From Terriglobus albidus (lineage in GTDB: Bacteria > Acidobacteriota > Terriglobia > Terriglobales > Acidobacteriaceae), in the NCBI RefSeq assembly GCF_025685425.1, contig NZ_JAGTAS010000053.1:1-64000 (forward strand): a stretch of DNA of 64,000 bases. The letters are read 5' to 3'. Below are positions 1-64,000 of this stretch, one piece after another (position 1 is the stretch's first letter; each line of letters opens with the position of its first letter). The position numbers and the translations under genes are program-made. The notes beneath the pieces are model-generated. The model was not told the origin of the DNA, ran no database searches, and worked only from the letters and a program-made list of their open reading frames with translations.

Positions 1-127
1 CGCTATTCGACACTACCTCCAGCACCACAACCAACACCCAAAACCCTTCGTCTGGACTAAAACCGCGGACGACATACTCAACTCCCTCGCAAAATATTGC
101 CAACGAATTAATGACTCAGGACACTAG
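1..127 (+). CDS. IS630-family transposase, C-terminal end (partial)
   Basis: The second reading frame is open from the window edge to a TAG at 125-127 and gives 41 residues that contain KPFVWTKTADDIL and end in INDSGH. The FVWTKTAD block followed by a short helix and a terminal ...GH is characteristic of the C-terminus of IS630-family transposases (DDE enzymes that insert at TA and duplicate it). The catalytic part lies outside the window. The TA of its stop codon is the left TA flank of repeat copy A, so the repeat starts exactly where the transposase ends. No separate IS630 right end is seen between the stop and the repeat. Whether this transposase moves the repeat family is an inference. 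Confidence 0.7.
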   Translation, partial: AIRHYLQHHNQHPKPFVWTKTADDILNSLAKYCQRINDSGH

Positions 128-238
128 AGCATTTTCCCCGTTGCTGGGTATCCCGGAACGGGAGTACGGCGGTGTTTTCATTGCGGAAAACGCCCTTAGA
201 TGCGGATGCTCTGGATACACCTCCAGGAAAATGCTCTA
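125..238 (-). mobile_element. MITE-like element, copy A
   Basis: 114 bp including flanking TA at 125-126 and 237-238. The ends are inverted repeats (GAGCATTTTCC / GGAAAATGCTC) and the centre is the GTTTTC...GAAAAC hairpin of the family. It is in reverse orientation relative to copies B, C, E and F. The left TA belongs to the transposase stop codon and the right TA to the stop codon of the convergent glycosyltransferase gene, so a single ancestral CTAG probably held both stops. Confidence 0.85.
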
Positions 239-1420
239 GCGTTTTACTGCGAGCAGTTCCTGCAGGGTCTTTTCCCATTTCTCCCCATACTCTGACCAGC
301 CGCCCAGATGCCGTACGCGGTTGAGGGAGGCCTCGCGCATGCGCTGATGCATGCCGGGATCGTCGGCGATCCGCTGCATACGGTCGGCAAGAGATGCTGC
401 ATCGCGTACCGGAACGATAAAACCTTCGACACCGTCGGTATAGAGATCTTCACTCCCCGTATTGTGTGAGGCGATCACCGGGCATCCGCATGCCATTGCC
501 TGTGCCTGCACCAGGGCCAGACCTTCTTCAATGCTGGGAAGGACGAGCACGTGACTCTCCGACATCAGAGTGATGAGATCGCTCTGGGGAATAGCCCCCA
601 GCCACTCCACAGAGGCGTTCGGGAGCCGATCGAAAACCGGCTTGACCGCGGGGTCAATGGCTCCGGCGATACGAAGGCGTTTCTTGGGATGCTTGAGTTG
701 CGCGAACGCCTGCAGGAGGTAGGGAACTCCCTTGCGGAGGCTGACGGAGCCGGCGAAGAGAACGTCGAAGGAGTCAGTGGGAGGGTCGGCTACAGGGCGA
801 AATCGTTCCAACCGGACTCCGTACGGAATGAGCCTGAGTTTTTCCCGGGGAACTCCCATCTCAACAAATGAACGTACGGCAAAACTGGAAGGTACGCTGA
901 TCGCGTCTGCGAGCTCGTACTGCTCTTCTTCAATGGCTGTGACACGAAGGTCCGACGTTGATTCCCGTTCGACGCCCCAAATACGATCTTCTTCGGCAAC
1001 GATATTGCGCTGATAGCGGTGGTGCGATGATCCACGGTCACAGATGAAGACCCCGCCGGTCTGCTGTAGCAGGCGCCCGGTCCTGGTTCCGGAGCCAGAG
1101 ATGGCGATGAGGGCGTCTACCCTTGTGTCATGGCGCTGGAGCGCGCGCAGACGGCGCATGGTCCAGCGGTCGAAGAGCGCTGTATTTAGAAGCTGAAGTT
1201 GCTGCGCCACCGGCACCCGGTGGAGCTTGGACCGGCCGTAGAAGTAGGCCGGCGTGTGGATCCAGGGAAAGCTTTCAACGCGCTCCCTGGGCAGCCCCTC
1301 GCGTTTCAGCCGGGCCCAGGGCCAGGTGGAGTAGACCTTCTCCAGATGGCCTCGTTTCTGGAGTTCGGTTGCAAGATCGAAATGGTGAAAGACGCCGAAG
1401 ACAGTCTGAATGACTCGCAT
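236..1420 (-). CDS. GT4-type glycosyltransferase
   Basis: 394 residues with the GT-B layout of family 4 glycosyltransferases. The N-terminal half is a variable acceptor domain. The C-terminal half begins near residue 180 with SFAVRSFVEMGVP and IPYGV, continues with LFAGSVSLRKGVPYLL, and carries the donor-binding EX7E-type segment SIEEGLALVQAQAMACG near residue 295. It should transfer a sugar from a nucleotide-sugar donor to an envelope or secreted glycan; the acceptor cannot be read. It lies 24 bp downstream of aroA on the same strand and is probably co-transcribed. Its stop codon TAG is shared with repeat copy A. Confidence 0.85.
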   Translation of the reverse strand: MRVIQTVFGVFHHFDLATELQKRGHLEKVYSTWPWARLKREGLPRERVESFPWIHTPAYFYGRSKLHRVPVAQQLQLLNTALFDRWTMRRLRALQRHDTRVDALIAISGSGTRTGRLLQQTGGVFICDRGSSHHRYQRNIVAEEDRIWGVERESTSDLRVTAIEEEQYELADAISVPSSFAVRSFVEMGVPREKLRLIPYGVRLERFRPVADPPTDSFDVLFAGSVSLRKGVPYLLQAFAQLKHPKKRLRIAGAIDPAVKPVFDRLPNASVEWLGAIPQSDLITLMSESHVLVLPSIEEGLALVQAQAMACGCPVIASHNTGSEDLYTDGVEGFIVPVRDAASLADRMQRIADDPGMHQRMREASLNRVRHLGGWSEYGEKWEKTLQELLAVKR

Positions 1421-1444
1421 GGGTTCGTTCGGCGTCCTTTTTCT

Positions 1445-2770
1445 TTAGCGCTCAGCCAGGTTATCCAGAAGCGTGTAGAACTCAGGAAAGCTAACGCTGG
1501 CGACCTCTGCGTTCTGAATGATGGTCTCGCCTTCGGCACGAAGGGCAGCGACAGAGAAGGCCATTGCGATGCGGTGATCGTGTCCGGTCTCGATGCGAGC
1601 TCCGTGGAGTTTTTGATTACCAGGGATATGAAGCCCATCTTCGAACTCTTCGAACTCAGCTCCCATCGCCTTGAGGTTCTTCGCTACCAGAGCGATGCGG
1701 TCGCTCTCTTTGACGCGAAGCTCCTGGGCATCCCGGATGCGAATGCCTTCCTGGGTGTAAGGAGCGATGGCGGCAATCACCGGAAGCTCGTCAATTAACT
1801 GGGCTGTAAGAGCACCGCTGATGTCAGCGCCCTTCAGGCCGCCCGGAGCGCGGTTTACCTGGATGGTGCCTACCATCTCGCCATGTTTCTCCTCCAGGTT
1901 CAGGACTTTGACCTTCAAGCCGATGCCGGTAAGAACGTCGAGCAGAGCCGCGCGGGTGGGATTCATGCCCAGTCCGTCGAAGACCAGGTTAGATCCGGGG
2001 AAGAGCAGAGCGGCACACAGGAAGAAGGCTGCCGACGAGATATCTCCCGGCACAGCCACGTCGATTCCCGTCAACGTCTGTCCGCCGGCGATGGTGATCT
2101 TGTCCGCGGTGCGGTTGAGCTCGGCTCCAAAGGCTCGAAGCGCATGTTCGGAGTGATCGCGGGTCCTGACAGATTCAGAGATTGAAGTCACACCTTCGGC
2201 CTGCAAGCCGGCAAAGAGAATCGCAGTCTTTACCTGTGCGCTCGGAATCGGCGTTGCAAAATCGATGGCCTTGAGCGGCGTGCCGAAGATCGTAACCGGA
2301 GCATGGCCTTCGGTGAGATCGATACGGGCGCCCATCTGTGAAAGCGGCTTGCGAATGCGCTCCATTGGGCGGCGGGTCAGAGACTCGTCGCCAATGAGGG
2401 TAAAGACATGCGGGTGCGAGGCGATAAGCCCGGAGAGCATGCGCATGGTCGAACCGGAGTTACCGCAATCGAGCTGACCTGTGGGGCGTTCAAAGGCGCC
2501 ACCGACACCAGTCACTTCGATGGAGCCGTCACTCAGCGTCTTGACCTTCGCGCCCAGCGTGGCCATGCAGCCGAGTGTGGAGTGAGGATCGGCGCCGGTA
2601 GAGAAGTTGTATAACCGCGAGGTGCCTTTGGCCAGTCCAGCCAGCATGGCATAGCGGTGAGAGATGGACTTGTCGCCTGGAACCCGGAAAGAACCGTGCA
2701 GGTTCTTCGCGGGACGGATCGTCTGAGTCGTACTAATCGTCTGCATCTTGAATTTCTTCCGGGTAGCCAT
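1445..2770 (-). CDS. aroA: 3-phosphoshikimate 1-carboxyvinyltransferase (EPSP synthase)
   Basis: 441 residues, usual length. It catalyses the sixth shikimate-pathway step, joining PEP to shikimate-3-phosphate. Visible motifs: PGDKSISHR (31-39), DCGNSGSTMR (101-110), RRPMER (133-138), SAQVK (177-181), RDHSE (204-208), NPTR (270-273) and RVKESDRI (352-359). The set GDKX, SAQXK, RXHXE and NXTR is the published signature of class II EPSP synthases, which are often less sensitive to glyphosate; however, the GNSG loop keeps glycine where the CP4 enzyme has alanine. Start: ATG at 2770, with a second ATG at 2746 (MQTIS) equally possible. Confidence 0.95.
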   Translation of the reverse strand: MATRKKFKMQTISTTQTIRPAKNLHGSFRVPGDKSISHRYAMLAGLAKGTSRLYNFSTGADPHSTLGCMATLGAKVKTLSDGSIEVTGVGGAFERPTGQLDCGNSGSTMRMLSGLIASHPHVFTLIGDESLTRRPMERIRKPLSQMGARIDLTEGHAPVTIFGTPLKAIDFATPIPSAQVKTAILFAGLQAEGVTSISESVRTRDHSEHALRAFGAELNRTADKITIAGGQTLTGIDVAVPGDISSAAFFLCAALLFPGSNLVFDGLGMNPTRAALLDVLTGIGLKVKVLNLEEKHGEMVGTIQVNRAPGGLKGADISGALTAQLIDELPVIAAIAPYTQEGIRIRDAQELRVKESDRIALVAKNLKAMGAEFEEFEDGLHIPGNQKLHGARIETGHDHRIAMAFSVAALRAEGETIIQNAEVASVSFPEFYTLLDNLAER

Positions 2771-2912
2771 GAGCGGCCATCATTGTGCCGCAGAGGGAAA
2801 CCTTGCGGAGACTCTTACGGCTAACGTGCGGACAAACTTGCACCCGGTTCTGAGCTTCCACTTCCGTTGAACGTTTGCCTTTGATTGTACCGTGAGGGAA
2901 GGCGTGGAAAGT

Positions 2913-4730
2913 TCAACGGACGTGAAGCACAACGACCGTTTCGTCGTCGAAGTGCTCGGTCTGGGATTGGAAATGTCCGACACCCTTCAGGATGGCTTCG
3001 CCGGTGATCTGGGCTGTTGGGTTCTTCAGCTTTCGCAGCACCTCGACGAGACGTTCGTTACCGAACATCTCGTGTGACGAGTTCTCGGCATCCGTAATAC
3101 CGTCGGAGAAGAACACGATCTGGTCGCCGGGCTGGGTGGAAAGCGTTACTTCTTCGTACACCGCATGGGGGAAGAGGCCCAGGGGAAAACCTTCCGCCTG
3201 GATGGTGCGAACCTCTCCACCGGTGACGAAGAGAGGCTGGACGGAGCCTGCGTTCGCGATGCTCAACGTTTGTTCGTTATCGTCCCACAGACCGATCAGC
3301 ATGGTGACATACTGCGCATCCAGCTTGCGTTCCTGTAATTGGTCGTTGAGGGACGATAGAAGGTGGCCGGGCGAGAGCTGCTGCGCTCCGAGAGAGCGAA
3401 GAATTCCTGAGACCAGTGCGGCGTAAAGAGCCGCTGGCGCGGCTTTTCCGGAGACATCTCCCATAACGATCAAAGTCCGTCCGGGGCCATAGTCCAGAAA
3501 ATCGTACATGTCGCCGCCGATAGAGCGCGCCGGCAGGAACTTTGCAAAGAAGTCTGCGTGTGGATGTGACGGCGGCGCACCCGGCAACAGACGGAGCTGC
3601 ACCTGGCGAGCCATGGCTAGGTCGCGCTCCATGCGCTGTTCTTCTTCGAGAATGCGCTCATAAAGACGCGCATTTTCGATAGCGATGGCGACCTGCCCGG
3701 CCAGCGTGGTGAGCGTTCGCTGATGCTCTTCGTTGTAGTAATTTGCGCGCGTATGTTCGACATCGATCACGCCGATGACTTGCTCTTTATAGACCAGCGG
3801 TACAGCAAGCTCAGAGCGGGTCTCGGGGTGGTAGTTGATGTAACGCGAATCCTTACGCACATCTGGAACCAGGATGGGCACACGTTCCTTGGCGGCGGTA
3901 CCGATGATGCCCTGGCCGGGCTCAACGATGTGCTGGCGCTGGACTCGCTCCCCAAAACGGGTTGAGAAGCGATGCTCAAAGTGCTTCGAGCGGGAGTTCC
4001 AGAGCAGAATACTGAACATCTGGAAGTCAACCACCCGCTTCATCAGTTGCCCAATCCGTTCCAGCAAGTCATCAAGGTCCAGGATGCTGGTCAATTCGCG
4101 GGAAATCTCGCCAAGAACGGTGAGCGTCTGCGCCTGGCGGGCGACTCGCGTGTATAGTCTGGCATTTTCGATGGCGATGGCGATGCGGGAGGCGACGAGT
4201 TCGAGTAGCCGCTGGTGTTCTTGCGTAAAGTACCCGATCTGCGTCGATTCGATGTCGAGTACGCCAATTACCTTGTTTTTGCTGATGAGCGGAATCGCCA
4301 GCTCTGACTTTACGTCCGGGTTTGCCGGGATGTAGTAGTCCTTCTTGGAGACGTCTTCCACCAGGACGGCGCGGCGCAGCTCTGCGGCTCTGCCGATAAC
4401 ACCTTTACCGATCTTGACGCGCATCCGTTCCGACTCCGGGGAGTGGCCGATCTGGAAACGCATCCAGAAGTCCTGAGTGCGGTCGTTGATGAGCAGAATG
4501 GCAAAGATCTTGTAATCGATGACGGCGCGCACCAGGTCCGCCACCCGCTGCATGGTGGTCTGCAAGTCGAGGGTATTGTTCAGCGCATCGGCCAGTTGCG
4601 TGAGGAAGTCGATCTGCATCGGCTCGATATGCACCCGCGGCGTCGTCGGAGACGCCGCGTTTGACGGCCGGTAGTCACCCTCGAATTCGTGGGTGTGTTC
4701 TACAGGGCGCGTTGTCTCCGGCGAGGGCAT
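2913..4730 (-). CDS. GAF-GAF-SpoIIE (RsbU-type) protein phosphatase
   Basis: 605 residues. Two GAF sensor domains (about 45-195 and 215-365) are followed by a PP2C-like SpoIIE phosphatase domain (about 375-605). Metal-binding motifs are present: RSIGGDMYDF, GDVSGKAAPAAL, FFSDGITDAEN and DDETVVV. This family dephosphorylates anti-anti-sigma factors in partner-switching systems that control sigma factors. No anti-sigma or anti-anti-sigma partner is encoded nearby, so the target is unknown. The two GAF domains share motifs (IAIAIENARLY ends both), suggesting internal duplication. It is soluble, with no membrane segment. It starts divergently from the 174-codon region at 4804. Confidence 0.9.
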   Translation of the reverse strand: MPSPETTRPVEHTHEFEGDYRPSNAASPTTPRVHIEPMQIDFLTQLADALNNTLDLQTTMQRVADLVRAVIDYKIFAILLINDRTQDFWMRFQIGHSPESERMRVKIGKGVIGRAAELRRAVLVEDVSKKDYYIPANPDVKSELAIPLISKNKVIGVLDIESTQIGYFTQEHQRLLELVASRIAIAIENARLYTRVARQAQTLTVLGEISRELTSILDLDDLLERIGQLMKRVVDFQMFSILLWNSRSKHFEHRFSTRFGERVQRQHIVEPGQGIIGTAAKERVPILVPDVRKDSRYINYHPETRSELAVPLVYKEQVIGVIDVEHTRANYYNEEHQRTLTTLAGQVAIAIENARLYERILEEEQRMERDLAMARQVQLRLLPGAPPSHPHADFFAKFLPARSIGGDMYDFLDYGPGRTLIVMGDVSGKAAPAALYAALVSGILRSLGAQQLSPGHLLSSLNDQLQERKLDAQYVTMLIGLWDDNEQTLSIANAGSVQPLFVTGGEVRTIQAEGFPLGLFPHAVYEEVTLSTQPGDQIVFFSDGITDAENSSHEMFGNERLVEVLRKLKNPTAQITGEAILKGVGHFQSQTEHFDDETVVVLHVR

Positions 4731-4803
4731 AGTTAGACGCGATGATATCGCAGTAAGCTATGAGAAAGGCGAGTCTTCCGCCAGCTTCACAGGAGCAGCG
4801 GCG

Positions 4804-5217
4804 TTGTTTTCCATGTCACTCAGTACTTTTTCCGATTGGCTGTGTATCGTTGGTTTTGTCCTTGGTCTTCCCACTATGGTTGCCACCTATCTGCAGGCTG
4901 TAAAGGCCCGCAGAATCGCCGAGGCGACGCGACGGGAGCTCATCTTCAGTCAGGACTGCCTCGAGTTCGTACGTGATACCGGTGACTTCGTGAATCTGGT
5001 TCCGCTGGACCAACTCCACACGGTGCCGAAACCCGGGGACATCGTTCTTTTACCCGGCGATGGACTTGAAGCCGGGGCAGGACCTTACCGTGTAGAGCGC
5101 ATCGAATACATCTTTGCGACGGAAGATCATCCGGAGAAGGCCCGGCAGCCTCGCCAGGCCAAACTCACGAAAGCTGTTGCCCACGTCACCGACCTGTTGG
5201 AGGGGGGATGGGACTAA
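4804..5217 (+). CDS. Small membrane-anchored protein of unknown function
   Basis: About 135-138 residues. A single hydrophobic segment (LCIVGFVLGLPTMVATYLQ) lies at the N-terminus, then a charged helix (VKARRIAEATRREL) and a soluble domain with DIVLLPGD. The most likely starts are TTG at 4804 (AGGAG at 4791-4795, good spacing) or ATG at 4813 (MSLSTFSDW, spacing 17). An upstream open frame back to 4693 overlaps the divergent phosphatase gene and is less likely. I do not recognise the family. The last part (VERIEYIFATEDHPE) looks like a small beta-rich domain. No operon partner. Confidence 0.6.
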   Translation: MFSMSLSTFSDWLCIVGFVLGLPTMVATYLQAVKARRIAEATRRELIFSQDCLEFVRDTGDFVNLVPLDQLHTVPKPGDIVLLPGDGLEAGAGPYRVERIEYIFATEDHPEKARQPRQAKLTKAVAHVTDLLEGGWD

Positions 5218-5262
5218 GGTGTTTTGTTCGGTGGTGATGCCCGAATTGCATGAAGCGCCTGG

Positions 5263-5553
5263 CTAGACGCCTTCAACGATACGAAAGTCGCGATCGACGC
5301 CGTTGCCCAGAGCCGCCAGAGCCTGCTTGTATGCGTCGCCGTGATGGGTGTCGACCGCAGCCTGCAGACTGGGAAACTCCACGACTACCGTCCGTTCCTT
5401 GATCCCTCGGCCGTCAACTTCATGCGGAAGACCGCGTACCAGGGCGGTTCCGCCGCCTGCCGCGATGGCTGCTACTGCGAGAGGTGCATAGGCGGCAAGT
5501 GCCGCCGGATCGTGAATGGCCTGGTAAGAAACCACCCAGTAAGCCTTTTTCAT
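5263..5553 (-). CDS. DUF1330 family protein
   Basis: 96 residues starting MKKAYWVVSYQAIHDP and containing HEVDGRGIKERTVVVEFPS and HHGDAYKQAL. This is the DUF1330 fold, a dimeric ferredoxin-like alpha/beta barrel of unknown physiological role related to antibiotic monooxygenase-type folds. Typical full length. It is a single gene facing away from the metallo-hydrolase at 5691. Confidence 0.85.
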   Translation of the reverse strand: MKKAYWVVSYQAIHDPAALAAYAPLAVAAIAAGGGTALVRGLPHEVDGRGIKERTVVVEFPSLQAAVDTHHGDAYKQALAALGNGVDRDFRIVEGV

Positions 5554-5690
5554 TACCTTCGTCTCCTTTTTTCCTGCGCCGGGGACCGTTGCAGGGCATC
5601 AAATTTTGTGTGAGTTACCTGAAACCGGCCCAGCGCCAAAACGGCAAATTTCTTAACCCCGTCCCGACCCACTTTACCAGTGCGCGCGAA

Positions 5691-6671
5691 ATGTCCCGCA
5701 TGCTCCCGGAGTTCCTGTTCGGACGGCGGAAACGTGAACCGGCTCCGCAATTGCCGCACTTTCGCACCGATGTTCGCTGGTTTGAACCGTCTGGCGCCTC
5801 TCCTATGAGAATTACCTGGTTTGGACATTCGTCGTTGCTGCTGGAGGTAGATGGATTTCGTCTGCTGGTCGATCCGGTATGGTCACTGCGTGCTTCTCCA
5901 GTGCAGTTCGCCGGTCCACAGCGTTTCTTTCCGCCTACGATGGCATTACATGACCTGCCACCGCTGGATGCGGTTTTGATCTCACACGATCACTACGATC
6001 ATCTGGATGAGACCGCTGTCCGAGGTCTTGCCGAGCGCAACGTCCGTTGGGTGACGTCGCTTGGCGTAGGGAAGTACCTTCGCCGGTTCGGCGTTCCGGC
6101 AGAACGCATTCACGAGATGAACTGGTGTGACCGCCTTTCGCTGACCAGCGGGCGAAATGGAGCAATGCTGGAAATTCTCTCTTTGCCCTCGCGCCACTTC
6201 TCGGGCCGCAGCCTGTTCAACCGCTTCGAAACGCTATGGGCTTCGTTTGTGCTACGGAACGAGCGTCACAACCTCTATTACGGAGCAGATTCAGGACATT
6301 GGCCGGGATTTGCAGAGATTGGTGAGACATACGGTCCATTCGATCTGACAATGCTCGAAATCGGAGCCTCGAACCCACTATGGGAGTCGATCCATCTCGG
6401 CCCAGACCGTGCCGTGGAAGCCCATATAGCATTGCGAGGACGCGTGCTCTTTCCGATCCACTGGGGACTTTTCGACCTCGCCTTACATGAGTGGCGTCAA
6501 CCGATCGAGCGGTTGCTGAGCATCGCTCCGGAGAACGGCGTGGATCTGTGGATACCGGCGCCCGGTGTACCAACGGCATTTCAAGGCGAACCCGTGCAGA
6601 ATCTGTGGTGGCGGCAGTTTGCGAACCGAGCACAGGCGCCAGTTCCGTCCCTGGCAACAGCGAAAGGTTGA
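5691..6671 (+). CDS. MBL-fold metal-dependent hydrolase, NAPE-PLD/UlaG-like
   Basis: 326 residues from ATG 5691 (MSRMLPEF; ATG 5700 also possible). The open frame extends upstream to 5484 but that part overlaps DUF1330 and has no domain character. Motifs: WFGHSSLLLEVDG, then ISHDHYDHLD (HxHxDH zinc site), PSRHFSGR, YYGADSGHWPGF and FPIHWGLFDLALHEW. This order matches the beta-lactamase_2 family containing N-acyl-phosphatidylethanolamine phospholipase D and UlaG lactonase, so a membrane phosphodiester or lactone is the likely substrate. No signal peptide, so cytoplasmic or membrane-associated. Confidence 0.8.
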   Translation: MSRMLPEFLFGRRKREPAPQLPHFRTDVRWFEPSGASPMRITWFGHSSLLLEVDGFRLLVDPVWSLRASPVQFAGPQRFFPPTMALHDLPPLDAVLISHDHYDHLDETAVRGLAERNVRWVTSLGVGKYLRRFGVPAERIHEMNWCDRLSLTSGRNGAMLEILSLPSRHFSGRSLFNRFETLWASFVLRNERHNLYYGADSGHWPGFAEIGETYGPFDLTMLEIGASNPLWESIHLGPDRAVEAHIALRGRVLFPIHWGLFDLALHEWRQPIERLLSIAPENGVDLWIPAPGVPTAFQGEPVQNLWWRQFANRAQAPVPSLATAKG

Positions 6672-6776
6672 CGAAACGGTTGTTAACCCCTCTGTAAACC
6701 TCAGAAATTACTTGTACTTCGGAAAAAAACGGGGTAAAAACAGAGAGCCGGGGAAGTCTGCCCGCAGATGTGATCA

Positions 6777-7034
6777 ATGCCATCCGCTGCCCAGATCGCG
6801 CTTCGAGAGGTGATGGATATTCGCCAGGCTGCCGACTATCTCGGCATCAGTGGCGATACGCTCTACCGCTATGCCTCTGAGGGGTTTGTTCCTGCTTTCA
6901 AATTGGGGAACCGGTGGCGGTTCAAACGCTCACTACTCGATGCCTGGATGGATGAGCAGTCAGGTGTGCGTAAACCATCTGCCCCGGTGAAAGCAAAACC
7001 GACGCAAAAGAAGCCTGTTCGTCGCGCACGTTAA
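6777..7034 (+). CDS. Excisionase-type helix-turn-helix protein
   Basis: 85 residues. The segment MDIRQAADYLGISGDTLYRYASEGFVPAFKLGNRWRFKRSLLDAWM is the classic HTH_17/MerR-like excisionase DNA-binding fold. A basic tail follows (KAKPTQKKPVRRAR). Start ATG 6777; an internal ATG at 6813 directly after GAGAGG may instead be used. No integrase lies nearby, so it is more likely a small transcription factor than a phage Xis. Its TAA stop (7032-7034) overlaps the stop of the convergent phosphoesterase. Confidence 0.75.
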   Translation: MPSAAQIALREVMDIRQAADYLGISGDTLYRYASEGFVPAFKLGNRWRFKRSLLDAWMDEQSGVRKPSAPVKAKPTQKKPVRRAR

Positions 7035-7906
7035 CCTTGCTCCAGTGTCAGGATTGTGATCTCCGGCGGGCAGTTGAGCCGGAAGGGAACCTCTGTGGTG
7101 CCGATACCGCGATTAACGTAGAGTTGCGTATCACCTACGCGAAAGAGCCCCTCAACATACTTTCTCCCGGCCGGCGGCAGGATCGCTTTGAGCGGAGGAA
7201 GGAACGGCAGCCGTACCTGACCTCCATGGGAGTGGCCTGAGAGCACCAGGGCGACCGATTGACCCGACGGAGACTTCATCAACTCGTCGATGTAATCCGG
7301 CTCGTGAATCATCAGCAGGATTGGTTCCTTAGGATCACGGATTTTAGACGGGATCGCCCGTTCCGGTTCCGGATAAGAGGCAAGCGTATCGCGCAATCCT
7401 CCGAGCCAGATGCGGCTGCTCCCTCGCTCAATGGGGACGTTCTCATTCAATAGAATCGGCGTTCCATTGGAGACGAGAGCATTGTGAATCTCTGTTTCTC
7501 CCATGGCCGCGTCGTGATTGCCAAGCACCCCGTATCGAATGGGGCACTCCAGCATCTTCAAGATCTTGCCGCAGACGTAGGACTGTTCGATCGGATAGGA
7601 GCGATCGCGTGCGTTCGTACTGATGAAGTCCCCAGTCAATAAGACTGCATCAGGCCGAAGCGCATTAACACGGCGCAACACGGATTGTAGGAAGAATGTT
7701 TCCGTGTATTCGTGAAAATGAAGATCGCTGATCTGTGCGATGCGGAAGCCGTGAAAGGCGTCAGGCAGATTTGCCAGTCTGATGGTGAGCTGGACGACTT
7801 CCAGCTCGTGCCGTGCAACCTCGCCGGAATACAAGGCCATCCCGGCTACGCCCGCTATTCCCAGTTGAAGAACCTTACGTCGTGTCATCCACGAGGCATC
7901 AGGCAT
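7031..7906 (-). CDS. Tat-exported metallophosphoesterase (YkuE-like)
   Basis: 291 residues from ATG 7906. The N-terminus has a twin-arginine signal (MTRRKVLQLGIAGVAGMAL). Calcineurin-like metal motifs follow in order: ISDLHFHEY (DxH), LLTGDFIS (GD), GVLGNHDAAMG (GNHD), IHEPDY (H) and LSGHSHGGQ (GHxH). This is the class III phosphodiesterase/YkuE type, whose members act on phospholipids or nucleotides outside the cytoplasm. The open frame continues to 7999, but that extension overlaps the divergent peptidase. Its TAA stop overlaps that of the HTH gene. Confidence 0.85.
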   Translation of the reverse strand: MPDASWMTRRKVLQLGIAGVAGMALYSGEVARHELEVVQLTIRLANLPDAFHGFRIAQISDLHFHEYTETFFLQSVLRRVNALRPDAVLLTGDFISTNARDRSYPIEQSYVCGKILKMLECPIRYGVLGNHDAAMGETEIHNALVSNGTPILLNENVPIERGSSRIWLGGLRDTLASYPEPERAIPSKIRDPKEPILLMIHEPDYIDELMKSPSGQSVALVLSGHSHGGQVRLPFLPPLKAILPPAGRKYVEGLFRVGDTQLYVNRGIGTTEVPFRLNCPPEITILTLEQG

Positions 7907-7964
7907 AGTCTGATGATATCGTCCTCGTTGGCCCGAAGGGGAATCGGAACATAAAATAGAACGG

Positions 7965-9050
7965 ATGCAGGCAAGAATCCGTACCACCCGAAAAGCCATG
8001 GCCGAACAAAACGTGCAGGCATTGTTGCTGACTCATCTGCCTGATGTCCGTTATCTGACTGGTTTCACGGGATCCAACGCCGCTCTGGCGATCACGTCAC
8101 GCCAAGCTGTGCTGTTCACGGATGGCCGCTATACCGTTCAGGCAAGGGAAGAGGTTGAAGGCGCTCGCGTCGTCATTGCGAAGAAGAAGTCTGCGCAGAC
8201 GATGGCTGCTGAATGGCTGGAGCAGCAACAGCTATCCCGGTGCGGTATCGACGGGACGCATACGACAATCGCGCTGCTGGAACATCTTCGTAAGGCAGTG
8301 AGTGGACGATTGCGCCGCAGTTTCTTTCAGCCGCTGGAGTCTCCTCTGGTTGCAGTCCAGCGGGAGATCAAGGATGCAGCTGAGATCCGCCGTATGCGGC
8401 AGGCTGCCGCACTGGGTGCGAGGCTGTTTGACCATATTCTCGGCTTCCTGGAACCGGGAATTACGGAAATAGCTGTAGCGGCGGAGTTGGAACATCAGGC
8501 GCGCCTGTTGGGGGCAGAGGCTATGTCGTTTGAGACGATTGTCGCCTCTGGATCTCGATCTGCGCTTCCGCATGGACGCGCAAGCTCCTCCCGCATTCCC
8601 CGCAAAGGGTTCATCACACTGGACTTCGGTGTTATTCTCAACGGGTATTGTTCGGACATGACACGCACGGTGCATATAGGCCGTGCAACCGCTGATGAGG
8701 AAAGAGCCTATGCCGCGGTCCTGGAAGCACAGGAATCGGCAGTGGCAGCCGCAAAGCATGGAGTCACTTGCGGCGATGTGGATGAAGCAGCCCGTAGTGT
8801 TCTGAAGCGTGCGGGGCTGGCACGATATTTTACGCATTCCACAGGTCACGGTGTTGGCCTGGAGATTCATGAGGGACCAAGGATTGCCGCCAACCAGAAG
8901 CAGCCGCTCGCCGAGGGCATGGTCGTTACGATTGAACCCGGTGTTTACCTTCCTGGCCGTTTCGGAATCCGCATCGAAGATACCGTCGTCATTAACCGCA
9001 ACGGTTGCGAGATCATAACGCCGTCGCCGAAAGCCTGGATCGAGTTATAA
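7965..9050 (+). CDS. M24-family Xaa-Pro aminopeptidase
   Basis: 361 residues with a creatinase-like N-terminal domain (LLLTHLPDVRYLTGFTGSN) and a pita-bread catalytic domain. All five metal ligands are visible: D in LDFGVILNGYCSDMTRT (two Asp), H in HSTGHGVGLEIHEGP, E in TIEPGVYLPG and E in RIEDTVV. It removes N-terminal residues preceding proline; cytoplasmic. It begins 58 bp from the divergent phosphoesterase and ends 58 bp before accB, an order (pepP/pepQ-like, accB, accC) often seen in bacteria, so read-through into acc is likely. Confidence 0.92.
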   Translation: MQARIRTTRKAMAEQNVQALLLTHLPDVRYLTGFTGSNAALAITSRQAVLFTDGRYTVQAREEVEGARVVIAKKKSAQTMAAEWLEQQQLSRCGIDGTHTTIALLEHLRKAVSGRLRRSFFQPLESPLVAVQREIKDAAEIRRMRQAAALGARLFDHILGFLEPGITEIAVAAELEHQARLLGAEAMSFETIVASGSRSALPHGRASSSRIPRKGFITLDFGVILNGYCSDMTRTVHIGRATADEERAYAAVLEAQESAVAAAKHGVTCGDVDEAARSVLKRAGLARYFTHSTGHGVGLEIHEGPRIAANQKQPLAEGMVVTIEPGVYLPGRFGIRIEDTVVINRNGCEIITPSPKAWIEL

Positions 9051-9108
9051 CAAGGACTGGGCCTGCGGTCGGTTCCGCAGCCAGCGAATCCGGAAGAAGA
9101 GATAAAGC

Positions 9109-9603
9109 ATGGAAGCAAATGAACTGAAGGACCTTCGCGAACTCGTAGAGTTTCTGAAAGACAACAAGATTGCCGAATTCGATCTTGAACGTGGCGACCT
9201 CAAAGTCCGTATTAAATTCACTGGCCCGCCCGCTCCGGCGGCTATTGACTACACACAACTCGCCACGTTGATTCCGCAGCAGACGATTGCACCGGCGCCC
9301 TTGGTGGCAGCAGCCGCGCCGGTCTCTGCGCCCGCGGCCGAGGTACAAGCGCCGGCGGAAGCTGTTCATGAGGTGAAATCTCCGATCGTCGGCACCTTCT
9401 ATGAATCTTCGGCGCCGGGGGCGGCTCCGTTTGTCAAAGTTGGCGATCAGGTTGAGGTCGGCCAGGTGCTGTGCATCGTGGAAGCCATGAAGCTGATGAA
9501 CGAGATTGAATCTGATGTCGCGGGAGAGATCGTACGTCGCATCGCTAACAACGGCCAGCCGGTGGAATATGGCCAGCCGCTCTTTGCCGTCAAGCCACGT
9601 TGA
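9109..9603 (+). CDS. accB: Biotin carboxyl carrier protein of acetyl-CoA carboxylase
   Basis: 164 residues: a short N-terminal helix region ([17 protein letters not shown]), an Ala/Pro-rich linker (about 60-85) and the biotinyl domain with [11 protein letters not shown], the biotinylated lysine being about residue 128. It carries the carboxyl group between AccC and the carboxyltransferase in the first step of fatty acid synthesis. It is followed after 41 bp by accC. Confidence 0.96.
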
Positions 9604-9644
9604 GACGCTGTTCGACCTATCCCCGGTAACAAGACTGGAAGAAG

Positions 9645-11006
9645 ATGTTTCGCAAAGTCCTTATCGCCAATCGCGGTGAAATCGCGCTTCGAGTGATCAA
9701 TGCCTGTAAGGAAATGGGCATTCGTACCGTCGCGGTCTATTCGACGGCGGACCGCAATTCACTGCACGTCCGTTTTGCCGATGAAGCTATCTGCATCGGA
9801 CCGCCTCGCTCGGCCGAGAGTTACCTGAATGTGCCGGCGGTGATCTCTGCTGCAGAGATTGCGGATGTGGATGCCATTCATCCTGGCTATGGTCTGCTTT
9901 CGGAGAATGCTAATTTTGCCGAGGTATGCCGCGCATCGAATATCAAGTTCATCGGGCCGCCGCCTGAAGTAACACGCATGATGGGCGAGAAGTCTACCGC
10001 GCGCCAGACGATGAAGAAGGCGAAGGTGCCGATTCTTCCTGGATCAGATGGCGTGATCGGCAGCGTAGATGAAGCTCTGGAGTGGGCCAAGTCCGTTGGC
10101 TATCCCGTCATTTTGAAGGCTGTAGCCGGCGGCGGCGGACGTGGAATGCGTATCTGCCGTTCTCCGCAGGAGCTTCCAGACCTCTATAACCAGGCATCGA
10201 CCGAGGCGCTGAATGCCTTTGGAAATGGTGACCTGTATATGGAAAAGTTCATCGAACGGCCTCGTCACATTGAGTTCCAGGTGCTGGCCGATGAACATGG
10301 TAATGTTCTTTCTCTCAATGAGCGCGAGTGCTCCATCCAGAGGCGTCATCAGAAGCTGATCGAAGAAGCCCCTTCACTCAAGGTCACACAGCAACAGCGT
10401 GAAGAGATGGGTAAGGTAATCCGCAAGTCGCTCAAGGATATCGGCTATTGGAATGCGGGTACGATCGAGTTCCTGATGGATGAGGACGGGAAGATCTACT
10501 TCATTGAGATGAATACCCGTATCCAGGTGGAGCATCCTGTGACGGAGATGATCACCGGTATTGACCTGGTGAAGGCGCAGCTGCGCGTTGCTGGCGGAGA
10601 GAAGTTGACGGAGATTATTCCGCAGCCCATCGTGATCAACGGGCACGCGATCGAGTGCCGTATCAATGCGGAACATCCGGAGAAATTCACTCCTTCGGCC
10701 GGCAAGATTACAGCCTTCAATCTGCCAGGCGGCAATGGCGTCCGCGTTGACACTGCACAGTATGCAGAAGGAGTTGTGCCGCCGTACTACGACTCACTAA
10801 TCGGCAAGCTGATTGTGCACGGGAAAGACCGCGAAGAAGCGATGAATAAGATGCAGAGGGCTCTCGACCAGTTCATCGTGCAAGGCATTCATACGACGAT
10901 TCCGCTGCATAAAAAGATCTTCGAGGATGAAGAGTTCCGCGCTGGGAACTTCGATACTAAGTTCATGGAACGCTTCTTCGAACGGGAGAAGGCGAAGGCC
11001 GAATAG
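9645..11006 (+). CDS. accC: Biotin carboxylase subunit of acetyl-CoA carboxylase
   Basis: 453 residues, the standard length. Starts [21 protein letters not shown]-grasp motifs include the glycine-rich loop [13 protein letters not shown], the segment [13 protein letters not shown] and the catalytic stretch [16 protein letters not shown]. It carboxylates biotin on AccB with ATP and bicarbonate. The carboxyltransferase genes accA and accD are not in the window. Same operon as accB. Confidence 0.97.
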
Positions 11007-11011
11007 GGATC

Positions 11012-11563
11012 ATGGAGGACGCTCTCAGGCCGTCAGACCATCGTCGATGGACTCTGCGCGGCCTGTTTCGTTCTATCCCGATATGGGTCATTCCTTTCCC
11101 TCTGTTGTACTTCGGTGTTTTGAGCTGGGGCACTGTGGGAGACCCGATCATGGCTCTCTGGTGGCATGTGCGCCACGGCAACTACGCTAACTTCAATGGT
11201 CATAGTTTTCGTCTGCCGTTGCTATGGCGCAGTACCAGCCCCGATCGTGGAGAGATCTTCCGCCTTTCGCATACCGTGCAGTTGAATCTCGATCATGCCG
11301 TCGGCGGGATACGTAATGAGCAACAGGCCGAGGCATTCCAGAGACAGATCCTTGCAACCTATGGCCGAGGCGTGGAGGAAGGACGTTTTTCTCCAGAGAC
11401 AATTCGAGCGCACGGGCTGAGCTTTCTTTGTGTCCATGAAAATTCCGCACAGCCCTGGGCGTTGTATATGTGCGTAGTTCCGGGAACAGACTGGCAGATC
11501 GGATTGACCGGAGGCCGGGCCGGTTTGGACGATGCACGTCGCATCCTGGCGTCGGCGCGGTAA
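11012..11563 (+). CDS. Unknown single-pass membrane protein in the acc-thiE operon
   Basis: 183 residues starting 5 bp after accC. One hydrophobic stretch (IPIWVIPFPLLYFGVLSW, about 22-40), probably a membrane anchor, precedes a soluble domain (about 55-183) containing FRLPLLWRST, LSFLCVHENS and MCVVPGTDWQIGLTGG. No family is recognised. Tight spacing to accC and to thiE (5 bp) supports it being a real, co-translated gene. Confidence 0.7.
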   Translation: MEDALRPSDHRRWTLRGLFRSIPIWVIPFPLLYFGVLSWGTVGDPIMALWWHVRHGNYANFNGHSFRLPLLWRSTSPDRGEIFRLSHTVQLNLDHAVGGIRNEQQAEAFQRQILATYGRGVEEGRFSPETIRAHGLSFLCVHENSAQPWALYMCVVPGTDWQIGLTGGRAGLDDARRILASAR

Positions 11564-11568
11564 CCATC

Positions 11569-12198
11569 ATGCAGATTCCTCGGCTTTATCCCATCCTCGA
11601 CGCCGGTGTATTGGCCGCACGGCAGATCTCGATCGAACAGTTTGCAGGGGAACTGGCATCGGCTGGGGTCTCGCTGCTGCAGTATCGTGACAAGGCCGCC
11701 TCGCCGCAGGCTACTCTTGCGAATCTACAGCGAATCCGATCGTCTACTCCAGGAGTAACGCTGTTGCTGAACGATCGCCCTGATCTGGCTCGGATTGGAC
11801 GATGTGATGGTGTTCATGTCGGACAGACCGACCTTCATCCAGATGATGCCCGCCGGATCGTCGGCGCCGGGAAGCTTATCGGTGTGTCGACGCATACGTT
11901 TGATCAGTTCGAGGCGGCAGTGTCGACTGAAGCGGACTATCTGGCGATTGGGCCGATTTATGCCACGGCGACAAAGCAGAATCCGGACCCGGTGACCGGG
12001 TTAGCGCTTCTGCGGCAGGTCCGCAAACTGACTCAAAAGCCGATCGTCGCGATTGGGGGTATCACGTCTGAGAGAGCACTGGAGGTGCTGGATGCGGGTG
12101 CGGATTCGGTCGCTGTGATCTCAGCGCTTGTGCCTGCTGGACCGGAGCTTTCAGCATTGCCGTTGGTCGAGGTTTTCCTGAGCGCGGTGATGAGGTAA
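11569..12198 (+). CDS. thiE: Thiamine-phosphate synthase
   Basis: 209 residues from ATG 11569 (MQIPRLYPILDAG); an open frame extends upstream to 11470 but lies within the preceding gene. TIM-barrel thiamine-phosphate synthase motifs: LLQYRDKA (diphosphate/Mg binding), LLLNDRPDLA, GVHVGQTDL, GVSTHTFDQ, YLAIGPIYATATK and VAIGGI. It joins the thiazole and pyrimidine halves of thiamine. No THI-box riboswitch is seen, consistent with its position as last gene of the acc operon. Confidence 0.93.
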   Translation: MQIPRLYPILDAGVLAARQISIEQFAGELASAGVSLLQYRDKAASPQATLANLQRIRSSTPGVTLLLNDRPDLARIGRCDGVHVGQTDLHPDDARRIVGAGKLIGVSTHTFDQFEAAVSTEADYLAIGPIYATATKQNPDPVTGLALLRQVRKLTQKPIVAIGGITSERALEVLDAGADSVAVISALVPAGPELSALPLVEVFLSAVMR

Positions 12199-12292
12199 GG
12201 CACTCTAATCAGGCAGCAAGGGTGTACTGTCGATGTGCCTTGAAATGCACCGTTTGAGGTTCATTTCTGCACGACGGGAGGGGTGTTAACGG

Positions 12293-12305
12293 TATACTTA
12301 CTAAT
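12293..12305 (+). promoter_or_regulatory. Candidate -10 element for a leaderless ispH transcript
   Basis: TATACT at 12293-12298 lies 7 bp before the GTG start codon of ispH (12306), so transcription would begin at or next to the start codon. The only purine-rich stretch (GGGAGGGG, about 12276-12283) is too far upstream to serve as a ribosome-binding site. No convincing -35 hexamer is seen. Confidence 0.4.
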
Positions 12306-13328
12306 GTGACCACCACTGCATCTGAACCTCGAGTCAACAACCTCTCCAACCAGGCCGAGGCCGCAAAGCGCGTTCTGTTACTTAAGCCGCGTGGCTTTTG
12401 CGCCGGCGTTGTGCGAGCCGTCGATATTGTGAAGATCGCGCTGGATACCTTTGGTGCGCCGATTTATGTCCGTAAGGAGATCGTTCACAACCGCTATGTT
12501 GTGAGCGACCTGGCGAAGAAGGGTGCGATCTTCGTCAACGAGCTTGATGAGGTTCCCTCCGGTGCGCGTGTCATCTTCTCGGCGCATGGCGTATCGCCCG
12601 CAGTGCGCGCGGTTGCCAAGGAACGTGGCTTGAAAGTGATTGACGCGACCTGTCCGTTGGTCACCAAGGTTCACGTAGAGGCGATCAAGTTCGCCAAGCA
12701 GGGGTACTCGCTGGTGCTGGTGGGGCACCGTGAGCACGAAGAGGTTGAAGGCACACAGGGCGAAGCGCCTGAGGTCACGCAGGTTGTTTCTACAGTGGAA
12801 GAGGTGAATAACCTCGTTGTTCCCGATCCTGACAAGGTTGCCTATTTGACCCAGACCACGCTCTCACTGGATGAGGCGCGGGACATGATCGAGGCGCTGA
12901 AGAAGAAATTCCCGAATATCGTCGGGCCGCATGCCCAGGACATTTGCTATGCCACAGAAAACCGCCAGACTGCTGTCAAGAACGTGGCGCACGGTGCGGA
13001 TCTGGTGCTGGTAGTGGGTTCGAAGAACAGCTCGAACTCAAACCGCCTGGTGGAGGTCTCTCAGAATCTGGGTACGAACAGCTACCTGATCGATAAGGCT
13101 GAGGATATTCAGCCGCAGTGGTTGAATGGCGTTGACAATGTAGCAGTGACCGCAGGTGCTTCGGCTCCTGAAGTACTGGTGCAGGAGGTAATTGAATACC
13201 TCCAGACTAAGGGATTTGGTTCGGTAGATGAAGTGGAAGTCATGCCGGAGAATGTGCGTTTCGGTCTCCCTCCGGAGATCGTGCAGGCTATCAAGCCAGC
13301 TCCGGGCGCAGTGACCGTAGGCGCCTAA
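12306..13328 (+). CDS. ispH: 4-hydroxy-3-methylbut-2-enyl diphosphate reductase
   Basis: 340 residues, GTG start. Last step of the MEP pathway, making IPP and DMAPP with a [4Fe-4S] cluster. The three cluster cysteines are at about 32 (PRGFCAGVVRA), 114 (DATCPLVTKVH) and 212 (QDICYATENRQ). The conserved FSAHGVSP and GHREHEEVEGTQGE segments are present. It sits directly before the squalene-hopene cyclase gene, linking precursor supply with hopanoid synthesis. Confidence 0.96.
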   Translation: MTTTASEPRVNNLSNQAEAAKRVLLLKPRGFCAGVVRAVDIVKIALDTFGAPIYVRKEIVHNRYVVSDLAKKGAIFVNELDEVPSGARVIFSAHGVSPAVRAVAKERGLKVIDATCPLVTKVHVEAIKFAKQGYSLVLVGHREHEEVEGTQGEAPEVTQVVSTVEEVNNLVVPDPDKVAYLTQTTLSLDEARDMIEALKKKFPNIVGPHAQDICYATENRQTAVKNVAHGADLVLVVGSKNSSNSNRLVEVSQNLGTNSYLIDKAEDIQPQWLNGVDNVAVTAGASAPEVLVQEVIEYLQTKGFGSVDEVEVMPENVRFGLPPEIVQAIKPAPGAVTVGA

Positions 13329-13363
13329 GCAGGGTGCGTCTAAGAACTGAGGTTTCCGAACGC

Positions 13364-15400
13364 ATGGCAATTGACGCTAGTAAATCGACGGCATCGTCTC
13401 AAGCAGGCACACAGCCTCGCTTCGGGCGAATGGACCTCGAACTGGACAAAGTTTCCTCTGGCATTAAACGAGCAGTCGATTGGCTCTTCGCTCAGCAGCA
13501 CCAGGATGGTTACTGGTGCGGTGAGCTGGAAGCTGACGTCATGCTCGAAGCGGATTACATCTTCGTGCATACCCTGCTTGGTACGGGTGACCGGGCGAAG
13601 ATGGAGCGCGCCGTCAATGAGATTCTGCGTCATCAGAACGCCGATGGTGGATGGAGTCTCTATCCTGGCGGACCATCGAATGTGAACTACGGCGTAAAGG
13701 CCTATCTGGCATTGAAACTGATGGGCTGGAGAGCCGACCACCCGTTGATGGTGAAGGCACGTGAGAATGTGCTTTCGCTTGGCGGTGTGGTGGAGTGCAA
13801 TACCTTCACCAAACTCTATCTCTGCGCTCTGGGAGCGTACGAATACGATGCAGTGCCGGCGATTCCGCCGGAGATCATCCTCTTTCCCAACTGGTTTTAC
13901 TTCAACATCTACGAGATTTCTTCCTGGTCACGCGGCATTCTGGTGCCGCTGTCGATCATCTATGCGAAGAAGCCGTTCAAGAAGCTTGCACCCGAGCAAG
14001 AGATCAATGAGTTATTCCTCGGCGGCCGCGACAAAGCCAATCTTCATCTGCGCTGGGACAAGAAGCGGCCGGTAAGCTGGCGTAATTTCTTCCTTCTATG
14101 CGATCGTGTCGCACACTGGGCAGAGCGTGTTCATATTCGTCCGCTTCGCAGCATGGCGATCAAGAAGGCTGAGAAGTGGATGCTGGAGCGCTTCGAGAAG
14201 TCTGACGGACTTGGCGCGATCTACCCCGCAATGTTGAACGCCATTGTGGCGTTGCGCTGCCTTGGTTATTCAATGGATGATCCTGTCCTGATCCGCGCGG
14301 TGGACGAGTTTGAGAAGCTCGGCATTGACTGTCCGGAAGGAACCGAGGACTATCCCACGCCGACATTCCGCATGCAACCGTGTTTCCCGCCGGTGTGGGA
14401 TACAGCGCAAGCGATCTATGCGTTGGGCGAAGCCGGTGTGGCGAAGGATGATCCCCGCATGATCAAAGCTGCGGACTGGATCCTGAGCAAGGAAGTCCGT
14501 CACAAAGGTGACTGGGCTGAGAAGGTGCGCAACGTAGAACCGGGCGGATGGTACTTCGAGTTCAATAACGAGTTCTATCCGGATGTGGACGATACCGGCC
14601 AGGTGCTGCTCGCTCTGAAGAGTGTGGATAACCCGCGCGAGCGCTACCAGGACGAAGTGTGCGAACGCGCGCTTAACTGGATTTGGGCGATGCAGTGCAA
14701 GAACGGTGGATGGGCTGCCTTCGATAAGGACAATACGAAGACTATCTTCGAGCAGATCCCGTTTGCAGACCATAATGCCATGCTCGATCCGCCGACGGTG
14801 GACATTACCGGCCGCATGCTGGAGATGCTGTCGCTGTATGGCTACAACCGTTCTGACAAGCGCGTCGAAAAGGCAGTGCAGTTCATCCTCTCAGAGCAGG
14901 AGAGTGACGGTAGCTGGTTTGGCCGTTGGGGTGTGAACTATCTCTACGGCACATTCCTGGTTCTGCGGGGACTGCAGGCGATGGGAATGTGGAGCCACGA
15001 GCCCTGCATTCTGCAGGCAACCGAATGGGTGCGCATGGTGCAGAATCCCGATGGCGGCTGGGGCGAGAGCTGCGGAACGTATGACGATCCATTGCAGCGT
15101 GGCATCGGTCCAAGTACACCATCACAGACGGCATGGGCTCTACTGGCGCTGCTTGCCGGCGGGGACGTCCGTTCGGATTCTGTTGCCAAGGGTGTGCGTT
15201 GGCTGATCGACCACCAGCACGAAGACGGAAGCTGGGATGAGCTGGTGCCAGGCCGCAACGGCGAAAGTTATTACACCGGCACGGGCTTCCCGCGCGTCTT
15301 TTACCTGGGATATCACCTGTACAAGCAGTACTTCCCACTGCTGGCATTGACGACTTATATCAAGGCGCGCGAGACGGAAGTCTCTGGCGCGCTGGAATAA
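13364..15400 (+). CDS. shc: Squalene-hopene cyclase
   Basis: 678 residues from ATG 13364 (GAGG at 13349-13352 upstream; a GTG at 13334 is possible but less likely). Catalytic acid motif DVDDTGQ at about 407-413. Several QW repeats are visible: QQHQDGYWCGELE, QNADGGWSLY, QCKNGGWAAFD, QESDGSWFGRWG, QNPDGGWGESCG and HQHEDGSWDE. It cyclises squalene to hopene/diplopterol at the inner membrane. It heads the hopanoid genes and is followed by hpnH after 29 bp. Confidence 0.97.
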   Translation: MAIDASKSTASSQAGTQPRFGRMDLELDKVSSGIKRAVDWLFAQQHQDGYWCGELEADVMLEADYIFVHTLLGTGDRAKMERAVNEILRHQNADGGWSLYPGGPSNVNYGVKAYLALKLMGWRADHPLMVKARENVLSLGGVVECNTFTKLYLCALGAYEYDAVPAIPPEIILFPNWFYFNIYEISSWSRGILVPLSIIYAKKPFKKLAPEQEINELFLGGRDKANLHLRWDKKRPVSWRNFFLLCDRVAHWAERVHIRPLRSMAIKKAEKWMLERFEKSDGLGAIYPAMLNAIVALRCLGYSMDDPVLIRAVDEFEKLGIDCPEGTEDYPTPTFRMQPCFPPVWDTAQAIYALGEAGVAKDDPRMIKAADWILSKEVRHKGDWAEKVRNVEPGGWYFEFNNEFYPDVDDTGQVLLALKSVDNPRERYQDEVCERALNWIWAMQCKNGGWAAFDKDNTKTIFEQIPFADHNAMLDPPTVDITGRMLEMLSLYGYNRSDKRVEKAVQFILSEQESDGSWFGRWGVNYLYGTFLVLRGLQAMGMWSHEPCILQATEWVRMVQNPDGGWGESCGTYDDPLQRGIGPSTPSQTAWALLALLAGGDVRSDSVAKGVRWLIDHQHEDGSWDELVPGRNGESYYTGTGFPRVFYLGYHLYKQYFPLLALTTYIKARETEVSGALE

Positions 15401-15429
15401 CCAAAGTTCTACCCAAGGAGTGCGAGCCG

Positions 15430-16560
15430 ATGGCAGTGCCAATCTCACAGATGCTGACGGTTGCAAGTTATGTCCTGAAGCAGAAGATCAAAGGCAACAA
15501 GCGGTATCCGCTGGTGCTGATGCTGGAGCCGTTGTTTCGCTGCAACCTTGCCTGTGCCGGTTGCGGAAAGATTCAATATCCCGCCCACATCCTCAAGACG
15601 GATCTCACCCCGGAGCAATGCTTTGCTGCCGTGGAAGAGTGCGGCGTGCCCATGGTCTCTATCCCGGGCGGTGAGCCGTTACTGCATCCGCAGATGCCAG
15701 AGATTGTTGCCGGTCTGGTGGCGCGCAAAAAGTACGTCTACATGTGCACCAACGCACTGCTGCTGAAGGAGAAGCTCCATCTCTTCACGCCGAGCAAGTA
15801 TCTCTCATTCTCGGTGCACGTCGACGGGCAGAAGGAGCACCACGATTTCGCTGTATGCCGCGAAGGCGGTCACGACCAGGCGATGGAAGGCGTTCGTGAA
15901 GCGGTGAAGCGCGGCTTCCGCGTGACGACGAACACGACTCTCTTCGATGGCGCCGATCCGAACTCGGTGCGGGCTCACTTTGATGAGCTCACGCGCGCAG
16001 GCGTTGAAAGCATGATGGTCTCGCCGGGTTATACCTACGACAAGGCGCCGGATCAGAGCCATTTCCTGGGTAAGGCGAAGTCGCGCCGCATGTTCCGCGC
16101 TATCCTGTCGAACCGCAAGAAAGAATGGCAGTTCAACTCGCACCCGCTCTTCCTCGAGTTCCTGATGGGGAAGATTAACTTTGAATGCACGCCCTGGGGA
16201 ATGCCGACCTATAACATCTTCGGTTGGCAGAAGCCCTGCTACCTGCTGCAGGATGGTTACGCCGATTCCTTCAAGGAACTGATGGAAGCCACCGAGTGGG
16301 CCAACTACGGCGCAAAGAGCGGCAATCCGCGTTGTGCGAACTGCATGGTGCATTCGGGGCATGAGGCTTCGGCGGTGAACTATGGCTTCGGATCGCTACG
16401 TGGTTTCATCCGTACGGCCAAGGCCTATATGAACGCTCTGTACTCCGATGCAGGAGCACAGAAACTGCTGGATGAGTGGCAGCCGGAACACCGCGGACCA
16501 CTGGTTCAGATCGCCACGACACCCGCCGCGCAAACCGGCGAACTGGTCTCAGGAGACTAA
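15430..16560 (+). CDS. hpnH: Hopanoid radical SAM protein HpnH
   Basis: 376 residues. Radical SAM cluster motif C38-x3-C42-x2-C45 (RCNLACAGCGKIQYP), followed by VSIPGGEPLLHP. HpnH attaches the 5'-deoxyadenosyl group to diploptene, giving adenosylhopane, the first step to extended hopanoids. A C-terminal cysteine pair (NPRCANCMVH) may hold another cluster or metal. Immediate downstream neighbour of shc and 4 bp before the next gene. Confidence 0.94.
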   Translation: MAVPISQMLTVASYVLKQKIKGNKRYPLVLMLEPLFRCNLACAGCGKIQYPAHILKTDLTPEQCFAAVEECGVPMVSIPGGEPLLHPQMPEIVAGLVARKKYVYMCTNALLLKEKLHLFTPSKYLSFSVHVDGQKEHHDFAVCREGGHDQAMEGVREAVKRGFRVTTNTTLFDGADPNSVRAHFDELTRAGVESMMVSPGYTYDKAPDQSHFLGKAKSRRMFRAILSNRKKEWQFNSHPLFLEFLMGKINFECTPWGMPTYNIFGWQKPCYLLQDGYADSFKELMEATEWANYGAKSGNPRCANCMVHSGHEASAVNYGFGSLRGFIRTAKAYMNALYSDAGAQKLLDEWQPEHRGPLVQIATTPAAQTGELVSGD

Positions 16561-16564
16561 GCCT

Positions 16565-17014
16565 ATGTCGACAGTGCAGCAGGAAGCGGGAAAGATCGAG
16601 CAATTGAAAGAGCATTCGGCTGATGAGCTCGAGGTTGTCGCCGGTCGTGAGCGGGAGAATCTTGAGGGCTGGATTCCGGCTCTCGCTTCCGATGATGAAG
16701 TGCGGGAAGCGTTGGAAAAGGCTTTCGATTATCGCGGCGATGTGACGATTACCAAGAAGGACGGCACGCTTATCGAGGGATATATCTTCGACCGCCGTTC
16801 GGGCACATCGTTGCATGACTCTTTCATTCGCATCATTCCGGCAAAGGGGGATCGCGCGAAGGTCAACGTCGCCTACAGCGATATCGCCGCCCTTGCATTT
16901 ACCGGCCGCGATGCCGCCGCCGGCAAGTCCTTTGAAGCCTGGGTCAAGAAATACTGGGAAAAGAAGGCTGCGGGGGAAACGAATATTGGAATCGAAGCGG
17001 AGAAGCTGGACTAG
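16565..17014 (+). CDS. Unknown 149-residue protein in the hopanoid locus
   Basis: 149 residues from ATG 16565, 4 bp after hpnH. An N-terminal acidic helical part (MSTVQQEAGKIEQLKEHSAD) is followed by VREALEKAFDYRGDVTITKKD and a compact beta-rich stretch (TLIEGYIFDRRS, FIRIIPAKG, VNVAYSDIAALAF) resembling a small Sm-like or SH3-like barrel. I do not recognise the family. Position between hpnH and hpnA suggests a hopanoid-related or membrane-related role. Its TAG stop uses the TA at which repeat copy B is inserted. Confidence 0.75.
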   Translation: MSTVQQEAGKIEQLKEHSADELEVVAGRERENLEGWIPALASDDEVREALEKAFDYRGDVTITKKDGTLIEGYIFDRRSGTSLHDSFIRIIPAKGDRAKVNVAYSDIAALAFTGRDAAAGKSFEAWVKKYWEKKAAGETNIGIEAEKLD

Positions 17015-17126
17015 AGCATTTCCCTGTAGGTGTAGAGTAGGGCTTCCGCATCTGTGAGCGTTTTCCGCAATGAAAACGCCGCTGCACTCCTCTTCCGGGA
17101 GACCTGGCAACAGGGAAAATGCTCTA
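17012..17126 (+). mobile_element. MITE-like element, copy B
   Basis: 115 bp with TA at both ends (17012-17013, 17125-17126). Terminal repeats GAGCATTTCCCTGTAG / CAACAGGGAAAATGCTC and central hairpin GTTTTCCGCAATGAAAAC. It splits the hopanoid locus between the 149 aa gene and hpnA. Without it the upstream stop would read TAA instead of TAG, so the insertion was silent. Confidence 0.88.
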
Positions 17127-17178
17127 ACTTCCTACCGGATGCGGGCTACATTTACCCGCATTGTCTTTGTGTGAGGTC

Positions 17179-18186
17179 ATGAAAGTCTTTCTCACCGGAG
17201 CGACGGGGTTCGTCGGTAACCATGTCGCGCGCCTGTATGCCGACCAGGGTGCACAGCTGCGTCTTCTGACGCGCGGCACAAACAATACACAGCTCGAAGG
17301 TATCCCGGCGGATGTGATCGCCGGTGATCTGCGGCGGCCCGAAGAGCTCCGGGCCGCAATCAACGGGTGTGATGTCGTTGTTCATGTGGCGGCGGACTAT
17401 CGTTTATGGGTCCGCGATCCGGATGATATGTACCGGGCCAATGTCACCGGAACGCGAGAATTGTTGCGCATTGCCCGTGAAGAGGCTGTGCCGAACTTTA
17501 TCTATACATCGAGTGTTGCCACCATGGGGTTTAAGACGGATGGCACAATCGTCGATGAGAGCACGCCTGTCTCCCTGGCCGACATGGTGGGCCATTACAA
17601 GAGGTCGAAGTTCCTTGCGGAGCAGGAGGCAATCGCCGCGGCCGGGATGGGCCAGCGTGTGATGATCCTGAATCCGACGACGCCGATCGGCGCTCGTGAT
17701 GTTAAGCCGACTCCAACCGGCCGTATTATTGTGGACTTTCTCAACCGCAAATTTCCGGCATATGTCGATACCGGCCTGAACCTGGTGGATGTTTCAGAGG
17801 TGGCCCGAATGCATCTTGCGGCACTGGATACCGGCCGGGCGGGAGAACGGTATATTCTCGGAGGAGAGAATCTAACGCTGAAACAGATTCTCGACCGCAT
17901 GTCGGCGATCACCGGGTTACCCTCCCCCACAATGCGGGTACCCCATACGGTCGCCATGATCTTCGCCTTCTTCGACGAAACGTTTACCGGCAAACTGCGG
18001 GGGAAAGAGCCGCGCGCTACTTTGGAGGCTGTGCGTATGGGCAAGAAGAAGATGTTCGCATCCTCGGCCAAGGCAGAGCGAGAGCTGGGATTCAAGGTCC
18101 TTCCGGTGTACAAGGCGCTACGTTCTGCTATCGACTGGTTTGTGGAGCATGGATATGCTCCCGCATATGAAGGGAAGCGGGCCTGA
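17179..18186 (+). CDS. hpnA: Hopanoid-associated sugar epimerase HpnA
   Basis: 335 residues from ATG 17179 with GAGG 4 bp upstream (a TTG at 17161 also opens the frame). Extended short-chain dehydrogenase: NAD-binding MKVFLTGATGFVGNHVARL, Ser in YTSSVATMG and catalytic YKRSK, then LNPTTPIGARD. HpnA-type epimerases occur in hopanoid clusters and are thought to act on the side-chain sugar. Its TGA overlaps the ATG of hpnG by one base, so translation is coupled. Confidence 0.88.
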   Translation: MKVFLTGATGFVGNHVARLYADQGAQLRLLTRGTNNTQLEGIPADVIAGDLRRPEELRAAINGCDVVVHVAADYRLWVRDPDDMYRANVTGTRELLRIAREEAVPNFIYTSSVATMGFKTDGTIVDESTPVSLADMVGHYKRSKFLAEQEAIAAAGMGQRVMILNPTTPIGARDVKPTPTGRIIVDFLNRKFPAYVDTGLNLVDVSEVARMHLAALDTGRAGERYILGGENLTLKQILDRMSAITGLPSPTMRVPHTVAMIFAFFDETFTGKLRGKEPRATLEAVRMGKKKMFASSAKAERELGFKVLPVYKALRSAIDWFVEHGYAPAYEGKRA

Positions 18187-18863
18187 TGGAAGAATGCTTC
18201 GGTATCGTTGCGGCGTTACCTGGAGAACTCAAGCCCCTGGTTGCCGGCTGGCAGCAGATGGAAGCGACCAACGGCGTGAATGCGTGGAAGCATCCATCTC
18301 GCAGCATTTATGCCGTGTGTGCTGGAATGGGATCGGAGGCCGCCCGGCGCGCATTTGACCATCTGACAACCATCTGTAATCCAACGACGGTCTTGTCGAT
18401 CGGTTGGGCAGGCTCCATCGATCCGCGTCTGCCTGTAGGGTCAGTGCACTATCCTTCGCAGATCGTCGATAGTGAAGCTGAGGAGCACTATCCGCTTCAT
18501 CTTGACGGCACGATGTTGCTGATCTCGGCCGACAAAGTCGCCGACCGTGGAGAGAAGTATCGACTGGCTCTGGCTTATTCCAACGCAGCCCTGGTGGATA
18601 TGGAGGCTGCGACCATTGCCAACCTCGCCTTCGCTAGAGGGTGCAAGTTCCGTTGCATCAAGGCGGTTTCAGACGGAGCGAATGAAGAGCTGCCGGATAT
18701 GAACCCCTACATCACCAAGGATGGTAAATTCGCTACGGCACCTTTCGTTGCCAGTGTGATGGTGCGTCCCTGGTACTGGGCAGCTCTTACGCGTTTTGGA
18801 AAGAATGCAAAGATGGCTGCTGAGAATCTGGCGGTTGCTGTGAAGAAGGATCTGAATCTATGA
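18186..18863 (+). CDS. hpnG: Hopanoid-associated phosphorylase HpnG
   Basis: 225 residues of the purine nucleoside phosphorylase superfamily: FGIVAALPGELKPLV at the start, AGMGSEAARRAFD, SIGWAGSIDP and VDMEAATIANLAFARG. HpnG removes adenine from adenosylhopane, yielding ribosylhopane. Overlaps hpnA by 1 bp and the dehydrogenase by 4 bp (ATGA). Confidence 0.88.
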   Translation: MEECFGIVAALPGELKPLVAGWQQMEATNGVNAWKHPSRSIYAVCAGMGSEAARRAFDHLTTICNPTTVLSIGWAGSIDPRLPVGSVHYPSQIVDSEAEEHYPLHLDGTMLLISADKVADRGEKYRLALAYSNAALVDMEAATIANLAFARGCKFRCIKAVSDGANEELPDMNPYITKDGKFATAPFVASVMVRPWYWAALTRFGKNAKMAAENLAVAVKKDLNL

Positions 18864-19933
18864 GTTTGCTGGAGCTCCCCGCAACCATGCGGGCAGCCGT
18901 TTATCGCGGCATCGATGATGTGCGCATTGAAACCGTACCCGTGCCGGAGATCGGTCCTGGAGAAGTTCTCGTTAAGATTCATACCTGTGGCATCTGTGGC
19001 ACGGATCTGAAGAAGATCCATACCGGATCGCACTCGGCGCCGCGTGTCTTCGGGCATGAGATGAGCGGTACTGTCGTCAAGGTCGGTGAGGGAGTAGAAG
19101 GCTTCGCGGTCGGAGATCGCGTGATGGCCTTCCACCATATTCCGTGCGGCGAGTGTTACTACTGCCGCAAGCAAACCTTTGCACAGTGTGAGACCTACAA
19201 GAAGGTGGGAACCACCGCCGGCTTTGCGCCCTCAGGCGGAGGGTTTGCAGAATATATCCGTGTTATGGACTGGATCGTGAAACGCGGTCTGGTGAAGATT
19301 CCGGACAATGTGCCGTTTGAACAGGCAGCCTTCATTGAACCGGTGAACACCTGCTTCAAAGCGATTAAGCTTCTGGAGCTTAAGCCTGATGAGACCGTAC
19401 TCGTGATCGGCCAGGGATCGATCGGTGTGTTGCTTGCCGCGTTGGCTGCGCGCACCGGCGCTACCATACTGACGAGTGATATGTTTCCGGAACGTCACGC
19501 TGTCGCAGCAAAGTTTGGTTTGAAGCATCCGATCGATGCAAGAGGGGACGTGGTGACTGCTGCGCGGAATGCGACTGAAGGGCGAGGAGCCGACGTCACG
19601 CTTGTGGCGGTTGGCAGCGATAAGCTGATTCCTCTGGCGATGGAAGCGACGCGGCCGGGCGGTCGTGTAATGCTCTTTGCATCGACACAGCATGGCGAGG
19701 CAATCTTCGACCCAGCGGCAGTCTGCATGGACGAAAAGACGCTGATGGGCTCCTATTCCGCTTCTGTTGCGATTCAGGACGAAGGCGCGCAGCTTGTGCT
19801 GGACGGCTACAAGGACGGCTTCGATCTCACTCAGTTGATCTCACATCGCTTTACGCTCGAGGAGGCGGTGCAGGGAATTCACCTGGCATCGAATCCGCAG
19901 CCGGATTCAATGAAGATTGTGATTCAGCCGTAA
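18860..19933 (+). CDS. Zinc-dependent medium-chain alcohol dehydrogenase
   Basis: 357 residues. Catalytic zinc site CGICGTDLKK with GHEMSGTVV; structural zinc loop CGECYYCRKQTFAQC; Rossmann motif VIGQGSIGVLLAAL near residue 180. It resembles sorbitol/threonine dehydrogenases. Its start overlaps hpnG by 4 bp, so it is translated with the hopanoid genes and may oxidise or reduce the hopanoid side chain; that role is inference. It ends 9 bp from the convergent gene at 19943. Confidence 0.85.
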   Translation: MSLLELPATMRAAVYRGIDDVRIETVPVPEIGPGEVLVKIHTCGICGTDLKKIHTGSHSAPRVFGHEMSGTVVKVGEGVEGFAVGDRVMAFHHIPCGECYYCRKQTFAQCETYKKVGTTAGFAPSGGGFAEYIRVMDWIVKRGLVKIPDNVPFEQAAFIEPVNTCFKAIKLLELKPDETVLVIGQGSIGVLLAALAARTGATILTSDMFPERHAVAAKFGLKHPIDARGDVVTAARNATEGRGADVTLVAVGSDKLIPLAMEATRPGGRVMLFASTQHGEAIFDPAAVCMDEKTLMGSYSASVAIQDEGAQLVLDGYKDGFDLTQLISHRFTLEEAVQGIHLASNPQPDSMKIVIQP

Positions 19934-19942
19934 AGCTTTGGG

Positions 19943-21487
19943 TTAGTTATTGCCGCGCCTTTGCCACAAAACATCACCGTTCGGGAAGGTATGTATTGGC
20001 AGAAAAGAGCGCGTCAGGTAGTTTCGAAACGGTGAGAGGTAATCCTTACAACTGGAGAACGAGCATCGTTCATCGAGGTGTTGATTCCAGAGAACAGAAT
20101 TCACATGTTTCGTATCCATCTGCTGAAGGGCAGGTTCAATATCTTCTGGCCGCGTGGAGTCCCACCGCGACAAAGTTGGCAGGTACAGTGGATTGTGTAG
20201 CTTCAACGGGAGATACACGCCGGGCCATCCTGCTTCGAGGAGGTATTCTCCCGGCCGTGTCTGTTGAGCCAATACGCGCAGTTCATCGAATTCTTCTGGC
20301 GTCGTGGCAATTTTCCCTCCAGGCAGCTGGCCTTTAGCGCGACACACGATATGCTTGGCGACGCCCTGGTGGCCACCCAGGATAACGATGACGCCGAGAG
20401 CGCTGGCCAAAAGTGTTCGCTCCGGAAACGAAAATTCTCCTAAGATCCAGATAAACAAAATGACCGCAGGCATTGCGATTGCGAAGAGCCTTAGCACGTT
20501 GATACTCGCGGTGATCTCAAGGAGCAGCGAGAGTCCACACAGGCTCAGCAACGTAATGGAGTTCCAGGGGAACAGCGCGTCATTGTGCGACCGTGAGCAC
20601 TTCCAGAGAGCGAAGCCGTAGACCAGTGGTGTGAGTGCGTAGACCAGCAGGTAGGGCAGCATCCGGGGAACATTAGACAATCCCAACTGACCGGAAAGTC
20701 CGAGCGATCTCGGAGACTCCGCGACATACCGAGAGACGGATTCCACCAAACAGAACCACAGCCGTTCGTGCCCCACAGCACGGAGATAGTAAGCGTAAAG
20801 GGAGAGACTCACCAGCGCGAATGCGATTACCAGAGCGGCAATAAGTCTTGCTGTGTGCGCGCGTGCCTCACGTCTCCGGATGGCGCTGAGAACTAAGAAG
20901 ACAACAAAACCTACGAGAGCTGCCGCGGCGTGCGCTTGGTTGAAGAAGCTGGAGATCCCAAGAAGTACGCCTGATATCACATTGTTTCTGATCGTCAGGG
21001 ACTTCATCTCGATACGGACTGCAAGAAGGATAAAAAATACCGCGAACCAATGATGTGTGGGGTTCAGGAATTTCCCGTAAATCAAGACCAGGAACAAGCC
21101 TGTCGCGGTCAGAGCAGATGCGACCCTCATGATCTGTCGCGAGAGTGAATAGCAGAGGCAAGCCGAGAGAACTCCAAAAAACAGAGCAACCGCATTGGTT
21201 GCCCAGATCGTCTCCCCAAGGAGGCGGAAACTCGCGGCATAGACTAAGTCAGTACCGGGAGGAGTGAATTGAAAAAAGTCCCTATAAATTGTTTGTCCGT
21301 TTAAGAGACGCTGCGCTCCCATCCAGAAGTAGACCTGATCACCGCCAAGCAGAAACGGGAAGCTGGGGGAAGAGAATAGGTTTAGATAAAGATATATCGC
21401 CGAAAAGAAGGCGACAACCGCATGCCATCGCAATCCCTCGGGGATTCTATGGAGCGGCTGAATGACAGCAAAACTCGTTCGTCTCAT
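19943..21487 (-). CDS. GT-C type membrane glycosyltransferase (GT39/ArnT-like)
   Basis: 514 residues with about ten membrane segments. After TM1 a periplasmic loop holds GGDQVYFWMGAQRLL and YRDFFQFTPPGTDLVY, the acidic-residue pattern of dolichyl-phosphate-mannose/ArnT-type enzymes that use polyprenyl-phosphate sugars. The C-terminal 130 residues form a soluble periplasmic domain. Substrate not predictable. A single gene, convergent with the hopanoid locus. Confidence 0.7.
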   Translation of the reverse strand: MRRTSFAVIQPLHRIPEGLRWHAVVAFFSAIYLYLNLFSSPSFPFLLGGDQVYFWMGAQRLLNGQTIYRDFFQFTPPGTDLVYAASFRLLGETIWATNAVALFFGVLSACLCYSLSRQIMRVASALTATGLFLVLIYGKFLNPTHHWFAVFFILLAVRIEMKSLTIRNNVISGVLLGISSFFNQAHAAAALVGFVVFLVLSAIRRREARAHTARLIAALVIAFALVSLSLYAYYLRAVGHERLWFCLVESVSRYVAESPRSLGLSGQLGLSNVPRMLPYLLVYALTPLVYGFALWKCSRSHNDALFPWNSITLLSLCGLSLLLEITASINVLRLFAIAMPAVILFIWILGEFSFPERTLLASALGVIVILGGHQGVAKHIVCRAKGQLPGGKIATTPEEFDELRVLAQQTRPGEYLLEAGWPGVYLPLKLHNPLYLPTLSRWDSTRPEDIEPALQQMDTKHVNSVLWNQHLDERCSFSSCKDYLSPFRNYLTRSFLPIHTFPNGDVLWQRRGNN

Positions 21488-21615
21488 ACCGGTGAAACCA
21501 GCAAGCCGTCCTGTTATTTCCTCAGATGTCGCCTGGCAGGGCCACTCAAAACACGTTATCTCCGTGTCCTCAAGGGCGTAACGCGACTCCGCAGACCGAG
21601 CCTACATCTCCTCGC

Positions 21616-22179
21616 CTAAATGCACAAGCGAGGAGCCTCGGCACCGCTTGGGGCCTCCAAAGCTTGTTCCAGGCCTAAGATCGTCATCAATTTGACGTAG
21701 GAAATCGTATCTTCGACGGAGTTCCCGTCTAGGGGTAAAGACCCGCTTTGAGGATATGTGAAGCCGTACAGAATCGTTCCCGTCTCGAGCATCGAAACTG
21801 TTGAGACTACGCGTCTGTGCGTATCATCCTGAAGAGCAGGATCCATAGCGGGAAAATCATGGGCCACTTTAGCTTGGATAACGGCTGCCGTTGCTTGAGA
21901 CAGGCCTGTTCTAACCGCGACTATCGCTTTCATTTTGAGCAACGTCGCGATCCGTATTCCCTGTTCTGTACTAATATCCAGCGGCGGCCACGGTTGGCTT
22001 AGAAATCGTTCGGGATCATTAACTTTGATTGCGGCCTGGATCGTGCCTGGCTGTAAGGATGGATTGAAGACTAGCTCGCTAGAGAGAATACGCAAGCTAA
22101 CTATCTCTCGAAATCTGGCAACCACCGTGGTTTGAACTACGCCGGTCGGCGACTGGATCGCATATACCCAATCGGTCAC
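21616..22179 (-). CDS. Unknown 187-residue soluble protein
   Basis: 187 residues, GTG start at 22179, preceded by a strong ribosome-binding site (AAAGGAGGTG, 4-5 nt spacing). No signal peptide, membrane segment or recognised motif. Predicted alternation of strands (VVARFREIVSLRILSSEL) and helices; the end (EAPSGAEAPRLCI) looks disordered. Its base use is less GC-rich than the neighbours, which could mean transfer. No operon partner. Confidence 0.6.
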   Translation of the reverse strand: MTDWVYAIQSPTGVVQTTVVARFREIVSLRILSSELVFNPSLQPGTIQAAIKVNDPERFLSQPWPPLDISTEQGIRIATLLKMKAIVAVRTGLSQATAAVIQAKVAHDFPAMDPALQDDTHRRVVSTVSMLETGTILYGFTYPQSGSLPLDGNSVEDTISYVKLMTILGLEQALEAPSGAEAPRLCI

Positions 22180-22236
22180 AATCCACCTCCTTTACACAAA
22201 TCGAGGTCAAGCCTACGGAATGAGGGACAAAGTGGA

Positions 22237-23169
22237 TTACGGATGTAATGCCGGCTTTCGCGAACGAAGCCACTGCAGCAGGCCTGCTGGATCATCTGTG
22301 ATGATTCCGTCTACGTGCGCCTCGCTCAGCTTCTCCCAGCGTTCCACGGTGTTTGATGTGTAAGGAATTACCTGCAAGCCTGCCTTGTGAGCCACGGCGA
22401 CCTCGTCTGCAGTGGCGAGACTTTCGTCCGGGCTTAGAATATTCGCGCCAGAGACGGCAGCGATGTGAGCGAAGCTCTTGTCCTTGTCGGTAATCCCCAT
22501 GAAGCCGTCGTACTTTGCCTGACCGAAGAGAGCGGAGAGGCGAATCTGCGGATCGATCTCTTTCATCGCCCGCAGCGTACGAAAGTCGAAGCTCTGCAGG
22601 ATGACACGCGATTGCAGATGGTGCTTGCGCACAGCGTCATCGATCATCTTCACAAAGACCTCAGGTGAGGGTGTGATCTCCGGGTGAGCCGGAGAGATCT
22701 TGGTCTCGATATTGAAATCGAAGGTCCCCTTTGGCGCGAGGTCCAGAACCTCATCGAAGGTCGGAATATGCGTGTTGGGCACGGCTTTTTGCTGGGGAAA
22801 AGCTGCCAGTCTCTTTGCGCCACAGTCGTACTGCCTGATCTCAGCCAAGGTGAGTGAGTGGATCAGCGTGCCCGGAGGAAGTGGAGGACCGCTGCAGACG
22901 CGCTCGTTGGCGAGGACTGCCTTCATAAAGGCATCTGTCCCTTCGGGTTGCACCAGGTAGGGAGAGTGCGAGACGACCAGGACGTTATCTTTCGTGACTG
23001 CCAGGTCGAGCTCGAGCGCATCGGCGCCTGTATCGATTGCGTACTGAAACGCGGGTAATGTGTTTTCAGGACGGGCCGCCCGGCCGCCACGGTGAGCGTG
23101 GACGAGGATGGTCTCTGATGACACCGGCAGTGTCGCGATCAACAGAAGAAAGCTTAGACGTACTCGCAT
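22237..23169 (-). CDS. Secreted glycerophosphodiester phosphodiesterase
   Basis: 310 residues from ATG 23169 (MRVRLSFLLLIATLPVSS, a Sec signal peptide; an upstream ATG at 23184 is possible). GDPD motifs: HAHRGGRAARPENTLPAF (HRG..PENT), ADALELDLAVTKD (ExD) and VVSHSPYL. C-terminal VDGIITDDPAGLLQWL is typical of the family. It hydrolyses glycerophosphodiesters from phospholipid turnover in the periplasm. Confidence 0.92.
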   Translation of the reverse strand: MRVRLSFLLLIATLPVSSETILVHAHRGGRAARPENTLPAFQYAIDTGADALELDLAVTKDNVLVVSHSPYLVQPEGTDAFMKAVLANERVCSGPPLPPGTLIHSLTLAEIRQYDCGAKRLAAFPQQKAVPNTHIPTFDEVLDLAPKGTFDFNIETKISPAHPEITPSPEVFVKMIDDAVRKHHLQSRVILQSFDFRTLRAMKEIDPQIRLSALFGQAKYDGFMGITDKDKSFAHIAAVSGANILSPDESLATADEVAVAHKAGLQVIPYTSNTVERWEKLSEAHVDGIITDDPAGLLQWLRSRKPALHP

Positions 23170-23250
23170 ACAGCGTAGCGTCATGGATGCCGGTTAAAAG
23201 AGAATGAAGCCGGCTTGCGGCCGGCTTCGAGAGGAGTCGATGAATCTTGA

Positions 23251-24285
23251 TCAGGCCAGCAACTGACGCGTCAACTTCACGTAGAGCTGCACGCACTCCA
23301 GCAGCTCTTTCTTGGAGATCTTTTCATTGGGCGTATGCGCAACGTGAATTGATCCGGGACCGAGCAGGAAAGGCTCTCCCCACTCCGTGAGCTGCGGAAT
23401 GTCTGTGGCGTATTTGACCACTTTGGTTGGTAGATCCGTTTGCAGTTTCCGCATCTTCACGAAGGGGAGATGCAGCGTGAACTTCACGTCGCAGCGATCA
23501 TTCACAGTCTTGCGGACCAGTTCCTCCACCTCTTCTGCCGGCCCGACGAGGCGGACAAGGATATGCGCCTCCGCGGCATCGGGAATGACATTCGGAGCAC
23601 GTCCGCCGGAGATAAGACCGATGTTCAGTGTAGCCGGGCCGATCTCGGGCTCGACTGGCAGTTCGAGCGCACGGATATCGTCGAGTACATCCAGCAGCTT
23701 TTCGATTGCCGAGTCGCCCAACTCGGGATAAGCAGAGTGCGCCATCTTTCCTTTGGCGCGGAGCTCGATTCGCAGAGCGCCTTTGGTGGCAGTGGCGAGG
23801 TAGTTATCGGTCGGTTCGCCGTTGATGAGGAAGCGCGATCCTTTGGGGTTCTTATTCGCGGCTTTGGCGCCGGCAGAGTCCCGCTCTTCTCCGACGACGA
23901 ACAGCAAGCCGACCTTAACTCCTTCAGAGCGCAGAATCTCGGCAGCCGCGATCTGGCAGGCGATGATGCCTTTCGCGTCGCAGGCGCCACGGCCATAGAC
24001 GTTTTCTTCGTCTTCAGAGGAAGGGAAGAACGGTGGCACGGTGTCAATGTGGGTGGAAAAGACGATCTCAGGTGTCACGCCGGCAGCGCAGGCATAGACA
24101 TTGAATCGCTCGGACTCACCGGCGGGCGTTCCTGCGAGCTCTGTCTGCTCCACCCGGGTGGTTTCAATCTCGTAGCCCAGTTTGCCAAGATAATCTGCCA
24201 GGAAGTGTCCCGCAGGGCCTTCAAAATAGGTAGTCGATTCGATATCGACGAGTTGTCGTGTCAGTTGAATGGGATCGATCGCCAT
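23251..24285 (-). CDS. M20-family amidohydrolase (ArgE/DapE-like)
   Basis: 344 residues from ATG 24285 (a TTG at 24294 also opens the frame). Two-zinc peptidase signature: FSTHIDTVPPFF (H, D), YGRGACDAKGI (D) and VGEERDSAGA (EE), with a dimerisation domain in the middle and HVAHTPNEKISK at the end. It could be an acetylornithine deacetylase, succinyl-diaminopimelate desuccinylase or related deacylase; the sequence does not settle which. Confidence 0.85.
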   Translation of the reverse strand: MAIDPIQLTRQLVDIESTTYFEGPAGHFLADYLGKLGYEIETTRVEQTELAGTPAGESERFNVYACAAGVTPEIVFSTHIDTVPPFFPSSEDEENVYGRGACDAKGIIACQIAAAEILRSEGVKVGLLFVVGEERDSAGAKAANKNPKGSRFLINGEPTDNYLATATKGALRIELRAKGKMAHSAYPELGDSAIEKLLDVLDDIRALELPVEPEIGPATLNIGLISGGRAPNVIPDAAEAHILVRLVGPAEEVEELVRKTVNDRCDVKFTLHLPFVKMRKLQTDLPTKVVKYATDIPQLTEWGEPFLLGPGSIHVAHTPNEKISKKELLECVQLYVKLTRQLLA

Positions 24286-24334
24286 GCTTTTCAAGGATAA
24301 CTGAAGCGCAGAGACAGACCTTTATGATGGGTCT

Positions 24335-25021
24335 GTGAGCTTTGCCTCGAAGATTGAAGCAGTGGATGATCTCAGTGGTCCTGCGGGACGCCTGGAAGCG
24401 ATTCTGAACACCGGGAGAGAGGACGCTCCCTATGCCGCACTGGTTACGCACCCTCACCCTTTGGGTGGCGGCACCATGCACAACAAGGTTGTCTATCACG
24501 CGATGAAGGCGTTCAGTCACTTCGGCCTTCCGGTATTGCGATTCAACTTTCGCGGTACTGGCCTGAGCGAAGGTAGTCACGATCAGGGAATCGGGGAGCA
24601 GGACGATGTCCGTCGCGCACTGCAGTGGCTGGATACACGTTTCGGTAAGCCGATTCTCTTTGCCGGATTTTCCTTCGGTTCGAATGTAGGGATGCGGGTC
24701 TGTTGTACCGATCCGCGCGTTCCGGCGATGGTCGCTCTCGGACTTCCCATCGAAGCCGAGGGCCGCCTCTACCACTATGACTTTCTTTCCGCATGTTCGA
24801 AGCCGCGTCTGTTTCTCTCGGGGGATCATGACCAATATGGCCCGGTTGCCGAGGTCGAGCAGGTCGTAGCGCAGCTCCCTGAACCGAAACGACTGGCGTG
24901 GATTGCCGGTGGGGATCATTTTTTCGCGGGTACTGCCGGTTCTCCGGGATCGAAGCTCGATCAGATGCGCGAAACCGTGATCTCATGGCTGGCGGAGACA
25001 GTTCCGGGGCTGACCGTCTAG
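24335..25021 (+). CDS. Alpha/beta hydrolase (COG2945 type)
   Basis: 228 residues, GTG start, divergent from the M20 gene 49 bp away. Motifs THPHPLGGGTMHNKVVYH, RFNFRGTGLSEG, the nucleophile elbow GFSFGS and a late GGDHFFAG histidine complete a catalytic triad (Asp in SGDHDQYG). The HPHP...GGTMxNKV block marks a small family of cytoplasmic hydrolases without assigned substrate. Confidence 0.85.
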   Translation: MSFASKIEAVDDLSGPAGRLEAILNTGREDAPYAALVTHPHPLGGGTMHNKVVYHAMKAFSHFGLPVLRFNFRGTGLSEGSHDQGIGEQDDVRRALQWLDTRFGKPILFAGFSFGSNVGMRVCCTDPRVPAMVALGLPIEAEGRLYHYDFLSACSKPRLFLSGDHDQYGPVAEVEQVVAQLPEPKRLAWIAGGDHFFAGTAGSPGSKLDQMRETVISWLAETVPGLTV

Positions 25022-25187
25022 CGTCCTGATCTGAAGTTCATGATATGAATCATGCGATTTTGCCATCCGAAGCGTTGAAAAGCGGGTCCTTCACGAATCA
25101 CCCCAGCGAACAAGTTCGCTGGAGACCCCGAATGTTCAGGATGACTAAATTTGTGACAAGAACTTCGAGAGACCACACCAGCAGACT
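25022..25187. repeat. Intergenic repeat-like region with a 9 bp hairpin
   Basis: Holds a perfect stem CCAGCGAAC/GTTCGCTGG (25103-25122) with a 2 nt centre and the segment GTTCAGGATGAC (25134-25145). The reverse complement GTCATCCTGAAC recurs at about 60382-60393, and TCTGAAGTTCAT occurs in both places (about 25030 and 60359). This suggests a second, more decayed dispersed repeat. No gene is seen. Confidence 0.4.
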
Positions 25188-26102
25188 CTAAGCGACCTCA
25201 GATTTGTGGGCGGTTACACGATGAGTCATGGTGTTGCGACGCAACCAGTCAGCAAACAGCAGATTGGCTTCATGCGGCGCTTCCTCAAAGATCAGGTGGC
25301 CGGCTCCGGTGATCACTTGCAGTTCCGCCTGGGGAAGGCGCTGCCGCAGTCTTTCCGAAAGATGTACCGGAGCTGTACGGTCTCTATCACCCCAGAGCAG
25401 CAGCACCCGCTGTTCCGGCAAGGCGGCCAGCGCCTCATCAACGGCGTTCATGTTGTGGTGCCACAGCTGAATGATCGAAAGGATATGCATCACCGCCCCC
25501 GGACGTCGCAAGGCGCGGAGGTACAGGTCGAGGGTCCTTTCGTCAGCGTGGCCCCGCTCGCCATACATTCGGAGGAGCGCCAATTCCTGCAGGCGGCGTG
25601 GAAGCTCGGTGACGCGATGCCCGAACCAGCGGCCAAGTGGACTGTTCCAGAACCGAATGAGAGGAAGAAGACTGGTTGCGGCCGCGGTCGGGGGAGCCAG
25701 CAAAACCAGGGAAGCTACCCTTTCCGGATACTTTGCGGCAAAGACGACGGCCACCGAGCCCCCATAAGAGTGCCCGATGAGATGGCAGCGCTCGATTCCA
25801 ATACGGTTGAAGAGCTGCAGCAATCTCTCCGCAGAGGTCGCAATATCGGCATCCTGCTCATTGACCCAGCCATGGCGTTCGCAGGTAAGCTGGTCGACGG
25901 CGATGACGCGATATTCCCTGGCCAGAGTGGGCAGATTCCGGCGCCAGATATCGGCAGCTCCCAGAAGCCCATGCAGCAGAACTACCGGATAGCCGGCACC
26001 CGCCTCCAGATATCGCATGGTGCAACCGGGCGACACCTCCGTTTGAGCCGGTTGGGCAGCCGGCTCAGGTAAGGCAGATGTCATCCACTCCAGAAGGTTC
26101 AT
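25188..26102 (-). CDS. Alpha/beta hydrolase
   Basis: 304 residues. Classic fold motifs: VVLLHGLLGAADIWRRN (oxyanion HG), the nucleophile elbow GHSYGGSVA, Asp in LLWGDRDRTAP and His in GAGHLIFEEAP. Related to lipases, epoxide hydrolases and meta-cleavage hydrolases; substrate unknown. Cytoplasmic, no signal peptide. Divergent from the histidine kinase. Confidence 0.88.
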   Translation of the reverse strand: MNLLEWMTSALPEPAAQPAQTEVSPGCTMRYLEAGAGYPVVLLHGLLGAADIWRRNLPTLAREYRVIAVDQLTCERHGWVNEQDADIATSAERLLQLFNRIGIERCHLIGHSYGGSVAVVFAAKYPERVASLVLLAPPTAAATSLLPLIRFWNSPLGRWFGHRVTELPRRLQELALLRMYGERGHADERTLDLYLRALRRPGAVMHILSIIQLWHHNMNAVDEALAALPEQRVLLLWGDRDRTAPVHLSERLRQRLPQAELQVITGAGHLIFEEAPHEANLLFADWLRRNTMTHRVTAHKSEVA

Positions 26103-26155
26103 TCGCCCCCAATCCCATGACTCAGATGCGTACTAGATTCCGAGTGGATGCCCAT

Positions 26156-26180
26156 TTACAACCAACAAATTGGGTTGTAA
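26156..26180. promoter_or_regulatory. Inverted repeat upstream of the kinase gene
   Basis: TTACAACC-N9-GGTTGTAA, a perfect 8 bp inverted repeat in the region between the divergent hydrolase and kinase genes. Size and symmetry fit a dimeric regulator operator. A possible -10 (TATGAT, 26223-26228) lies downstream toward the kinase. Confidence 0.35.
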
Positions 26181-26336
26181 AAAACCCAGTAAGGCCCGAT
26201 CTTCCGTATTTCTGTAGCTCGTTATGATATTTGGAAGAATAGCTGTATCTTTTTCAAGGACTTGGCCTTATTAGCCGGGGTAAAAATTTGGTCTTTAACG
26301 TGCAAGAATGATGTTGATAGTTTCAATGGAACTTTG

Positions 26337-29213
26337 ATGCCAAAGGCCTTTCAAGTCCGCATCACGGCGATTGCGCTTGCCCTGTTGACGGCTGCCGCCT
26401 GTGCGCTTGGCGTCGTAAATTTCCTGCGGGAGATCCATTTTGATCTGCCGACAGACGGCGTGTCCTGGACGGAGATTCAGGGTGGACTGAAGGCAGAGCG
26501 GGTTCCCGCTAACTCTCCCGCGCAACGAGCAGGTATTCGTCCGGGAGATGTGCTGATCGCCGTCGATGAGCATCCCACTCCCCGGGTGGCAACCCTCAAT
26601 CGCCAAATTTGGCGTCATGGTGTCTGGTCGCGGGGAACCTATTCGATCGTACGGAACGCAAAGGCTCGTTTCGACGTTCAGGTTATCTTTGAGCCTACTG
26701 ATCGTTCGATCAACCAGGGTATGCGGTTGATTGGCCTGGTGTATCTCGGCATCGGACTTTATGTGCTTTTCCGGCGCTGGACCGCGCCGGGGTCGATGCA
26801 CTTTTATCTCTTCTGTCTGGCCAGTTTTGTCTTGTACGACTTCAAGTACACGGGCGAGCTAAACACTCTGGACTGGACGGTCTTTTACGCGAATCTGCTG
26901 GCGCAGGCACTCCAGCCCGCACTTTTCCTGCACTTTGCCGTAAGCTTCGGCCGAAGCTCCAACAGCCTGCCGCGGCGCATCCTCTCTGCCGCGCTTTATA
27001 TTCCAGGTTTTGTGGTTGCGGCGCTGCAGATTATTGCCTTCACCACATGGTCCGCGACGGAACAGCTTCATCATCGGCTGGATCAGATCGCCATTGGCTA
27101 CCTGTCAGCGTTTTACGTTACGGCGGCGATTGTTTTCTACACTCGCTATCGCCGGGCACGGTCCGGCTTGGAGCGGCAACAACTCAAGTGGCTCTCGCGT
27201 GGAGCATTGATTGCTGTTATTCCGTTCACGCTGCTTTACACCATTCCTTACATGGCAGATTGGGATATCTGGCCGATCGTTGCGAAGCTTTCCGGCTTGT
27301 CTTTGGTATTTCTGCCGCTGACGTTCGCATGGGCGATTGTCCGTTATCGCCTGATGGACGTAGATCTTATCTTCAAGCGTGGCGTCACCTATACGCTCGC
27401 TACCGCCGGCCTGGTCGGTCTGTACTTTGCGGTGATCGCTGTCTCAGCAGAACTGGTGCATGCGCGGCTTCCCGGCCTGCGTGCCTGGGGTCTGGTGGCG
27501 GCAATCGTTGTTACGTCGCTGATCTTCGATCCATTGAAGAACATCATTCAGGCCCGCGTTGACAAACTCTTTGACCGCCGCCGCTTCGACTATCGCAGCA
27601 CGCTGGTCGATTTCGGCCGCAGCCTGTCTTCCCAGACCGATATCAACCTGCTGACGCGTTCGATTGTCGAGCGTCTGCAGCAGACGCTGCTGGTTACGCG
27701 CGTGGCGCTGTTTACATCAAGCGAGCCTGGAGCCCCGCTGCATCTTGCGGCATCGCATGGCCTGAATGATGTCCCGGTGAACGACCTTAGCTTCCTGCAC
27801 TTTTACGGGCAGGCGCGGCATCTCTTTCTGGAAACACCGCAGCATGCAATGCACCTTACAGAGACGCAGCAGGCCACTGCCGCCGCGCTCGACCTGAACT
27901 ACTACCTTGCCTGTACGGTTGGTGAGCCGGGAACGGGGGCACAGCGCACCATTGCTGTGATTGGGCTTGGGCGTACGTCACGCGGCGACTTTCTTTCGTC
28001 GGAAGATATCGAGGTACTTGAATCGCTGGCAGGGTATATCGGCATTGCGATTCAGAATGCTCAGCTCTATACACGCCTGCAGCGTCAGGTTACTGAGTTT
28101 GAACGGCTGAAGGAGTTCAACGAGAACATCGTTGAGTCCATCCATATCGGTATCTTTGCGGTCGATCTGGAAGATCGTATTGAAAGCTGGAACGCCGAGA
28201 TGGAGGTCATGTACGCGACACCACGTGTCTCTGCGCTCCGCCGCCATCTGAGTGAGGTCTTTCCTCCGGAGTTCCTCGGTGAATTCGAGCGGCTCAAGAC
28301 TGAAGCCACAACGCATACCTTGTACAAGTTCCGCCTGCCGACGCCGGCTGGTGAAGTTCGTACCGCCAATATCGCGATTGCACCCCTGCTGACACGTGAT
28401 TTTGTCCCTGTCGGCCGTATTGTGCTGGTGGATGACATTACCGACCGCGTCAACATGGAAGGTCAGCTTGCCCAGGCCGAAAAGCTGTCTTCCATTGGCC
28501 TACTGGCGGCCGGCATTGCCCACGAGGTTAACACGCCGTTGGCTGTGATCTCCTCGTATGCGCAGATGCTGACGAAACATGCCGGCGCCGATCCTCGTCT
28601 GTCCTCCATCCTGGAGAAGATCACGCAGCAGACCTTCCGTGCCTCAGAGATCGCGAATGGCCTTCTCAACTTCTCGCGCACCAGCACGACGGAGTTCACG
28701 CATCTGGACATCAATGTCGTAATACGGGACACGCTGGCTCTGCTGGAGCACCAGATGAAAACCTCGCGGATCAAATTGGAGATTGACCTGGCTCCAAATC
28801 TTCCTCTTATCCGCGGGAATCAAGGCAAACTTCAACAGGTGGCGCTAAATCTGCTGATGAACGCCAAGGACGCAATGTTCAATCGCGCCGAAGGCTGCCT
28901 GCACGTGCAGACCGAGGCTGTTGGGAACAATGTTGTGGTTCGTATCGGAGATAATGGCAGCGGAATTGAACCGTCACACCTGCACAAGATTTACGACCCA
29001 TTCTTTACCACCAAGCTCCAGCCTGCTGTCGGCCAGCGGAAGGGAACCGGCCTCGGCCTCTCCGTCACTTACGGCATCATGCAGGAGCACAATGGCAAGA
29101 TCGACGTTGAGAGTGAGCCTGGCGTCGGTACCGTTTTCATCCTAGAATTTCCTGCCTTGGCTGATGTGACACGGCTAGGCAACGAGGCCAGCGGACGAAC
29201 GATTCATGCCTGA
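26337..29213 (+). CDS. Membrane histidine kinase with PDZ, GAF and PAS domains
   Basis: 958 residues from ATG 26337 (a TTG at 26262 would add 25). Order: TM1; PDZ-like domain (GGLKAERVPANSPAQRAGIRP region, about 35-110) outside the membrane; about nine further membrane helices; a helix with FDRRRFDYRSTL; GAF domain (about 430-580); PAS domain (from about 600, FNENIVESIHIGIFAVDLED); HisKA with AAGIAHEVNTPLAVIS; HATPase with N, G1 (GDNGSGI), F (DPFFTT) and G2 (GTGLGLSV) boxes. It signals to the response regulator encoded next, which it overlaps by 8 bp. Confidence 0.92.
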   Translation: MPKAFQVRITAIALALLTAAACALGVVNFLREIHFDLPTDGVSWTEIQGGLKAERVPANSPAQRAGIRPGDVLIAVDEHPTPRVATLNRQIWRHGVWSRGTYSIVRNAKARFDVQVIFEPTDRSINQGMRLIGLVYLGIGLYVLFRRWTAPGSMHFYLFCLASFVLYDFKYTGELNTLDWTVFYANLLAQALQPALFLHFAVSFGRSSNSLPRRILSAALYIPGFVVAALQIIAFTTWSATEQLHHRLDQIAIGYLSAFYVTAAIVFYTRYRRARSGLERQQLKWLSRGALIAVIPFTLLYTIPYMADWDIWPIVAKLSGLSLVFLPLTFAWAIVRYRLMDVDLIFKRGVTYTLATAGLVGLYFAVIAVSAELVHARLPGLRAWGLVAAIVVTSLIFDPLKNIIQARVDKLFDRRRFDYRSTLVDFGRSLSSQTDINLLTRSIVERLQQTLLVTRVALFTSSEPGAPLHLAASHGLNDVPVNDLSFLHFYGQARHLFLETPQHAMHLTETQQATAAALDLNYYLACTVGEPGTGAQRTIAVIGLGRTSRGDFLSSEDIEVLESLAGYIGIAIQNAQLYTRLQRQVTEFERLKEFNENIVESIHIGIFAVDLEDRIESWNAEMEVMYATPRVSALRRHLSEVFPPEFLGEFERLKTEATTHTLYKFRLPTPAGEVRTANIAIAPLLTRDFVPVGRIVLVDDITDRVNMEGQLAQAEKLSSIGLLAAGIAHEVNTPLAVISSYAQMLTKHAGADPRLSSILEKITQQTFRASEIANGLLNFSRTSTTEFTHLDINVVIRDTLALLEHQMKTSRIKLEIDLAPNLPLIRGNQGKLQQVALNLLMNAKDAMFNRAEGCLHVQTEAVGNNVVVRIGDNGSGIEPSHLHKIYDPFFTTKLQPAVGQRKGTGLGLSVTYGIMQEHNGKIDVESEPGVGTVFILEFPALADVTRLGNEASGRTIHA

Positions 29214-30642
29214 AGCATTAACGATAAACCCGCCGGACGCGGGCTTTATGCTGCCTGCCGGCAGCGGACGTATTCTGATCATTGACGACGAAGCTGCCAT
29301 CCGCGACTCGCTGGAGACTCTTCTGACGTTAGAAGGGTTCACGGTCACCATGGCCGAGGAGGGAAACTCCGGCCTGGACCTGTTGGCACGCGAGGAGTTC
29401 GATCTTCTGCTTCTCGATCTGTCTCTGCCGGGCGAAAGCGGCATGGACCTGCTGCCCAGAATCAAGGCGTCCCATCCTCAACTTCCGGTCATCATGATCA
29501 CCGCGTACGGTGCGGTAGCGAACGTCGTTGAAGCGATTCGCCTGGGTGCGGAGAACTTTGTTCAGAAGCCCTGGGACAACGAAAAGCTGCTGGCTGACAT
29601 TCGCTCCGCAATCGGCAAGCGCCGCGCCGAGCAGGAAGTGCTGCAACTCCGTCGGACTCTCAAGCAGCGTTATCAGTTCACGAATATTGTGGGCAAGAGC
29701 GACGTGATGCTCAAGCTGCTCGATCTGGTGGCGCAAGTAGCCGCTTCGCGTTCTACTGTCCTGATCCATGGAGAGAGCGGCACGGGCAAGGAATTGATTG
29801 CTAAAGCAATCCATGCAAATTCGCCGCGGAAAGATAAGCCCTTCGTCCCTGTGAACGTGGGTGCTGTCCCCGCAGACCTGCTGGAATCAACGCTCTTCGG
29901 CCACTTGAAGGGAGCCTTTACCTCGGCAGTCGCTACAAAGAAGGGACTCTTTGAGGCTGCCAACGAGGGCACGCTCTTCCTGGATGAGATTGGCACCATG
30001 CCTCTTGAAACCCAGGCCAAGGTGCTCCGCGCACTGCAGGAGCGCAAGTTCATGCAACTCGGTGGAACACAGGAGATCTCCGTCGACGTTCGTATTCTGG
30101 CGGCAACGAACGTTGATCTGCAGCAGGCGGTGAAGGAGGGCCGCTTCCGCGAAGATCTCTTCTACCGCTTGAACGTCATCTCCGTGGAGCTTCCGCCGTT
30201 GCGCAACCGCCGTGAAGATATCCCATTGCTGGCACAACACTTCCTCAAGCGTTTCTCAGAGGAGAATGGCCTGCCGGAGCGCACGCTCTCCCCAGACGCA
30301 ATGCGGCTGGTCATGGACCACAGCTGGCCGGGAAATATCCGCGAGCTGGAAAATGCGATGGAGCGCGGTGTAGTTCTCTCAACCGGACCGCAGATTACGC
30401 CGGATCAGCTTCCGCCTCAACTGACTGGAAACACCTACTCGGCAGCATTGATGGAGCACGCTTCCTCTGCTAGCCTCGCCGAGATTATGGAAGAGATCGA
30501 GCGCCGTATCATTGGCGACCGGCTGGAGCGTTGCAATTGGAATCAGACCGAGGCTGCAGCCTTCTTCAAGATTCCGCTAAGCACGCTGAATCAGAAGATC
30601 AAACGCCTGAACATTGAGTTGAAGAAGCGCGGAAAAGAATAG
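29206..30642 (+). CDS. Sigma-54-dependent response regulator (NtrC family)
   Basis: 478 residues: receiver domain (about 22-140; LIIDDEA, phospho-acceptor in LLLLDLSLPG), AAA+ sigma-54 activator domain (about 160-400; Walker A GESGTGKE, Walker B LFLDEIGTMP, R-finger region REDLFYRLNVI), and a C-terminal Fis-type helix-turn-helix (NQTEAAAFFKIPLSTLNQKIKRL). The loop that touches sigma-54 reads GAFTSA instead of the usual GAFTGA. Translationally coupled to the kinase gene. The TAG stop uses the TA of repeat copy C. Confidence 0.93.
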   Translation: MPEALTINPPDAGFMLPAGSGRILIIDDEAAIRDSLETLLTLEGFTVTMAEEGNSGLDLLAREEFDLLLLDLSLPGESGMDLLPRIKASHPQLPVIMITAYGAVANVVEAIRLGAENFVQKPWDNEKLLADIRSAIGKRRAEQEVLQLRRTLKQRYQFTNIVGKSDVMLKLLDLVAQVAASRSTVLIHGESGTGKELIAKAIHANSPRKDKPFVPVNVGAVPADLLESTLFGHLKGAFTSAVATKKGLFEAANEGTLFLDEIGTMPLETQAKVLRALQERKFMQLGGTQEISVDVRILAATNVDLQQAVKEGRFREDLFYRLNVISVELPPLRNRREDIPLLAQHFLKRFSEENGLPERTLSPDAMRLVMDHSWPGNIRELENAMERGVVLSTGPQITPDQLPPQLTGNTYSAALMEHASSASLAEIMEEIERRIIGDRLERCNWNQTEAAAFFKIPLSTLNQKIKRLNIELKKRGKE

Positions 30643-30755
30643 AGCATTTTCCATGTAGGTGTAGCGTAGGGATTCCGCATCTATGGGCGTTTTACGTAAT
30701 GAAAACGCCGCTGGACTCCTCTTCCGAGATACCCAGCAACAGGGAGAAGGCTCTA
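30640..30755 (+). mobile_element. MITE-like element, copy C
   Basis: 116 bp with flanking TA (30640-30641, 30754-30755). Ends GAGCATTTTCCATGTAG / CAACAGGGAGAAGGCTC show a few substitutions from the consensus; the central hairpin has GTTTTACGTAATGAAAAC. The left TA belongs to the stop codon of the response regulator. It separates this gene from the convergent oxidase gene. Confidence 0.86.
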
Positions 30756-30772
30756 GTAGCTTTCGGGCAAGT

Positions 30773-31567
30773 TTACTGAGCAAAGACCAACAGGCCGAAG
30801 AGGAAGGCCCAGAAGACTCCCATCGAGTGCCAGTACCACGCCGTGCAATCCACCACGATCTGCCGAGCCTGGATTTTCTTGATGGCGTAGAGCCCAATCA
30901 CGGCGGCTGCCAGTGCAAAAATACCGAACACCAGGTGAGCGCCGTGGATGCCGGTAATCAAGTAGAAGAACTTGCTGGAAGGGTTTGAGCTGAAACTGTG
31001 GTGCGCCAGGCTCAACTGCTTCCACGCTACTAATTGCCCGCTCACGAATGTCAGGCCAAAGACCAGGGTGGCGATCAACCAGGGCATTGCCCGTGTGGAG
31101 CTTGGCTTGCCCAGGCCCAGCCACTCCTCCATGACATCGATCTCGCGGAACATGTGCCGGCGGGCGATTTCCATGGTGATGGAACTCATCAAGAGAGCGG
31201 CAGTGTTGTACCAGAGGATGTGGGGAATCGCGATCGGGACCCAGTCCACGATGTAGTCGTTATGTGCATCGAAGTGCCCACTGGTCTGCCGGACGAAGAA
31301 GGCGCAGACGATGACGGCGAAGAACATCAGGTCGCCGGCCAGGGCAAAGAAGATACCCATGCGATACCGGGTGAGTGTCTCCCGGGGACCGCGGCTACCG
31401 GCCGGCCGGTTGTCCCAGTTATCGCCGTCACCACCGCCGCCAGTCGGCTTACGGTCAACAGGGGGCCGACGTCCTGAACCGCTGTCGCCGTCGTCAGGAC
31501 GACGTTTGCGTTCGGTTTCGTTCGGTGTAAGGATCGCCGCCACAGGGAGCCCCTTCGTTAACATCAA
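30773..31567 (-). CDS. Cytochrome c oxidase subunit III-like protein
   Basis: 264 residues (ATG 31567 or 31564). The first ~65 residues are charged and Gly-rich, likely disordered and cytoplasmic (RRPDDGDSGSGRRPPVDR). Five membrane helices follow with heme-copper oxidase subunit III features: GIFFALAGDLMFFAVIV, VSGQLVAWKQL, FYLITGIHGAHLVFGIF and DCTAWYWHSMGVFWAFLF. Subunits I and II are not in the window, so it is separated from the core oxidase genes or belongs to another operon. It follows pdxT by 37 bp on the same strand. Confidence 0.88.
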   Translation of the reverse strand: MMLTKGLPVAAILTPNETERKRRPDDGDSGSGRRPPVDRKPTGGGGDGDNWDNRPAGSRGPRETLTRYRMGIFFALAGDLMFFAVIVCAFFVRQTSGHFDAHNDYIVDWVPIAIPHILWYNTAALLMSSITMEIARRHMFREIDVMEEWLGLGKPSSTRAMPWLIATLVFGLTFVSGQLVAWKQLSLAHHSFSSNPSSKFFYLITGIHGAHLVFGIFALAAAVIGLYAIKKIQARQIVVDCTAWYWHSMGVFWAFLFGLLVFAQ

Positions 31568-31604
31568 GAGTACTCCCGTTTCGGATTTTTAGCGCAGGTG
31601 TTTC

Positions 31605-32222
31605 TTAGCCGGCATGGGCTTCCGTTGCAGAATGGGCCAGCTTCTCCCGGCGTACCATCTCGACGAAAAATTCATGCACACGGCGATCCGTGGAGAGCTC
31701 CGGATGGAAAGTGGCCGCCAGGATACGGCCTTCACGTACCAGGACCGGATCGCCGTTCCTCCGGGCCAGCACTTCGACGTCATTACCGACGGCGGCGATA
31801 CGAGGGGCACGGATGTAAACCATCTCCATCGGGCCGCCTGGCAGGGTTGTCTCGGTCTCCTGGATCGTGGAGTCTATCTGCCGGCCGTAGGCGTTGCGCT
31901 CTACCGTGGCATCCAGCACAGCCAACGACTTCTGCACCGGGTTGCGTACATCCTTGGCAAGCAGGATGGTTCCGGCACATGTGCCGAACGAAGGCTTTTG
32001 CCGGACGAAAGTGTCCAGGGCCGCGAAGAAGTTGTTCCGCTCCAGATGTTTCAGAAACGTCGTGGACTCACCGCCAGGCAGGATCAGGCCGTCCAGGGAA
32101 GCCAGATCTTCCGGCAGACGGACAAGCGGAGCATTTACACCAAGAGAACGAAGTACCTGGGCGTGTGCTTCAAACGCACCCTGCACGGCGAGCACACCGA
32201 TAGTCAGATGTTCAGAGGTCAT
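31605..32222 (-). CDS. pdxT: Pyridoxal 5'-phosphate synthase glutaminase subunit
   Basis: 205 residues. Class I glutaminase triad: Cys about 82 (FGTCAGTILLA) and His/Glu in FHPELS; the GGEST loop is at about 50-54. It supplies ammonia to PdxS for vitamin B6 synthesis. The start codon abuts the MITE-like element H, whose terminal repeat gives AGGAG with 10 nt spacing. A hairpin terminator after pdxS lies upstream, so pdxT probably depends on its own promoter. Confidence 0.95.
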   Translation of the reverse strand: MTSEHLTIGVLAVQGAFEAHAQVLRSLGVNAPLVRLPEDLASLDGLILPGGESTTFLKHLERNNFFAALDTFVRQKPSFGTCAGTILLAKDVRNPVQKSLAVLDATVERNAYGRQIDSTIQETETTLPGGPMEMVYIRAPRIAAVGNDVEVLARRNGDPVLVREGRILAATFHPELSTDRRVHEFFVEMVRREKLAHSATEAHAG

Positions 32223-32337
32223 TAGAGCAATTCTCCTAATACTGTAGCTCTGGATAAATCTTCGAATGCCGTTTTCTTCGAAGGAAAACGGCGCAAATAG
32301 CCAACACTCGCCCCAGACCTTTAGGAGAATTGCTCGA
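32223..32337 (-). mobile_element. MITE-like element, sister subfamily (copy H)
   Basis: Core 32225-32335. Perfect 15 bp terminal inverted repeat GAGCAATTCTCCTAA / TTAGGAGAATTGCTC and a central 9 bp hairpin GCCGTTTTC / GAAAACGGC. Same architecture and outer GAGCA(A/T)TT as copies A-G but different sequence between. Left flank TA, right flank GA (decayed). It lies between the pdxS terminator and the pdxT start codon. Confidence 0.75.
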
Positions 32338-32345
32338 GTCCCTAT

Positions 32346-32381
32346 GAAAAAACAGCGAAGCGGAGATGTCCACTTCGCTGT
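32346..32381 (-). terminator. Rho-independent terminator of pdxS
   Basis: On the minus strand ACAGCGAAG and CTTCGCTGT pair, with an inner GGA/TCC after one mismatch and loop GATG, followed by a run of six T. It begins 28 bp after the pdxS stop codon. Confidence 0.8.
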
Positions 32382-32408
32382 CCGGTTTAGAACGGTTATT
32401 TCGTTTGT

Positions 32409-33368
32409 TTACCAGCCGCGCGTCTGCATGAGCTGTGCTTCTTCGATCGCTGCGGCGGCGAGTCCCTTCATCGTACCGGTGACCAGTTCGCTGGCTTCGG
32501 CTACAATCTTCGGCTCGTTGAAGTGTGTCGCCGCGATCACAATCGCCTTGGCGCGGGAGACAGCTTCCGCACGCTCCTTCGGATCGTTCTCAATATCCAG
32601 CGGAGTCGCACGCTCCTTCATGAAGATGCCAGAGCCGACAAAGACGGTCTCCGCACCGAGCTGCATCATCAGGGCAGCGTCTGCCGGCGTAGCGATACCG
32701 CCTGCCGAGAAGTTGGGAACCGGCAGCTTGCCTTCCTGCGCCACCATACGCACCAGCTCGTAGGGAGCGCCGTGCAGCTTGGCTTCGTTGTACAGCTCCT
32801 CTTCACGCAGGGCGGTCAGGATGCGAATCTCGCGGTTCATGGTGCGCATATGCTGTACCGCGTGAACTACATCACCGGTGCCAGGCTCGCCTTTGGTACG
32901 GATCATTGCGGCGCCCTCAGCGATGCGGCGCAATGCTTCACCCAGGTTGCGTGCCCCGCAGACAAACGGTGTTTTGAAGGCGTGCTTATCGATGTGGTAG
33001 GTCTCATCGGCGGGCGTCAGCACTTCGGACTCGTCAATGAAATCGACGCCGAGCTGCTCCAGGACCTGAGCCTCGACAAAGTGTCCGATACGAGCCTTTG
33101 CCATGACGGGAATGGATACCGCCTGCATGATCTCTTTGATCAGCTTCGGGTTTGCCATACGAGCAACGCCGCCTTCGGCGCGAATCATCGCCGGCACGCG
33201 CTCCAGAGCCATGACGGAGACGGCGCCGGCTTCTTCGGCGATGCGCGCCTGCTCCACGTTCATGACGTCCATAATGACGCCACCTTTCAGCATTTCGGCC
33301 AGGCCGGTCTTCAGGCGCAAGCCCGTGCCACTTGGGTTGCCGCTAGTGCTGCCATTCAGGTGTGACAT
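32409..33368 (-). CDS. pdxS: Pyridoxal 5'-phosphate synthase lyase subunit
   Basis: 319 residues of the PdxS/SNZ TIM barrel: [62 protein letters not shown] and [20 protein letters not shown]. It builds PLP from ribose-5-phosphate, glyceraldehyde-3-phosphate and ammonia from PdxT. The N-terminus has about 20 extra Gly/Ser-rich residues. AAGGAG lies 10 nt before the ATG. A terminator follows the gene, so pdxS and pdxT are adjacent but apparently not one transcript. Confidence 0.97.
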
Positions 33369-33445
33369 CGTATAGAGCTCCTTGTCGTTGGTCCGGTGAC
33401 GACTGCTGCGATCGAGAGAGACACTCCCAGGATTGCCCGCAGCGG

Positions 33446-33457
33446 GACATGCATGTC
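33446..33457. promoter_or_regulatory. 12 bp perfect palindrome upstream of pdxS
   Basis: GACATGCATGTC, about 78 bp upstream of the pdxS start codon. It could be a regulator site; no regulator gene is adjacent. Confidence 0.25.
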
Positions 33458-33547
33458 ATGGTTGCCCGGGAAATTCATATTTTAGCAGGTTTTATGTGCT
33501 AAGACGCGGCGAATCTGACTTGCCTGCAGCGCGATTGCCTGCACGTT

Positions 33548-35587
33548 TCAACCGGCGCAAAGCGCGCAGATTTGTTCGCCGAAACGCTGCGCTTTGCTCG
33601 GGCCAATGCCGTCTACCTGCAGCAGATCTTCGATCGTACGCGGGCGGTTCAATACGATCGCGCGCAGTGTGCGATCGGCGAGGATCATGAATGGCGGCTG
33701 TTTCAGCCGGCGAGCTTCTTCGGTTCTCCAACTGCGAATCTGCTGCTCAAGTGCGAGCTGTGCCGGGCTGAACGCCACCATCTCCTCGGCGTCCGCGGAT
33801 TTACGTTTGCGGGTGACAGTTCGAGGAGAGGCCTGAGCCTCTTCGCCAGTCATCAGCACTCCGAGAGGCTCTCCGTCCGGCAGCAGTTCCGCATCGCGAG
33901 TGATCGAGACCCGTTTATAGGGAATGGTGCGTCCCTCGGAGTTTTCGAAGGTTGCACTTTCAAGCGTCACCCATCCGGAGCGCGCGAGGCCTCCCAGAAG
34001 ATCCTCCATCTCATTGCGAGAAGGAGACCCACCCGGAAACACCTCACTGTGAAGCTTGCCCGTGGATTTGCCTCCTGAACGCTTCAGTGCTCGAAGAATC
34101 GTCCACATGGCCTCTTCTTCGCCGATGGTTGCATTCCGATAACGGACAGCGATCGCGCTCTCCGGAGAGCAAAAGTCGCATTTGCCGCACATCCGGCGGG
34201 CATCTACCGTGTCGCCGAAGTGAGCAATCAGAGCCGACATACGGCACTGGTGAGAGTCTGCATAACCGATCATCCGATCGATCTGCGCCTTCCGCTGCGC
34301 CAGCTGCTGCTCGTAGAGTCGGCGCCAGCCTTCGATGCGTCCGCGAACGGCAAAGCCCTCAAAATCCACCAGACAGGCGCCATGAGCGACCAGCTTTTCT
34401 ACAGCGGAGGAGAAGACTTCGGCGTCCATGCGCAGCTCTTCGCGTAACAGATCGAGCGGTAGCGGCTGATCGTTCAACTTGCGGAAGATCCGATCCAACT
34501 CGGTCGTCGCCGGGTACGACTTCTCCAGGAGAAAGTCCTGCGTGCGCTTGTCGGCATAGCTGTGCAACAGGATGCACCGGCTGGGCTTCCAATCGCGGCC
34601 TGCGCGCCCGATCTCCTGGTAGTACGCTTCTACGGAACCGGGAAGGGCGACGTGGATAACGGTGCGCACATTGGCTTTGTCGACCCCCATGCCGAAGGCG
34701 ACGGTGGCTACGACGATCTCCAACTCACCGGCCAGAAACTTCCGCTGTGTCTGTTCGCGAACTTCAGGAGGAAGGCCGGCGTGGTAAGGGGCCGCAGGGA
34801 AGTCGGCGGCAAGCTCCTGTGCAAGCGATTCAGCATCTCTTCTGGAGGAGGCATAGACGACAGCCGGGCGGCGTGCTGTATCAGCGAGAAGTCGCCTGGT
34901 TGTGGCGAATCGCTCGTTCTTTGGAGTTTCCACCACCTCGATGGCGAGGTTATCCCTGCGGAAGCCGTGGATGAAGCGTGCGGGCCGCTGAAGGCTCAAC
35001 TGAGCGATGATATCTTCCTGCACCTGCAGCGTCGCCGTCGCGGTCAATGCGACGACCACCGCGGGCCGCAGTGCCTGCACGTACTGCCCGAGAAGCCTGT
35101 AGTCGGGGCGGAAGTCATGTCCCCACTGGGAGATGCAGTGGGCCTCATCGATAGCGACAAGGCATGGAGGCCGCTTTGCCAGCATCTCCATGAAACCGGG
35201 TACTCTCAGCCGCTCGGGAGCGACGAACAAAAACTTCAGCTCTCCGTCGAGATAGTGTCGGCAGGCTTGCCGTTGAGCTTCGCGCGGCAGACCGGAGTGA
35301 ATGCGCGCTACTGCCACCCCCGCGGCCTCCAGTTTTGAAGACTGATCGTCCATCAGGGCGATCAGGGGACTGATAACCAGAGCCGTTCCCTCCAGCGCGA
35401 GAGCGGGAAGCTGATAGCACAGCGACTTTCCGGAGCCGGTCGGCATTACCAGCAACAGATCGCGACCCTCGACGGCGGCCCGGCAGACCTCTTCCTGGCC
35501 TTCCCGGAAGTCATCGAAACCGAAGGTCTGCCGTAGAAGGGAACGGAGGTCTCTGGAGGAGCTTTGAGCCATAGAGCGAACACTCAT
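33548..35587 (-). CDS. recQ: ATP-dependent DNA helicase RecQ
   Basis: 679 residues. Helicase core: [14 protein letters not shown] (Walker A), [29 protein letters not shown] (DEAH and aromatic loop), ALTATAT, and in the second lobe GRAGRD. The RQC zinc site is visible ([12 protein letters not shown]...CGKCDFC), then a winged helix and a C-terminal HRDC domain ([18 protein letters not shown]). It unwinds DNA 3'-5' in recombination and repair. Start ATG 35587, with MAQSSSRD (35572) an alternative. A diverged relative of its first lobe is fused to the topoisomerase at 57620. Confidence 0.95.
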
Positions 35588-35749
35588 CTTCGCATAAATC
35601 AGGCAGTGGAAGATTTGGGGGTAAATCCCCGCGCTGGTGTGTGTACGCCTTATAAATGAGTAATTTACGGAAGAATTGCAGCTTCTTTCCGGGGGCGATT
35701 GAGTACCTCTGCAAACTTGAATCCGGGCGCAAATCAGGGTAATCTAATA

Positions 35750-35804
35750 CTTTGCGGACACAGTCCAGTTGTTGCTGGAACTCACAGGGCGTGAGTCCGC
35801 AAAG
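35750..35804 (+). ncRNA. Candidate structured leader (three-way junction)
   Basis: The outer arms CTTTGCGGAC (35750-35759) and GTCCGCAAAG (35795-35804) are perfectly complementary over 10 bp. Between them lie two hairpins: TCCAG-N6-CTGGA (35764-35779) and CTCAC-N5-GTGAG (35781-35795). A possible promoter (TTGAAT at 35717, TAATCT or TCTAAT at 35740-35748) lies just before. It ends 46 nt before the 75 aa gene. I do not match it to a known riboswitch class. Confidence 0.45.
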
Positions 35805-35850
35805 AGCACCAGCAAGTACGAAACAATTTAACAAGGACACGAAAAACTGC

Positions 35851-36078
35851 ATGGCAAAGCGTCGTGGCAATCCTAACTGGGGTAAGCCGGAGCCCATCGG
35901 GCCGGTCGTACCTACGGTGACATCGTTCGAGCAAGTGGTGAAAGAGTTCAAGCTGACCCCGGACCAGTATGTCCGTTCGACGCGCCTGCGTGAGTGGGCT
36001 CGCCGTAACAAGAATTCGAAATACATCCCTGAGGCTCTGTTGGAAGCGTGGGGATTTGAAATCGAGTCAACACTGTAA
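35851..36078 (+). CDS. Conserved-looking small protein of unknown function
   Basis: 75 residues from ATG 35851 (AAGGAC 12 nt upstream). Basic N-terminus MAKRRGNPNWGKPEPIG, then a helical part SFEQVVKEFKLTPDQYVRSTRLREWARRNKNSKYIPEALLEAWGF. The spacing of hydrophobics suggests a small DNA- or RNA-binding helical domain, but no family is recognised. It is monocistronic, with a strong terminator 20 bp after the stop and a structured leader before it, which suggests a highly expressed and regulated gene. Confidence 0.75.
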   Translation: MAKRRGNPNWGKPEPIGPVVPTVTSFEQVVKEFKLTPDQYVRSTRLREWARRNKNSKYIPEALLEAWGFEIESTL

Positions 36079-36098
36079 CGACTCAGTTTGAAGGTCCC

Positions 36099-36132
36099 AA
36101 AAGACGCCGCCCATGCGCGGCGTCTTTTGTTT
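36099..36132 (+). terminator. Rho-independent terminator after the 75 aa gene
   Basis: AAAAGACGCCGC and GCGGCGTCTTTT form a 12 bp stem with loop CCATGC, followed by TTTTGTTTGT. Confidence 0.85.
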
Positions 36133-36195
36133 GTCATTTATGCCACGGCTCTGCTTCAGTTTGCGACCTCCTCGGCTATGCTGAATCTGTAAGTT

Positions 36196-37365
36196 ATGAC
36201 CGAAAGCCCATTCACAGACGTTGCCACCGCCATCGACGAGATCAAAGCCGGCCGCATGGTCGTGGTCGTCGATGATGAGGACCGAGAGAACGAAGGCGAT
36301 CTGACTCTGGCGGCAGAATATGTAACACCAGAGGCAATCAACTTCATGGCGATGTATGGCCGTGGTCTCATCTGTCTCACGTTGACCGAGGAGCGTGCGG
36401 ACTACCTGCGTCTGTTGCCGATGACACGGCAAAATACTTCGCGGTTCGGTACGGCATTCACAGAGAGTATCGAGGCCCGTGAAGGGGTCACGACGGGGAT
36501 TTCGGCGCACGATCGTGCGCACACCATCAAAGTTGCGATCGATCCGGCTTCGACAGCGCAGGACCTTGCACGTCCCGGTCATGTCTTTCCGCTGCGCGCC
36601 CGGAAAGGCGGAGTTCTGGTCCGTGCAGGGCAGACTGAGGCGTCAGTGGACCTCGCGCGCATGGCCGGTCTCATTCCCGCCGGCGTGATCTGCGAGATCA
36701 TGAACGACGACGGCACTATGGCCCGGGTTCCAGACCTGGTCGAGTTCTGCAAGCTGCACAACCTGAAGATGGTGACCGTCGCAGAGCTGATCCGTTATCG
36801 TCTGCGGCATGAGCGCTCGGTACGTCGAGTTGCCGAGACGGTGCTTTCGACGAAGCACGGCGAGTTTCAGATGATCGCCTACGAGAGCGAGACGGACCCT
36901 ACGGAGTCGCACGTCGCCCTGGTGCTCGGAGACGTAGCCAGCCCGGATAAACCGGTACTCGTGCGCGTGCATTCACACAACCTGGTGGAAGATGTCTTCG
37001 GTGCGATGATCCCAGACTGTTCCCATTCTGTGGAATATGCGCTGCAACGTATTTCCGAGGCGGGAGCAGGCGCGTTGGTCTATCTGCACAATGGATCGCG
37101 CGGTTTTGGCATCGACAGCACCGTCTCTCCCGCTCGGATCGTCACCCAACGGGAACCGAATGCCATGCCCGGTGGAGATCCGTACGCTGAGCGTCATCAG
37201 CGCACGCTGCGTCAGACAGGTTTGGGCGGACAGATCCTCTCCGATCTGGGAATTCACAAGATTCGACTGCTGACGAATCGGCCGACCCACGCGCCGGCGC
37301 TGCAGGGTTTCGGCGTAGAGATCGTGGAGCAGATACCGCTGCGGCCTTCTGTCGCGCAGCGCTGA
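36196..37365 (+). CDS. ribB: RibBA-like protein with a degenerate cyclohydrolase domain
   Basis: 389 residues. Residues 1-205 form an intact 3,4-dihydroxy-2-butanone-4-phosphate synthase ([52 protein letters not shown]), making the four-carbon unit of riboflavin. Residues 210-389 align with GTP cyclohydrolase II (VLVRVHSHN...[29 protein letters not shown]) but two of the three zinc cysteines are missing: HSEC is HSHN and RCDCG is IPDCS. The catalytic RQEGRGIGL is HNGSRGFGI. So only the first activity is expected; a separate ribA should exist elsewhere. Confidence 0.9.
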
Positions 37366-37392
37366 ATTAACCGGGCGTCCGTCAGATCTCGC

Positions 37393-38034
37393 CTATCTTC
37401 GAAGCAGATCCCCAAGTCCTTCGGCTTCCATCTGACCCTCAAATGCGGTGTGGTTGTTCAGATCATATTGAATGGCTTTCATGCCCACTGCACGTGCTGC
37501 CTGAATGTTCTCCGCCTTGTCATCGATAAAGAGAATCCCATCCGGGGAACATCCAAGACCTTCGGCTGCTTTGCGATAGATAGCATGCTCCGGCTTGGCC
37601 AGGTTGTGTTCGTAGGAGTAGATGGCATGTGCGAACGCGCCCATCCAGGCGAACTTTGCGCGTAGCCCATGAGTCATGGCATCGCCGATGTTCGACAATA
37701 AACCGGTCTTCACCCCAGCCTGCTGAAGATGCTGCAGCCATTGCACCATTGGCTGGTTCAGCCGAGACCACATGCGGACATCGGCATCGATCAGATCCTG
37801 TAGCGCTGCGTCGCTAAGGGTGATCTTGTAGTCTTCGGCGATCCGATGCCAGTACGAGACGGCGTTCAAATCTCCACGGTCATAGGCGTGGCGGTACTGC
37901 CAATAACTTTCCTGGAAGTCGATCTCCTCGAGTCCGAGAACCCGCTTCATGCGTTCCCACTGTTCAAGGTCGGGAGTAAGCGAAAGGACCTGTCCAAAAT
38001 CAAAAAGAACCGCGCAAAGGTGATTGGAAGCCAT
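37393..38034 (-). CDS. HAD-family hydrolase (YihX-like)
   Basis: 213 residues. HAD motifs: LFDFGQVLS (motif I with Asp nucleophile, DxG variant as in YihX-like enzymes), LLSNIGD (motif II), KPEHAIYRKAAEGLG (motif III Lys) and ILFIDDKAENIQAARAVG (motif IV). An alpha-helical cap lies at about 20-85. Probable phosphatase on a small sugar phosphate or nucleotide. Convergent with ribB, divergent from the aminotransferase. Confidence 0.88.
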   Translation of the reverse strand: MASNHLCAVLFDFGQVLSLTPDLEQWERMKRVLGLEEIDFQESYWQYRHAYDRGDLNAVSYWHRIAEDYKITLSDAALQDLIDADVRMWSRLNQPMVQWLQHLQQAGVKTGLLSNIGDAMTHGLRAKFAWMGAFAHAIYSYEHNLAKPEHAIYRKAAEGLGCSPDGILFIDDKAENIQAARAVGMKAIQYDLNNHTAFEGQMEAEGLGDLLRR

Positions 38035-38069
38035 CTGTTTCAGAGTATCAAGCTCTTATCGGCGGTAGG

Positions 38070-39242
38070 ATGAATGGCATGTTTTCGCGAAGGACTGCCT
38101 GGGACATCTCTGAATCACCCTATGCCACTGCGGTACGACAGGCGCGAAGTAGCGGGCGCATCGCAGCGGACCTTACGCTTTCGAACCCAACGGAGTGCGG
38201 CTTCGACTATGATGCCTCCTCGATCCTGAATGCGCTCGTTCATGCCGAAGCGATGGGCTATGATCCGGATCCGCGCGGCATTCTTTCCGCTCGTGCCGCC
38301 GTCTCCGGCTATTATGCCGCGCACGATGCAGCCGTGAGTGCTGACAACCTGATTCTCACGACCAGCACCAGCGAAGCCTACAGCTATCTGTTTCGCCTGT
38401 TGTGCGACCCGGGGGACGAAGTCATGGTACCGCGGCCGAGTTATCCGCTCTTTGATTTCCTGGCGGGTTTAGACGACGTGCACCTGGCGCCTTATCCCCT
38501 TTTTTACGATCACGGCTGGCATATCGACCTGGCATCGCTTGAGGCGCATATCGGTGTGCGGACGAAGGCGGTAATGCTCGTGCATCCGAACAATCCGACA
38601 GGGCACTTTGCCCGTGATGCGGAGCGAGCAGCCTTGCAGCAGCTTTGTGCCCGCCATGGCCTGGCGTTGATCGTGGATGAGGTCTTTCTCGACTACACCA
38701 TCGAAGGTTCAAGCGCCAGTTTCACTGCAGGAGAACATCCGGCCCTCACCTTTGTCTTGAGCGGCATGAGTAAGATTGCCGGACTTCCGCAAATGAAGGC
38801 CGCCTGGCTGGCAGTACAAGGTCCGGTCGAGCTTCAACGCGAAGCCATCGCGCGCCTGGAGGTAGTAGCCGATACCTTCCTGTCGCTCGGAACGCCCACG
38901 CAACTGGCTCTGCCTGTTTGGCTGAAAAGCGCAAAAATGATCCAGGCGCAGATTCGGCAGCGGGTTCGGAGGAACCTCAACCAGCTCGATCATTTGCTCG
39001 AGACTACGCCCGAGGTGTCACGCCTGCCAGTGGAGGCTGGATGGGTGGTGGTATTGCGTATTCCCGCCGTGGAAGACGATACGGCTTTCGCGATACGTCT
39101 GTTGCAGCAAGCAGGAGTGCTGACTCATCCCGGAAGTTTTTATGGACTGCCGGCGAAGGGTTGGCTCGTCGTGAGTTTGCTGCCTGCCGCGCCAGTCTTC
39201 GAGCAGGGGATCGGAGGGTTACTGGAGAACCTTTTTGGTTAA
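38070..39242 (+). CDS. PLP-dependent aminotransferase class I/II
   Basis: 390 residues of fold-type I. LTTSTSEAYSYLFRLL and PRPSYPLF near the cofactor, VHPNNPTG, LIVDEVFLDY (Asp to the pyridine N), SGMSKIAGLPQMKAAW (Schiff-base lysine) and VLTHPGSFYGL near the C-terminus. Substrate not predictable; related to aspartate and aromatic aminotransferases. Starts 36 bp from the divergent HAD gene. Confidence 0.9.
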   Translation: MNGMFSRRTAWDISESPYATAVRQARSSGRIAADLTLSNPTECGFDYDASSILNALVHAEAMGYDPDPRGILSARAAVSGYYAAHDAAVSADNLILTTSTSEAYSYLFRLLCDPGDEVMVPRPSYPLFDFLAGLDDVHLAPYPLFYDHGWHIDLASLEAHIGVRTKAVMLVHPNNPTGHFARDAERAALQQLCARHGLALIVDEVFLDYTIEGSSASFTAGEHPALTFVLSGMSKIAGLPQMKAAWLAVQGPVELQREAIARLEVVADTFLSLGTPTQLALPVWLKSAKMIQAQIRQRVRRNLNQLDHLLETTPEVSRLPVEAGWVVVLRIPAVEDDTAFAIRLLQQAGVLTHPGSFYGLPAKGWLVVSLLPAAPVFEQGIGGLLENLFG

Positions 39243-39304
39243 CAGTAAGGTCGAGCCCCATCGAGTGATACATTCAGTTGTTTTTGTATCTACCTGATTC
39301 TTTG

Positions 39305-39925
39305 TTATTTGAGGAAATGGTTATCTTCCCGTTCAGCGCCGACGGTTGTGTTCTTTCCATGGCCAGGAATGACGAGCGTCTCGTCTGGAAGCGGCAGGAG
39401 AACGTCTTTGATCGAGCGGAGGATCGTCGGATAGTCGCCGCCGGGGAGATCTGTGCGTCCAATGGAGCCGGCAAAAAGTGTGTCTCCGGCAAGAAGAAGC
39501 TTCTCGCCAGGGATATGGAGAACCAGGCTTCCTTCGGTGTGACCGGGAGTATGGAGGATGGTGCCCTCGGTAGCTCCGAAGCGCACCTTCATTCCGTTAC
39601 CGGCATCGGCGTCCGGAGGAGCTACCTCCGGCGTGGGTATGCCGAGCCATCCGGCTTGAATATCCATGATCTTGACCAGGGGAAGATCGAGCTGGTTGTA
39701 ATAGACCGGAGCTCCGGTCAAGCGCTTCAGCGTCTGCGCGGCGGCGATGTGATCGATGTGGGCGTGGGTGATGATGATCTGCTTGCAGGTCAGGCCATGG
39801 CGGGCGAGGGTGGCGGTGATCCTGGGAATGTCATCACCGGGGTCGATCACAATCCCTTCGCCGTTGTCGCCCAGAACTGTGCAATTGCAGCCGAGAAGGC
39901 CCACTGGGAAGGTCTCGCGAATCAT
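39305..39925 (-). CDS. MBL-fold hydrolase (glyoxalase II-like)
   Basis: 206 residues. Zinc motifs: IITHAHIDHIAAA (HxHxDH), LHTPGHTEGSL (H), LLAGDTLFAGSIGRTDL (D) and VIPGHGKNT (H). The short form without the glyoxalase II C-terminal helical domain is typical of YcbL-type thioester hydrolases. Its ATG overlaps the TGA of the GH43-like gene by 4 bp, so both are co-translated. Confidence 0.9.
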   Translation of the reverse strand: MIRETFPVGLLGCNCTVLGDNGEGIVIDPGDDIPRITATLARHGLTCKQIIITHAHIDHIAAAQTLKRLTGAPVYYNQLDLPLVKIMDIQAGWLGIPTPEVAPPDADAGNGMKVRFGATEGTILHTPGHTEGSLVLHIPGEKLLLAGDTLFAGSIGRTDLPGGDYPTILRSIKDVLLPLPDETLVIPGHGKNTTVGAEREDNHFLK

Positions 39926-41001
39926 TGCACACCTCCGTCGTGGTATCCCTGAAGCCGTGCCAGTTCCTTGCGCGTGATCTTCAGAAACGAGCCGTGGCGC
40001 AAACCTGCTGGAAACTCCATCATGTCTTTCCCATCACGCCAGTGCTCCAGGTCGCGCGAGAAGGTCGAGCCATAGTGCTGGCCCGGCGACTGGTAATGGT
40101 CGTAGTAGACAACCCATCCGTGGTCGATCGCAAAGCCCGCAGGTCCTTCTGACCCGGGTTCTGTAAAAGCTTCCGTCACGTCGCTCCAGGGACCTTCCAT
40201 GGAGGCTCCGCTGGCCATGCGGATGTGTTTTCCGTCCGGCTCCTTCCGTTCGTCCTTGAAGACGAGGCGGTAACTACCGTTCGCTTTGCTTCCATCGGAA
40301 GGAAGTAACGTAGCATCAATCACGTTGTAGCCAGGATCGAAGAAAAGCTTCGCCGGGGTGAATGTACGGAAGTCGCGGGTCGTGGTGGCATAGATACGGT
40401 GGTTCAGGCCGTTCTTGTCGTAGTGCGATTGCGGAAAGCGGCCGGGAACGGTGCTGGACCAGAAGATCAGCCAGTGGCGCTTTGCTTCATCCCAATAAAG
40501 CGCTGGAGCCCAGACATTGAGTGCGGTTGGCTCGTTGGCCATGACTTCAAGCTGGCGATGAGGAGTCCAGTGCAGCAGATCCTTGGATTCGGAGTACCCG
40601 GCTACGGCCGGTTGCCGCCAGCCCCACGTCCACATCATGCGGAAGCCGCCGTTCGGAGCGCGTTGCAGGAAAGGATCGCGCATCAGTTCACCTGACTGCG
40701 CCGGTGCAATCACAGGCCTGCCGTCATTGATCAGCTTCCAGTGCCAGCCATCTTCGCTGACAGCGAAGTAGACACCGTTCTGGCCGTTGTTCTTGAAACC
40801 GGCGAAGAGCCATGGACCTTCGGAGGATTGAGCCAGGCAGGAAGTTGCAAGCAGAAGCAGGGCAGCAGCTAGAGCATTTTTCCTGTTGTTAGGTATCCCG
40901 GAAGAGGAGTGCAGCGGCGTTTTCATTGCGGAAAATGCCCATAAATACGGAAGCCCTACTCTACATCTACAGAAAAAATGCGCTAGTCGAACGAACGCCA
41001 T
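39922..41001 (-). CDS. GH43-like secreted glycoside hydrolase with a MITE inside its signal peptide
   Basis: 359 residues from ATG 41001, or 334 from ATG 40926, which lies inside the inserted element. Five-bladed propeller features: MRDPFLQ (likely general base Asp), ALNVWAPALYWDE, NVIDATLLP and GSEGPAGF (likely acid Glu). Element D (40870-40985) interrupts the secretion signal. Deleting it with one TA gives MAFVRLAAALLLLATSCLAQ, a normal signal sequence. The net insertion is 114 bp, a multiple of three, and stays open, so the protein is either 38 residues longer in its signal or starts in the element (MKTPLHSSSGIPNNRKNAL). Export may be changed. Confidence 0.8.
   Translation of the reverse strand: MAFVRLAHFFCRCRVGLPYLWAFSAMKTPLHSSSGIPNNRKNALAAALLLLATSCLAQSSEGPWLFAGFKNNGQNGVYFAVSEDGWHWKLINDGRPVIAPAQSGELMRDPFLQRAPNGGFRMMWTWGWRQPAVAGYSESKDLLHWTPHRQLEVMANEPTALNVWAPALYWDEAKRHWLIFWSSTVPGRFPQSHYDKNGLNHRIYATTTRDFRTFTPAKLFFDPGYNVIDATLLPSDGSKANGSYRLVFKDERKEPDGKHIRMASGASMEGPWSDVTEAFTEPGSEGPAGFAIDHGWVVYYDHYQSPGQHYGSTFSRDLEHWRDGKDMMEFPAGLRHGSFLKITRKELARLQGYHDGGVQ
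40870..40985 (-). mobile_element. MITE-like element, copy D (inside a coding region)
   Basis: 116 bp with TA at 40870-40871 and 40984-40985. Ends GAGCATTTTTCCTGTTG / ACAGAAAAAATGCGC; one end carries GCGC instead of GCTC. It is inserted in the signal-peptide codons of the GH43-like gene. Exact removal with one TA restores the reading frame, which directly supports a TA target-site duplication. Confidence 0.9.
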
Positions 41002-41025
41002 GCGCTGATTGTCTCATCCAAAGCA

Positions 41026-41054
41026 AACGGCGCAGACCTTAGGTCTGCGCCGTT
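41026..41054 (-). terminator. Terminator hairpin after secG
   Basis: AACGGCGCAGACC and GGTCTGCGCCGTT, a perfect 13 bp stem with loop TTA/TAA. On the minus strand it is followed by TTGCTTTGG, a weak T-rich tail. It lies 17 bp after the secG stop. Confidence 0.65.
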
Positions 41055-41071
41055 GACAAGAGAGAGCGAAG

Positions 41072-41362
41072 CTACTTCTTGGCTGGAGCCGAAATCGGAG
41101 CTTTCTCACCGGAGAAGACCGAGCTGGAGCTCGAACGAGCCATCAGTACCGTGAGGCCGATCGAGGTCAGCATGAACAGGATGGCTGACCATGTCGTGAG
41201 ACGGGTAAGCAGGTTAGCTGCGCCGCGCGGACCGAAGGCTGTCTGTGAACCCTGTCCGCCAAACGCACCGGCGAGGTCGGCGCTCTTGCCCTGCTGCAGC
41301 AGGACCACGCCGATCAGGAAAAAGCACACGATGATGTGAAGAACAACAAGCAGGTAAATCAT
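41072..41362 (-). CDS. secG: Protein translocase subunit SecG
   Basis: 96 residues with two membrane helices: IYLLVVLHIIVCFFLIGVVL at the N-terminus and WSAILFMLTSIGLTVLM. The conserved loop LLQQGKSADLAGAFGGQGSQTAFG between them identifies SecG of the SecYEG channel. The C-terminal tail is Ser/Ala/Lys-rich. Monocistronic, with a hairpin terminator following. Confidence 0.95.
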   Translation of the reverse strand: MIYLLVVLHIIVCFFLIGVVLLQQGKSADLAGAFGGQGSQTAFGPRGAANLLTRLTTWSAILFMLTSIGLTVLMARSSSSSVFSGEKAPISAPAKK

Positions 41363-41430
41363 TGCTGCTGGGAACCTCAGAACGGCGTATTTTGTGGTTT
41401 CGCAAAACCGAACGCCGAGATGTGTTGGAT

Positions 41431-41515
41431 TGGTGCGGAGGAGGGGATTTGAACCCCTATGCCTTGCGGCGCAAGCACCTCAAGCTTGTGCGTCTGCCAA
41501 TTTCGCCACCTCCGC
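41431..41515 (-). tRNA. tRNA-Leu (GAG anticodon)
   Basis: 85 nt including an encoded CCA. Acceptor stem GCGGAGG/CCTCCGC, anticodon stem CAAGC/GCTTG around loop TTGAGGT, a class II long variable arm (GCGCCGCAAGGCAT region) and T-arm GGGGTTCAAATCCCC. Confidence 0.96.
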
Positions 41516-41702
41516 TTGGGCACTTCTAAGGGTGACGGTCAATCCGAAAGTCAGTATAGCATCCGCGGAAGATTTGCGAAGGCACGCTAACCAGAAGGAA
41601 CTAAAGTTCTTTCGCTGCTTCTTCATTGAGAAGAAAAAAGCCGGCAAAAGCAGGGGAGTCTTCCGTGTCATGAAGGCGCTGCTGATGCATGGTGCCCGGT
41701 GC

Positions 41703-41818
41703 TAGGGCATCTTTCCTGTAGGTGTAGAGTAGGGCTTCCGCGTCTAGGGGCGTTTTCCGCAATGAAAACGCCGCTACACTCCTCTTCCGGGATACCCAGC
41801 GACAGGGAAAATGCTCTA
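41703..41818 (+). mobile_element. MITE-like element, copy E
   Basis: 116 bp with TA at 41703-41704 and 41817-41818. Left end GGGCATCTTTCCTGTAG is diverged; right end CGACAGGGAAAATGCTC is intact. Central hairpin GGCGTTTTC-CGCAAT-GAAAACGCC is perfect. It ends 12 bp before the start codon of the CNNM gene and so may form part of its leader or promoter region. Confidence 0.88.
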
Positions 41819-41830
41819 TCCTCAGGCTGA

Positions 41831-43222
41831 ATGCTCGAGTGGATACTCTTTCGCGGTTTCACCGTAGCCGTGTTGATTCTGGCGAACAGTTTCTTTGTGG
41901 CCGCCGAGTTCGCGCTGGTGAGTGTGCGAGAGACGCGACTTCGGCAATTGATTGCGCTTGCCCGGCCGGGTGCTGAGACGGCACTTGCATTGAAGCGCTC
42001 CATCGATGAATTTCTGCCGGCCGTACAACTCGGTGTGACGCTTGCATCGTTGGCGCTAGGTTGGCTCGGAGAGCCGGTCGTCGCCGAGTTCCTGTTGATG
42101 CTGCTTGGAAAAGCAACATGGCTGAACCGCATTCCAGGCTTCGAGACGCATGTCCTGATCTACGCCCATGGCGGAGCGATTGTGATCGCCTTCGCTTTGA
42201 TCACCTATTTTGAGGTCCTGCTTGGTGAGCTTGTACCAAAGGCCCTGGCGCTGCAGCGGGCCGAACGCATTGCGCTCGCAGTGGCCGGCCCGATGGATGT
42301 CTTCATGCGCATTACCCGTCCCGCGGTGAATGTAATGAACACCTCGGCACGACTGGTCCTGACTCTTTTCAGGGCGCCATTGAGCGGTGAGGGCGCTGTT
42401 CATTCTCCTGAGGAGTTGAAGATGATTGCTACCGGCGCACGGCGCATGGGCTTATTGCCGGCGATGCAGGAGCAGGTCATCCATCGCGCGATCGAGCTAA
42501 ATCATGTGCTGGTGCGCGACATCATGACACCCCGCGGTAAGATCTTCGCTCTTCCTGCGGATATGCCGCTTGAGGCGGCGAGCGCCCGCATTATCGAAGA
42601 GCAGCACTCGAGGATTCCGATCTTCGATCCGAAAGCCGGGAAAGAGCACATTATCGGCGTGGTGTATTCCAAGGATGTATCGCGCCTGATGCACTTCCGC
42701 AGCCGCATGCGGCCGTACGACGCCGGCGGAGAGATTCAGTTGAAGCTCGGTCAGATCATGAAAGACGTACTGGTCGTGCCGGAGACAAAGCCGGTAGCGG
42801 ATCTAATCGAAGAGATGCAGCAGCGTAAGCGGCAGATCGCCATTGTGGTCGATGAGTTTGGCACGACCGTGGGCCTGGTGACCGTAGAAGATGCGCTCGA
42901 GCAGCTTGTAGGAGAGCTGGACGATGAGTTCGATGTCGCCAATCGGGCCGTGCTTGAGAGCGGGGCCGGGTGGATTCTCGATGGCAGTGTGAACCTGCGC
43001 GACCTTGAGACCCAGATGCGGTGGAGTCTGCCCCGCGAAGAAGGAGAGCAGACAGTTGCCGGCTTCCTGCTGACGCAACTTGGCCACATTCCGCACGTCG
43101 GAGAGTCGGTTGAGTTTGACGGCAGACGATTTACGATTCTCGAGATGACGCGGCAGAAGATCAATCGCGTCGGGGTAGAACAGGTCTCACAGCGCGATAC
43201 AGCTGAGGCGAAGGCATCGTGA
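41831..43222 (+). CDS. CNNM/CBS-domain membrane protein (HlyC/CorC family)
   Basis: 463 residues. N-terminal DUF21/CNNM domain (about 1-195) with four hydrophobic segments (FRGFTVAVLILANSFFVAAEFALVSVRE, LGVTLASLALGWLGEP), a CBS pair (about 215-340; VRDIMTPRGKIFALPADMP, IVVDEFGTTVGLVTVED) and a CorC_HlyC transporter-associated domain (about 355-445). This family is linked to magnesium/cobalt transport. Its stop overlaps the next gene by 4 bp. Confidence 0.92.
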   Translation: MLEWILFRGFTVAVLILANSFFVAAEFALVSVRETRLRQLIALARPGAETALALKRSIDEFLPAVQLGVTLASLALGWLGEPVVAEFLLMLLGKATWLNRIPGFETHVLIYAHGGAIVIAFALITYFEVLLGELVPKALALQRAERIALAVAGPMDVFMRITRPAVNVMNTSARLVLTLFRAPLSGEGAVHSPEELKMIATGARRMGLLPAMQEQVIHRAIELNHVLVRDIMTPRGKIFALPADMPLEAASARIIEEQHSRIPIFDPKAGKEHIIGVVYSKDVSRLMHFRSRMRPYDAGGEIQLKLGQIMKDVLVVPETKPVADLIEEMQQRKRQIAIVVDEFGTTVGLVTVEDALEQLVGELDDEFDVANRAVLESGAGWILDGSVNLRDLETQMRWSLPREEGEQTVAGFLLTQLGHIPHVGESVEFDGRRFTILEMTRQKINRVGVEQVSQRDTAEAKAS

Positions 43223-44151
43223 AGGCCGGCAATATCGTCAAGCGGCTGCTGATCACGCTGCCGGTGCTCTGGTTGATTGTGACAGCGGTATTTCTGCTGA
43301 TTCGTCTGGTGCCTGGCGATCCGATTGTGCAGATGCTCGGTGAGGGGGCAACGGCCGCCGACATCTCGACATTGCGGCATGCATACGGCTTCGACCTTCC
43401 TCTGCAGACGCAGTACTGGCAGTTTCTGAAGGGTGTGCTGCATGGCGATCTCGGACGCAGCGTACGCCTGCGCGAGGGGGTGATGGCGCTGATTGGCCAA
43501 CGCTATCCTTACACCCTGGAGCTCACTGCTGCTGCGATGTTCCTCGGCATTCTGTTTTCCGTGCCCGCGGGCATCTGGTCGGCGTATCGCAATGGGACAA
43601 GAGTGGACCGGACAATCGGAGTTGCCAGTCTGTTCGGGCTTTCTCTTCCGAATTTTGCTTTGGGGCCGGTCCTGATCCTTGTCTTCGCCATCTGGCTTGG
43701 ATGGCTTCCTGTCTCAGGCGCGGGGACCGGTTGGCAGTTGATAACGCACCTGGTGTTGCCTGCGATCACGTTGGGAAGTGGTTTGGCAGCGACGTTGACG
43801 CGAATGGTCCGTACGTCAGTACTCGAAGAGCTTGGTAAAGACTATCTGCGTACGGATCGAGCGAAAGGTCTTCCTGAGCGTACGGTGGTCTGGCATGCCT
43901 TTCGCAATGCTCTGGTGCCTGTGCTGACAGTGGTCGGCTTGCAGTTCGGTTCGCTGCTCGCCGGGGCCATCGTTACGGAAACGATCTTCAGCTGGCCGGG
44001 GCTGGGAAGGTTGACGATCTCGGCGATCTCCAATCGAGATTATCCGTTAGTGCAGGGCTGCATTCTTGCGATTGGAGTGACGTATGTCGCGGTCAATCTC
44101 CTTACCGACCTCACCTATCGCCTGGTGAATCCACGCATGCGCTCCGCTTAG
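43219..44151 (+). CDS. Oligopeptide-type ABC transporter permease (DppB/GsiC-like)
   Basis: 310 residues, GTG start in a GTGA overlap with the CNNM gene. Six membrane helices; starts KRLLITLPVLWLIVTAVFLLIRLVPGDP, typical of DppB. The EAA loop appears as LRTDRAKGLPERTVVWHAFRNALVP. It should pair with a DppC-type permease; the candidate at 44611 is on the opposite strand. No ATPase or binding protein gene is present. Its stop overlaps that of the convergent phosphoesterase. Confidence 0.9.
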   Translation: MKAGNIVKRLLITLPVLWLIVTAVFLLIRLVPGDPIVQMLGEGATAADISTLRHAYGFDLPLQTQYWQFLKGVLHGDLGRSVRLREGVMALIGQRYPYTLELTAAAMFLGILFSVPAGIWSAYRNGTRVDRTIGVASLFGLSLPNFALGPVLILVFAIWLGWLPVSGAGTGWQLITHLVLPAITLGSGLAATLTRMVRTSVLEELGKDYLRTDRAKGLPERTVVWHAFRNALVPVLTVVGLQFGSLLAGAIVTETIFSWPGLGRLTISAISNRDYPLVQGCILAIGVTYVAVNLLTDLTYRLVNPRMRSA

Positions 44152-44609
44152 ATGAGGTGTATGAGCCGGTGCATGATCCGCTCCCCATCGATCTCCAGCA
44201 GTGCGAGTGTGATCGGAAGGCTGAAACGGCGTGGTCCGCAGGAGCCAGGATTGAGGTAAAAAACACCTTGCCGTTCTTCAAAGGACGGCTTATGGGAGTG
44301 CCCGAAAATGATACAGTCCACGCCCGCGGCGGAAGGGTTGATGTCAAGCTGAGCGATGTCATGCACCAGATAGAAGAAATGTTCGGCCAGCTCAACCATT
44401 TCTGTAGCCGGTAACAGTGCGCATGGGCCGTGAGTGTCGGTGTTACCGCGAATCGCGGTGACAGGAGCGATGGAGCGCAGATCATCCAGAATCTGCTGGG
44501 AGCCGATATCGCCTGCGTGCAGAATATGGTCCACGCCTGACAGCGCGGGCAGAACCTCCGGACGCAGAAGCCCGTGGGTGTCGGAGAGGACGCCGACGAG
44601 AAAGGGCAT
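44148..44609 (-). CDS. YfcE/MJ0936-type metallophosphoesterase
   Basis: 153 residues from ATG 44609 (MPFLVGVLSDTHG). Motifs: SDTHGLLRPE (DxH), LHAGDIGS (GD), IRGNTDTHG (GN), HDIAQ and IIFGHSHKPS (GHSH). Small cytoplasmic phosphodiesterase. It starts 1-2 bp after the dppC stop codon, so it is the second gene of that transcript. The longer open frame to 44681 lies within dppC. Confidence 0.88.
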   Translation of the reverse strand: MPFLVGVLSDTHGLLRPEVLPALSGVDHILHAGDIGSQQILDDLRSIAPVTAIRGNTDTHGPCALLPATEMVELAEHFFYLVHDIAQLDINPSAAGVDCIIFGHSHKPSFEERQGVFYLNPGSCGPRRFSLPITLALLEIDGERIMHRLIHLI

Positions 44610-44610
44610 A

Positions 44611-45444
44611 TCAGGCCTCGACTGGGAGAGAACGACGGACTTTGCGCCGCGGGTCTGCGGTATCCCGCAGGATATCGCCAAGGAAATTGAAGGCGACCAC
44701 GCAGATCATTACCGAAAGAGCAGGGAAGATGACCATGTGTGGTGAGTCGAAGAGGTGTGAACGTGCATCATTGAGCATATTGCCCCAGCTTGGTGCGGGC
44801 GGAGGCGTTCCCAGACCAAGAAAGCTCAATGTCGCTTCCGCGAGCACCGCAGTTGCCAGGGCGAGGGCCGCCTGAACCAGCACCGGCTGCAATACGTTGG
44901 GCAGGATGTGCCTCACAATGATGCGGAGATCGCTTGCCCCAAGAGCACGCGCTGCTTCGACATATTCCATCTGCGCGGCGGCAGCGACCTGAGCCCGCAC
45001 CAGGCGGGCAAATCCGGTCCACATGGTCAACGAGAGTGCGGCCACAAGGTTGCGAAACCCGGGGCCTGAGAAGGCGACGAAGGCGATTGCCAACAGGATT
45101 CCAGGAATGGCCATGAAGGCATTGATCAGGTAGACGTTCAAAACCGTATCAAGCCATCCCCCATAAAAACCGGCAAGAGAACCGATCAGCAGCCCCAAAA
45201 ATAGCGAAAGAATTACAACGCTCATGGCAACCGATAGCGAGATTCTTGCACCAAAAATACAACGAGACAAAATGTCGCGCCCTAGTTCATCTGTCCCAAA
45301 CCAGTGGTGTATTGCCGGTGCTTGCAGTCTGTCATCCAGGTTGAGTTGTAGCGGATCGTAAGGAGCAAGAAGCGGTGCAAAGACCCCGGTCAGTATAAAG
45401 ATGGTTAATAAAATGGCGCACGCCATGCCCAAGGGTGACCGCAT
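44611..45444 (-). CDS. Oligopeptide-type ABC transporter permease (DppC-like)
   Basis: 277 residues from ATG 45444; an upstream TTG at 45519 would give 302. Begins with a membrane helix (LGMACAILLTIFILTGVFAPLLAPYDP), then HHWFGTDELGRDILSRCIFGARISL, a DppC hallmark. EAA loop: EYVEAARALGASDLRIIVRHILPNVL. End GDILRDTADPRRKVRR. Likely partner of the permease at 43219, but encoded convergently. Confidence 0.88.
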   Translation of the reverse strand: MRSPLGMACAILLTIFILTGVFAPLLAPYDPLQLNLDDRLQAPAIHHWFGTDELGRDILSRCIFGARISLSVAMSVVILSLFLGLLIGSLAGFYGGWLDTVLNVYLINAFMAIPGILLAIAFVAFSGPGFRNLVAALSLTMWTGFARLVRAQVAAAAQMEYVEAARALGASDLRIIVRHILPNVLQPVLVQAALALATAVLAEATLSFLGLGTPPPAPSWGNMLNDARSHLFDSPHMVIFPALSVMICVVAFNFLGDILRDTADPRRKVRRSLPVEA

Positions 45445-45545
45445 GTGATAGATGGTAATCGATTTAGGGTTACCTGCCGACAAGTATCTTGTGTCGGATA
45501 AAGAACGGTCGGGTCCCAATTCGAGTTACAATGAACTAGACAACC

Positions 45546-45583
45546 TCATCCGGCAAAGACCGGTTCATCCGGCGAGGACCGGT
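45546..45583. repeat. Two-copy 19 bp tandem repeat
   Basis: TCATCCGGCAAAGACCGGT followed directly by TCATCCGGCGAGGACCGGT, 17 of 19 identical. It lies in the divergent region between dppC and the WecB/TagA gene and may be a regulator site. Confidence 0.6.
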
Positions 45584-45649
45584 CCGTAAGAAAAACGAAA
45601 CCAAAAATTTGCTTTGGTCGAGAACCGCGTGAGAGATCATAACGATTCG

Positions 45650-46411
45650 ATGACGAAGACTATCCTTGGTGTGCCTTTTTTCACTGGAACTGCAGAAGAG
45701 GCCGTTCAGCGGATGCTGAATGGTGGATTATTGGTCGTCCCTGCTGCACCAGCCCTGAAAGACATCGGCACACATACTGCATATCGTGACGCCCTGCTGG
45801 CGGCCGATCTCGTGATTACAGACAGCGCCTTTATGGTTCTGGTCTGGAATATGCTTGAGCGCGATAACCTGCGCCGGGTTTCCGGCCTGAAGTATCTGCG
45901 TCTATTGTTGCGCCAGCCTGAGGTCCGCCAGCCCGGCCAGACCTTCTGGATTATGGCCGGCAACAAGAGCGCGAACATGAACCGGAACTGGCTGCGCAGC
46001 GAAGGCATTGAAGTGCCGGACGAGTATGTTTACAACGCTCCGATGTACGGCCCTGTGATCGATGACAGGGAACTGCTGGAGCGTCTGGAAGAATTGCGTC
46101 CAGCACACATTGTGGTAACGATCGGCGGCGGCAATCAGGAGCGGCTCGGCCACTATCTGCGCCATCGTCTTAGCTACGTGCCGGGTATCCACTGCATCGG
46201 CGCCGCGATCGCCTTTCTGAGTGGAGACCAGGTTCATATTCCAGAGTGGGCGGATCACCTTTTCCTGGGGTGGTTGTTCCGTGTACTCGATAAGCCAAAG
46301 CTCTACTTCCCGCGCTATATGGGCGCCACCGCACTCTTCGGTTTGCTTGCGAGATACCGCAGCGCCTTACCGCCGGTGGAAGCACCCATTGAACAGAACG
46401 TCCTCAATTAG
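45650..46411 (+). CDS. WecB/TagA/CpsF-family glycosyltransferase (GT26)
   Basis: 253 residues from ATG 45650 (MTKTILGVPFF; upstream frame from 45614). GT26 features: LITDSAFMVLVWNML, FWIMAGNKSANMNRNWLRS, NAPMYGPVIDDRELL, IVVTIGGGNQERLGHYLRHRL, GIHCIGAAIAFLSG and a C-terminal FLGWLFRVLDKPKLYFPRY typical of membrane association. It likely adds N-acetylmannosamine or similar to a lipid-linked sugar for an envelope polymer. Confidence 0.85.
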   Translation: MTKTILGVPFFTGTAEEAVQRMLNGGLLVVPAAPALKDIGTHTAYRDALLAADLVITDSAFMVLVWNMLERDNLRRVSGLKYLRLLLRQPEVRQPGQTFWIMAGNKSANMNRNWLRSEGIEVPDEYVYNAPMYGPVIDDRELLERLEELRPAHIVVTIGGGNQERLGHYLRHRLSYVPGIHCIGAAIAFLSGDQVHIPEWADHLFLGWLFRVLDKPKLYFPRYMGATALFGLLARYRSALPPVEAPIEQNVLN

Positions 46412-46429
46412 AGCGTTTCTGCAGCACGG

Positions 46430-46480
46430 CCGCATAGCTACTTTTCGGTTCCTTCAGGGTTGAACTCGGTAGCTATGCGG
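46430..46480 (+). promoter_or_regulatory. 12 bp inverted repeat covering the CAP gene start codon
   Basis: CCGCATAGCTAC (46430-46441) and GTAGCTATGCGG (46469-46480) are perfect complements separated by 27 nt. The ATG at 46475 is inside the second arm and the only purine-rich stretch (CAGGG) is in the loop, so the mRNA could mask its own start. Alternatively a DNA operator. Confidence 0.5.
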
Positions 46481-47218
46481 TTTCGTTTTTTACTGGCGTT
46501 TGTGGTTTTGACTCTCTTTGCTTCTCACCTGCAAGCTCAGAGTTCTCTTGCGGAGCGATATCTTTTTCAGGCTCTGAATTCTGAAAGAGCACAAGCAGGT
46601 CTGCCGCAACTGCGCTGGGATCGCCAGCTCTATGTTGCGGCTCGCTATCATGCGGAGCAAATGGTTCGGGCAGGAGCCATCAGTCATCAGTTCCAGGGAG
46701 AGGCGGACCTCACGGAACGCGTCGCTTCAGCTGGGGCACATGTCTCTGTCGTCGCGGAGAATGTGGCCATGGCTTCCACGGCCGTGATGATCCACGATGG
46801 CTGGATGCATTCGCCCCATCACCGGGAAAACATTCTGGATCCGAGAGTCACCTCTGTAGCCATTGCTGTCATGCCGCGGGGCAATGCGCTTTATGCAGTA
46901 GAAGACTTCAGCCGCGATGTCCCCACGCTCTCGCTCTCGCAGCAGGAAAACGCTGTCATCGAAAGTCTGCGGGCGCTGCGTCTGAATGCCGCAGCGAGTG
47001 CTGCGGCCCGGGCGAACTGTGCGGTCGACTCCGGCGTTGTGCAGGGAAGCCGTCCACTGTTTGTGATGCGCTGGACCGCCACGGACCTGAGCGCCGTACC
47101 GGAACAACTTAAGGCTCGCCTGCGGCAGCGCAGATACAACAGCGCTGAGGTAGGAGCATGTTCCGTCCATGGCGCCGGCGGTTTTACGACATACCGGGTC
47201 GCGGTGCTGATGTACTAG
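46475..47218 (+). CDS. Secreted CAP-domain protein (SCP/PR1 family)
   Basis: 247 residues from ATG 46475 (a TTG at 46460 also opens the frame). Sec signal peptide MRFRFLLAFVVLTLFASHLQAQ. CAP domain at about 25-150: LNSERAQAGLPQLRWDRQLYVAARYHAEQM, then AENVAMA and GWMHSPHHRENILDP, holding the two conserved His and Glu. The last 100 residues are not recognised. Bacterial CAP proteins are extracellular or periplasmic with varied roles. Followed after 10 bp by repeat copy F. Confidence 0.88.
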   Translation: MRFRFLLAFVVLTLFASHLQAQSSLAERYLFQALNSERAQAGLPQLRWDRQLYVAARYHAEQMVRAGAISHQFQGEADLTERVASAGAHVSVVAENVAMASTAVMIHDGWMHSPHHRENILDPRVTSVAIAVMPRGNALYAVEDFSRDVPTLSLSQQENAVIESLRALRLNAAASAAARANCAVDSGVVQGSRPLFVMRWTATDLSAVPEQLKARLRQRRYNSAEVGACSVHGAGGFTTYRVAVLMY

Positions 47219-47228
47219 TTGATTCCGT

Positions 47229-47342
47229 TGGAGCATTTCCCTGCAGATGTAGAGTAGGGCTTCCTCATCTATGGGCGTTTTCCGCAATGAAAACGCCCCT
47301 GCACGTTACTTCCGGAATACCCACCAACAGGGAAATGCTCTA
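47229..47342 (+). mobile_element. MITE-like element, copy F
   Basis: 114 bp. Left flank TG (changed from TA) at 47229-47230 and TA at 47341-47342. Ends GAGCATTTCCCTGCAG / CAACAGGGAAATGCTC; central hairpin GGCGTTTTC-CGCAAT-GAAAACGCC. Located between the CAP gene and tRNA-Asn. Confidence 0.87.
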
Positions 47343-47420
47343 GAGTTGCCAATCCACAGCAATTTTCGTATTCTTACTAAGGCGCTTGACCGGTTGGAAA
47401 CAACAGGGTCGCGCCGATAC

Positions 47421-47495
<75 letters not shown>

Positions 47496-48155
47496 TAAAT
47501 TCCTCCACAATTTAGTGCCTTTCGTCGGATGACGAAATTCGCCTCTTTTCGGTGGATTGTGCCCATTTTTGTCCCCAGTGCGATTCAAAAGCGTGATTAT
47601 CACAGCCTGACAAAGGCTTCGGTGATCAGGTGTTCTTAGCCGTATCGTAGTTGGCGGCGATGCGCCAGGAATCTATTCATTCTCCCGTAGTCAAGACAGA
47701 CCTTTTGATCGTTCAAGGCACGACGGATTGGGCGATCAGATTGTGTCTGATGCACGACTGTCTGGATTTGAAGGCCATTTAAGAGGAACTGAATGAGAAA
47801 GTTCTGGCCTTCCGGAATCCGGACGTTGTATTGTTGTCCGGCCAATTCGCTGCGAACACCCAACGAATTAGCCGGTGGTACCGAAAGAGCGCTGCAGGAT
47901 GCATCCGTTGTTGTCGTATCCGACGTGACTGTCACGACGACTAGCACCCGATTCGGTACCAGCCGTTTGAGTCTCGCAATCCTGTCTTGCAGTCCTGTCT
48001 TCGGTCCTTGGCGGAGGATGGCAAGGGATCCCATCCCACCACGGTTGGCTTTACCGGCAATGTGATGATCGATATGTCCTTCGGCGGCTATGGCTCATAC
48101 ATGGTGCTTAGAGAACTTCGGGTCAGTGGCAACAATCATTTTCGGAGGTTATGGG
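47496..48155. other. 660 bp without a supported gene
   Basis: A weak hairpin TTTCGTC-GGAT-GACGAAA (47520-47537) follows tRNA-Asn and might help end its transcript. Beyond that, a minus-strand frame of 132 codons (47636-48034) and a plus-strand frame of 90 codons (47793-48065) are open, but neither has a ribosome-binding site or recognisable domain. The final 50 bp hold the promoter/leader of the TonB-dependent receptor. Confidence 0.5.
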
Positions 48156-51100
48156 ATGAACGCTAAGATAAGTTTGTTTGCACGTATAAGTCTTTTCAGG
48201 CTAAGCGTCTTTGCGTGTGTGTGCTTCCTGGTATTTCTGAGCCGAGGCGCAGCCGCGCAAGTGGACCAAGGTTCGATCACCGGCATTGTCTCGGACCCAT
48301 CCGGCGCTGTTATCCCTAATGCGCACGTTACCCTTCGGAATACAGATATTGGCTTAACTCTGGAAACTGTAGCGAGCACCAGTGGGCAGTACACTTTTTC
48401 ACCAGTCAGGATTGGCCACTATTCCATTACGGCCTCATCACAAGGGTTTTCGTCAACAACACAGGAAAATCTGCAGGTGAATGTGCAAGAGCGCCTGCAG
48501 GTTAACATTCAGCTGCAACTCGGCTCTGCCACAGAAACTGTCACCGTCACTGGAATTCCACCACAGCTACAGACGACGGAGGCATCGGTCGGTCAGGTTA
48601 TTAATAGCGCGACACTGAACAATCTGCCATTGAATGGGCGCAATTTCACGTTCCTGGCTCAGCTATCCGCCGGAGTTAACACGCCGCAGGCTGATACGCG
48701 CGGCAATGCGGCATCGGGTGCGTTTTCTGCAAACGGCTTGCGCCCGGCGCAGAACAACTACCTGCTCGATGGCATCGATAACAACTCAAATGCGGTTGAT
48801 TTTCTGAACGGCACGAATTTCGTCATTCTTCCCCCGCTGGACGCGATCCAGGAGTTCAAGGTTCAGACAGCTCAGTTCAGCGCTGAACAGGGGCGCTCCG
48901 CAGGAGCAGTGCTGAATGCCACGATCAAATCCGGAACCAACGGCATCCATGGCGCAGTTTGGGAGTTCTTTCGCAACGACAAGCTGGATGCAGCTGACTG
49001 GTTTGAGAATTACAACCGTGTCACGAAGGGAAAGCTGCGCTGGAACCAGTTTGGGGCTTCCATCGGCGGTCCTGTAATCAAAAACAAGCTCTTCTATTTC
49101 GGCGATTATCAGGGATTCCGTCGCGTCCAAGGCACGGTGTTGCCAGGTACAGTTCCAACATTAACTGAGCGTAACAGCAATTTCACAGATCTTTCCGATC
49201 TCATTACCGGTCAAAACGGCACACCCCGTAAAGATGCGCTTGGTCGATCTATTCCTTTCGGAACGGTTCTCGATCCAGCGACGACGCGAGCGGTCACTGC
49301 GGGGGCCGTGGACCCAGTGTCCGGTATCAGGGCTACACAGACTGGCTTTGCACGCGATCCATTCGGTACGTGCGGACCAGGAACAACGAATTTTACGGTT
49401 AGCGGCTGCAACCTGAATCACTTGCCCGCGAATCGTATTGATTCCAATGCGGTAAAACTTCTGCAGCTGTACCCCGCGCCGACGACCAGCTCGTTTACTA
49501 CGAATTTCACAACAAGCCCCAAGCTGTATGAGCACAGCAATGCCTTCGACGTGCGCGGTGACTACGCAATGAGCGACAAGAACCAGATGTTCGTGCGCTT
49601 TAGCTACTTGGATGACCCGCAGTTTCTCCCTGCAATCTTCGGCGGTATTGCTGACGGCGGAAGCTTCGCGCAGGGCCTTCAGAATGCAAAATCCAATCAG
49701 TCCGTTGCGGCCTGGACTCATGTGTTTTCTTCAAGCACCGTCAATGTAGGCCGAGTCGGTTTCAACCACTTGCATACGACGCGTTTTGGTCCACAGGGAA
49801 ATAACATGGGAATCCCAGCGCAATACGGATTTCAAGGAATTCCCCAAGTGGCCCTGAACGGCGGTTTGCCCCAGATTGTGGTCAGCGGTTTACAGAATCT
49901 GGGCAGCAACAACTATCTGCCGTCGGATGAGATCAGCCAGACGCTTCAGTTGACGGATGATTTCACGAAGATTCATGGGGCGCATAGCTTTAAAGCAGGC
50001 ATTGAGTTCCAGAAGATTCACTTCAATACCTTGCAACCTCCATTTCCGCGTGGCGAATTTGATTTCAATGGGAATTTTGCGGGTGTTCCAGGACAGGCGG
50101 GAGATCAAACCGGCCGTGCGCAGATGTTGCTGACCCCGATCGCAACCACTGTTCCAAATGGTATTAGTTATGTTGGTGGTGCGAATCAGGTTCTAGCAAC
50201 CAATATCAGCAAGACCTACGACGTCAGGCATTATCTTGCGGTCTACTTTCAGGATGACTGGAAGGTCAATTCTCAATTGACGTTGAATCTTGGCCTGCGC
50301 TGGGATTATTTCAGCCCCATCTCGGAGGCGAACGGTGCTCAAGCGAACTTCATTCAGAATGGGCCGCCGTATAACGCTCCGACATTCCTGATACCGGCTA
50401 GCGGAAAGGCCAACCGCGCTCTCTCGACAACTTTCCAGGCCCTGCTTCAGAAAGACGGCATTGCGCTTCAAATGACGGACAAATACGGGAAAGGCCTATT
50501 ACAGACTCAGAAGAGCAACATTGCTCCACGGTTTGGATTCGCCTATCAGGTATCGCCGAAGTTTGTAGTTCGTGGTGGGGCGGGCTTGTTCTTCAATTCT
50601 TTTGAGAATCAAGGCTATGGTCCTAACATTGGATTGAATTACCCCTTCATCTATAGCTTTACGTTCACTGGCACAACGGATTCAGCGCCATTTAATACTG
50701 GATCGAACCCATACGGCACATGTGCGACCGCCGGTCCTGGGGGAAGCGCGACGATCGAATCGGGTCTCACCTGTGCCCAGTTCACTCCTCTGGCGGTGAA
50801 TGGAAAGGGATTGGGCCTGCAGGGATTACAATTCAACTACAAGACGCCTCGTACGCTCAGCGCAAATCTCACCCTTCAATACGCCATTACACATAACATC
50901 TCGGCACAGGCTGCTTATGTCCTTACCGATGGAAGCTCACTGCAGGCCGGCATTGGCAACAACAGGGTCTCGCAGATTATTGGTGCAACTCTGCCCTCAG
51001 GTACAAGTACAGCGAACTATCGACCATTCCCGGACTTTGCCGAGGGAGGGAGTTATCAGCGTACGATCGGCCGGAGTGTTTATAACGGTTTGCAGACCAA

Positions 51101-51959
51101 GTTAGAGCGGCAATCTGCACAGGGAGTGGGCTTCTTGGTCACATATACCTTTGCGAAGACTCTCTCTGATGCGGGCGATCTATTGAATGGTGGCAGTGTG
51201 AGCGGATACCGTGCTCCCTGGGTTCCAGGGTTCGGACCGCACTTCGATTGGGGCCAGGCAGCATTTGATATACGGCATGTAGTCCACCTGAGCGGCAGCT
51301 ATGAGTTGCCGTTTGGTAAGAACAAAATGTTCCTTGCCAACTCTGGTAAGGTGACAAACGCGGTTCTTGGCGGTTGGGCAGTCAACGGCATAGCTACCCT
51401 TCAAGGAGGACAACCTATCACGTTGACCTGCCCGTCTGCGACAACCTCCGGCACAAGCTGCAGAGTGCTGCAGGTTGCTGGTCAGGATCAGAAGCTCGGA
51501 CTGCACAGGGATTCGAGCGGAGCCCTCAACTGGTTCGGCAATCCAGCGGCATTCAATCAGCCTTGTATATTGAACCAGGTAAAAAATCCTGATGGTTCGA
51601 TGTCTATCAATCCGGTTATAGATAGCCCTAAAGGGTGCGTTGCCCTCCCGGCTAACAGTAACCTTATACTCGGCGGTCCAGGCTCAACGAGCACGCATGG
51701 ACCCGGTTTCCATCGGTTCGATTTCTCCGCCTTCAAGAACTTCCCGATCCATGAGGCGATTTCACTTCAGTTCCGGGCAGAGTTCTTCAATATCCTCAAC
51801 CATCCGAACTTCAATTCCCCGAACTTTGGAGGCAACGGCGTCGTTGCAATTGGAAACTCGGGCAACTTCCTGAGCTCTACATTTGGAGAGATCGGATCAA
51901 CACGCGATGCTCCATTTGATCCGAGGCAGATCCAGTTTGCTTTGAAGCTCTACTACTAA
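48156..51959 (+). CDS. Oar-like TonB-dependent receptor
   Basis: 1267 residues from ATG 48156, preceded by GGAGG at 48144-48148 (a frame open from 48090 lacks a site). Signal peptide at 1-35 (LFRLSVFACVCFLVFLSRGAAAQ). A carboxypeptidase-regulatory Ig-like domain (about 37-120; GSITGIVSDPSGAVIPNAHV) is followed by a plug (LNNLPLNGRNFTFLAQLSAG, YLLDGIDNN, IQEFKVQTAQFSAEQGRSAG) and an outer-membrane barrel ending in QFALKLYY with a terminal aromatic residue. Acidobacteria carry many such receptors; the ligand is unknown. Two exported or unknown genes follow on the same strand. Confidence 0.93.
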   Translation: MNAKISLFARISLFRLSVFACVCFLVFLSRGAAAQVDQGSITGIVSDPSGAVIPNAHVTLRNTDIGLTLETVASTSGQYTFSPVRIGHYSITASSQGFSSTTQENLQVNVQERLQVNIQLQLGSATETVTVTGIPPQLQTTEASVGQVINSATLNNLPLNGRNFTFLAQLSAGVNTPQADTRGNAASGAFSANGLRPAQNNYLLDGIDNNSNAVDFLNGTNFVILPPLDAIQEFKVQTAQFSAEQGRSAGAVLNATIKSGTNGIHGAVWEFFRNDKLDAADWFENYNRVTKGKLRWNQFGASIGGPVIKNKLFYFGDYQGFRRVQGTVLPGTVPTLTERNSNFTDLSDLITGQNGTPRKDALGRSIPFGTVLDPATTRAVTAGAVDPVSGIRATQTGFARDPFGTCGPGTTNFTVSGCNLNHLPANRIDSNAVKLLQLYPAPTTSSFTTNFTTSPKLYEHSNAFDVRGDYAMSDKNQMFVRFSYLDDPQFLPAIFGGIADGGSFAQGLQNAKSNQSVAAWTHVFSSSTVNVGRVGFNHLHTTRFGPQGNNMGIPAQYGFQGIPQVALNGGLPQIVVSGLQNLGSNNYLPSDEISQTLQLTDDFTKIHGAHSFKAGIEFQKIHFNTLQPPFPRGEFDFNGNFAGVPGQAGDQTGRAQMLLTPIATTVPNGISYVGGANQVLATNISKTYDVRHYLAVYFQDDWKVNSQLTLNLGLRWDYFSPISEANGAQANFIQNGPPYNAPTFLIPASGKANRALSTTFQALLQKDGIALQMTDKYGKGLLQTQKSNIAPRFGFAYQVSPKFVVRGGAGLFFNSFENQGYGPNIGLNYPFIYSFTFTGTTDSAPFNTGSNPYGTCATAGPGGSATIESGLTCAQFTPLAVNGKGLGLQGLQFNYKTPRTLSANLTLQYAITHNISAQAAYVLTDGSSLQAGIGNNRVSQIIGATLPSGTSTANYRPFPDFAEGGSYQRTIGRSVYNGLQTKLERQSAQGVGFLVTYTFAKTLSDAGDLLNGGSVSGYRAPWVPGFGPHFDWGQAAFDIRHVVHLSGSYELPFGKNKMFLANSGKVTNAVLGGWAVNGIATLQGGQPITLTCPSATTSGTSCRVLQVAGQDQKLGLHRDSSGALNWFGNPAAFNQPCILNQVKNPDGSMSINPVIDSPKGCVALPANSNLILGGPGSTSTHGPGFHRFDFSAFKNFPIHEAISLQFRAEFFNILNHPNFNSPNFGGNGVVAIGNSGNFLSSTFGEIGSTRDAPFDPRQIQFALKLYY

Positions 51960-52251
51960 GCTGATGAAGGCACCGTGTAGATTACGGTGCCTTCACTAGC
52001 CGCTTGAGAGTCAGGATGCAGTCTAGATTACGGGTTTCGTGACGATGCGAAGTTCTGTCATGAAATATGGAGCGAACTGGCGTTGACTGCTAACCTGCCT
52101 GATGCGTATTTTTATTCGGCTGGACTATATTCATATCGAACAGAGGACCGTACACGGGCCGGCGTCTACCGGAAATGGCGGACGCATCCGGCTCGCATGC
52201 ATAAGGAATGCAGTGGCGTACTCGACGACCGCTTCTGCGGAGTAGTAAGGG

Positions 52252-53421
52252 ATGATCGTGAAAGAACCATCCATTGGCGACGCATCCTCGAGTTGTCTGC
52301 GTCAGGCGACGTACGGTCTCAGTTGCAGCCGTCGTGACTTCCTTCGCTCTGCTGCGGGTATGGTTCTTGGTGGGGCAAGTCCATTTCTCTATGCAGGATC
52401 CGCGAGGACGAGAAAGGTGATCGTAGTCACCTTTGGCGGTGGAGCCCGCGATCAGGAGACGTTTGCGCCTGCGGGGCAGGAGAACATTCCTCATCTTCTT
52501 AAGGAACTGATTCCCCAAGCCAGTTTCTTTACCCAGGTGGTGAACCGCGGAATTCTTGGGCACTACGTTGCGACCGCAAGCCTTGCTACAGGTGTCTATG
52601 AGACGTTGAATAACTTCTCGTCCGTGCCTCCAGAGCATCCAACAGTTTTTGAGTATTTTCGAAAAGATCTCAAGCGTCCGCCTAAGGATGCATGGGTCGT
52701 TGCACCCAGCAATGGGTTTAGCCGTATTGGTGAAAGCGAGTCCCGGCGATATGGACCTGGCTGGGGCGCACAGGTGATCCTCCCAAAACATCTGCTGTTA
52801 GCAGCAATGTCAGGAGGAACAATCGACTATGAACATCTGCTGCGAGACAACTATGAGACTCCACTATTTGCGCCACAACTCGGAGGAAGTGAATTTGAGT
52901 TCCAGCAGATGGAGACCATATTGAAGCTGTCGGTCGGCGACTTCAGATCCCATGCGAAGACTTTATCGAGCCCCGACGAGCTTTCAGTCTATGTTGTGCA
53001 ACAGCTGATGCAACAGCAGGCGCCCAGCCTAATCTGGGTTACGATGCACGACATTGATGTCGCACACACAGGTGCGTATTCGCTTTATGTGGAAAGTGTT
53101 CGACGGACGGATCGGCTCTGCGCTGAATTGTGGAGGATTGTACAAAACAATCCTGAATATGCGGGCAACACCACGATGGTGATTCTTCCCGACTTTGGAC
53201 GAGACTCCGATGAGGAGGCGGGTGGAAATGGCTTTCAACACCACCGCACCGGCGATCCATCGTCGCGAACTACGTGGATGATGGCATTGGGGGCAGGGGT
53301 CCGCGAAGGCATGATCTACGATCATCCGGTTCAATCGACGGATCTGGTGCCAACGCTTGGATCGATGATGGGATTCCAGGCATCGATCGCGCAGGGGCGG
53401 CCAATTCAAGAACTGTTCTAA
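52252..53421 (+). CDS. Tat-exported alkaline-phosphatase-superfamily protein (DUF1501/sulfatase-like)
   Basis: 389 residues from ATG 52252 (TAAGGG directly upstream). Twin-arginine signal CSRRDFLRSAAGMVLGGASP at about 26-45. Segments typical of the alkaline phosphatase/sulfatase fold: VIVVTFGGGARDQETF near the start of the mature protein, GHYVATASLATGVYE, HDIDVAHTGAYSLYV, VILPDFGRDSDE and FQHHRTGDPSSR (candidate Asp/His metal ligands), and TDLVPTLGSMMGF. The exact enzyme class is uncertain. It sits 292 bp after the TonB receptor and 4 bp before the next gene. Confidence 0.75.
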   Translation: MIVKEPSIGDASSSCLRQATYGLSCSRRDFLRSAAGMVLGGASPFLYAGSARTRKVIVVTFGGGARDQETFAPAGQENIPHLLKELIPQASFFTQVVNRGILGHYVATASLATGVYETLNNFSSVPPEHPTVFEYFRKDLKRPPKDAWVVAPSNGFSRIGESESRRYGPGWGAQVILPKHLLLAAMSGGTIDYEHLLRDNYETPLFAPQLGGSEFEFQQMETILKLSVGDFRSHAKTLSSPDELSVYVVQQLMQQQAPSLIWVTMHDIDVAHTGAYSLYVESVRRTDRLCAELWRIVQNNPEYAGNTTMVILPDFGRDSDEEAGGNGFQHHRTGDPSSRTTWMMALGAGVREGMIYDHPVQSTDLVPTLGSMMGFQASIAQGRPIQELF

Positions 53422-53425
53422 CACG

Positions 53426-54634
53426 ATGCTTCCTCGCGATCTCAAACCCGAACAGTTCAGGGCCTATCCACCAGAGGCACGAAAGCTTGCAGTGAATAAC
53501 CTGAGGACATTGCAACAGTTGCCGCTGAGTTTCCTTCCCAATCTGCTTTCTGAGGTTATTGAACTTGACTATAAGTTTCCCGTGGAGCGCCAGCGGATCA
53601 GCAAAGAGATGGCGATGCTTGGATCGCTTACACCGGCGCAGATGCAGGAGTGGTTTGGATCGTTTCGGGATCTGTCGCTCTCAATAAAGCTGGAACACTT
53701 CGATTGGCTGGATCAGCCAGCTCAATTTGTTGAGCAGCTTTCTGCCCATCTGTGGTCGACGCATCAGCTGGATGCATTCCGTCAAGCGGCGAAAGAATAT
53801 GGTAATCGGTTACAAGCGGCGGTAGCCCCCGATCAGCCGGTGATTTCAAGGCTTGGTATAGCGATCATCGGACAAGGACTGGATGCCTACGATGGTCAGT
53901 TGTTTCGCGATCTACGTGAACACGGAACATTCTTCAGCCACATCAAGCCTGAAAACGGCATACAGCAACTCATGAAGGGGGTTGCCGCACGTGCTCAGGC
54001 TCATCCGGTTCCATATGCGCATTGGTATGTGGAAGGAGGACAAGCTGTCGAGCATGCTCCAATGCTGACGCACGTGTCTTATCAGGCATTGGAGCCAAAA
54101 CGCATTGCGCTGCTCAATAAGATGCAGGCGGAGATCAAGCGTCCAGGAATGGGACCTGAGGAATTGCGGACAATCCTGGCGGCTCTGCAGCCAGCCGACA
54201 TCGGATTCGACAGTCAGAAAGATCTGGTGCTGAATCGCTTTCAGCTGAAGCTGCTTACGGAAGGCTCCGGCACGCAGGTCTTCAGTACGACGTTTGTACA
54301 GTGGACTGCGCGTGAGGCACTACGCCGTGCTCAGCCGCTGACACTGCTTGTACGATTCGGACCACGACAACGGCAGCGCCCAATGAACGAATTACTGGCT
54401 AATATCGATGGCCATTCGGAACCAGATCTGGTGGGATCGTTAGTCGATGCGGACATGGGAGCGTACTATAACTGGATCAATCAACAGAGGCTGCCCGGAG
54501 CCGAGTACTCCTCATTCATCGCCTGGTTTGAAGGGAGCTCTCGAGCGGTCGCACTAGGCCCTCCATTTGCGAGGGGAGCAACGTCGAGCGCTACGGCTAC
54601 TCTTGAAGAGCTTGCCTCCTGGGCGGTCGGATAG
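53426..54634 (+). CDS. Unknown 402-residue protein, partner of the Tat-exported protein
   Basis: 402 residues, 4 bp after the preceding stop. No signal peptide. The first part (about 1-130) is helical (QFRAYPPEARKLAVNNLRTL, QMQEWFGSFRDLSLSIKLEH). The middle has ISRLGIAIIGQGLDAYDGQLF and HPVPYAHWYVEGGQA; the C-terminal part has FVQWTAREALRRAQPLTLLVRFGPRQRQRP and AYYNWINQQRL. No family is recognised. Tight coupling suggests it works with, or helps make, the exported neighbour. Confidence 0.7.
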   Translation: MLPRDLKPEQFRAYPPEARKLAVNNLRTLQQLPLSFLPNLLSEVIELDYKFPVERQRISKEMAMLGSLTPAQMQEWFGSFRDLSLSIKLEHFDWLDQPAQFVEQLSAHLWSTHQLDAFRQAAKEYGNRLQAAVAPDQPVISRLGIAIIGQGLDAYDGQLFRDLREHGTFFSHIKPENGIQQLMKGVAARAQAHPVPYAHWYVEGGQAVEHAPMLTHVSYQALEPKRIALLNKMQAEIKRPGMGPEELRTILAALQPADIGFDSQKDLVLNRFQLKLLTEGSGTQVFSTTFVQWTAREALRRAQPLTLLVRFGPRQRQRPMNELLANIDGHSEPDLVGSLVDADMGAYYNWINQQRLPGAEYSSFIAWFEGSSRAVALGPPFARGATSSATATLEELASWAVG

Positions 54635-54830
54635 AGTAGACCTGTCGATGTGAGGAACCAAGTGTGCCTCCTGACAAAGGTCCCGCGTCAGCTCGGCGCC
54701 GGGGTTGGTCCAGATCACATCTGTTCGGCCGGTATTGCCAGCTTCGACCCTCACGGGCTCGCGAAGTAACGGCGCTAGAAGTAGAGAGCCAGATTAATTC
54801 ACGCAATTCGCGTCGAATCTGAACTGCAGC

Positions 54831-57458
54831 TTACAATTCGCGAATTGCGGTCACGGGGTTCCGGCGCACCGCTCGGTGTGCGGGAAGGTAGCATGCTACC
54901 AAAGACATTGTTCCCAGGAGCATGACGACGGAAACGACGGTGACCGGATCGTTGGCGCCGATTCCGTATAAGAGCCGGGCGATAACACGTGTCAGTCCCA
55001 ACGCAAACGCCAGTCCCAGCACCACTCCAGTGCCTGCGAGCCACAATCCCTGCACCAGCACGAGTCTCAGCACGTCCACACGGGAAGCACCTAGAGCCAT
55101 CCGTATTCCGATCTCGTGGGTCCGCAATTGGGTTCGATAGGCCACGACTCCGTAGATCCCGGTTACCGCAAGAACCAACCCGATCAGCGCGAACATTCCC
55201 GCCAGGGTGCTCTGTATGACCGCGAAACTGCTCGCCATCTGGGTACTCTCTCGCATGGGACGCACGTCGAAAACCGGCAGCCGCGAATCGACCCCATGAA
55301 TGGCCTGCTCCACCGCCGGCTCCAAGTCGACCGGATTCCCCTCGCTTTTCACTTGCACCATTGTCTCGAACCCCGGGCGCTGGAAAAAGCTCATATAAAC
55401 CATAGGCTCCGGCGACTCGTTCACGAACGTGTGGGTTGAATTCCTCGCAACTCCGACGACCGTGAAAAGCCTGCCCCACATGCTGAGTCTCTTTCCCAGC
55501 GGATCCTGTCCTGGCCAGTAGCGCCTTGCCGCGGTCTGATCCAGGATGATTACCTGCGGGGCCTTTGCATCGTCATCCCATGTAAACTCGCGTCCTTCCA
55601 GAATGGGTATATGAAGAGATTCGAAATACCGCGGGCCCACCTCGGCATTCTGCACCAGCAAAGATTCATGGGGATGGGGCACATACCCTTCCGGATACGC
55701 ATCGTTCCTCTTTTGGATCAGGGTCATCGGAATCCAGTCGGTAAGAGATGCAACCTCCACGCCGGGCAGTACCGACACGCGATCAAGTATCTTGCGGCGG
55801 ATCAACTGTGCCTCATCGTTGCTGTAGCCGGCAATATTCAGCCCCACGGACGCAGTCAGAACGTGGTCCTGCTCAAAGCCGGGGTTCGCTGCGGCGAGAT
55901 TCCGCAGCGTTCGCAGGAATAGCCCGGAGCAGATCAGCAGAGGAAGGGCAAGCGCGATTTGCGCCACCACCAACCCGCTGAGCAATTTCCTGTTGCGTGA
56001 GCCGCCGGAGACACTTGCAGACTCTGCCTTCAGTACCTCAATGGTCGGCGCATGAGACGAGCGCCAGGCGGGGAGCGCGCCGCAGAGCATGCCGGCCAAC
56101 AGGCTGGATACCGCAATCCCGATCACCACCTTGTGATCCATGCTCCCGTTGAGTATCAGGGGAATCGAGTTCGCCGGAAAGAACCATGCGAATGTCTTCG
56201 ACGTCCACGACGTCAACATAAGAGCTATGGCTCCTGCGACGATGGAAAGCAAAGCGCCCTCGAGCATCATCTGCCGCACCAGTTGAATACGATTCGCCCC
56301 GAGTGACTGCCGGATCGCAAGCTCACGCCGCCGGGATACAAACCGGACCAGCGTGAGCGTCGCCACATTCGCGCTGGTCAGCAGCAGCACCAAACCGGCG
56401 AAGGCCAACAAAATCGGCAGCGTCGCCGCCATGTATCCATTGGCGCCGAATGGCGAACGCCACATGGGATCGAGCGTGATCCGGTTATCGCCCAGATGCT
56501 GGTCCGGATACGCCACCACAAGATGGTGCATCACAGTATCGAGATCCTGGGCTGCCTGGCCACGGCTCACGCCGGGCCGCAATCTTCCTATTACGATGAG
56601 CCAGTCCGAGTCGCGATGGGTCATCCGCCCCACATCCGTCCCGAGGGGATCGAGGGTTACCCACAGATCGTCACGCAGTCCGGGCGCTGCTCCGACAAAC
56701 CCTTCCGGCGCCACACCAATCACCGTCACAGGATGCCGGGCGACCTCGATCGACTTGCCAACAATTGCCGGGTCTTTGGCATAACGCGTCTTCCAGAGCG
56801 AGTAGCCCAGGACCACGTTGGGAACTGCACTTGACTCCTCTTCCGGCAGAAAGAAGCGCCCCAGCACTGGCTTGATGCCGAGCACATCGAAATAGTTCGC
56901 CGACACATTTGCAATATAGACACGCTCCGGCTGCGCACCGCCAGTCAGCGCGATCCAATCGTTATGATATGCAAGTATTCCGGTCAAGGTGCGGTTTTGC
57001 TCGCGCAGATCGCGATAGTCGAGATACGAGAAGGGCGGAGTCGGCGAGAAATTTCGTTCCCCCCGCTGCAGGCTAACAAGATCGCCCGTTTCCCGCGCGC
57101 CAGGAATCGGACGCAACATGGTGCCGTCGATCCAACTGAATATCGTGCTGTTGGCGCAAATAGCTACGGCCAGCATCGTCGTGGCGGTGATCGTAAAGCC
57201 GGGGCTCTTGCGCAGTTGTCGCAAGGCATAACGGACATCCCGGCCCAGTTGTTCAAGCCAGCCCCGGCCCCACATCTGACGCGTCACATCTTGTACGAGA
57301 GGAACATTTCCAAACTCCCGCGCAGCCGCTTGCCGCGCCGTCTCCGGTGTCTCGCCTCGCGCCACTCGATCTGCAATCGCCATCTGCAGGTGTGCATCGA
57401 TCTCTTCCTGCAATTCGCGCTTGCGCCGCTGAAAACCGAAGCTCCGGAACCACTTCAT
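54831..57458 (-). CDS. Acidobacterial-type ABC permease (ADOP, MacB/FtsX-like)
   Basis: 875 residues. The cytoplasmic N-terminal prefix (about 1-65: RKRELQEEIDAHLQMAIADRVARGETPETARQAAAREFGN) precedes two MacB-PCD plus FtsX units: TM1 with SPGFTITATTMLAVAICANS, periplasmic domain, three helices near 345-470, then a repeat of the unit near 495-870 ending with MSLVACYLPAHRAVRRNPV. No ATPase is encoded next to it. Such duplicated orphan permeases are expanded in Acidobacteria and usually paired with PadR-type regulators; no regulator gene is here, but a tandem operator-like site lies upstream. Confidence 0.92.
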   Translation of the reverse strand: MKWFRSFGFQRRKRELQEEIDAHLQMAIADRVARGETPETARQAAAREFGNVPLVQDVTRQMWGRGWLEQLGRDVRYALRQLRKSPGFTITATTMLAVAICANSTIFSWIDGTMLRPIPGARETGDLVSLQRGERNFSPTPPFSYLDYRDLREQNRTLTGILAYHNDWIALTGGAQPERVYIANVSANYFDVLGIKPVLGRFFLPEEESSAVPNVVLGYSLWKTRYAKDPAIVGKSIEVARHPVTVIGVAPEGFVGAAPGLRDDLWVTLDPLGTDVGRMTHRDSDWLIVIGRLRPGVSRGQAAQDLDTVMHHLVVAYPDQHLGDNRITLDPMWRSPFGANGYMAATLPILLAFAGLVLLLTSANVATLTLVRFVSRRRELAIRQSLGANRIQLVRQMMLEGALLSIVAGAIALMLTSWTSKTFAWFFPANSIPLILNGSMDHKVVIGIAVSSLLAGMLCGALPAWRSSHAPTIEVLKAESASVSGGSRNRKLLSGLVVAQIALALPLLICSGLFLRTLRNLAAANPGFEQDHVLTASVGLNIAGYSNDEAQLIRRKILDRVSVLPGVEVASLTDWIPMTLIQKRNDAYPEGYVPHPHESLLVQNAEVGPRYFESLHIPILEGREFTWDDDAKAPQVIILDQTAARRYWPGQDPLGKRLSMWGRLFTVVGVARNSTHTFVNESPEPMVYMSFFQRPGFETMVQVKSEGNPVDLEPAVEQAIHGVDSRLPVFDVRPMRESTQMASSFAVIQSTLAGMFALIGLVLAVTGIYGVVAYRTQLRTHEIGIRMALGASRVDVLRLVLVQGLWLAGTGVVLGLAFALGLTRVIARLLYGIGANDPVTVVSVVMLLGTMSLVACYLPAHRAVRRNPVTAIREL

Positions 57459-57499
57459 GACTCACTCTCCTCCGGCTTGACGTACTTTCATCCGTGGAT

Positions 57500-57535
57500 G
57501 TAGACACTCTACTCCCATTGGGGTAGAGCGTCTAC
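57500..57535. promoter_or_regulatory. Tandem palindromic operator between ADOP permease and topoisomerase genes
   Basis: Two 13 bp palindromes GTAGA-CAC-TCTAC (57500-57512) and GTAGA-GCG-TCTAC (57523-57535), centres 23 bp apart, about two helical turns. The site lies 42 bp upstream of the permease start. The form fits a dimeric PadR/BlaI-like winged-helix repressor; the regulator itself is not in the window. Confidence 0.55.
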
Positions 57536-57619
57536 TCCCTCTCATGGCGCGCCTCAATCCAAAGCCGTGCTTATAGCAGCTCCGAATTTTGTGATGCGAG
57601 TGGGATACTTGAAGTGACG

Positions 57620-60223
57620 ATGTCTGACAGCAGTGCCACAGTGACCGCCGTTCTGGCGGAGAAACCCTCAGTTGCGCGCGATATTGCCCGCGTTCTCGGG
57701 GCCGCGAAGAAGGGCGACGGATTTCTGCACGGAAACGGATATGTGGTGACCTGGGCTGTGGGGCACCTGGTTTCTCTGGCGCAGCCGCACGAGATGCGTC
57801 CCGAGTGGAAACAGTGGCGACTGGATTTGTTGCCGATGCTGCCCGGCGAGTGGCCGCTGGTGGTGTATGAAAGGACCAAAAGCCAGTTTGAGGTGGTTCG
57901 GAAGATTCTGACCTCGCCGCGCGTGACGCAGGTGGTGTGCGCCACCGACGCCGGGCGCGAAGGCGAACTGATCTTCCGCTACATCTACGGCGCGGCACTG
58001 TGCGATAAGCCCGTGAACCGGCTGTGGATCTCATCGATGACCGCAGAGGCGATTCGCAAGGGCTTTGAGAAGCTGCAGCCCAGCAGCGCCTACGACGGAC
58101 TAGCTGATGCCGCGCATGGGCGAAGCCGTGCCGACTGGCTGGTGGGGATGAACCTGTCGCGGGCCTATTCGCTTATCTACAACGAGGAGATCTCGGTCGG
58201 CCGCGTGCAGACACCTACGCTGGCGATGGTGGTGGAGCGGGAACTGGCGTTGCGGCAGTTCGTGCCGGAAGAGTACATCGAGGTTATCGCCAAATTCGAA
58301 GGTCTGGCCGAGCGAAAGCAAGAGACCTATACAGGCACGTGGTTCCGGCCGCGTGGAGATCAGGGGAACGAGAAAGAGACCCAGGCCAAGCTATCGCGAC
58401 TTGCCGCAGACGGGGAAGAGGCGAAGCAGATTGTCCAACGCGCGCGTACGGGCACGGTGGCTATTGAATCGGTAAAGTCGGAAACGCAACGCGCGCAGCC
58501 GCCATTGTTGTACGACCTGACAGAGTTACAGCGCCACGCCAACCGGCTGTTCGGATTCACGGCGCAGGAGACGCTAACGTATGCGCAGGCGCTTTACGAG
58601 CGCCATAAACTCATCAGCTATCCGCGTACCGACAGCCGCCATCTGTCGACCGATGTGGCGGCAACGGTGAGTCAGATCGCGAATGTGGTTGCACCGCAGT
58701 ATCCGCAGACGGTGGCGGAGGGGACCGGGACGCGTACACTCAGCAAACGCTATGTGGACGACAGCAAGGTAAGCGACCACCATGCGATTCTGCCGAATGC
58801 TGTCAACCCTGGAAAATTGAACCTCAGCCCGCAGGAACGCAGGATCTACGACCTGGTGTGCCGCCGCTTTTTAATGATGTGGCACGACGATCATTTGCAG
58901 GCCGTAACGACGGTGATTACGGCGATTGCGAATCTTGGACAGGATGGAGCGGAGCCAATCGTGGATCGGTACCGGACAACGGGAACGCTGGTCCAACAGA
59001 TGGGCTGGAAGGTTCTGGACCCGGTGCCGGAGAAGCGGAAGAAGGGCAGCAAAGACGGCGAAGAGGAAGAGGCGGCGCAGGTATTGCCGACGGATCTGGC
59101 GGAGGGCCAGCCGCAGCAGGTCGCTGCGATCGATGCGAAGAAGAAGAAGACAAAGCCGCCGAAGCGTTTTACGGAAGCTACGCTGCTGACTGCCATGCAG
59201 ACGGCAGGGCAGACGCTGGACGAAAAAGAGCTTTCGGAGGCGATGAAGGACACGGGCCTGGGGACGCCGGCCACGCGGGCCTCGATCATCGAAACTCTGC
59301 TGAAGCGTGGCTACATTGTGCGCAGCGGCAAAACGCTGGAAGCCACGGACAAGGGGATTCACCTGATCGACGTGGTGCATCCTGAGGTGAAGACCCCGGC
59401 CATGACAGGGCAGTGGGAAGCGAACCTCAAAAAGATCAACCAGGGAGAGGCTCATCTTGCACCATTCATCGAAGGCATCAACGCATATGTGAGCGGGGTG
59501 GTGGAGAAGGTGCGGGTAACGCCGCGGCGCCGGTTCGCTCCGATGACGAAGGCCGCGCAGAGTGCCGGTGACAAGAAAGCAGCCGATACGCCGCCACCCG
59601 GCAAGACGGAAAGCAAGGCGAAGGATAGGGCGAAGAAGCCATCGAAGACGACACAGGTGAACGCGCTTCTCAAAGAGCGGTTCGGTCACAAATCGTTCCT
59701 TCCAGGACAGAAAGCCGCATGTATGGCTGCACTGTCGGGTCAAGATCATTTGCTGGCGCTTGCTGACGGTGCGGGAAAGACGTTGTGTTACCAACTTGCC
59801 GGGCTCGCGCAGGAAGGAACCTCCTTGGTGGTAAGTGTGCAGATGGAGTGGATGGAGGCCGAGGTGGCGAAGCTCCGCGAGCGTGGGATAGCGTGCGACT
59901 GCATTCACGCGAACCGTAGCCGCGAGGCGCTTCGAGCTGCGTGCGTGGATTATCTCAATGGGCGGTTGAAGTTCCTGTATGTCGCACCGGAGCGGCTGAG
60001 CGTGACGGGGTTTCCGCAGATGCTGGCGAAACGGGCTCCGGCCCTGATCGCGATTGAAGAGGCAGAGCGTGCGGTACGGTCGAACCAGGGTTTCCTGGCC
60101 GACTACGAACTTCTGCGCGAGCACCTTCCGGCGTTACGGCCGGCACCAGTACTGGCACTGACACGCGAGCAGACGTCCGCAGTTCATGCGGCCATTGCAG
60201 AGGTCTTTGGATTATCGCTGTAG
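57620..60223 (+). CDS. topB: DNA topoisomerase III fused to a degenerate RecQ-like domain
   Basis: 867 residues from ATG 57620 (GTG 57614 possible). Residues 1-620: type IA topoisomerase with TOPRIM (AVLAEKPSVARDIARVLG, CATDAGREGELIFRYIYG), SVGRVQTPTLAMVV and catalytic tyrosine in LISYPRTDSRHLS. A Lys/Pro-rich linker (about 630-675) leads to a C-terminal domain (about 680-867) similar to the first lobe of RecQ: FGHKSFLPGQKAA, ADGAGKTLCYQL (Walker A), LNGRLKFLYVAPERLSVTGF. The DEAH box reads [16 protein letters not shown] reads SVQMEWMEAE, and ALTATAT reads ALTREQT; lobe two, RQC and HRDC are absent. It can decatenate DNA; the helicase part is probably inactive and may serve binding. Confidence 0.93.
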   Translation: MSDSSATVTAVLAEKPSVARDIARVLGAAKKGDGFLHGNGYVVTWAVGHLVSLAQPHEMRPEWKQWRLDLLPMLPGEWPLVVYERTKSQFEVVRKILTSPRVTQVVCATDAGREGELIFRYIYGAALCDKPVNRLWISSMTAEAIRKGFEKLQPSSAYDGLADAAHGRSRADWLVGMNLSRAYSLIYNEEISVGRVQTPTLAMVVERELALRQFVPEEYIEVIAKFEGLAERKQETYTGTWFRPRGDQGNEKETQAKLSRLAADGEEAKQIVQRARTGTVAIESVKSETQRAQPPLLYDLTELQRHANRLFGFTAQETLTYAQALYERHKLISYPRTDSRHLSTDVAATVSQIANVVAPQYPQTVAEGTGTRTLSKRYVDDSKVSDHHAILPNAVNPGKLNLSPQERRIYDLVCRRFLMMWHDDHLQAVTTVITAIANLGQDGAEPIVDRYRTTGTLVQQMGWKVLDPVPEKRKKGSKDGEEEEAAQVLPTDLAEGQPQQVAAIDAKKKKTKPPKRFTEATLLTAMQTAGQTLDEKELSEAMKDTGLGTPATRASIIETLLKRGYIVRSGKTLEATDKGIHLIDVVHPEVKTPAMTGQWEANLKKINQGEAHLAPFIEGINAYVSGVVEKVRVTPRRRFAPMTKAAQSAGDKKAADTPPPGKTESKAKDRAKKPSKTTQVNALLKERFGHKSFLPGQKAACMAALSGQDHLLALADGAGKTLCYQLAGLAQEGTSLVVSVQMEWMEAEVAKLRERGIACDCIHANRSREALRAACVDYLNGRLKFLYVAPERLSVTGFPQMLAKRAPALIAIEEAERAVRSNQGFLADYELLREHLPALRPAPVLALTREQTSAVHAAIAEVFGLSL

Positions 60224-60232
60224 GTTCTGGAC

Positions 60233-60348
60233 TAGAGCATTTTCCCTGTTGCCGGGTAACCCGGAAAAGGCGTGCAGCGGCGTTTTCATCGTGGAAAACG
60301 CCCATAAATGTAGAATCCTGCGCTACAAACTACAGGGAAAATGCTCTA
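60233..60348 (-). mobile_element. MITE-like element, copy G
   Basis: 116 bp with TA at 60233-60234 and 60347-60348. Ends GAGCATTTTCCCTGTTG / TACAGGGAAAATGCTC are near-perfect inverted repeats; central hairpin GCGTTTTC...GAAAACGC has one change. Located 9 bp after the topoisomerase stop. Confidence 0.89.
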
Positions 60349-60409
60349 GCGTGGTGAGTCTGAAGTTCATCGCAAATGTTGTCATCCTGAACAATGCGGT
60401 ATCCGGGAC
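60349..60409. repeat. Fragment of a second dispersed repeat
   Basis: Contains TCTGAAGTTCAT and GTCATCCTGAAC, both also found (the second in reverse complement) at 25030-25145. No gene. Confidence 0.3.
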
Positions 60410-61501
60410 TCAAAGATAGATTTCCTGATTCGAAAACTGCGCCTGTATGTTGCACAGCAGTTCATCTGATCCAAACCCGCCACTCTTCAATAGAAGAGGA
60501 GTCCCGTCATAGGGCCCGCCTACTGCAGTTCCCAAGGGGACGCCGGGTACGAGCTCTCGATATAAACGAATTGCCGTGATCCCCAGGGCGCGGCAAACCA
60601 GGCTTGCGGTGTCTCCTCCGGTCATGACGAACGTGCCTATAGGGTGTTTGGCGACTTCCAATGCACTTCGAATCGTGGACTCGGGAGTGTCCCTTAAAAC
60701 CTTCTTGAGAAAAAAGCTGCGCGGCTCACAATTGGATTGAAGGTGCGCTATTTGCCTAACCGTAACAGGATGGTCGCTACCGATGAAGTAACAGGCTATC
60801 CCCGCCGGCTTTCGTTGTACCAGGGGAGAGGGCTGAATTGCTGAGGATGCTGCGGCGAGCGCATGGGCGAGCCCCCCGGAACCAATCCATAGAGTACGCA
60901 CTTGCAAGGACCGCGCCACACGTGCCACATCTTCCAGATGCTCCTGTGTATGTGCGTCACATAAAACAGCTCGCTGCTTTTGATTTAAGACAGATCTGAA
61001 GCGAGCCTGGATCTGATCTTCCGGGAGTCCTGCAGGAAGAAGGGGAATCTCGGGGAACTCCTCGACGAGGTTCATCGACCGGGAGCCCGTGATGTCGTCG
61101 ATGTGCAGCACCCCCTTTTCGATCCGCCGGCCAACCTGCGGATAGGCCGGAGCGAGAATGGCCAGATCGTAAACTCTTGTATGAAGAAACTCGCGAATCT
61201 CTGCGAAGGTATTCCCGCGAAAGACCGAGTCAATTTTCTTGAAGAGGATCGTGGATGCCGGCAGGTTACGTAAGACAGCCTGTATCCGCTCTTTGAGTTG
61301 AGCCGGTTCCGTATCTCTCGTGTCGGAACTCCACGCAACAACCGCGCCGGGGCGAGGCGCAGGCGTGCTCATGTCGACCGTGACGTCGGAGCAGATGCGC
61401 GTAAATGCGACCGCTGCATCGGCTGCACCAGTAAGATCGTCAGCCAGAATGACCAGGGGTTCGGGCAATCCGCCAATCATCTCTGATGCTCCGTTGGACA
61501 T
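60410..61501 (-). CDS. DUF1537 four-carbon acid sugar kinase-like protein
   Basis: 363 residues from ATG 61501 (MSNGASEMIGG; a TTG at 61525 also opens the frame). N-terminal SBD domain: LVILADDLTGAADAAVAF, AWSSDTRD, ILFKKIDSVFRGN. C-terminal nucleotide-binding domain: TGGDTASLVCRALG, LVPGVPLG and LLLKSGGFG. The family (OtnK, DtnK and others) phosphorylates threonate, erythronate or related sugar acids. The partners that normally accompany it (an aldolase, a PdxA2-like dehydrogenase) are not visible here. Confidence 0.88.
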   Translation of the reverse strand: MSNGASEMIGGLPEPLVILADDLTGAADAAVAFTRICSDVTVDMSTPAPRPGAVVAWSSDTRDTEPAQLKERIQAVLRNLPASTILFKKIDSVFRGNTFAEIREFLHTRVYDLAILAPAYPQVGRRIEKGVLHIDDITGSRSMNLVEEFPEIPLLPAGLPEDQIQARFRSVLNQKQRAVLCDAHTQEHLEDVARVARSLQVRTLWIGSGGLAHALAAASSAIQPSPLVQRKPAGIACYFIGSDHPVTVRQIAHLQSNCEPRSFFLKKVLRDTPESTIRSALEVAKHPIGTFVMTGGDTASLVCRALGITAIRLYRELVPGVPLGTAVGGPYDGTPLLLKSGGFGSDELLCNIQAQFSNQEIYL

Positions 61502-61666
61502 TCGCTTTCTCAGGATAATTTTCAAATATAGAGAAGCCTGGAGATATCGTTCAACGGTACCCCCTGTGCCTGTATCTTAAGAGACCGTTCGGAGATTGCA
61601 GAGTGGGTACGCTACATCGTTGACGATCCGCGCTCGCTAACCTATAGTTAGGGTCGCATCAATTGC

Positions 61667-61697
61667 AATAACAATTGCGTATTATGCAATTGTTATT
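61667..61697. promoter_or_regulatory. Perfect 12 bp inverted repeat upstream of the FG-GAP gene
   Basis: AATAACAATTGC (61667-61678) and GCAATTGTTATT (61686-61697), loop GTATTAT, ending 28 bp before the GTG start at 61726. A GCAAT-AACA-ATTGC half-palindrome overlaps it. It could be an operator shared with the divergent kinase gene or an mRNA hairpin. Confidence 0.5.
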
Positions 61698-61725
61698 CGG
61701 CAGTTGCGTGTCCAAGGAGGGTGCG

Positions 61726-63636
61726 GTGAGAAAAGGCCTGATTCTGTTGAATGTGTGCTTGATCGCGGCGAGTGCGTTTGCGTCAGGACCTTCTTTCGTG
61801 CCCGATGTGCGATTTACAGGACCGGCGGCGAAGGGCTGGAACAAGGTAGGCCAGGCTAACTGGACTGCGGATGCCGGCACGATTACGGGAAAACCGGCAG
61901 AGAACGGCGGAGGCTGGCTCCTGCTGGACAATTCGTACCAGGACGTCAGCTTCTATACGGAGTTTCGTTGTGAAGACAGTTGTGTGACCGGAGTATTGCT
62001 GCGCGCGGAGAAGACGTCGGACGGCGGCATGAAAGGTGTCTATGTCTCGCTTGACGATTCATCGCTTGCTACATACGCGGTTGCGATTGATTCCAACGGA
62101 AAGATAGTGAAGCAGGAGAAGCTACCTCGAGGTGGTGTACTGGCTCGCCTGACTCCTCCCCCGTCTGCTTCTCAAGCGCAGAATGACAACCGGCCCAGAC
62201 CGCAGAGCCCTAGCGTCGACCTTCCGCTCAAACCTGCCGATACCTCCCTTCGAGCTCACGAGTGGAACTCGGTGGAGATCTTCTTTGATGCCAATACGGT
62301 TCGGTCTTTTCTCAACGATGGCCGCCAGCAAGGTGCGATGGTCGAAGACGGTGGCTATGGACCTGTGGCACTGTATGCCGGTGGCAAGGGGGCTGTTCAT
62401 TTTCGCAACGTCGCCTATATGGATATGTCCCTGAAGACACGGGATGAAGAGAAGGTCGGTCCGCACTTCCGGAAGCAGAGACTGAGCGACTTTTATTACT
62501 CGTGGGGAACAGCCGCCGCGGATTTCAACAAGGATGGCGTGCTGGATGTCGTCTCCGGGCCTTACATCTACTATGGTCCTGACTACCGAAAATCCCGTGA
62601 GATCTACTATGCATTCCCCTCCAATCCGTTGACCGAGTTTGCGAGCGATTCGACGATGGAGTTTGCCGCAGACTTCGACGGAGACGGTTGGCCCGATGTA
62701 CTCACCGTAAACTTTGGCGGCGGCCCTGGCGCCCAGCTCTATATCAATCCAAAGGGAGAGAATCGACGCTGGCAGAAGTATGCGGTAGGCACAGGGGTGC
62801 AAAGTGAGATCGCGTTACTGCGGGACATTGATGGAGATGGGAAGCCTGAGCTGGTCTACAGCGGCGCCGGACACGTTCGTTATGCCAAGCCTGATCCTGC
62901 CAGGCCAACTGAGAAGTGGATCGTGCATGACATCTCAGACGCGGGTTATGGTGTCGCTCATGGAATTGGCGTAGGTGATGTCAACGGCGATGGACGGCTC
63001 GATGTCGTGAACCCCTACGGCTGGTGGGAGCAGCCGGCCGCGGGAGCCGGCTCAGGTCCGTGGACCTATCATCCCGCCGCTTTCGCACAGTTCGGTCGAG
63101 GTCTGATGGGCGGCAGCGTGATGGCCGTTTATGACGTGAACGGTGACGGGAAAAACGACATTGTGACCTCACTCAATGCTCATGGCTGGGGGCTTGCCTG
63201 GTACGAGCAGAAGCAGGACAGCACTGGCAAGATCAGTTTCATCGAACACATGGTGATGAATGACCGATCAGCCAAAAACGCCGGCGGGGTAGTGTTCTCA
63301 GAACTGCACGGGACCTCGTACGCGGATGTTGATGGCGATGGAATACCGGACTTTATCGCCGGGAAGCGGTACTTCTCGCATCTCGATACGAATATCGATC
63401 CCGATCCGAGAGGAGCTCCGGTTCTTTACTGGTACAAGACCGTTCGAAACCGCCAGGCACCCGGAGGAGCTGAGCTGGTTCCTGAGCTGATCGATACGCA
63501 TAGCGGTGTCGGCTCGGATGTGCTTGCTGTCGACCTGAATCATGATGGAGCCATCGATGTCATAACCTCCACTCGCTTTGGGACGTTTATTTACTGGGGG
63601 ATTCCGCGACAAGTTGCTGCGTCGGCGAAGAAGTAA
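61726..63636 (+). CDS. Secreted DUF1080-like / FG-GAP seven-bladed propeller protein
   Basis: 636 residues from GTG 61726, chosen because AGGAGG lies 5 nt upstream and the signal peptide (RKGLILLNVCLIAASAFAS) follows at once. N-terminal jelly-roll domain (about 20-235) of the DUF1080/LamG kind (GWLLLDNSYQDVSFYTEFRC, VALYAGGKGAVHFRNV). Then seven repeats with calcium-binding loops: DFNKDGVLD, DFDGDGWPD, DIDGDGKPE, DVNGDGRLD, DVNGDGKND, DVDGDGIPD and DLNHDGAID, forming a beta-propeller as in integrin-like proteins. Probably binds or acts on extracellular polysaccharide; no catalytic site is identified. Confidence 0.88.
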   Translation: MRKGLILLNVCLIAASAFASGPSFVPDVRFTGPAAKGWNKVGQANWTADAGTITGKPAENGGGWLLLDNSYQDVSFYTEFRCEDSCVTGVLLRAEKTSDGGMKGVYVSLDDSSLATYAVAIDSNGKIVKQEKLPRGGVLARLTPPPSASQAQNDNRPRPQSPSVDLPLKPADTSLRAHEWNSVEIFFDANTVRSFLNDGRQQGAMVEDGGYGPVALYAGGKGAVHFRNVAYMDMSLKTRDEEKVGPHFRKQRLSDFYYSWGTAAADFNKDGVLDVVSGPYIYYGPDYRKSREIYYAFPSNPLTEFASDSTMEFAADFDGDGWPDVLTVNFGGGPGAQLYINPKGENRRWQKYAVGTGVQSEIALLRDIDGDGKPELVYSGAGHVRYAKPDPARPTEKWIVHDISDAGYGVAHGIGVGDVNGDGRLDVVNPYGWWEQPAAGAGSGPWTYHPAAFAQFGRGLMGGSVMAVYDVNGDGKNDIVTSLNAHGWGLAWYEQKQDSTGKISFIEHMVMNDRSAKNAGGVVFSELHGTSYADVDGDGIPDFIAGKRYFSHLDTNIDPDPRGAPVLYWYKTVRNRQAPGGAELVPELIDTHSGVGSDVLAVDLNHDGAIDVITSTRFGTFIYWGIPRQVAASAKK

Positions 63637-63693
63637 GCACGATCGTAATCTTCTGTCGGTTCCGGGCGGAGGACTTTCTTGAGCAAGAACACA

Positions 63694-63726
63694 TGTGGTG
63701 AGAGGAAGCCTCTCCCTCTCACCACA
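63694..63726. terminator. Hairpin between convergent genes
   Basis: TGTGGTGAGAGG and CCTCTCACCACA, a perfect 12 bp stem with a 9 nt loop, between the FG-GAP gene and the convergent HTH gene. No strong T run on either side, so its role as a bidirectional terminator is only likely. Confidence 0.5.
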
Positions 63727-63751
63727 CACGCTTCAACAGTCAAAAACAATT

Positions 63752-64000
63752 TTAAGAGATTTCTGGAGCGATACCAGGCACGCTTTTGCGGATCGATGAC
63801 TGGTACCAACGCTCAATCTCCCGCGGGCAGATGCGCAGAGCCCCGATCGGGCCGAATGCTTCGAGTTCTCCTCGGTCAACAAGTTCATAGAACTCGCGGT
63901 ATGGGATCTGAAACAACGCGGACAACTCCGTGACGGTCCATGCATTTTCCCGCTCCCGTAAAACCTGCGCGATTGACTTTGCCGTGCGGTGGTCTCCCAT
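63752..64000 (-). CDS. Helix-turn-helix protein, possibly cut by the window end
   Basis: 82 residues visible; ATG at 64000 coincides with the window edge, so the true start may be upstream. The segment TVTELSALFQIPYREFYELVDRGELEAFGPIGALRICPREIERWY is an excisionase/HTH_17 fold. The end (SIRKSVPGIAPEIS) is not conserved-looking. It is a second small HTH protein of this type besides that at 6777, but unlike it has no basic tail. Confidence 0.65.
   Translation of the reverse strand: MGDHRTAKSIAQVLRERENAWTVTELSALFQIPYREFYELVDRGELEAFGPIGALRICPREIERWYQSSIRKSVPGIAPEIS

Follow-up and report, generated by a model that had tools for sequence, protein, structure and literature searches.

A MITE-like repeat probably inserted in frame into the signal peptide of an exported protein in an ancestor of several acidobacterial species

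Within the 64,000-nucleotide stretch of Terriglobus albidus DNA analysed here (the window), one copy of a short, high-copy repeat lies inside the signal-peptide region of a gene for an exported protein. The favoured reading, to which we assign a probability of about 0.82, is that a MITE-like element entered this signal peptide before the divergence of at least four acidobacterial species and has been read through from the old ATG since then. A 112-bp, non-autonomous, near-palindromic repeat with a TA target would have entered a CTA leucine codon where the basic start gives way to the hydrophobic core; as the element and the duplicated TA together make up 38 codons free of stops, the protein would still be made from the old ATG. 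The n-region would have grown from 5 to 42 residues, with the element adding the basic residues RKN directly before the core, and the core and cleavage region would be the same as in the insert-free form, leaving the mature enzyme unchanged. The insert would be tolerated because the n-region is removed after export. Initiation at the old ATG followed by normal export and cleavage is what this arrangement predicts, and a TA-specific DDE transposase is the presumed mobilising enzyme.

The host gene of the element (element D) is the open reading frame (ORF) at 41001-39922 on the minus strand, which comprises 359 codons with the insert. It starts at an ATG (40999-41001) that is shared with the insert-free orthologue described below, and its N-terminus reads ATGGCGTTCGTTCGAC. 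On the minus strand, ATGGCGTTCGTTCGAC is followed by the element with its flanking TAs (TA + 112 bp + TA; 40985-40870) and then by GCTGCTGCC. As had been predicted, the element adds a net 114 bp (38 codons) without a stop in the host frame, and excision of the 112 bp together with one TA yields MAFVRLAAALLLLATSCLAQ in frame with the enzyme. The upstream TA copy (40984-40985) forms bases 2-3 of codon 6, CTA (Leu), and the downstream copy lies at 40870-40871. The element carries its own ATG (40924-40926), which reads MKTPLHSSSGIPNNRKN. The hydrophobic core, ALAAALLLLA (40846-40875), which precedes TSCLAQSS, was located by computed hydropathy, as were all signal-peptide cores in this work, the n-region being taken as everything before the most hydrophobic ten residues. 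In the D host, residue 43 and the first base of codon 44 are derived from the element. The original prediction called the enzyme GH43-like. Weak matches to Pfam PF04616 (25.3 bits, cut-off 32.2) and to the alpha-arabinofuranosidase model NF052546 of NCBIfam (92 bits, cut-off 500) agree with this name, but both fall under their cut-offs, and "GH43-like" is therefore used here as a sub-threshold assignment. In a phmmer search, no PDB sequence matched the host protein at E≤0.01. A role of the element as a hairpin at the mRNA start was not indicated by folding, as the 191-nt region examined was no more stable than its shuffles (z -0.28).

Orthologues of the D host were sought in 61 genomes, including that of the window (G000). 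The whole query was matched in G002, G012, and G015 (91-92% identity), in which the insert has equal length, no stop, and no indel; the internal ATG and the element-derived RKN before the core, both noted originally, are kept in all four carriers. Since the insert is of the same length and open in G000, G002, G012, and G015, the insertion is old. The orthologue in G017 (78% identity) aligns from residue 45 on only. Its N-terminus, MAPVRFAAALLLLFTSACLAQSGPW, has the same start and the same core without the 38 residues and fits the reconstruction MAFVRLAAALLLLATSCLAQSSEGPW, so that the normal signal expected after removal of the element exists in a living relative. The comparison of close orthologues proposed as a check thus returned a gene that is empty at exactly the insertion codon. 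Two outcomes had been named as speaking against the insertion, namely an insert-free orthologue devoid of the reconstructed signal and the 38 residues as an ancestral feature. Neither was found: the G017 protein has the signal, and the 38 residues are missing in G017, in the distant relatives G016 and G035, and in paralogues in G000, G002, and G015, which have short, ordinary N-termini. Among 78 loci from the best 80 of 204 relatives, the full gene was present only in the G012 and G015 records. One part of the earlier claim did not hold, that the locus proves a TA duplication. At the insertion codon G017 reads GTTCGATTTGCTGCTGCC, with TTT where G000 has CTA and the other three carriers have CTG (Leu); the upstream TA is accordingly TG in G002, G012, and G015, and the downstream TA is unchanged in all four carriers. 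As the empty site of G017 has no TA, a duplication is compatible with the D locus yet invisible there, and it is at other loci that it can be seen.

That element D is a repeat and not a chance sequence follows from its relatives nearby. By ungapped matching, seven copies were recognised in the window. They fall into two families that match each other in inverted orientation, and their identity to the reference copy is 73-86%; a profile search found eight copies in the window and 23 in the 222-kb contig to which it belongs. Three of them lie at stop codons: 125-238, detected by sequence matching, at that of gene 236-1420 (-); 17012-17126 at that of gene 16448-17014 (+), filled in G002 and empty in G017; and 30640-30755 at that of gene 29206-30642 (+), absent in G002 and G012 and also in G017, where the region has diverged. 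A divergent copy at 32223-32335 directly precedes the ATG of gene 31605-32222 (-) and is empty in G002, G012, and G017. The profile placed further copies at 47230-47342, near the stop codon of gene 46460-47218 (+), and at 60233-60348. At 41703-41818, at a distance of 717 bp from D, a copy is present in G000 and G012 whose site is empty in G002 and G015, a pattern at odds with the apparent species tree, which suggests that one TA was re-used or that copies were lost.

On a larger scale, the exact 14-base end GGAAAATGCTCTAG occurs 114, 61, 43, and 39 times in G000, G002, G012, and G015, respectively. The remaining 15 of the 19 genomes of the genus have at most one occurrence each, and the reversed control pattern was found 0-1 times. 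Within these 19 genomes, the high-copy family is thus restricted to the four carriers of D. The profile matched 102 times in the 1.02 Mb scanned of G000 and 46 times in the 0.64 Mb scanned of G002 (148 in 1.66 Mb), which by extrapolation would correspond to some 600 copies in the whole of G000 and some 460 in G002. G017 has no exact end genome-wide and no profile match in 240 kb. These figures bear on the reverse reading of the D locus, that the 38 residues were present ancestrally and disappeared in G017. Just one close insert-free orthologue is available, which leaves this reading some room, but it is extremely improbable, given that the insert is a repeat abundant in the carriers and not found in G017, and that paralogues and more distant relatives have short N-termini as well.

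The anatomy and mobility of the family are those of a MITE. The copies are short (112-bp core), numerous, and without a transposase gene. They have terminal inverted repeats, with the consensus ends GAGCATTTTCC...GGAAAATGCTC, a terminal stem in the DNA fold, and profile matches on both strands; copy D itself folds with an unremarkable energy (z -1.12). A filled TA...TA faces an empty single TA at many orthologous loci, including a clean single CTAG in G002, G012, and G015 at the empty site of C28:336568 (see below). The TA duplication and the preference for YTAR are those of an IS630/Tc1-mariner-type target; IS630 itself prefers CTAG targets. None of the five DDE_3 loci carried a transposase with the ends of the family, and none of the six inspected of 15 DDE_Tnp_1 loci in G002 had both ends, a lone right-end-like match without the left end being present at one DDE_Tnp_1 locus (L101). 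A search with DUF4096 for a transposase partner gave no match, and no paired solo ends 400-3500 bp apart occurred in the 1.66 Mb. The autonomous partner may have been lost or lie beyond the sample, and one is not strictly required of a MITE. Since no transposase with these ends was found, the label rests on anatomy and mobility: the family behaves like an IS630-type MITE whose mobiliser was not found in the stretches and loci inspected. With this qualification, the idea of a MITE within the start of an exported enzyme is supported, as a TA-flanked member of a high-copy family whose 38 codons are kept in three relatives. Separately, head-to-tail tandem arrays with a period of about 114 bp were observed at L116:1992-2337, L118:1863-2208, and G000:C39:268862-269103, as if copies inserted at the TA of other copies.

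Element D is not the only copy within a signal peptide. The second case, C28:336568 in G000, affects an outer-membrane beta-barrel protein (OMP_b-brl_4, PF25183, E 8.8e-218), which reads MVRDMLLAKIARS, 38 residues of insert, and LGSAAFMSLFMVVSALGQ, in the same reading frame as D and with the same ATG. Its orthologues in G002, G012, and G015 are insert-free, with MVRYMLLKKIARSLGSAAFASLF(T/M)AVSALGQ. This copy comes from the first sample, which was chosen without regard to open frames; together with D, at least 2 of the 83 usable copies in unselected stretches thus lie in signal peptides with insert-free orthologues. The other two cases stand outside this unbiased count because they come from 20 loci picked for long open frames. 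In the third, G002:5703260, the protein reads MRLA, 38 residues, and IATALLFLWTAVAVAQQ (residue boundaries at split codons are approximate) in a frame other than that of D and without an ATG, and the insert-free orthologues begin with MRFIIATALLF... in G000, MRLAIAIATALL... in G012, and MRLAISTVLLL... in G015. In the fourth, G002:1144204, MKKTF is followed by 38 residues and VRRIRNRAILVAAAVAVPVV, and the insert-free orthologues read MKKTFVRRIRNRALL (G000), MKKTFVHRIRNRALL (G012), and MKKTFVQRIRNRALL (G015). In all four cases the hydrophobic core and the sequence downstream align with the insert-free form, and according to hydropathy the n-region is 2-18 residues long without the insert and 42-54 with it.

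The internal ATG (40926) could itself be the working start of the D host, the upstream 25 codons having become a leader, in which case the element would act as a portable start and n-region. The ATG and the basic RKN before the core are present in all four carriers, the resulting n-region of 17 residues (K+R = 3) would be nearer to an ordinary one than 42 residues, and the same ATG recurs in the outer-membrane protein C28:336568. However, the ATG is the family consensus in the D frame and hence no proof of selection for a start. It is replaced by AAG at G002:1144204, where the reading frame of the old ATG is nonetheless intact, so that translation there is likely to begin at the old ATG; the frame used at G002:5703260 has no ATG at all. 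By eye, no purine-rich ribosome site precedes the internal ATG, though the site of the old ATG is weak too. Nor does divergence help, since 6 of 20 residues differ between G000 and G002 before the ATG and 4 of 18 from the ATG on (counted by eye), which does not tell leader from coding sequence. Taken together, use of the internal ATG as the start appears unlikely, and read-through from the old ATG is preferred.

Full-length copies of the family are unusually open. Among 44 copies, the two commonest net lengths are 114 bp (19/44) and 113 bp (15/44). Of the 19 full-length copies of 114 bp, 18 are open in the D frame, 17 in its counterpart on the opposite strand, 14 in the frame used at G002:5703260, and none in the fourth non-TAN combination, compared with 0.19-0.24 open per frame in shuffles; three or more frames are open in 12/19 copies versus 3.8% of shuffles. 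The host frame is kept in 8 of 18 usable genic copies (7/10 in the first sample, 1/8 in the replicate), which is insufficient to claim a general frame bias. Three of the seven in-frame copies of the first sample (C28:115107, C28:325600, and C28:355783) lie in doubtful ORFs, with no Pfam match for those at C28:115107 and C28:355783, and several genic copies of the replicate are located at gene ends. In-frame copies outside signal peptides include one in a MacB/FtsX permease (C54:171591), whose site is empty in G002 and G017, and an 81-bp derivative in an SLT transglycosylase (C28:14542). Constraint on the inserted peptide of D appears weak at most, as its dN/dS is 0.64-0.93 among G002, G012, and G015 and 0.33-0.48 for G000 versus these three, against 0.04-0.10 for the mature part. 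The values call for caution because the G000 copy and those of its relatives differ in subfamily history.

This difference in history was apparent from a FastTree phylogeny of 88 copies, in which the D elements of G002, G012, and G015 group as one clade (support 0.968) nested in the beta subfamily (0.993), and D of G000 falls outside beta, in the alpha subfamily. Monophyly of the four D copies was rejected by the AU (p = 0.019) and KH (0.039) tests but not by SH (0.18). For the orthologous pair 17012 / G002:204535, the corresponding values were 0.0455, 0.14, and 0.31, and monophyly of two other orthologous pairs was not rejected. The topology tests covered 41 of the 88 copies and 116 columns with fast searches, and since one constrained tree was slightly better than the unconstrained one, the tree searches were not exhaustive. 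Vertical descent of the sequence of a single D insertion without exchange is thus disfavoured. One way to account for this is two separate insertions into one TA with identical orientation, an alpha element in the lineage of G000 and a beta element in the ancestor of G002, G012, and G015. The position of the three relatives within beta, the AU and KH results, and the pattern at 41703-41818, with its hint of TA re-use, favour such a history; the SH result does not, and a double strike on one TA in one orientation is unlikely without a strong hot spot. Moreover, the ends of all four D copies agree in states that are scarce elsewhere outside beta (T13 in 3/79 copies, T12 in 18/79, and A105 in 13/79), T13 being found in none of the five beta copies, and the alpha states of the G000 copy are confined to its interior (28-85), making it a mosaic. 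Two insertions are accordingly regarded as doubtful. From the distribution of these states along the element, it was probably inserted once, long ago, the interior of the G000 copy being overwritten later by gene conversion from another copy.

With regard to the family as a whole, D is of a minority type, since the common site of insertion is the TA of a stop codon. Of the 83 usable copies, 35 have a target TA that forms the first two bases of a TAA or TAG stop (ORFs of at least 150 codons, taken from ORF calls rather than annotation). The other 65 of the 148 copies were excluded because they were not flanked on both sides by a TA within 3 bases, scored <55, or overlapped, and at least one orthologous site (17012 / G002:204535) was counted in both genomes. 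Occupancy was 35/723 for stop TAs (4.8%), compared with 7/1216 for TAs up to 50 bases downstream (0.6%), 16/1369 for those up to 50 bases upstream, 7/4069 for other intergenic TAs, and 18/37992 inside ORFs. The odds ratio for stop TAs was 11.2 against all other intergenic TAs (p 4e-19) and 8.8 against downstream TAs (p 8e-10), with 17.4 and 9.0, respectively, in the first sample and 7.0 and 7.8 in the replicate; against intergenic TAs, the preference was stable over ORF cut-offs of 100-350 codons (odds ratio 10-15). When only YTAR targets were compared, the odds ratio was 5.1 (p 5.5e-7) for the whole set and 2.1 (p 0.19) for the replicate alone, a weaker signal, not significant in the replicate, which indicates that the stop preference is partly one of sequence context. 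The element normally begins with G after the TA, and in most cases the interrupted stop is therefore restored as TAG. A single element terminates both of two convergent genes at G002:179945 and again at G002:214627; of these four stops, one is TAA. It is conceivable, though the balance is against it, that the family is doubly adapted to coding DNA: it would prefer the TAs of stop codons, restoring TAG on either strand by its terminal G and so preserving the ends of convergent genes, and would also be a stop-free module of 38 codons that recurrently becomes an n-region, sometimes with its own ATG and basic residues, the genic copies being homogenised by gene conversion. The stop preference could reflect either a transposase with recognition of gene ends or a neutral niche, and lends itself to testing. 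MIRU elements of mycobacteria also insert at stop and start codons. As a side observation, the copy at G000:C39:167013-167123 lies 13 codons short of the end of a 1007-codon ORF and cuts it with a TAG of the element; the tail of this ORF, CPCGSGKKYKKCHG, resembles a SecA C-terminus.

In-frame MITEs, including one in a signal peptide, were already known. The Rickettsia palindromic elements (RPE) are likewise described as short palindromic in-frame inserts in protein genes, and TA borders on both sides are described for one or more RPE types (PMC10969869, PMC2229807). In these accounts, compared here by description, RPE are about 150 bp long and rickettsial, whereas the present elements have 112 bp, TA borders, and hosts among the Acidobacteriaceae. 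Insertion of the RPE kind was found at the four signal-peptide loci, in the MacB/FtsX permease, and in the SLT transglycosylase, but the present family differs in recurring at signal peptides and in lying most often at stop codons. In YPO1552 of Yersinia, the RU-2 / Yersinia palindromic sequence is described as a MITE that encodes residues 1-30, the signal sequences of relatives being unrelated (Delihas 2007); here, in contrast, the element lies inside a pre-existing signal peptide, with insert-free orthologues at four loci. Some copies of QMITE1 and QMITE2 of Coxiella burnetii supply or overlap the stop codons of functional genes (PMC5896051). QMITEs are larger, with target duplications of 2-3 or 7-11 nt, and functional genes are hit at their 3' ends; no per-site enrichment test was met in the portions of that account considered. 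According to the description in PMC2229807, RUP of Streptococcus pneumoniae resembles the present family in size (107 bp) and TA insertion and differs in having stops in all six frames, whereas several frames are open here. The transposase of ISY100, of the IS630/Tc1 family, is reported to duplicate its TA target (PMC2170065), and no member of the IS630 family with the ends of the present repeat was found at the five DDE_3 loci. Among the matches listed in the open-access literature, neither the present repeat family, nor repeated insertion of a MITE family into signal peptides with insert-free orthologues, nor a measured enrichment of MITEs at stop codons was met. At the four loci, signal peptides with and without a mobile insert of 38 residues between start and core form natural before-and-after pairs, which amount to a natural experiment on the n-region length that Sec tolerates and on how mobile DNA becomes protein.

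No Rfam family reached its gathering score over element D. Elsewhere in the window, Rfam V_AS9, a Vibrio antisense RNA, matched 36302-36408 (-) with 54 bits, inside ORF 36196-37365, which we take to be a ribB/ribA-like gene; the match probably reflects a conserved coding stretch rather than an RNA.
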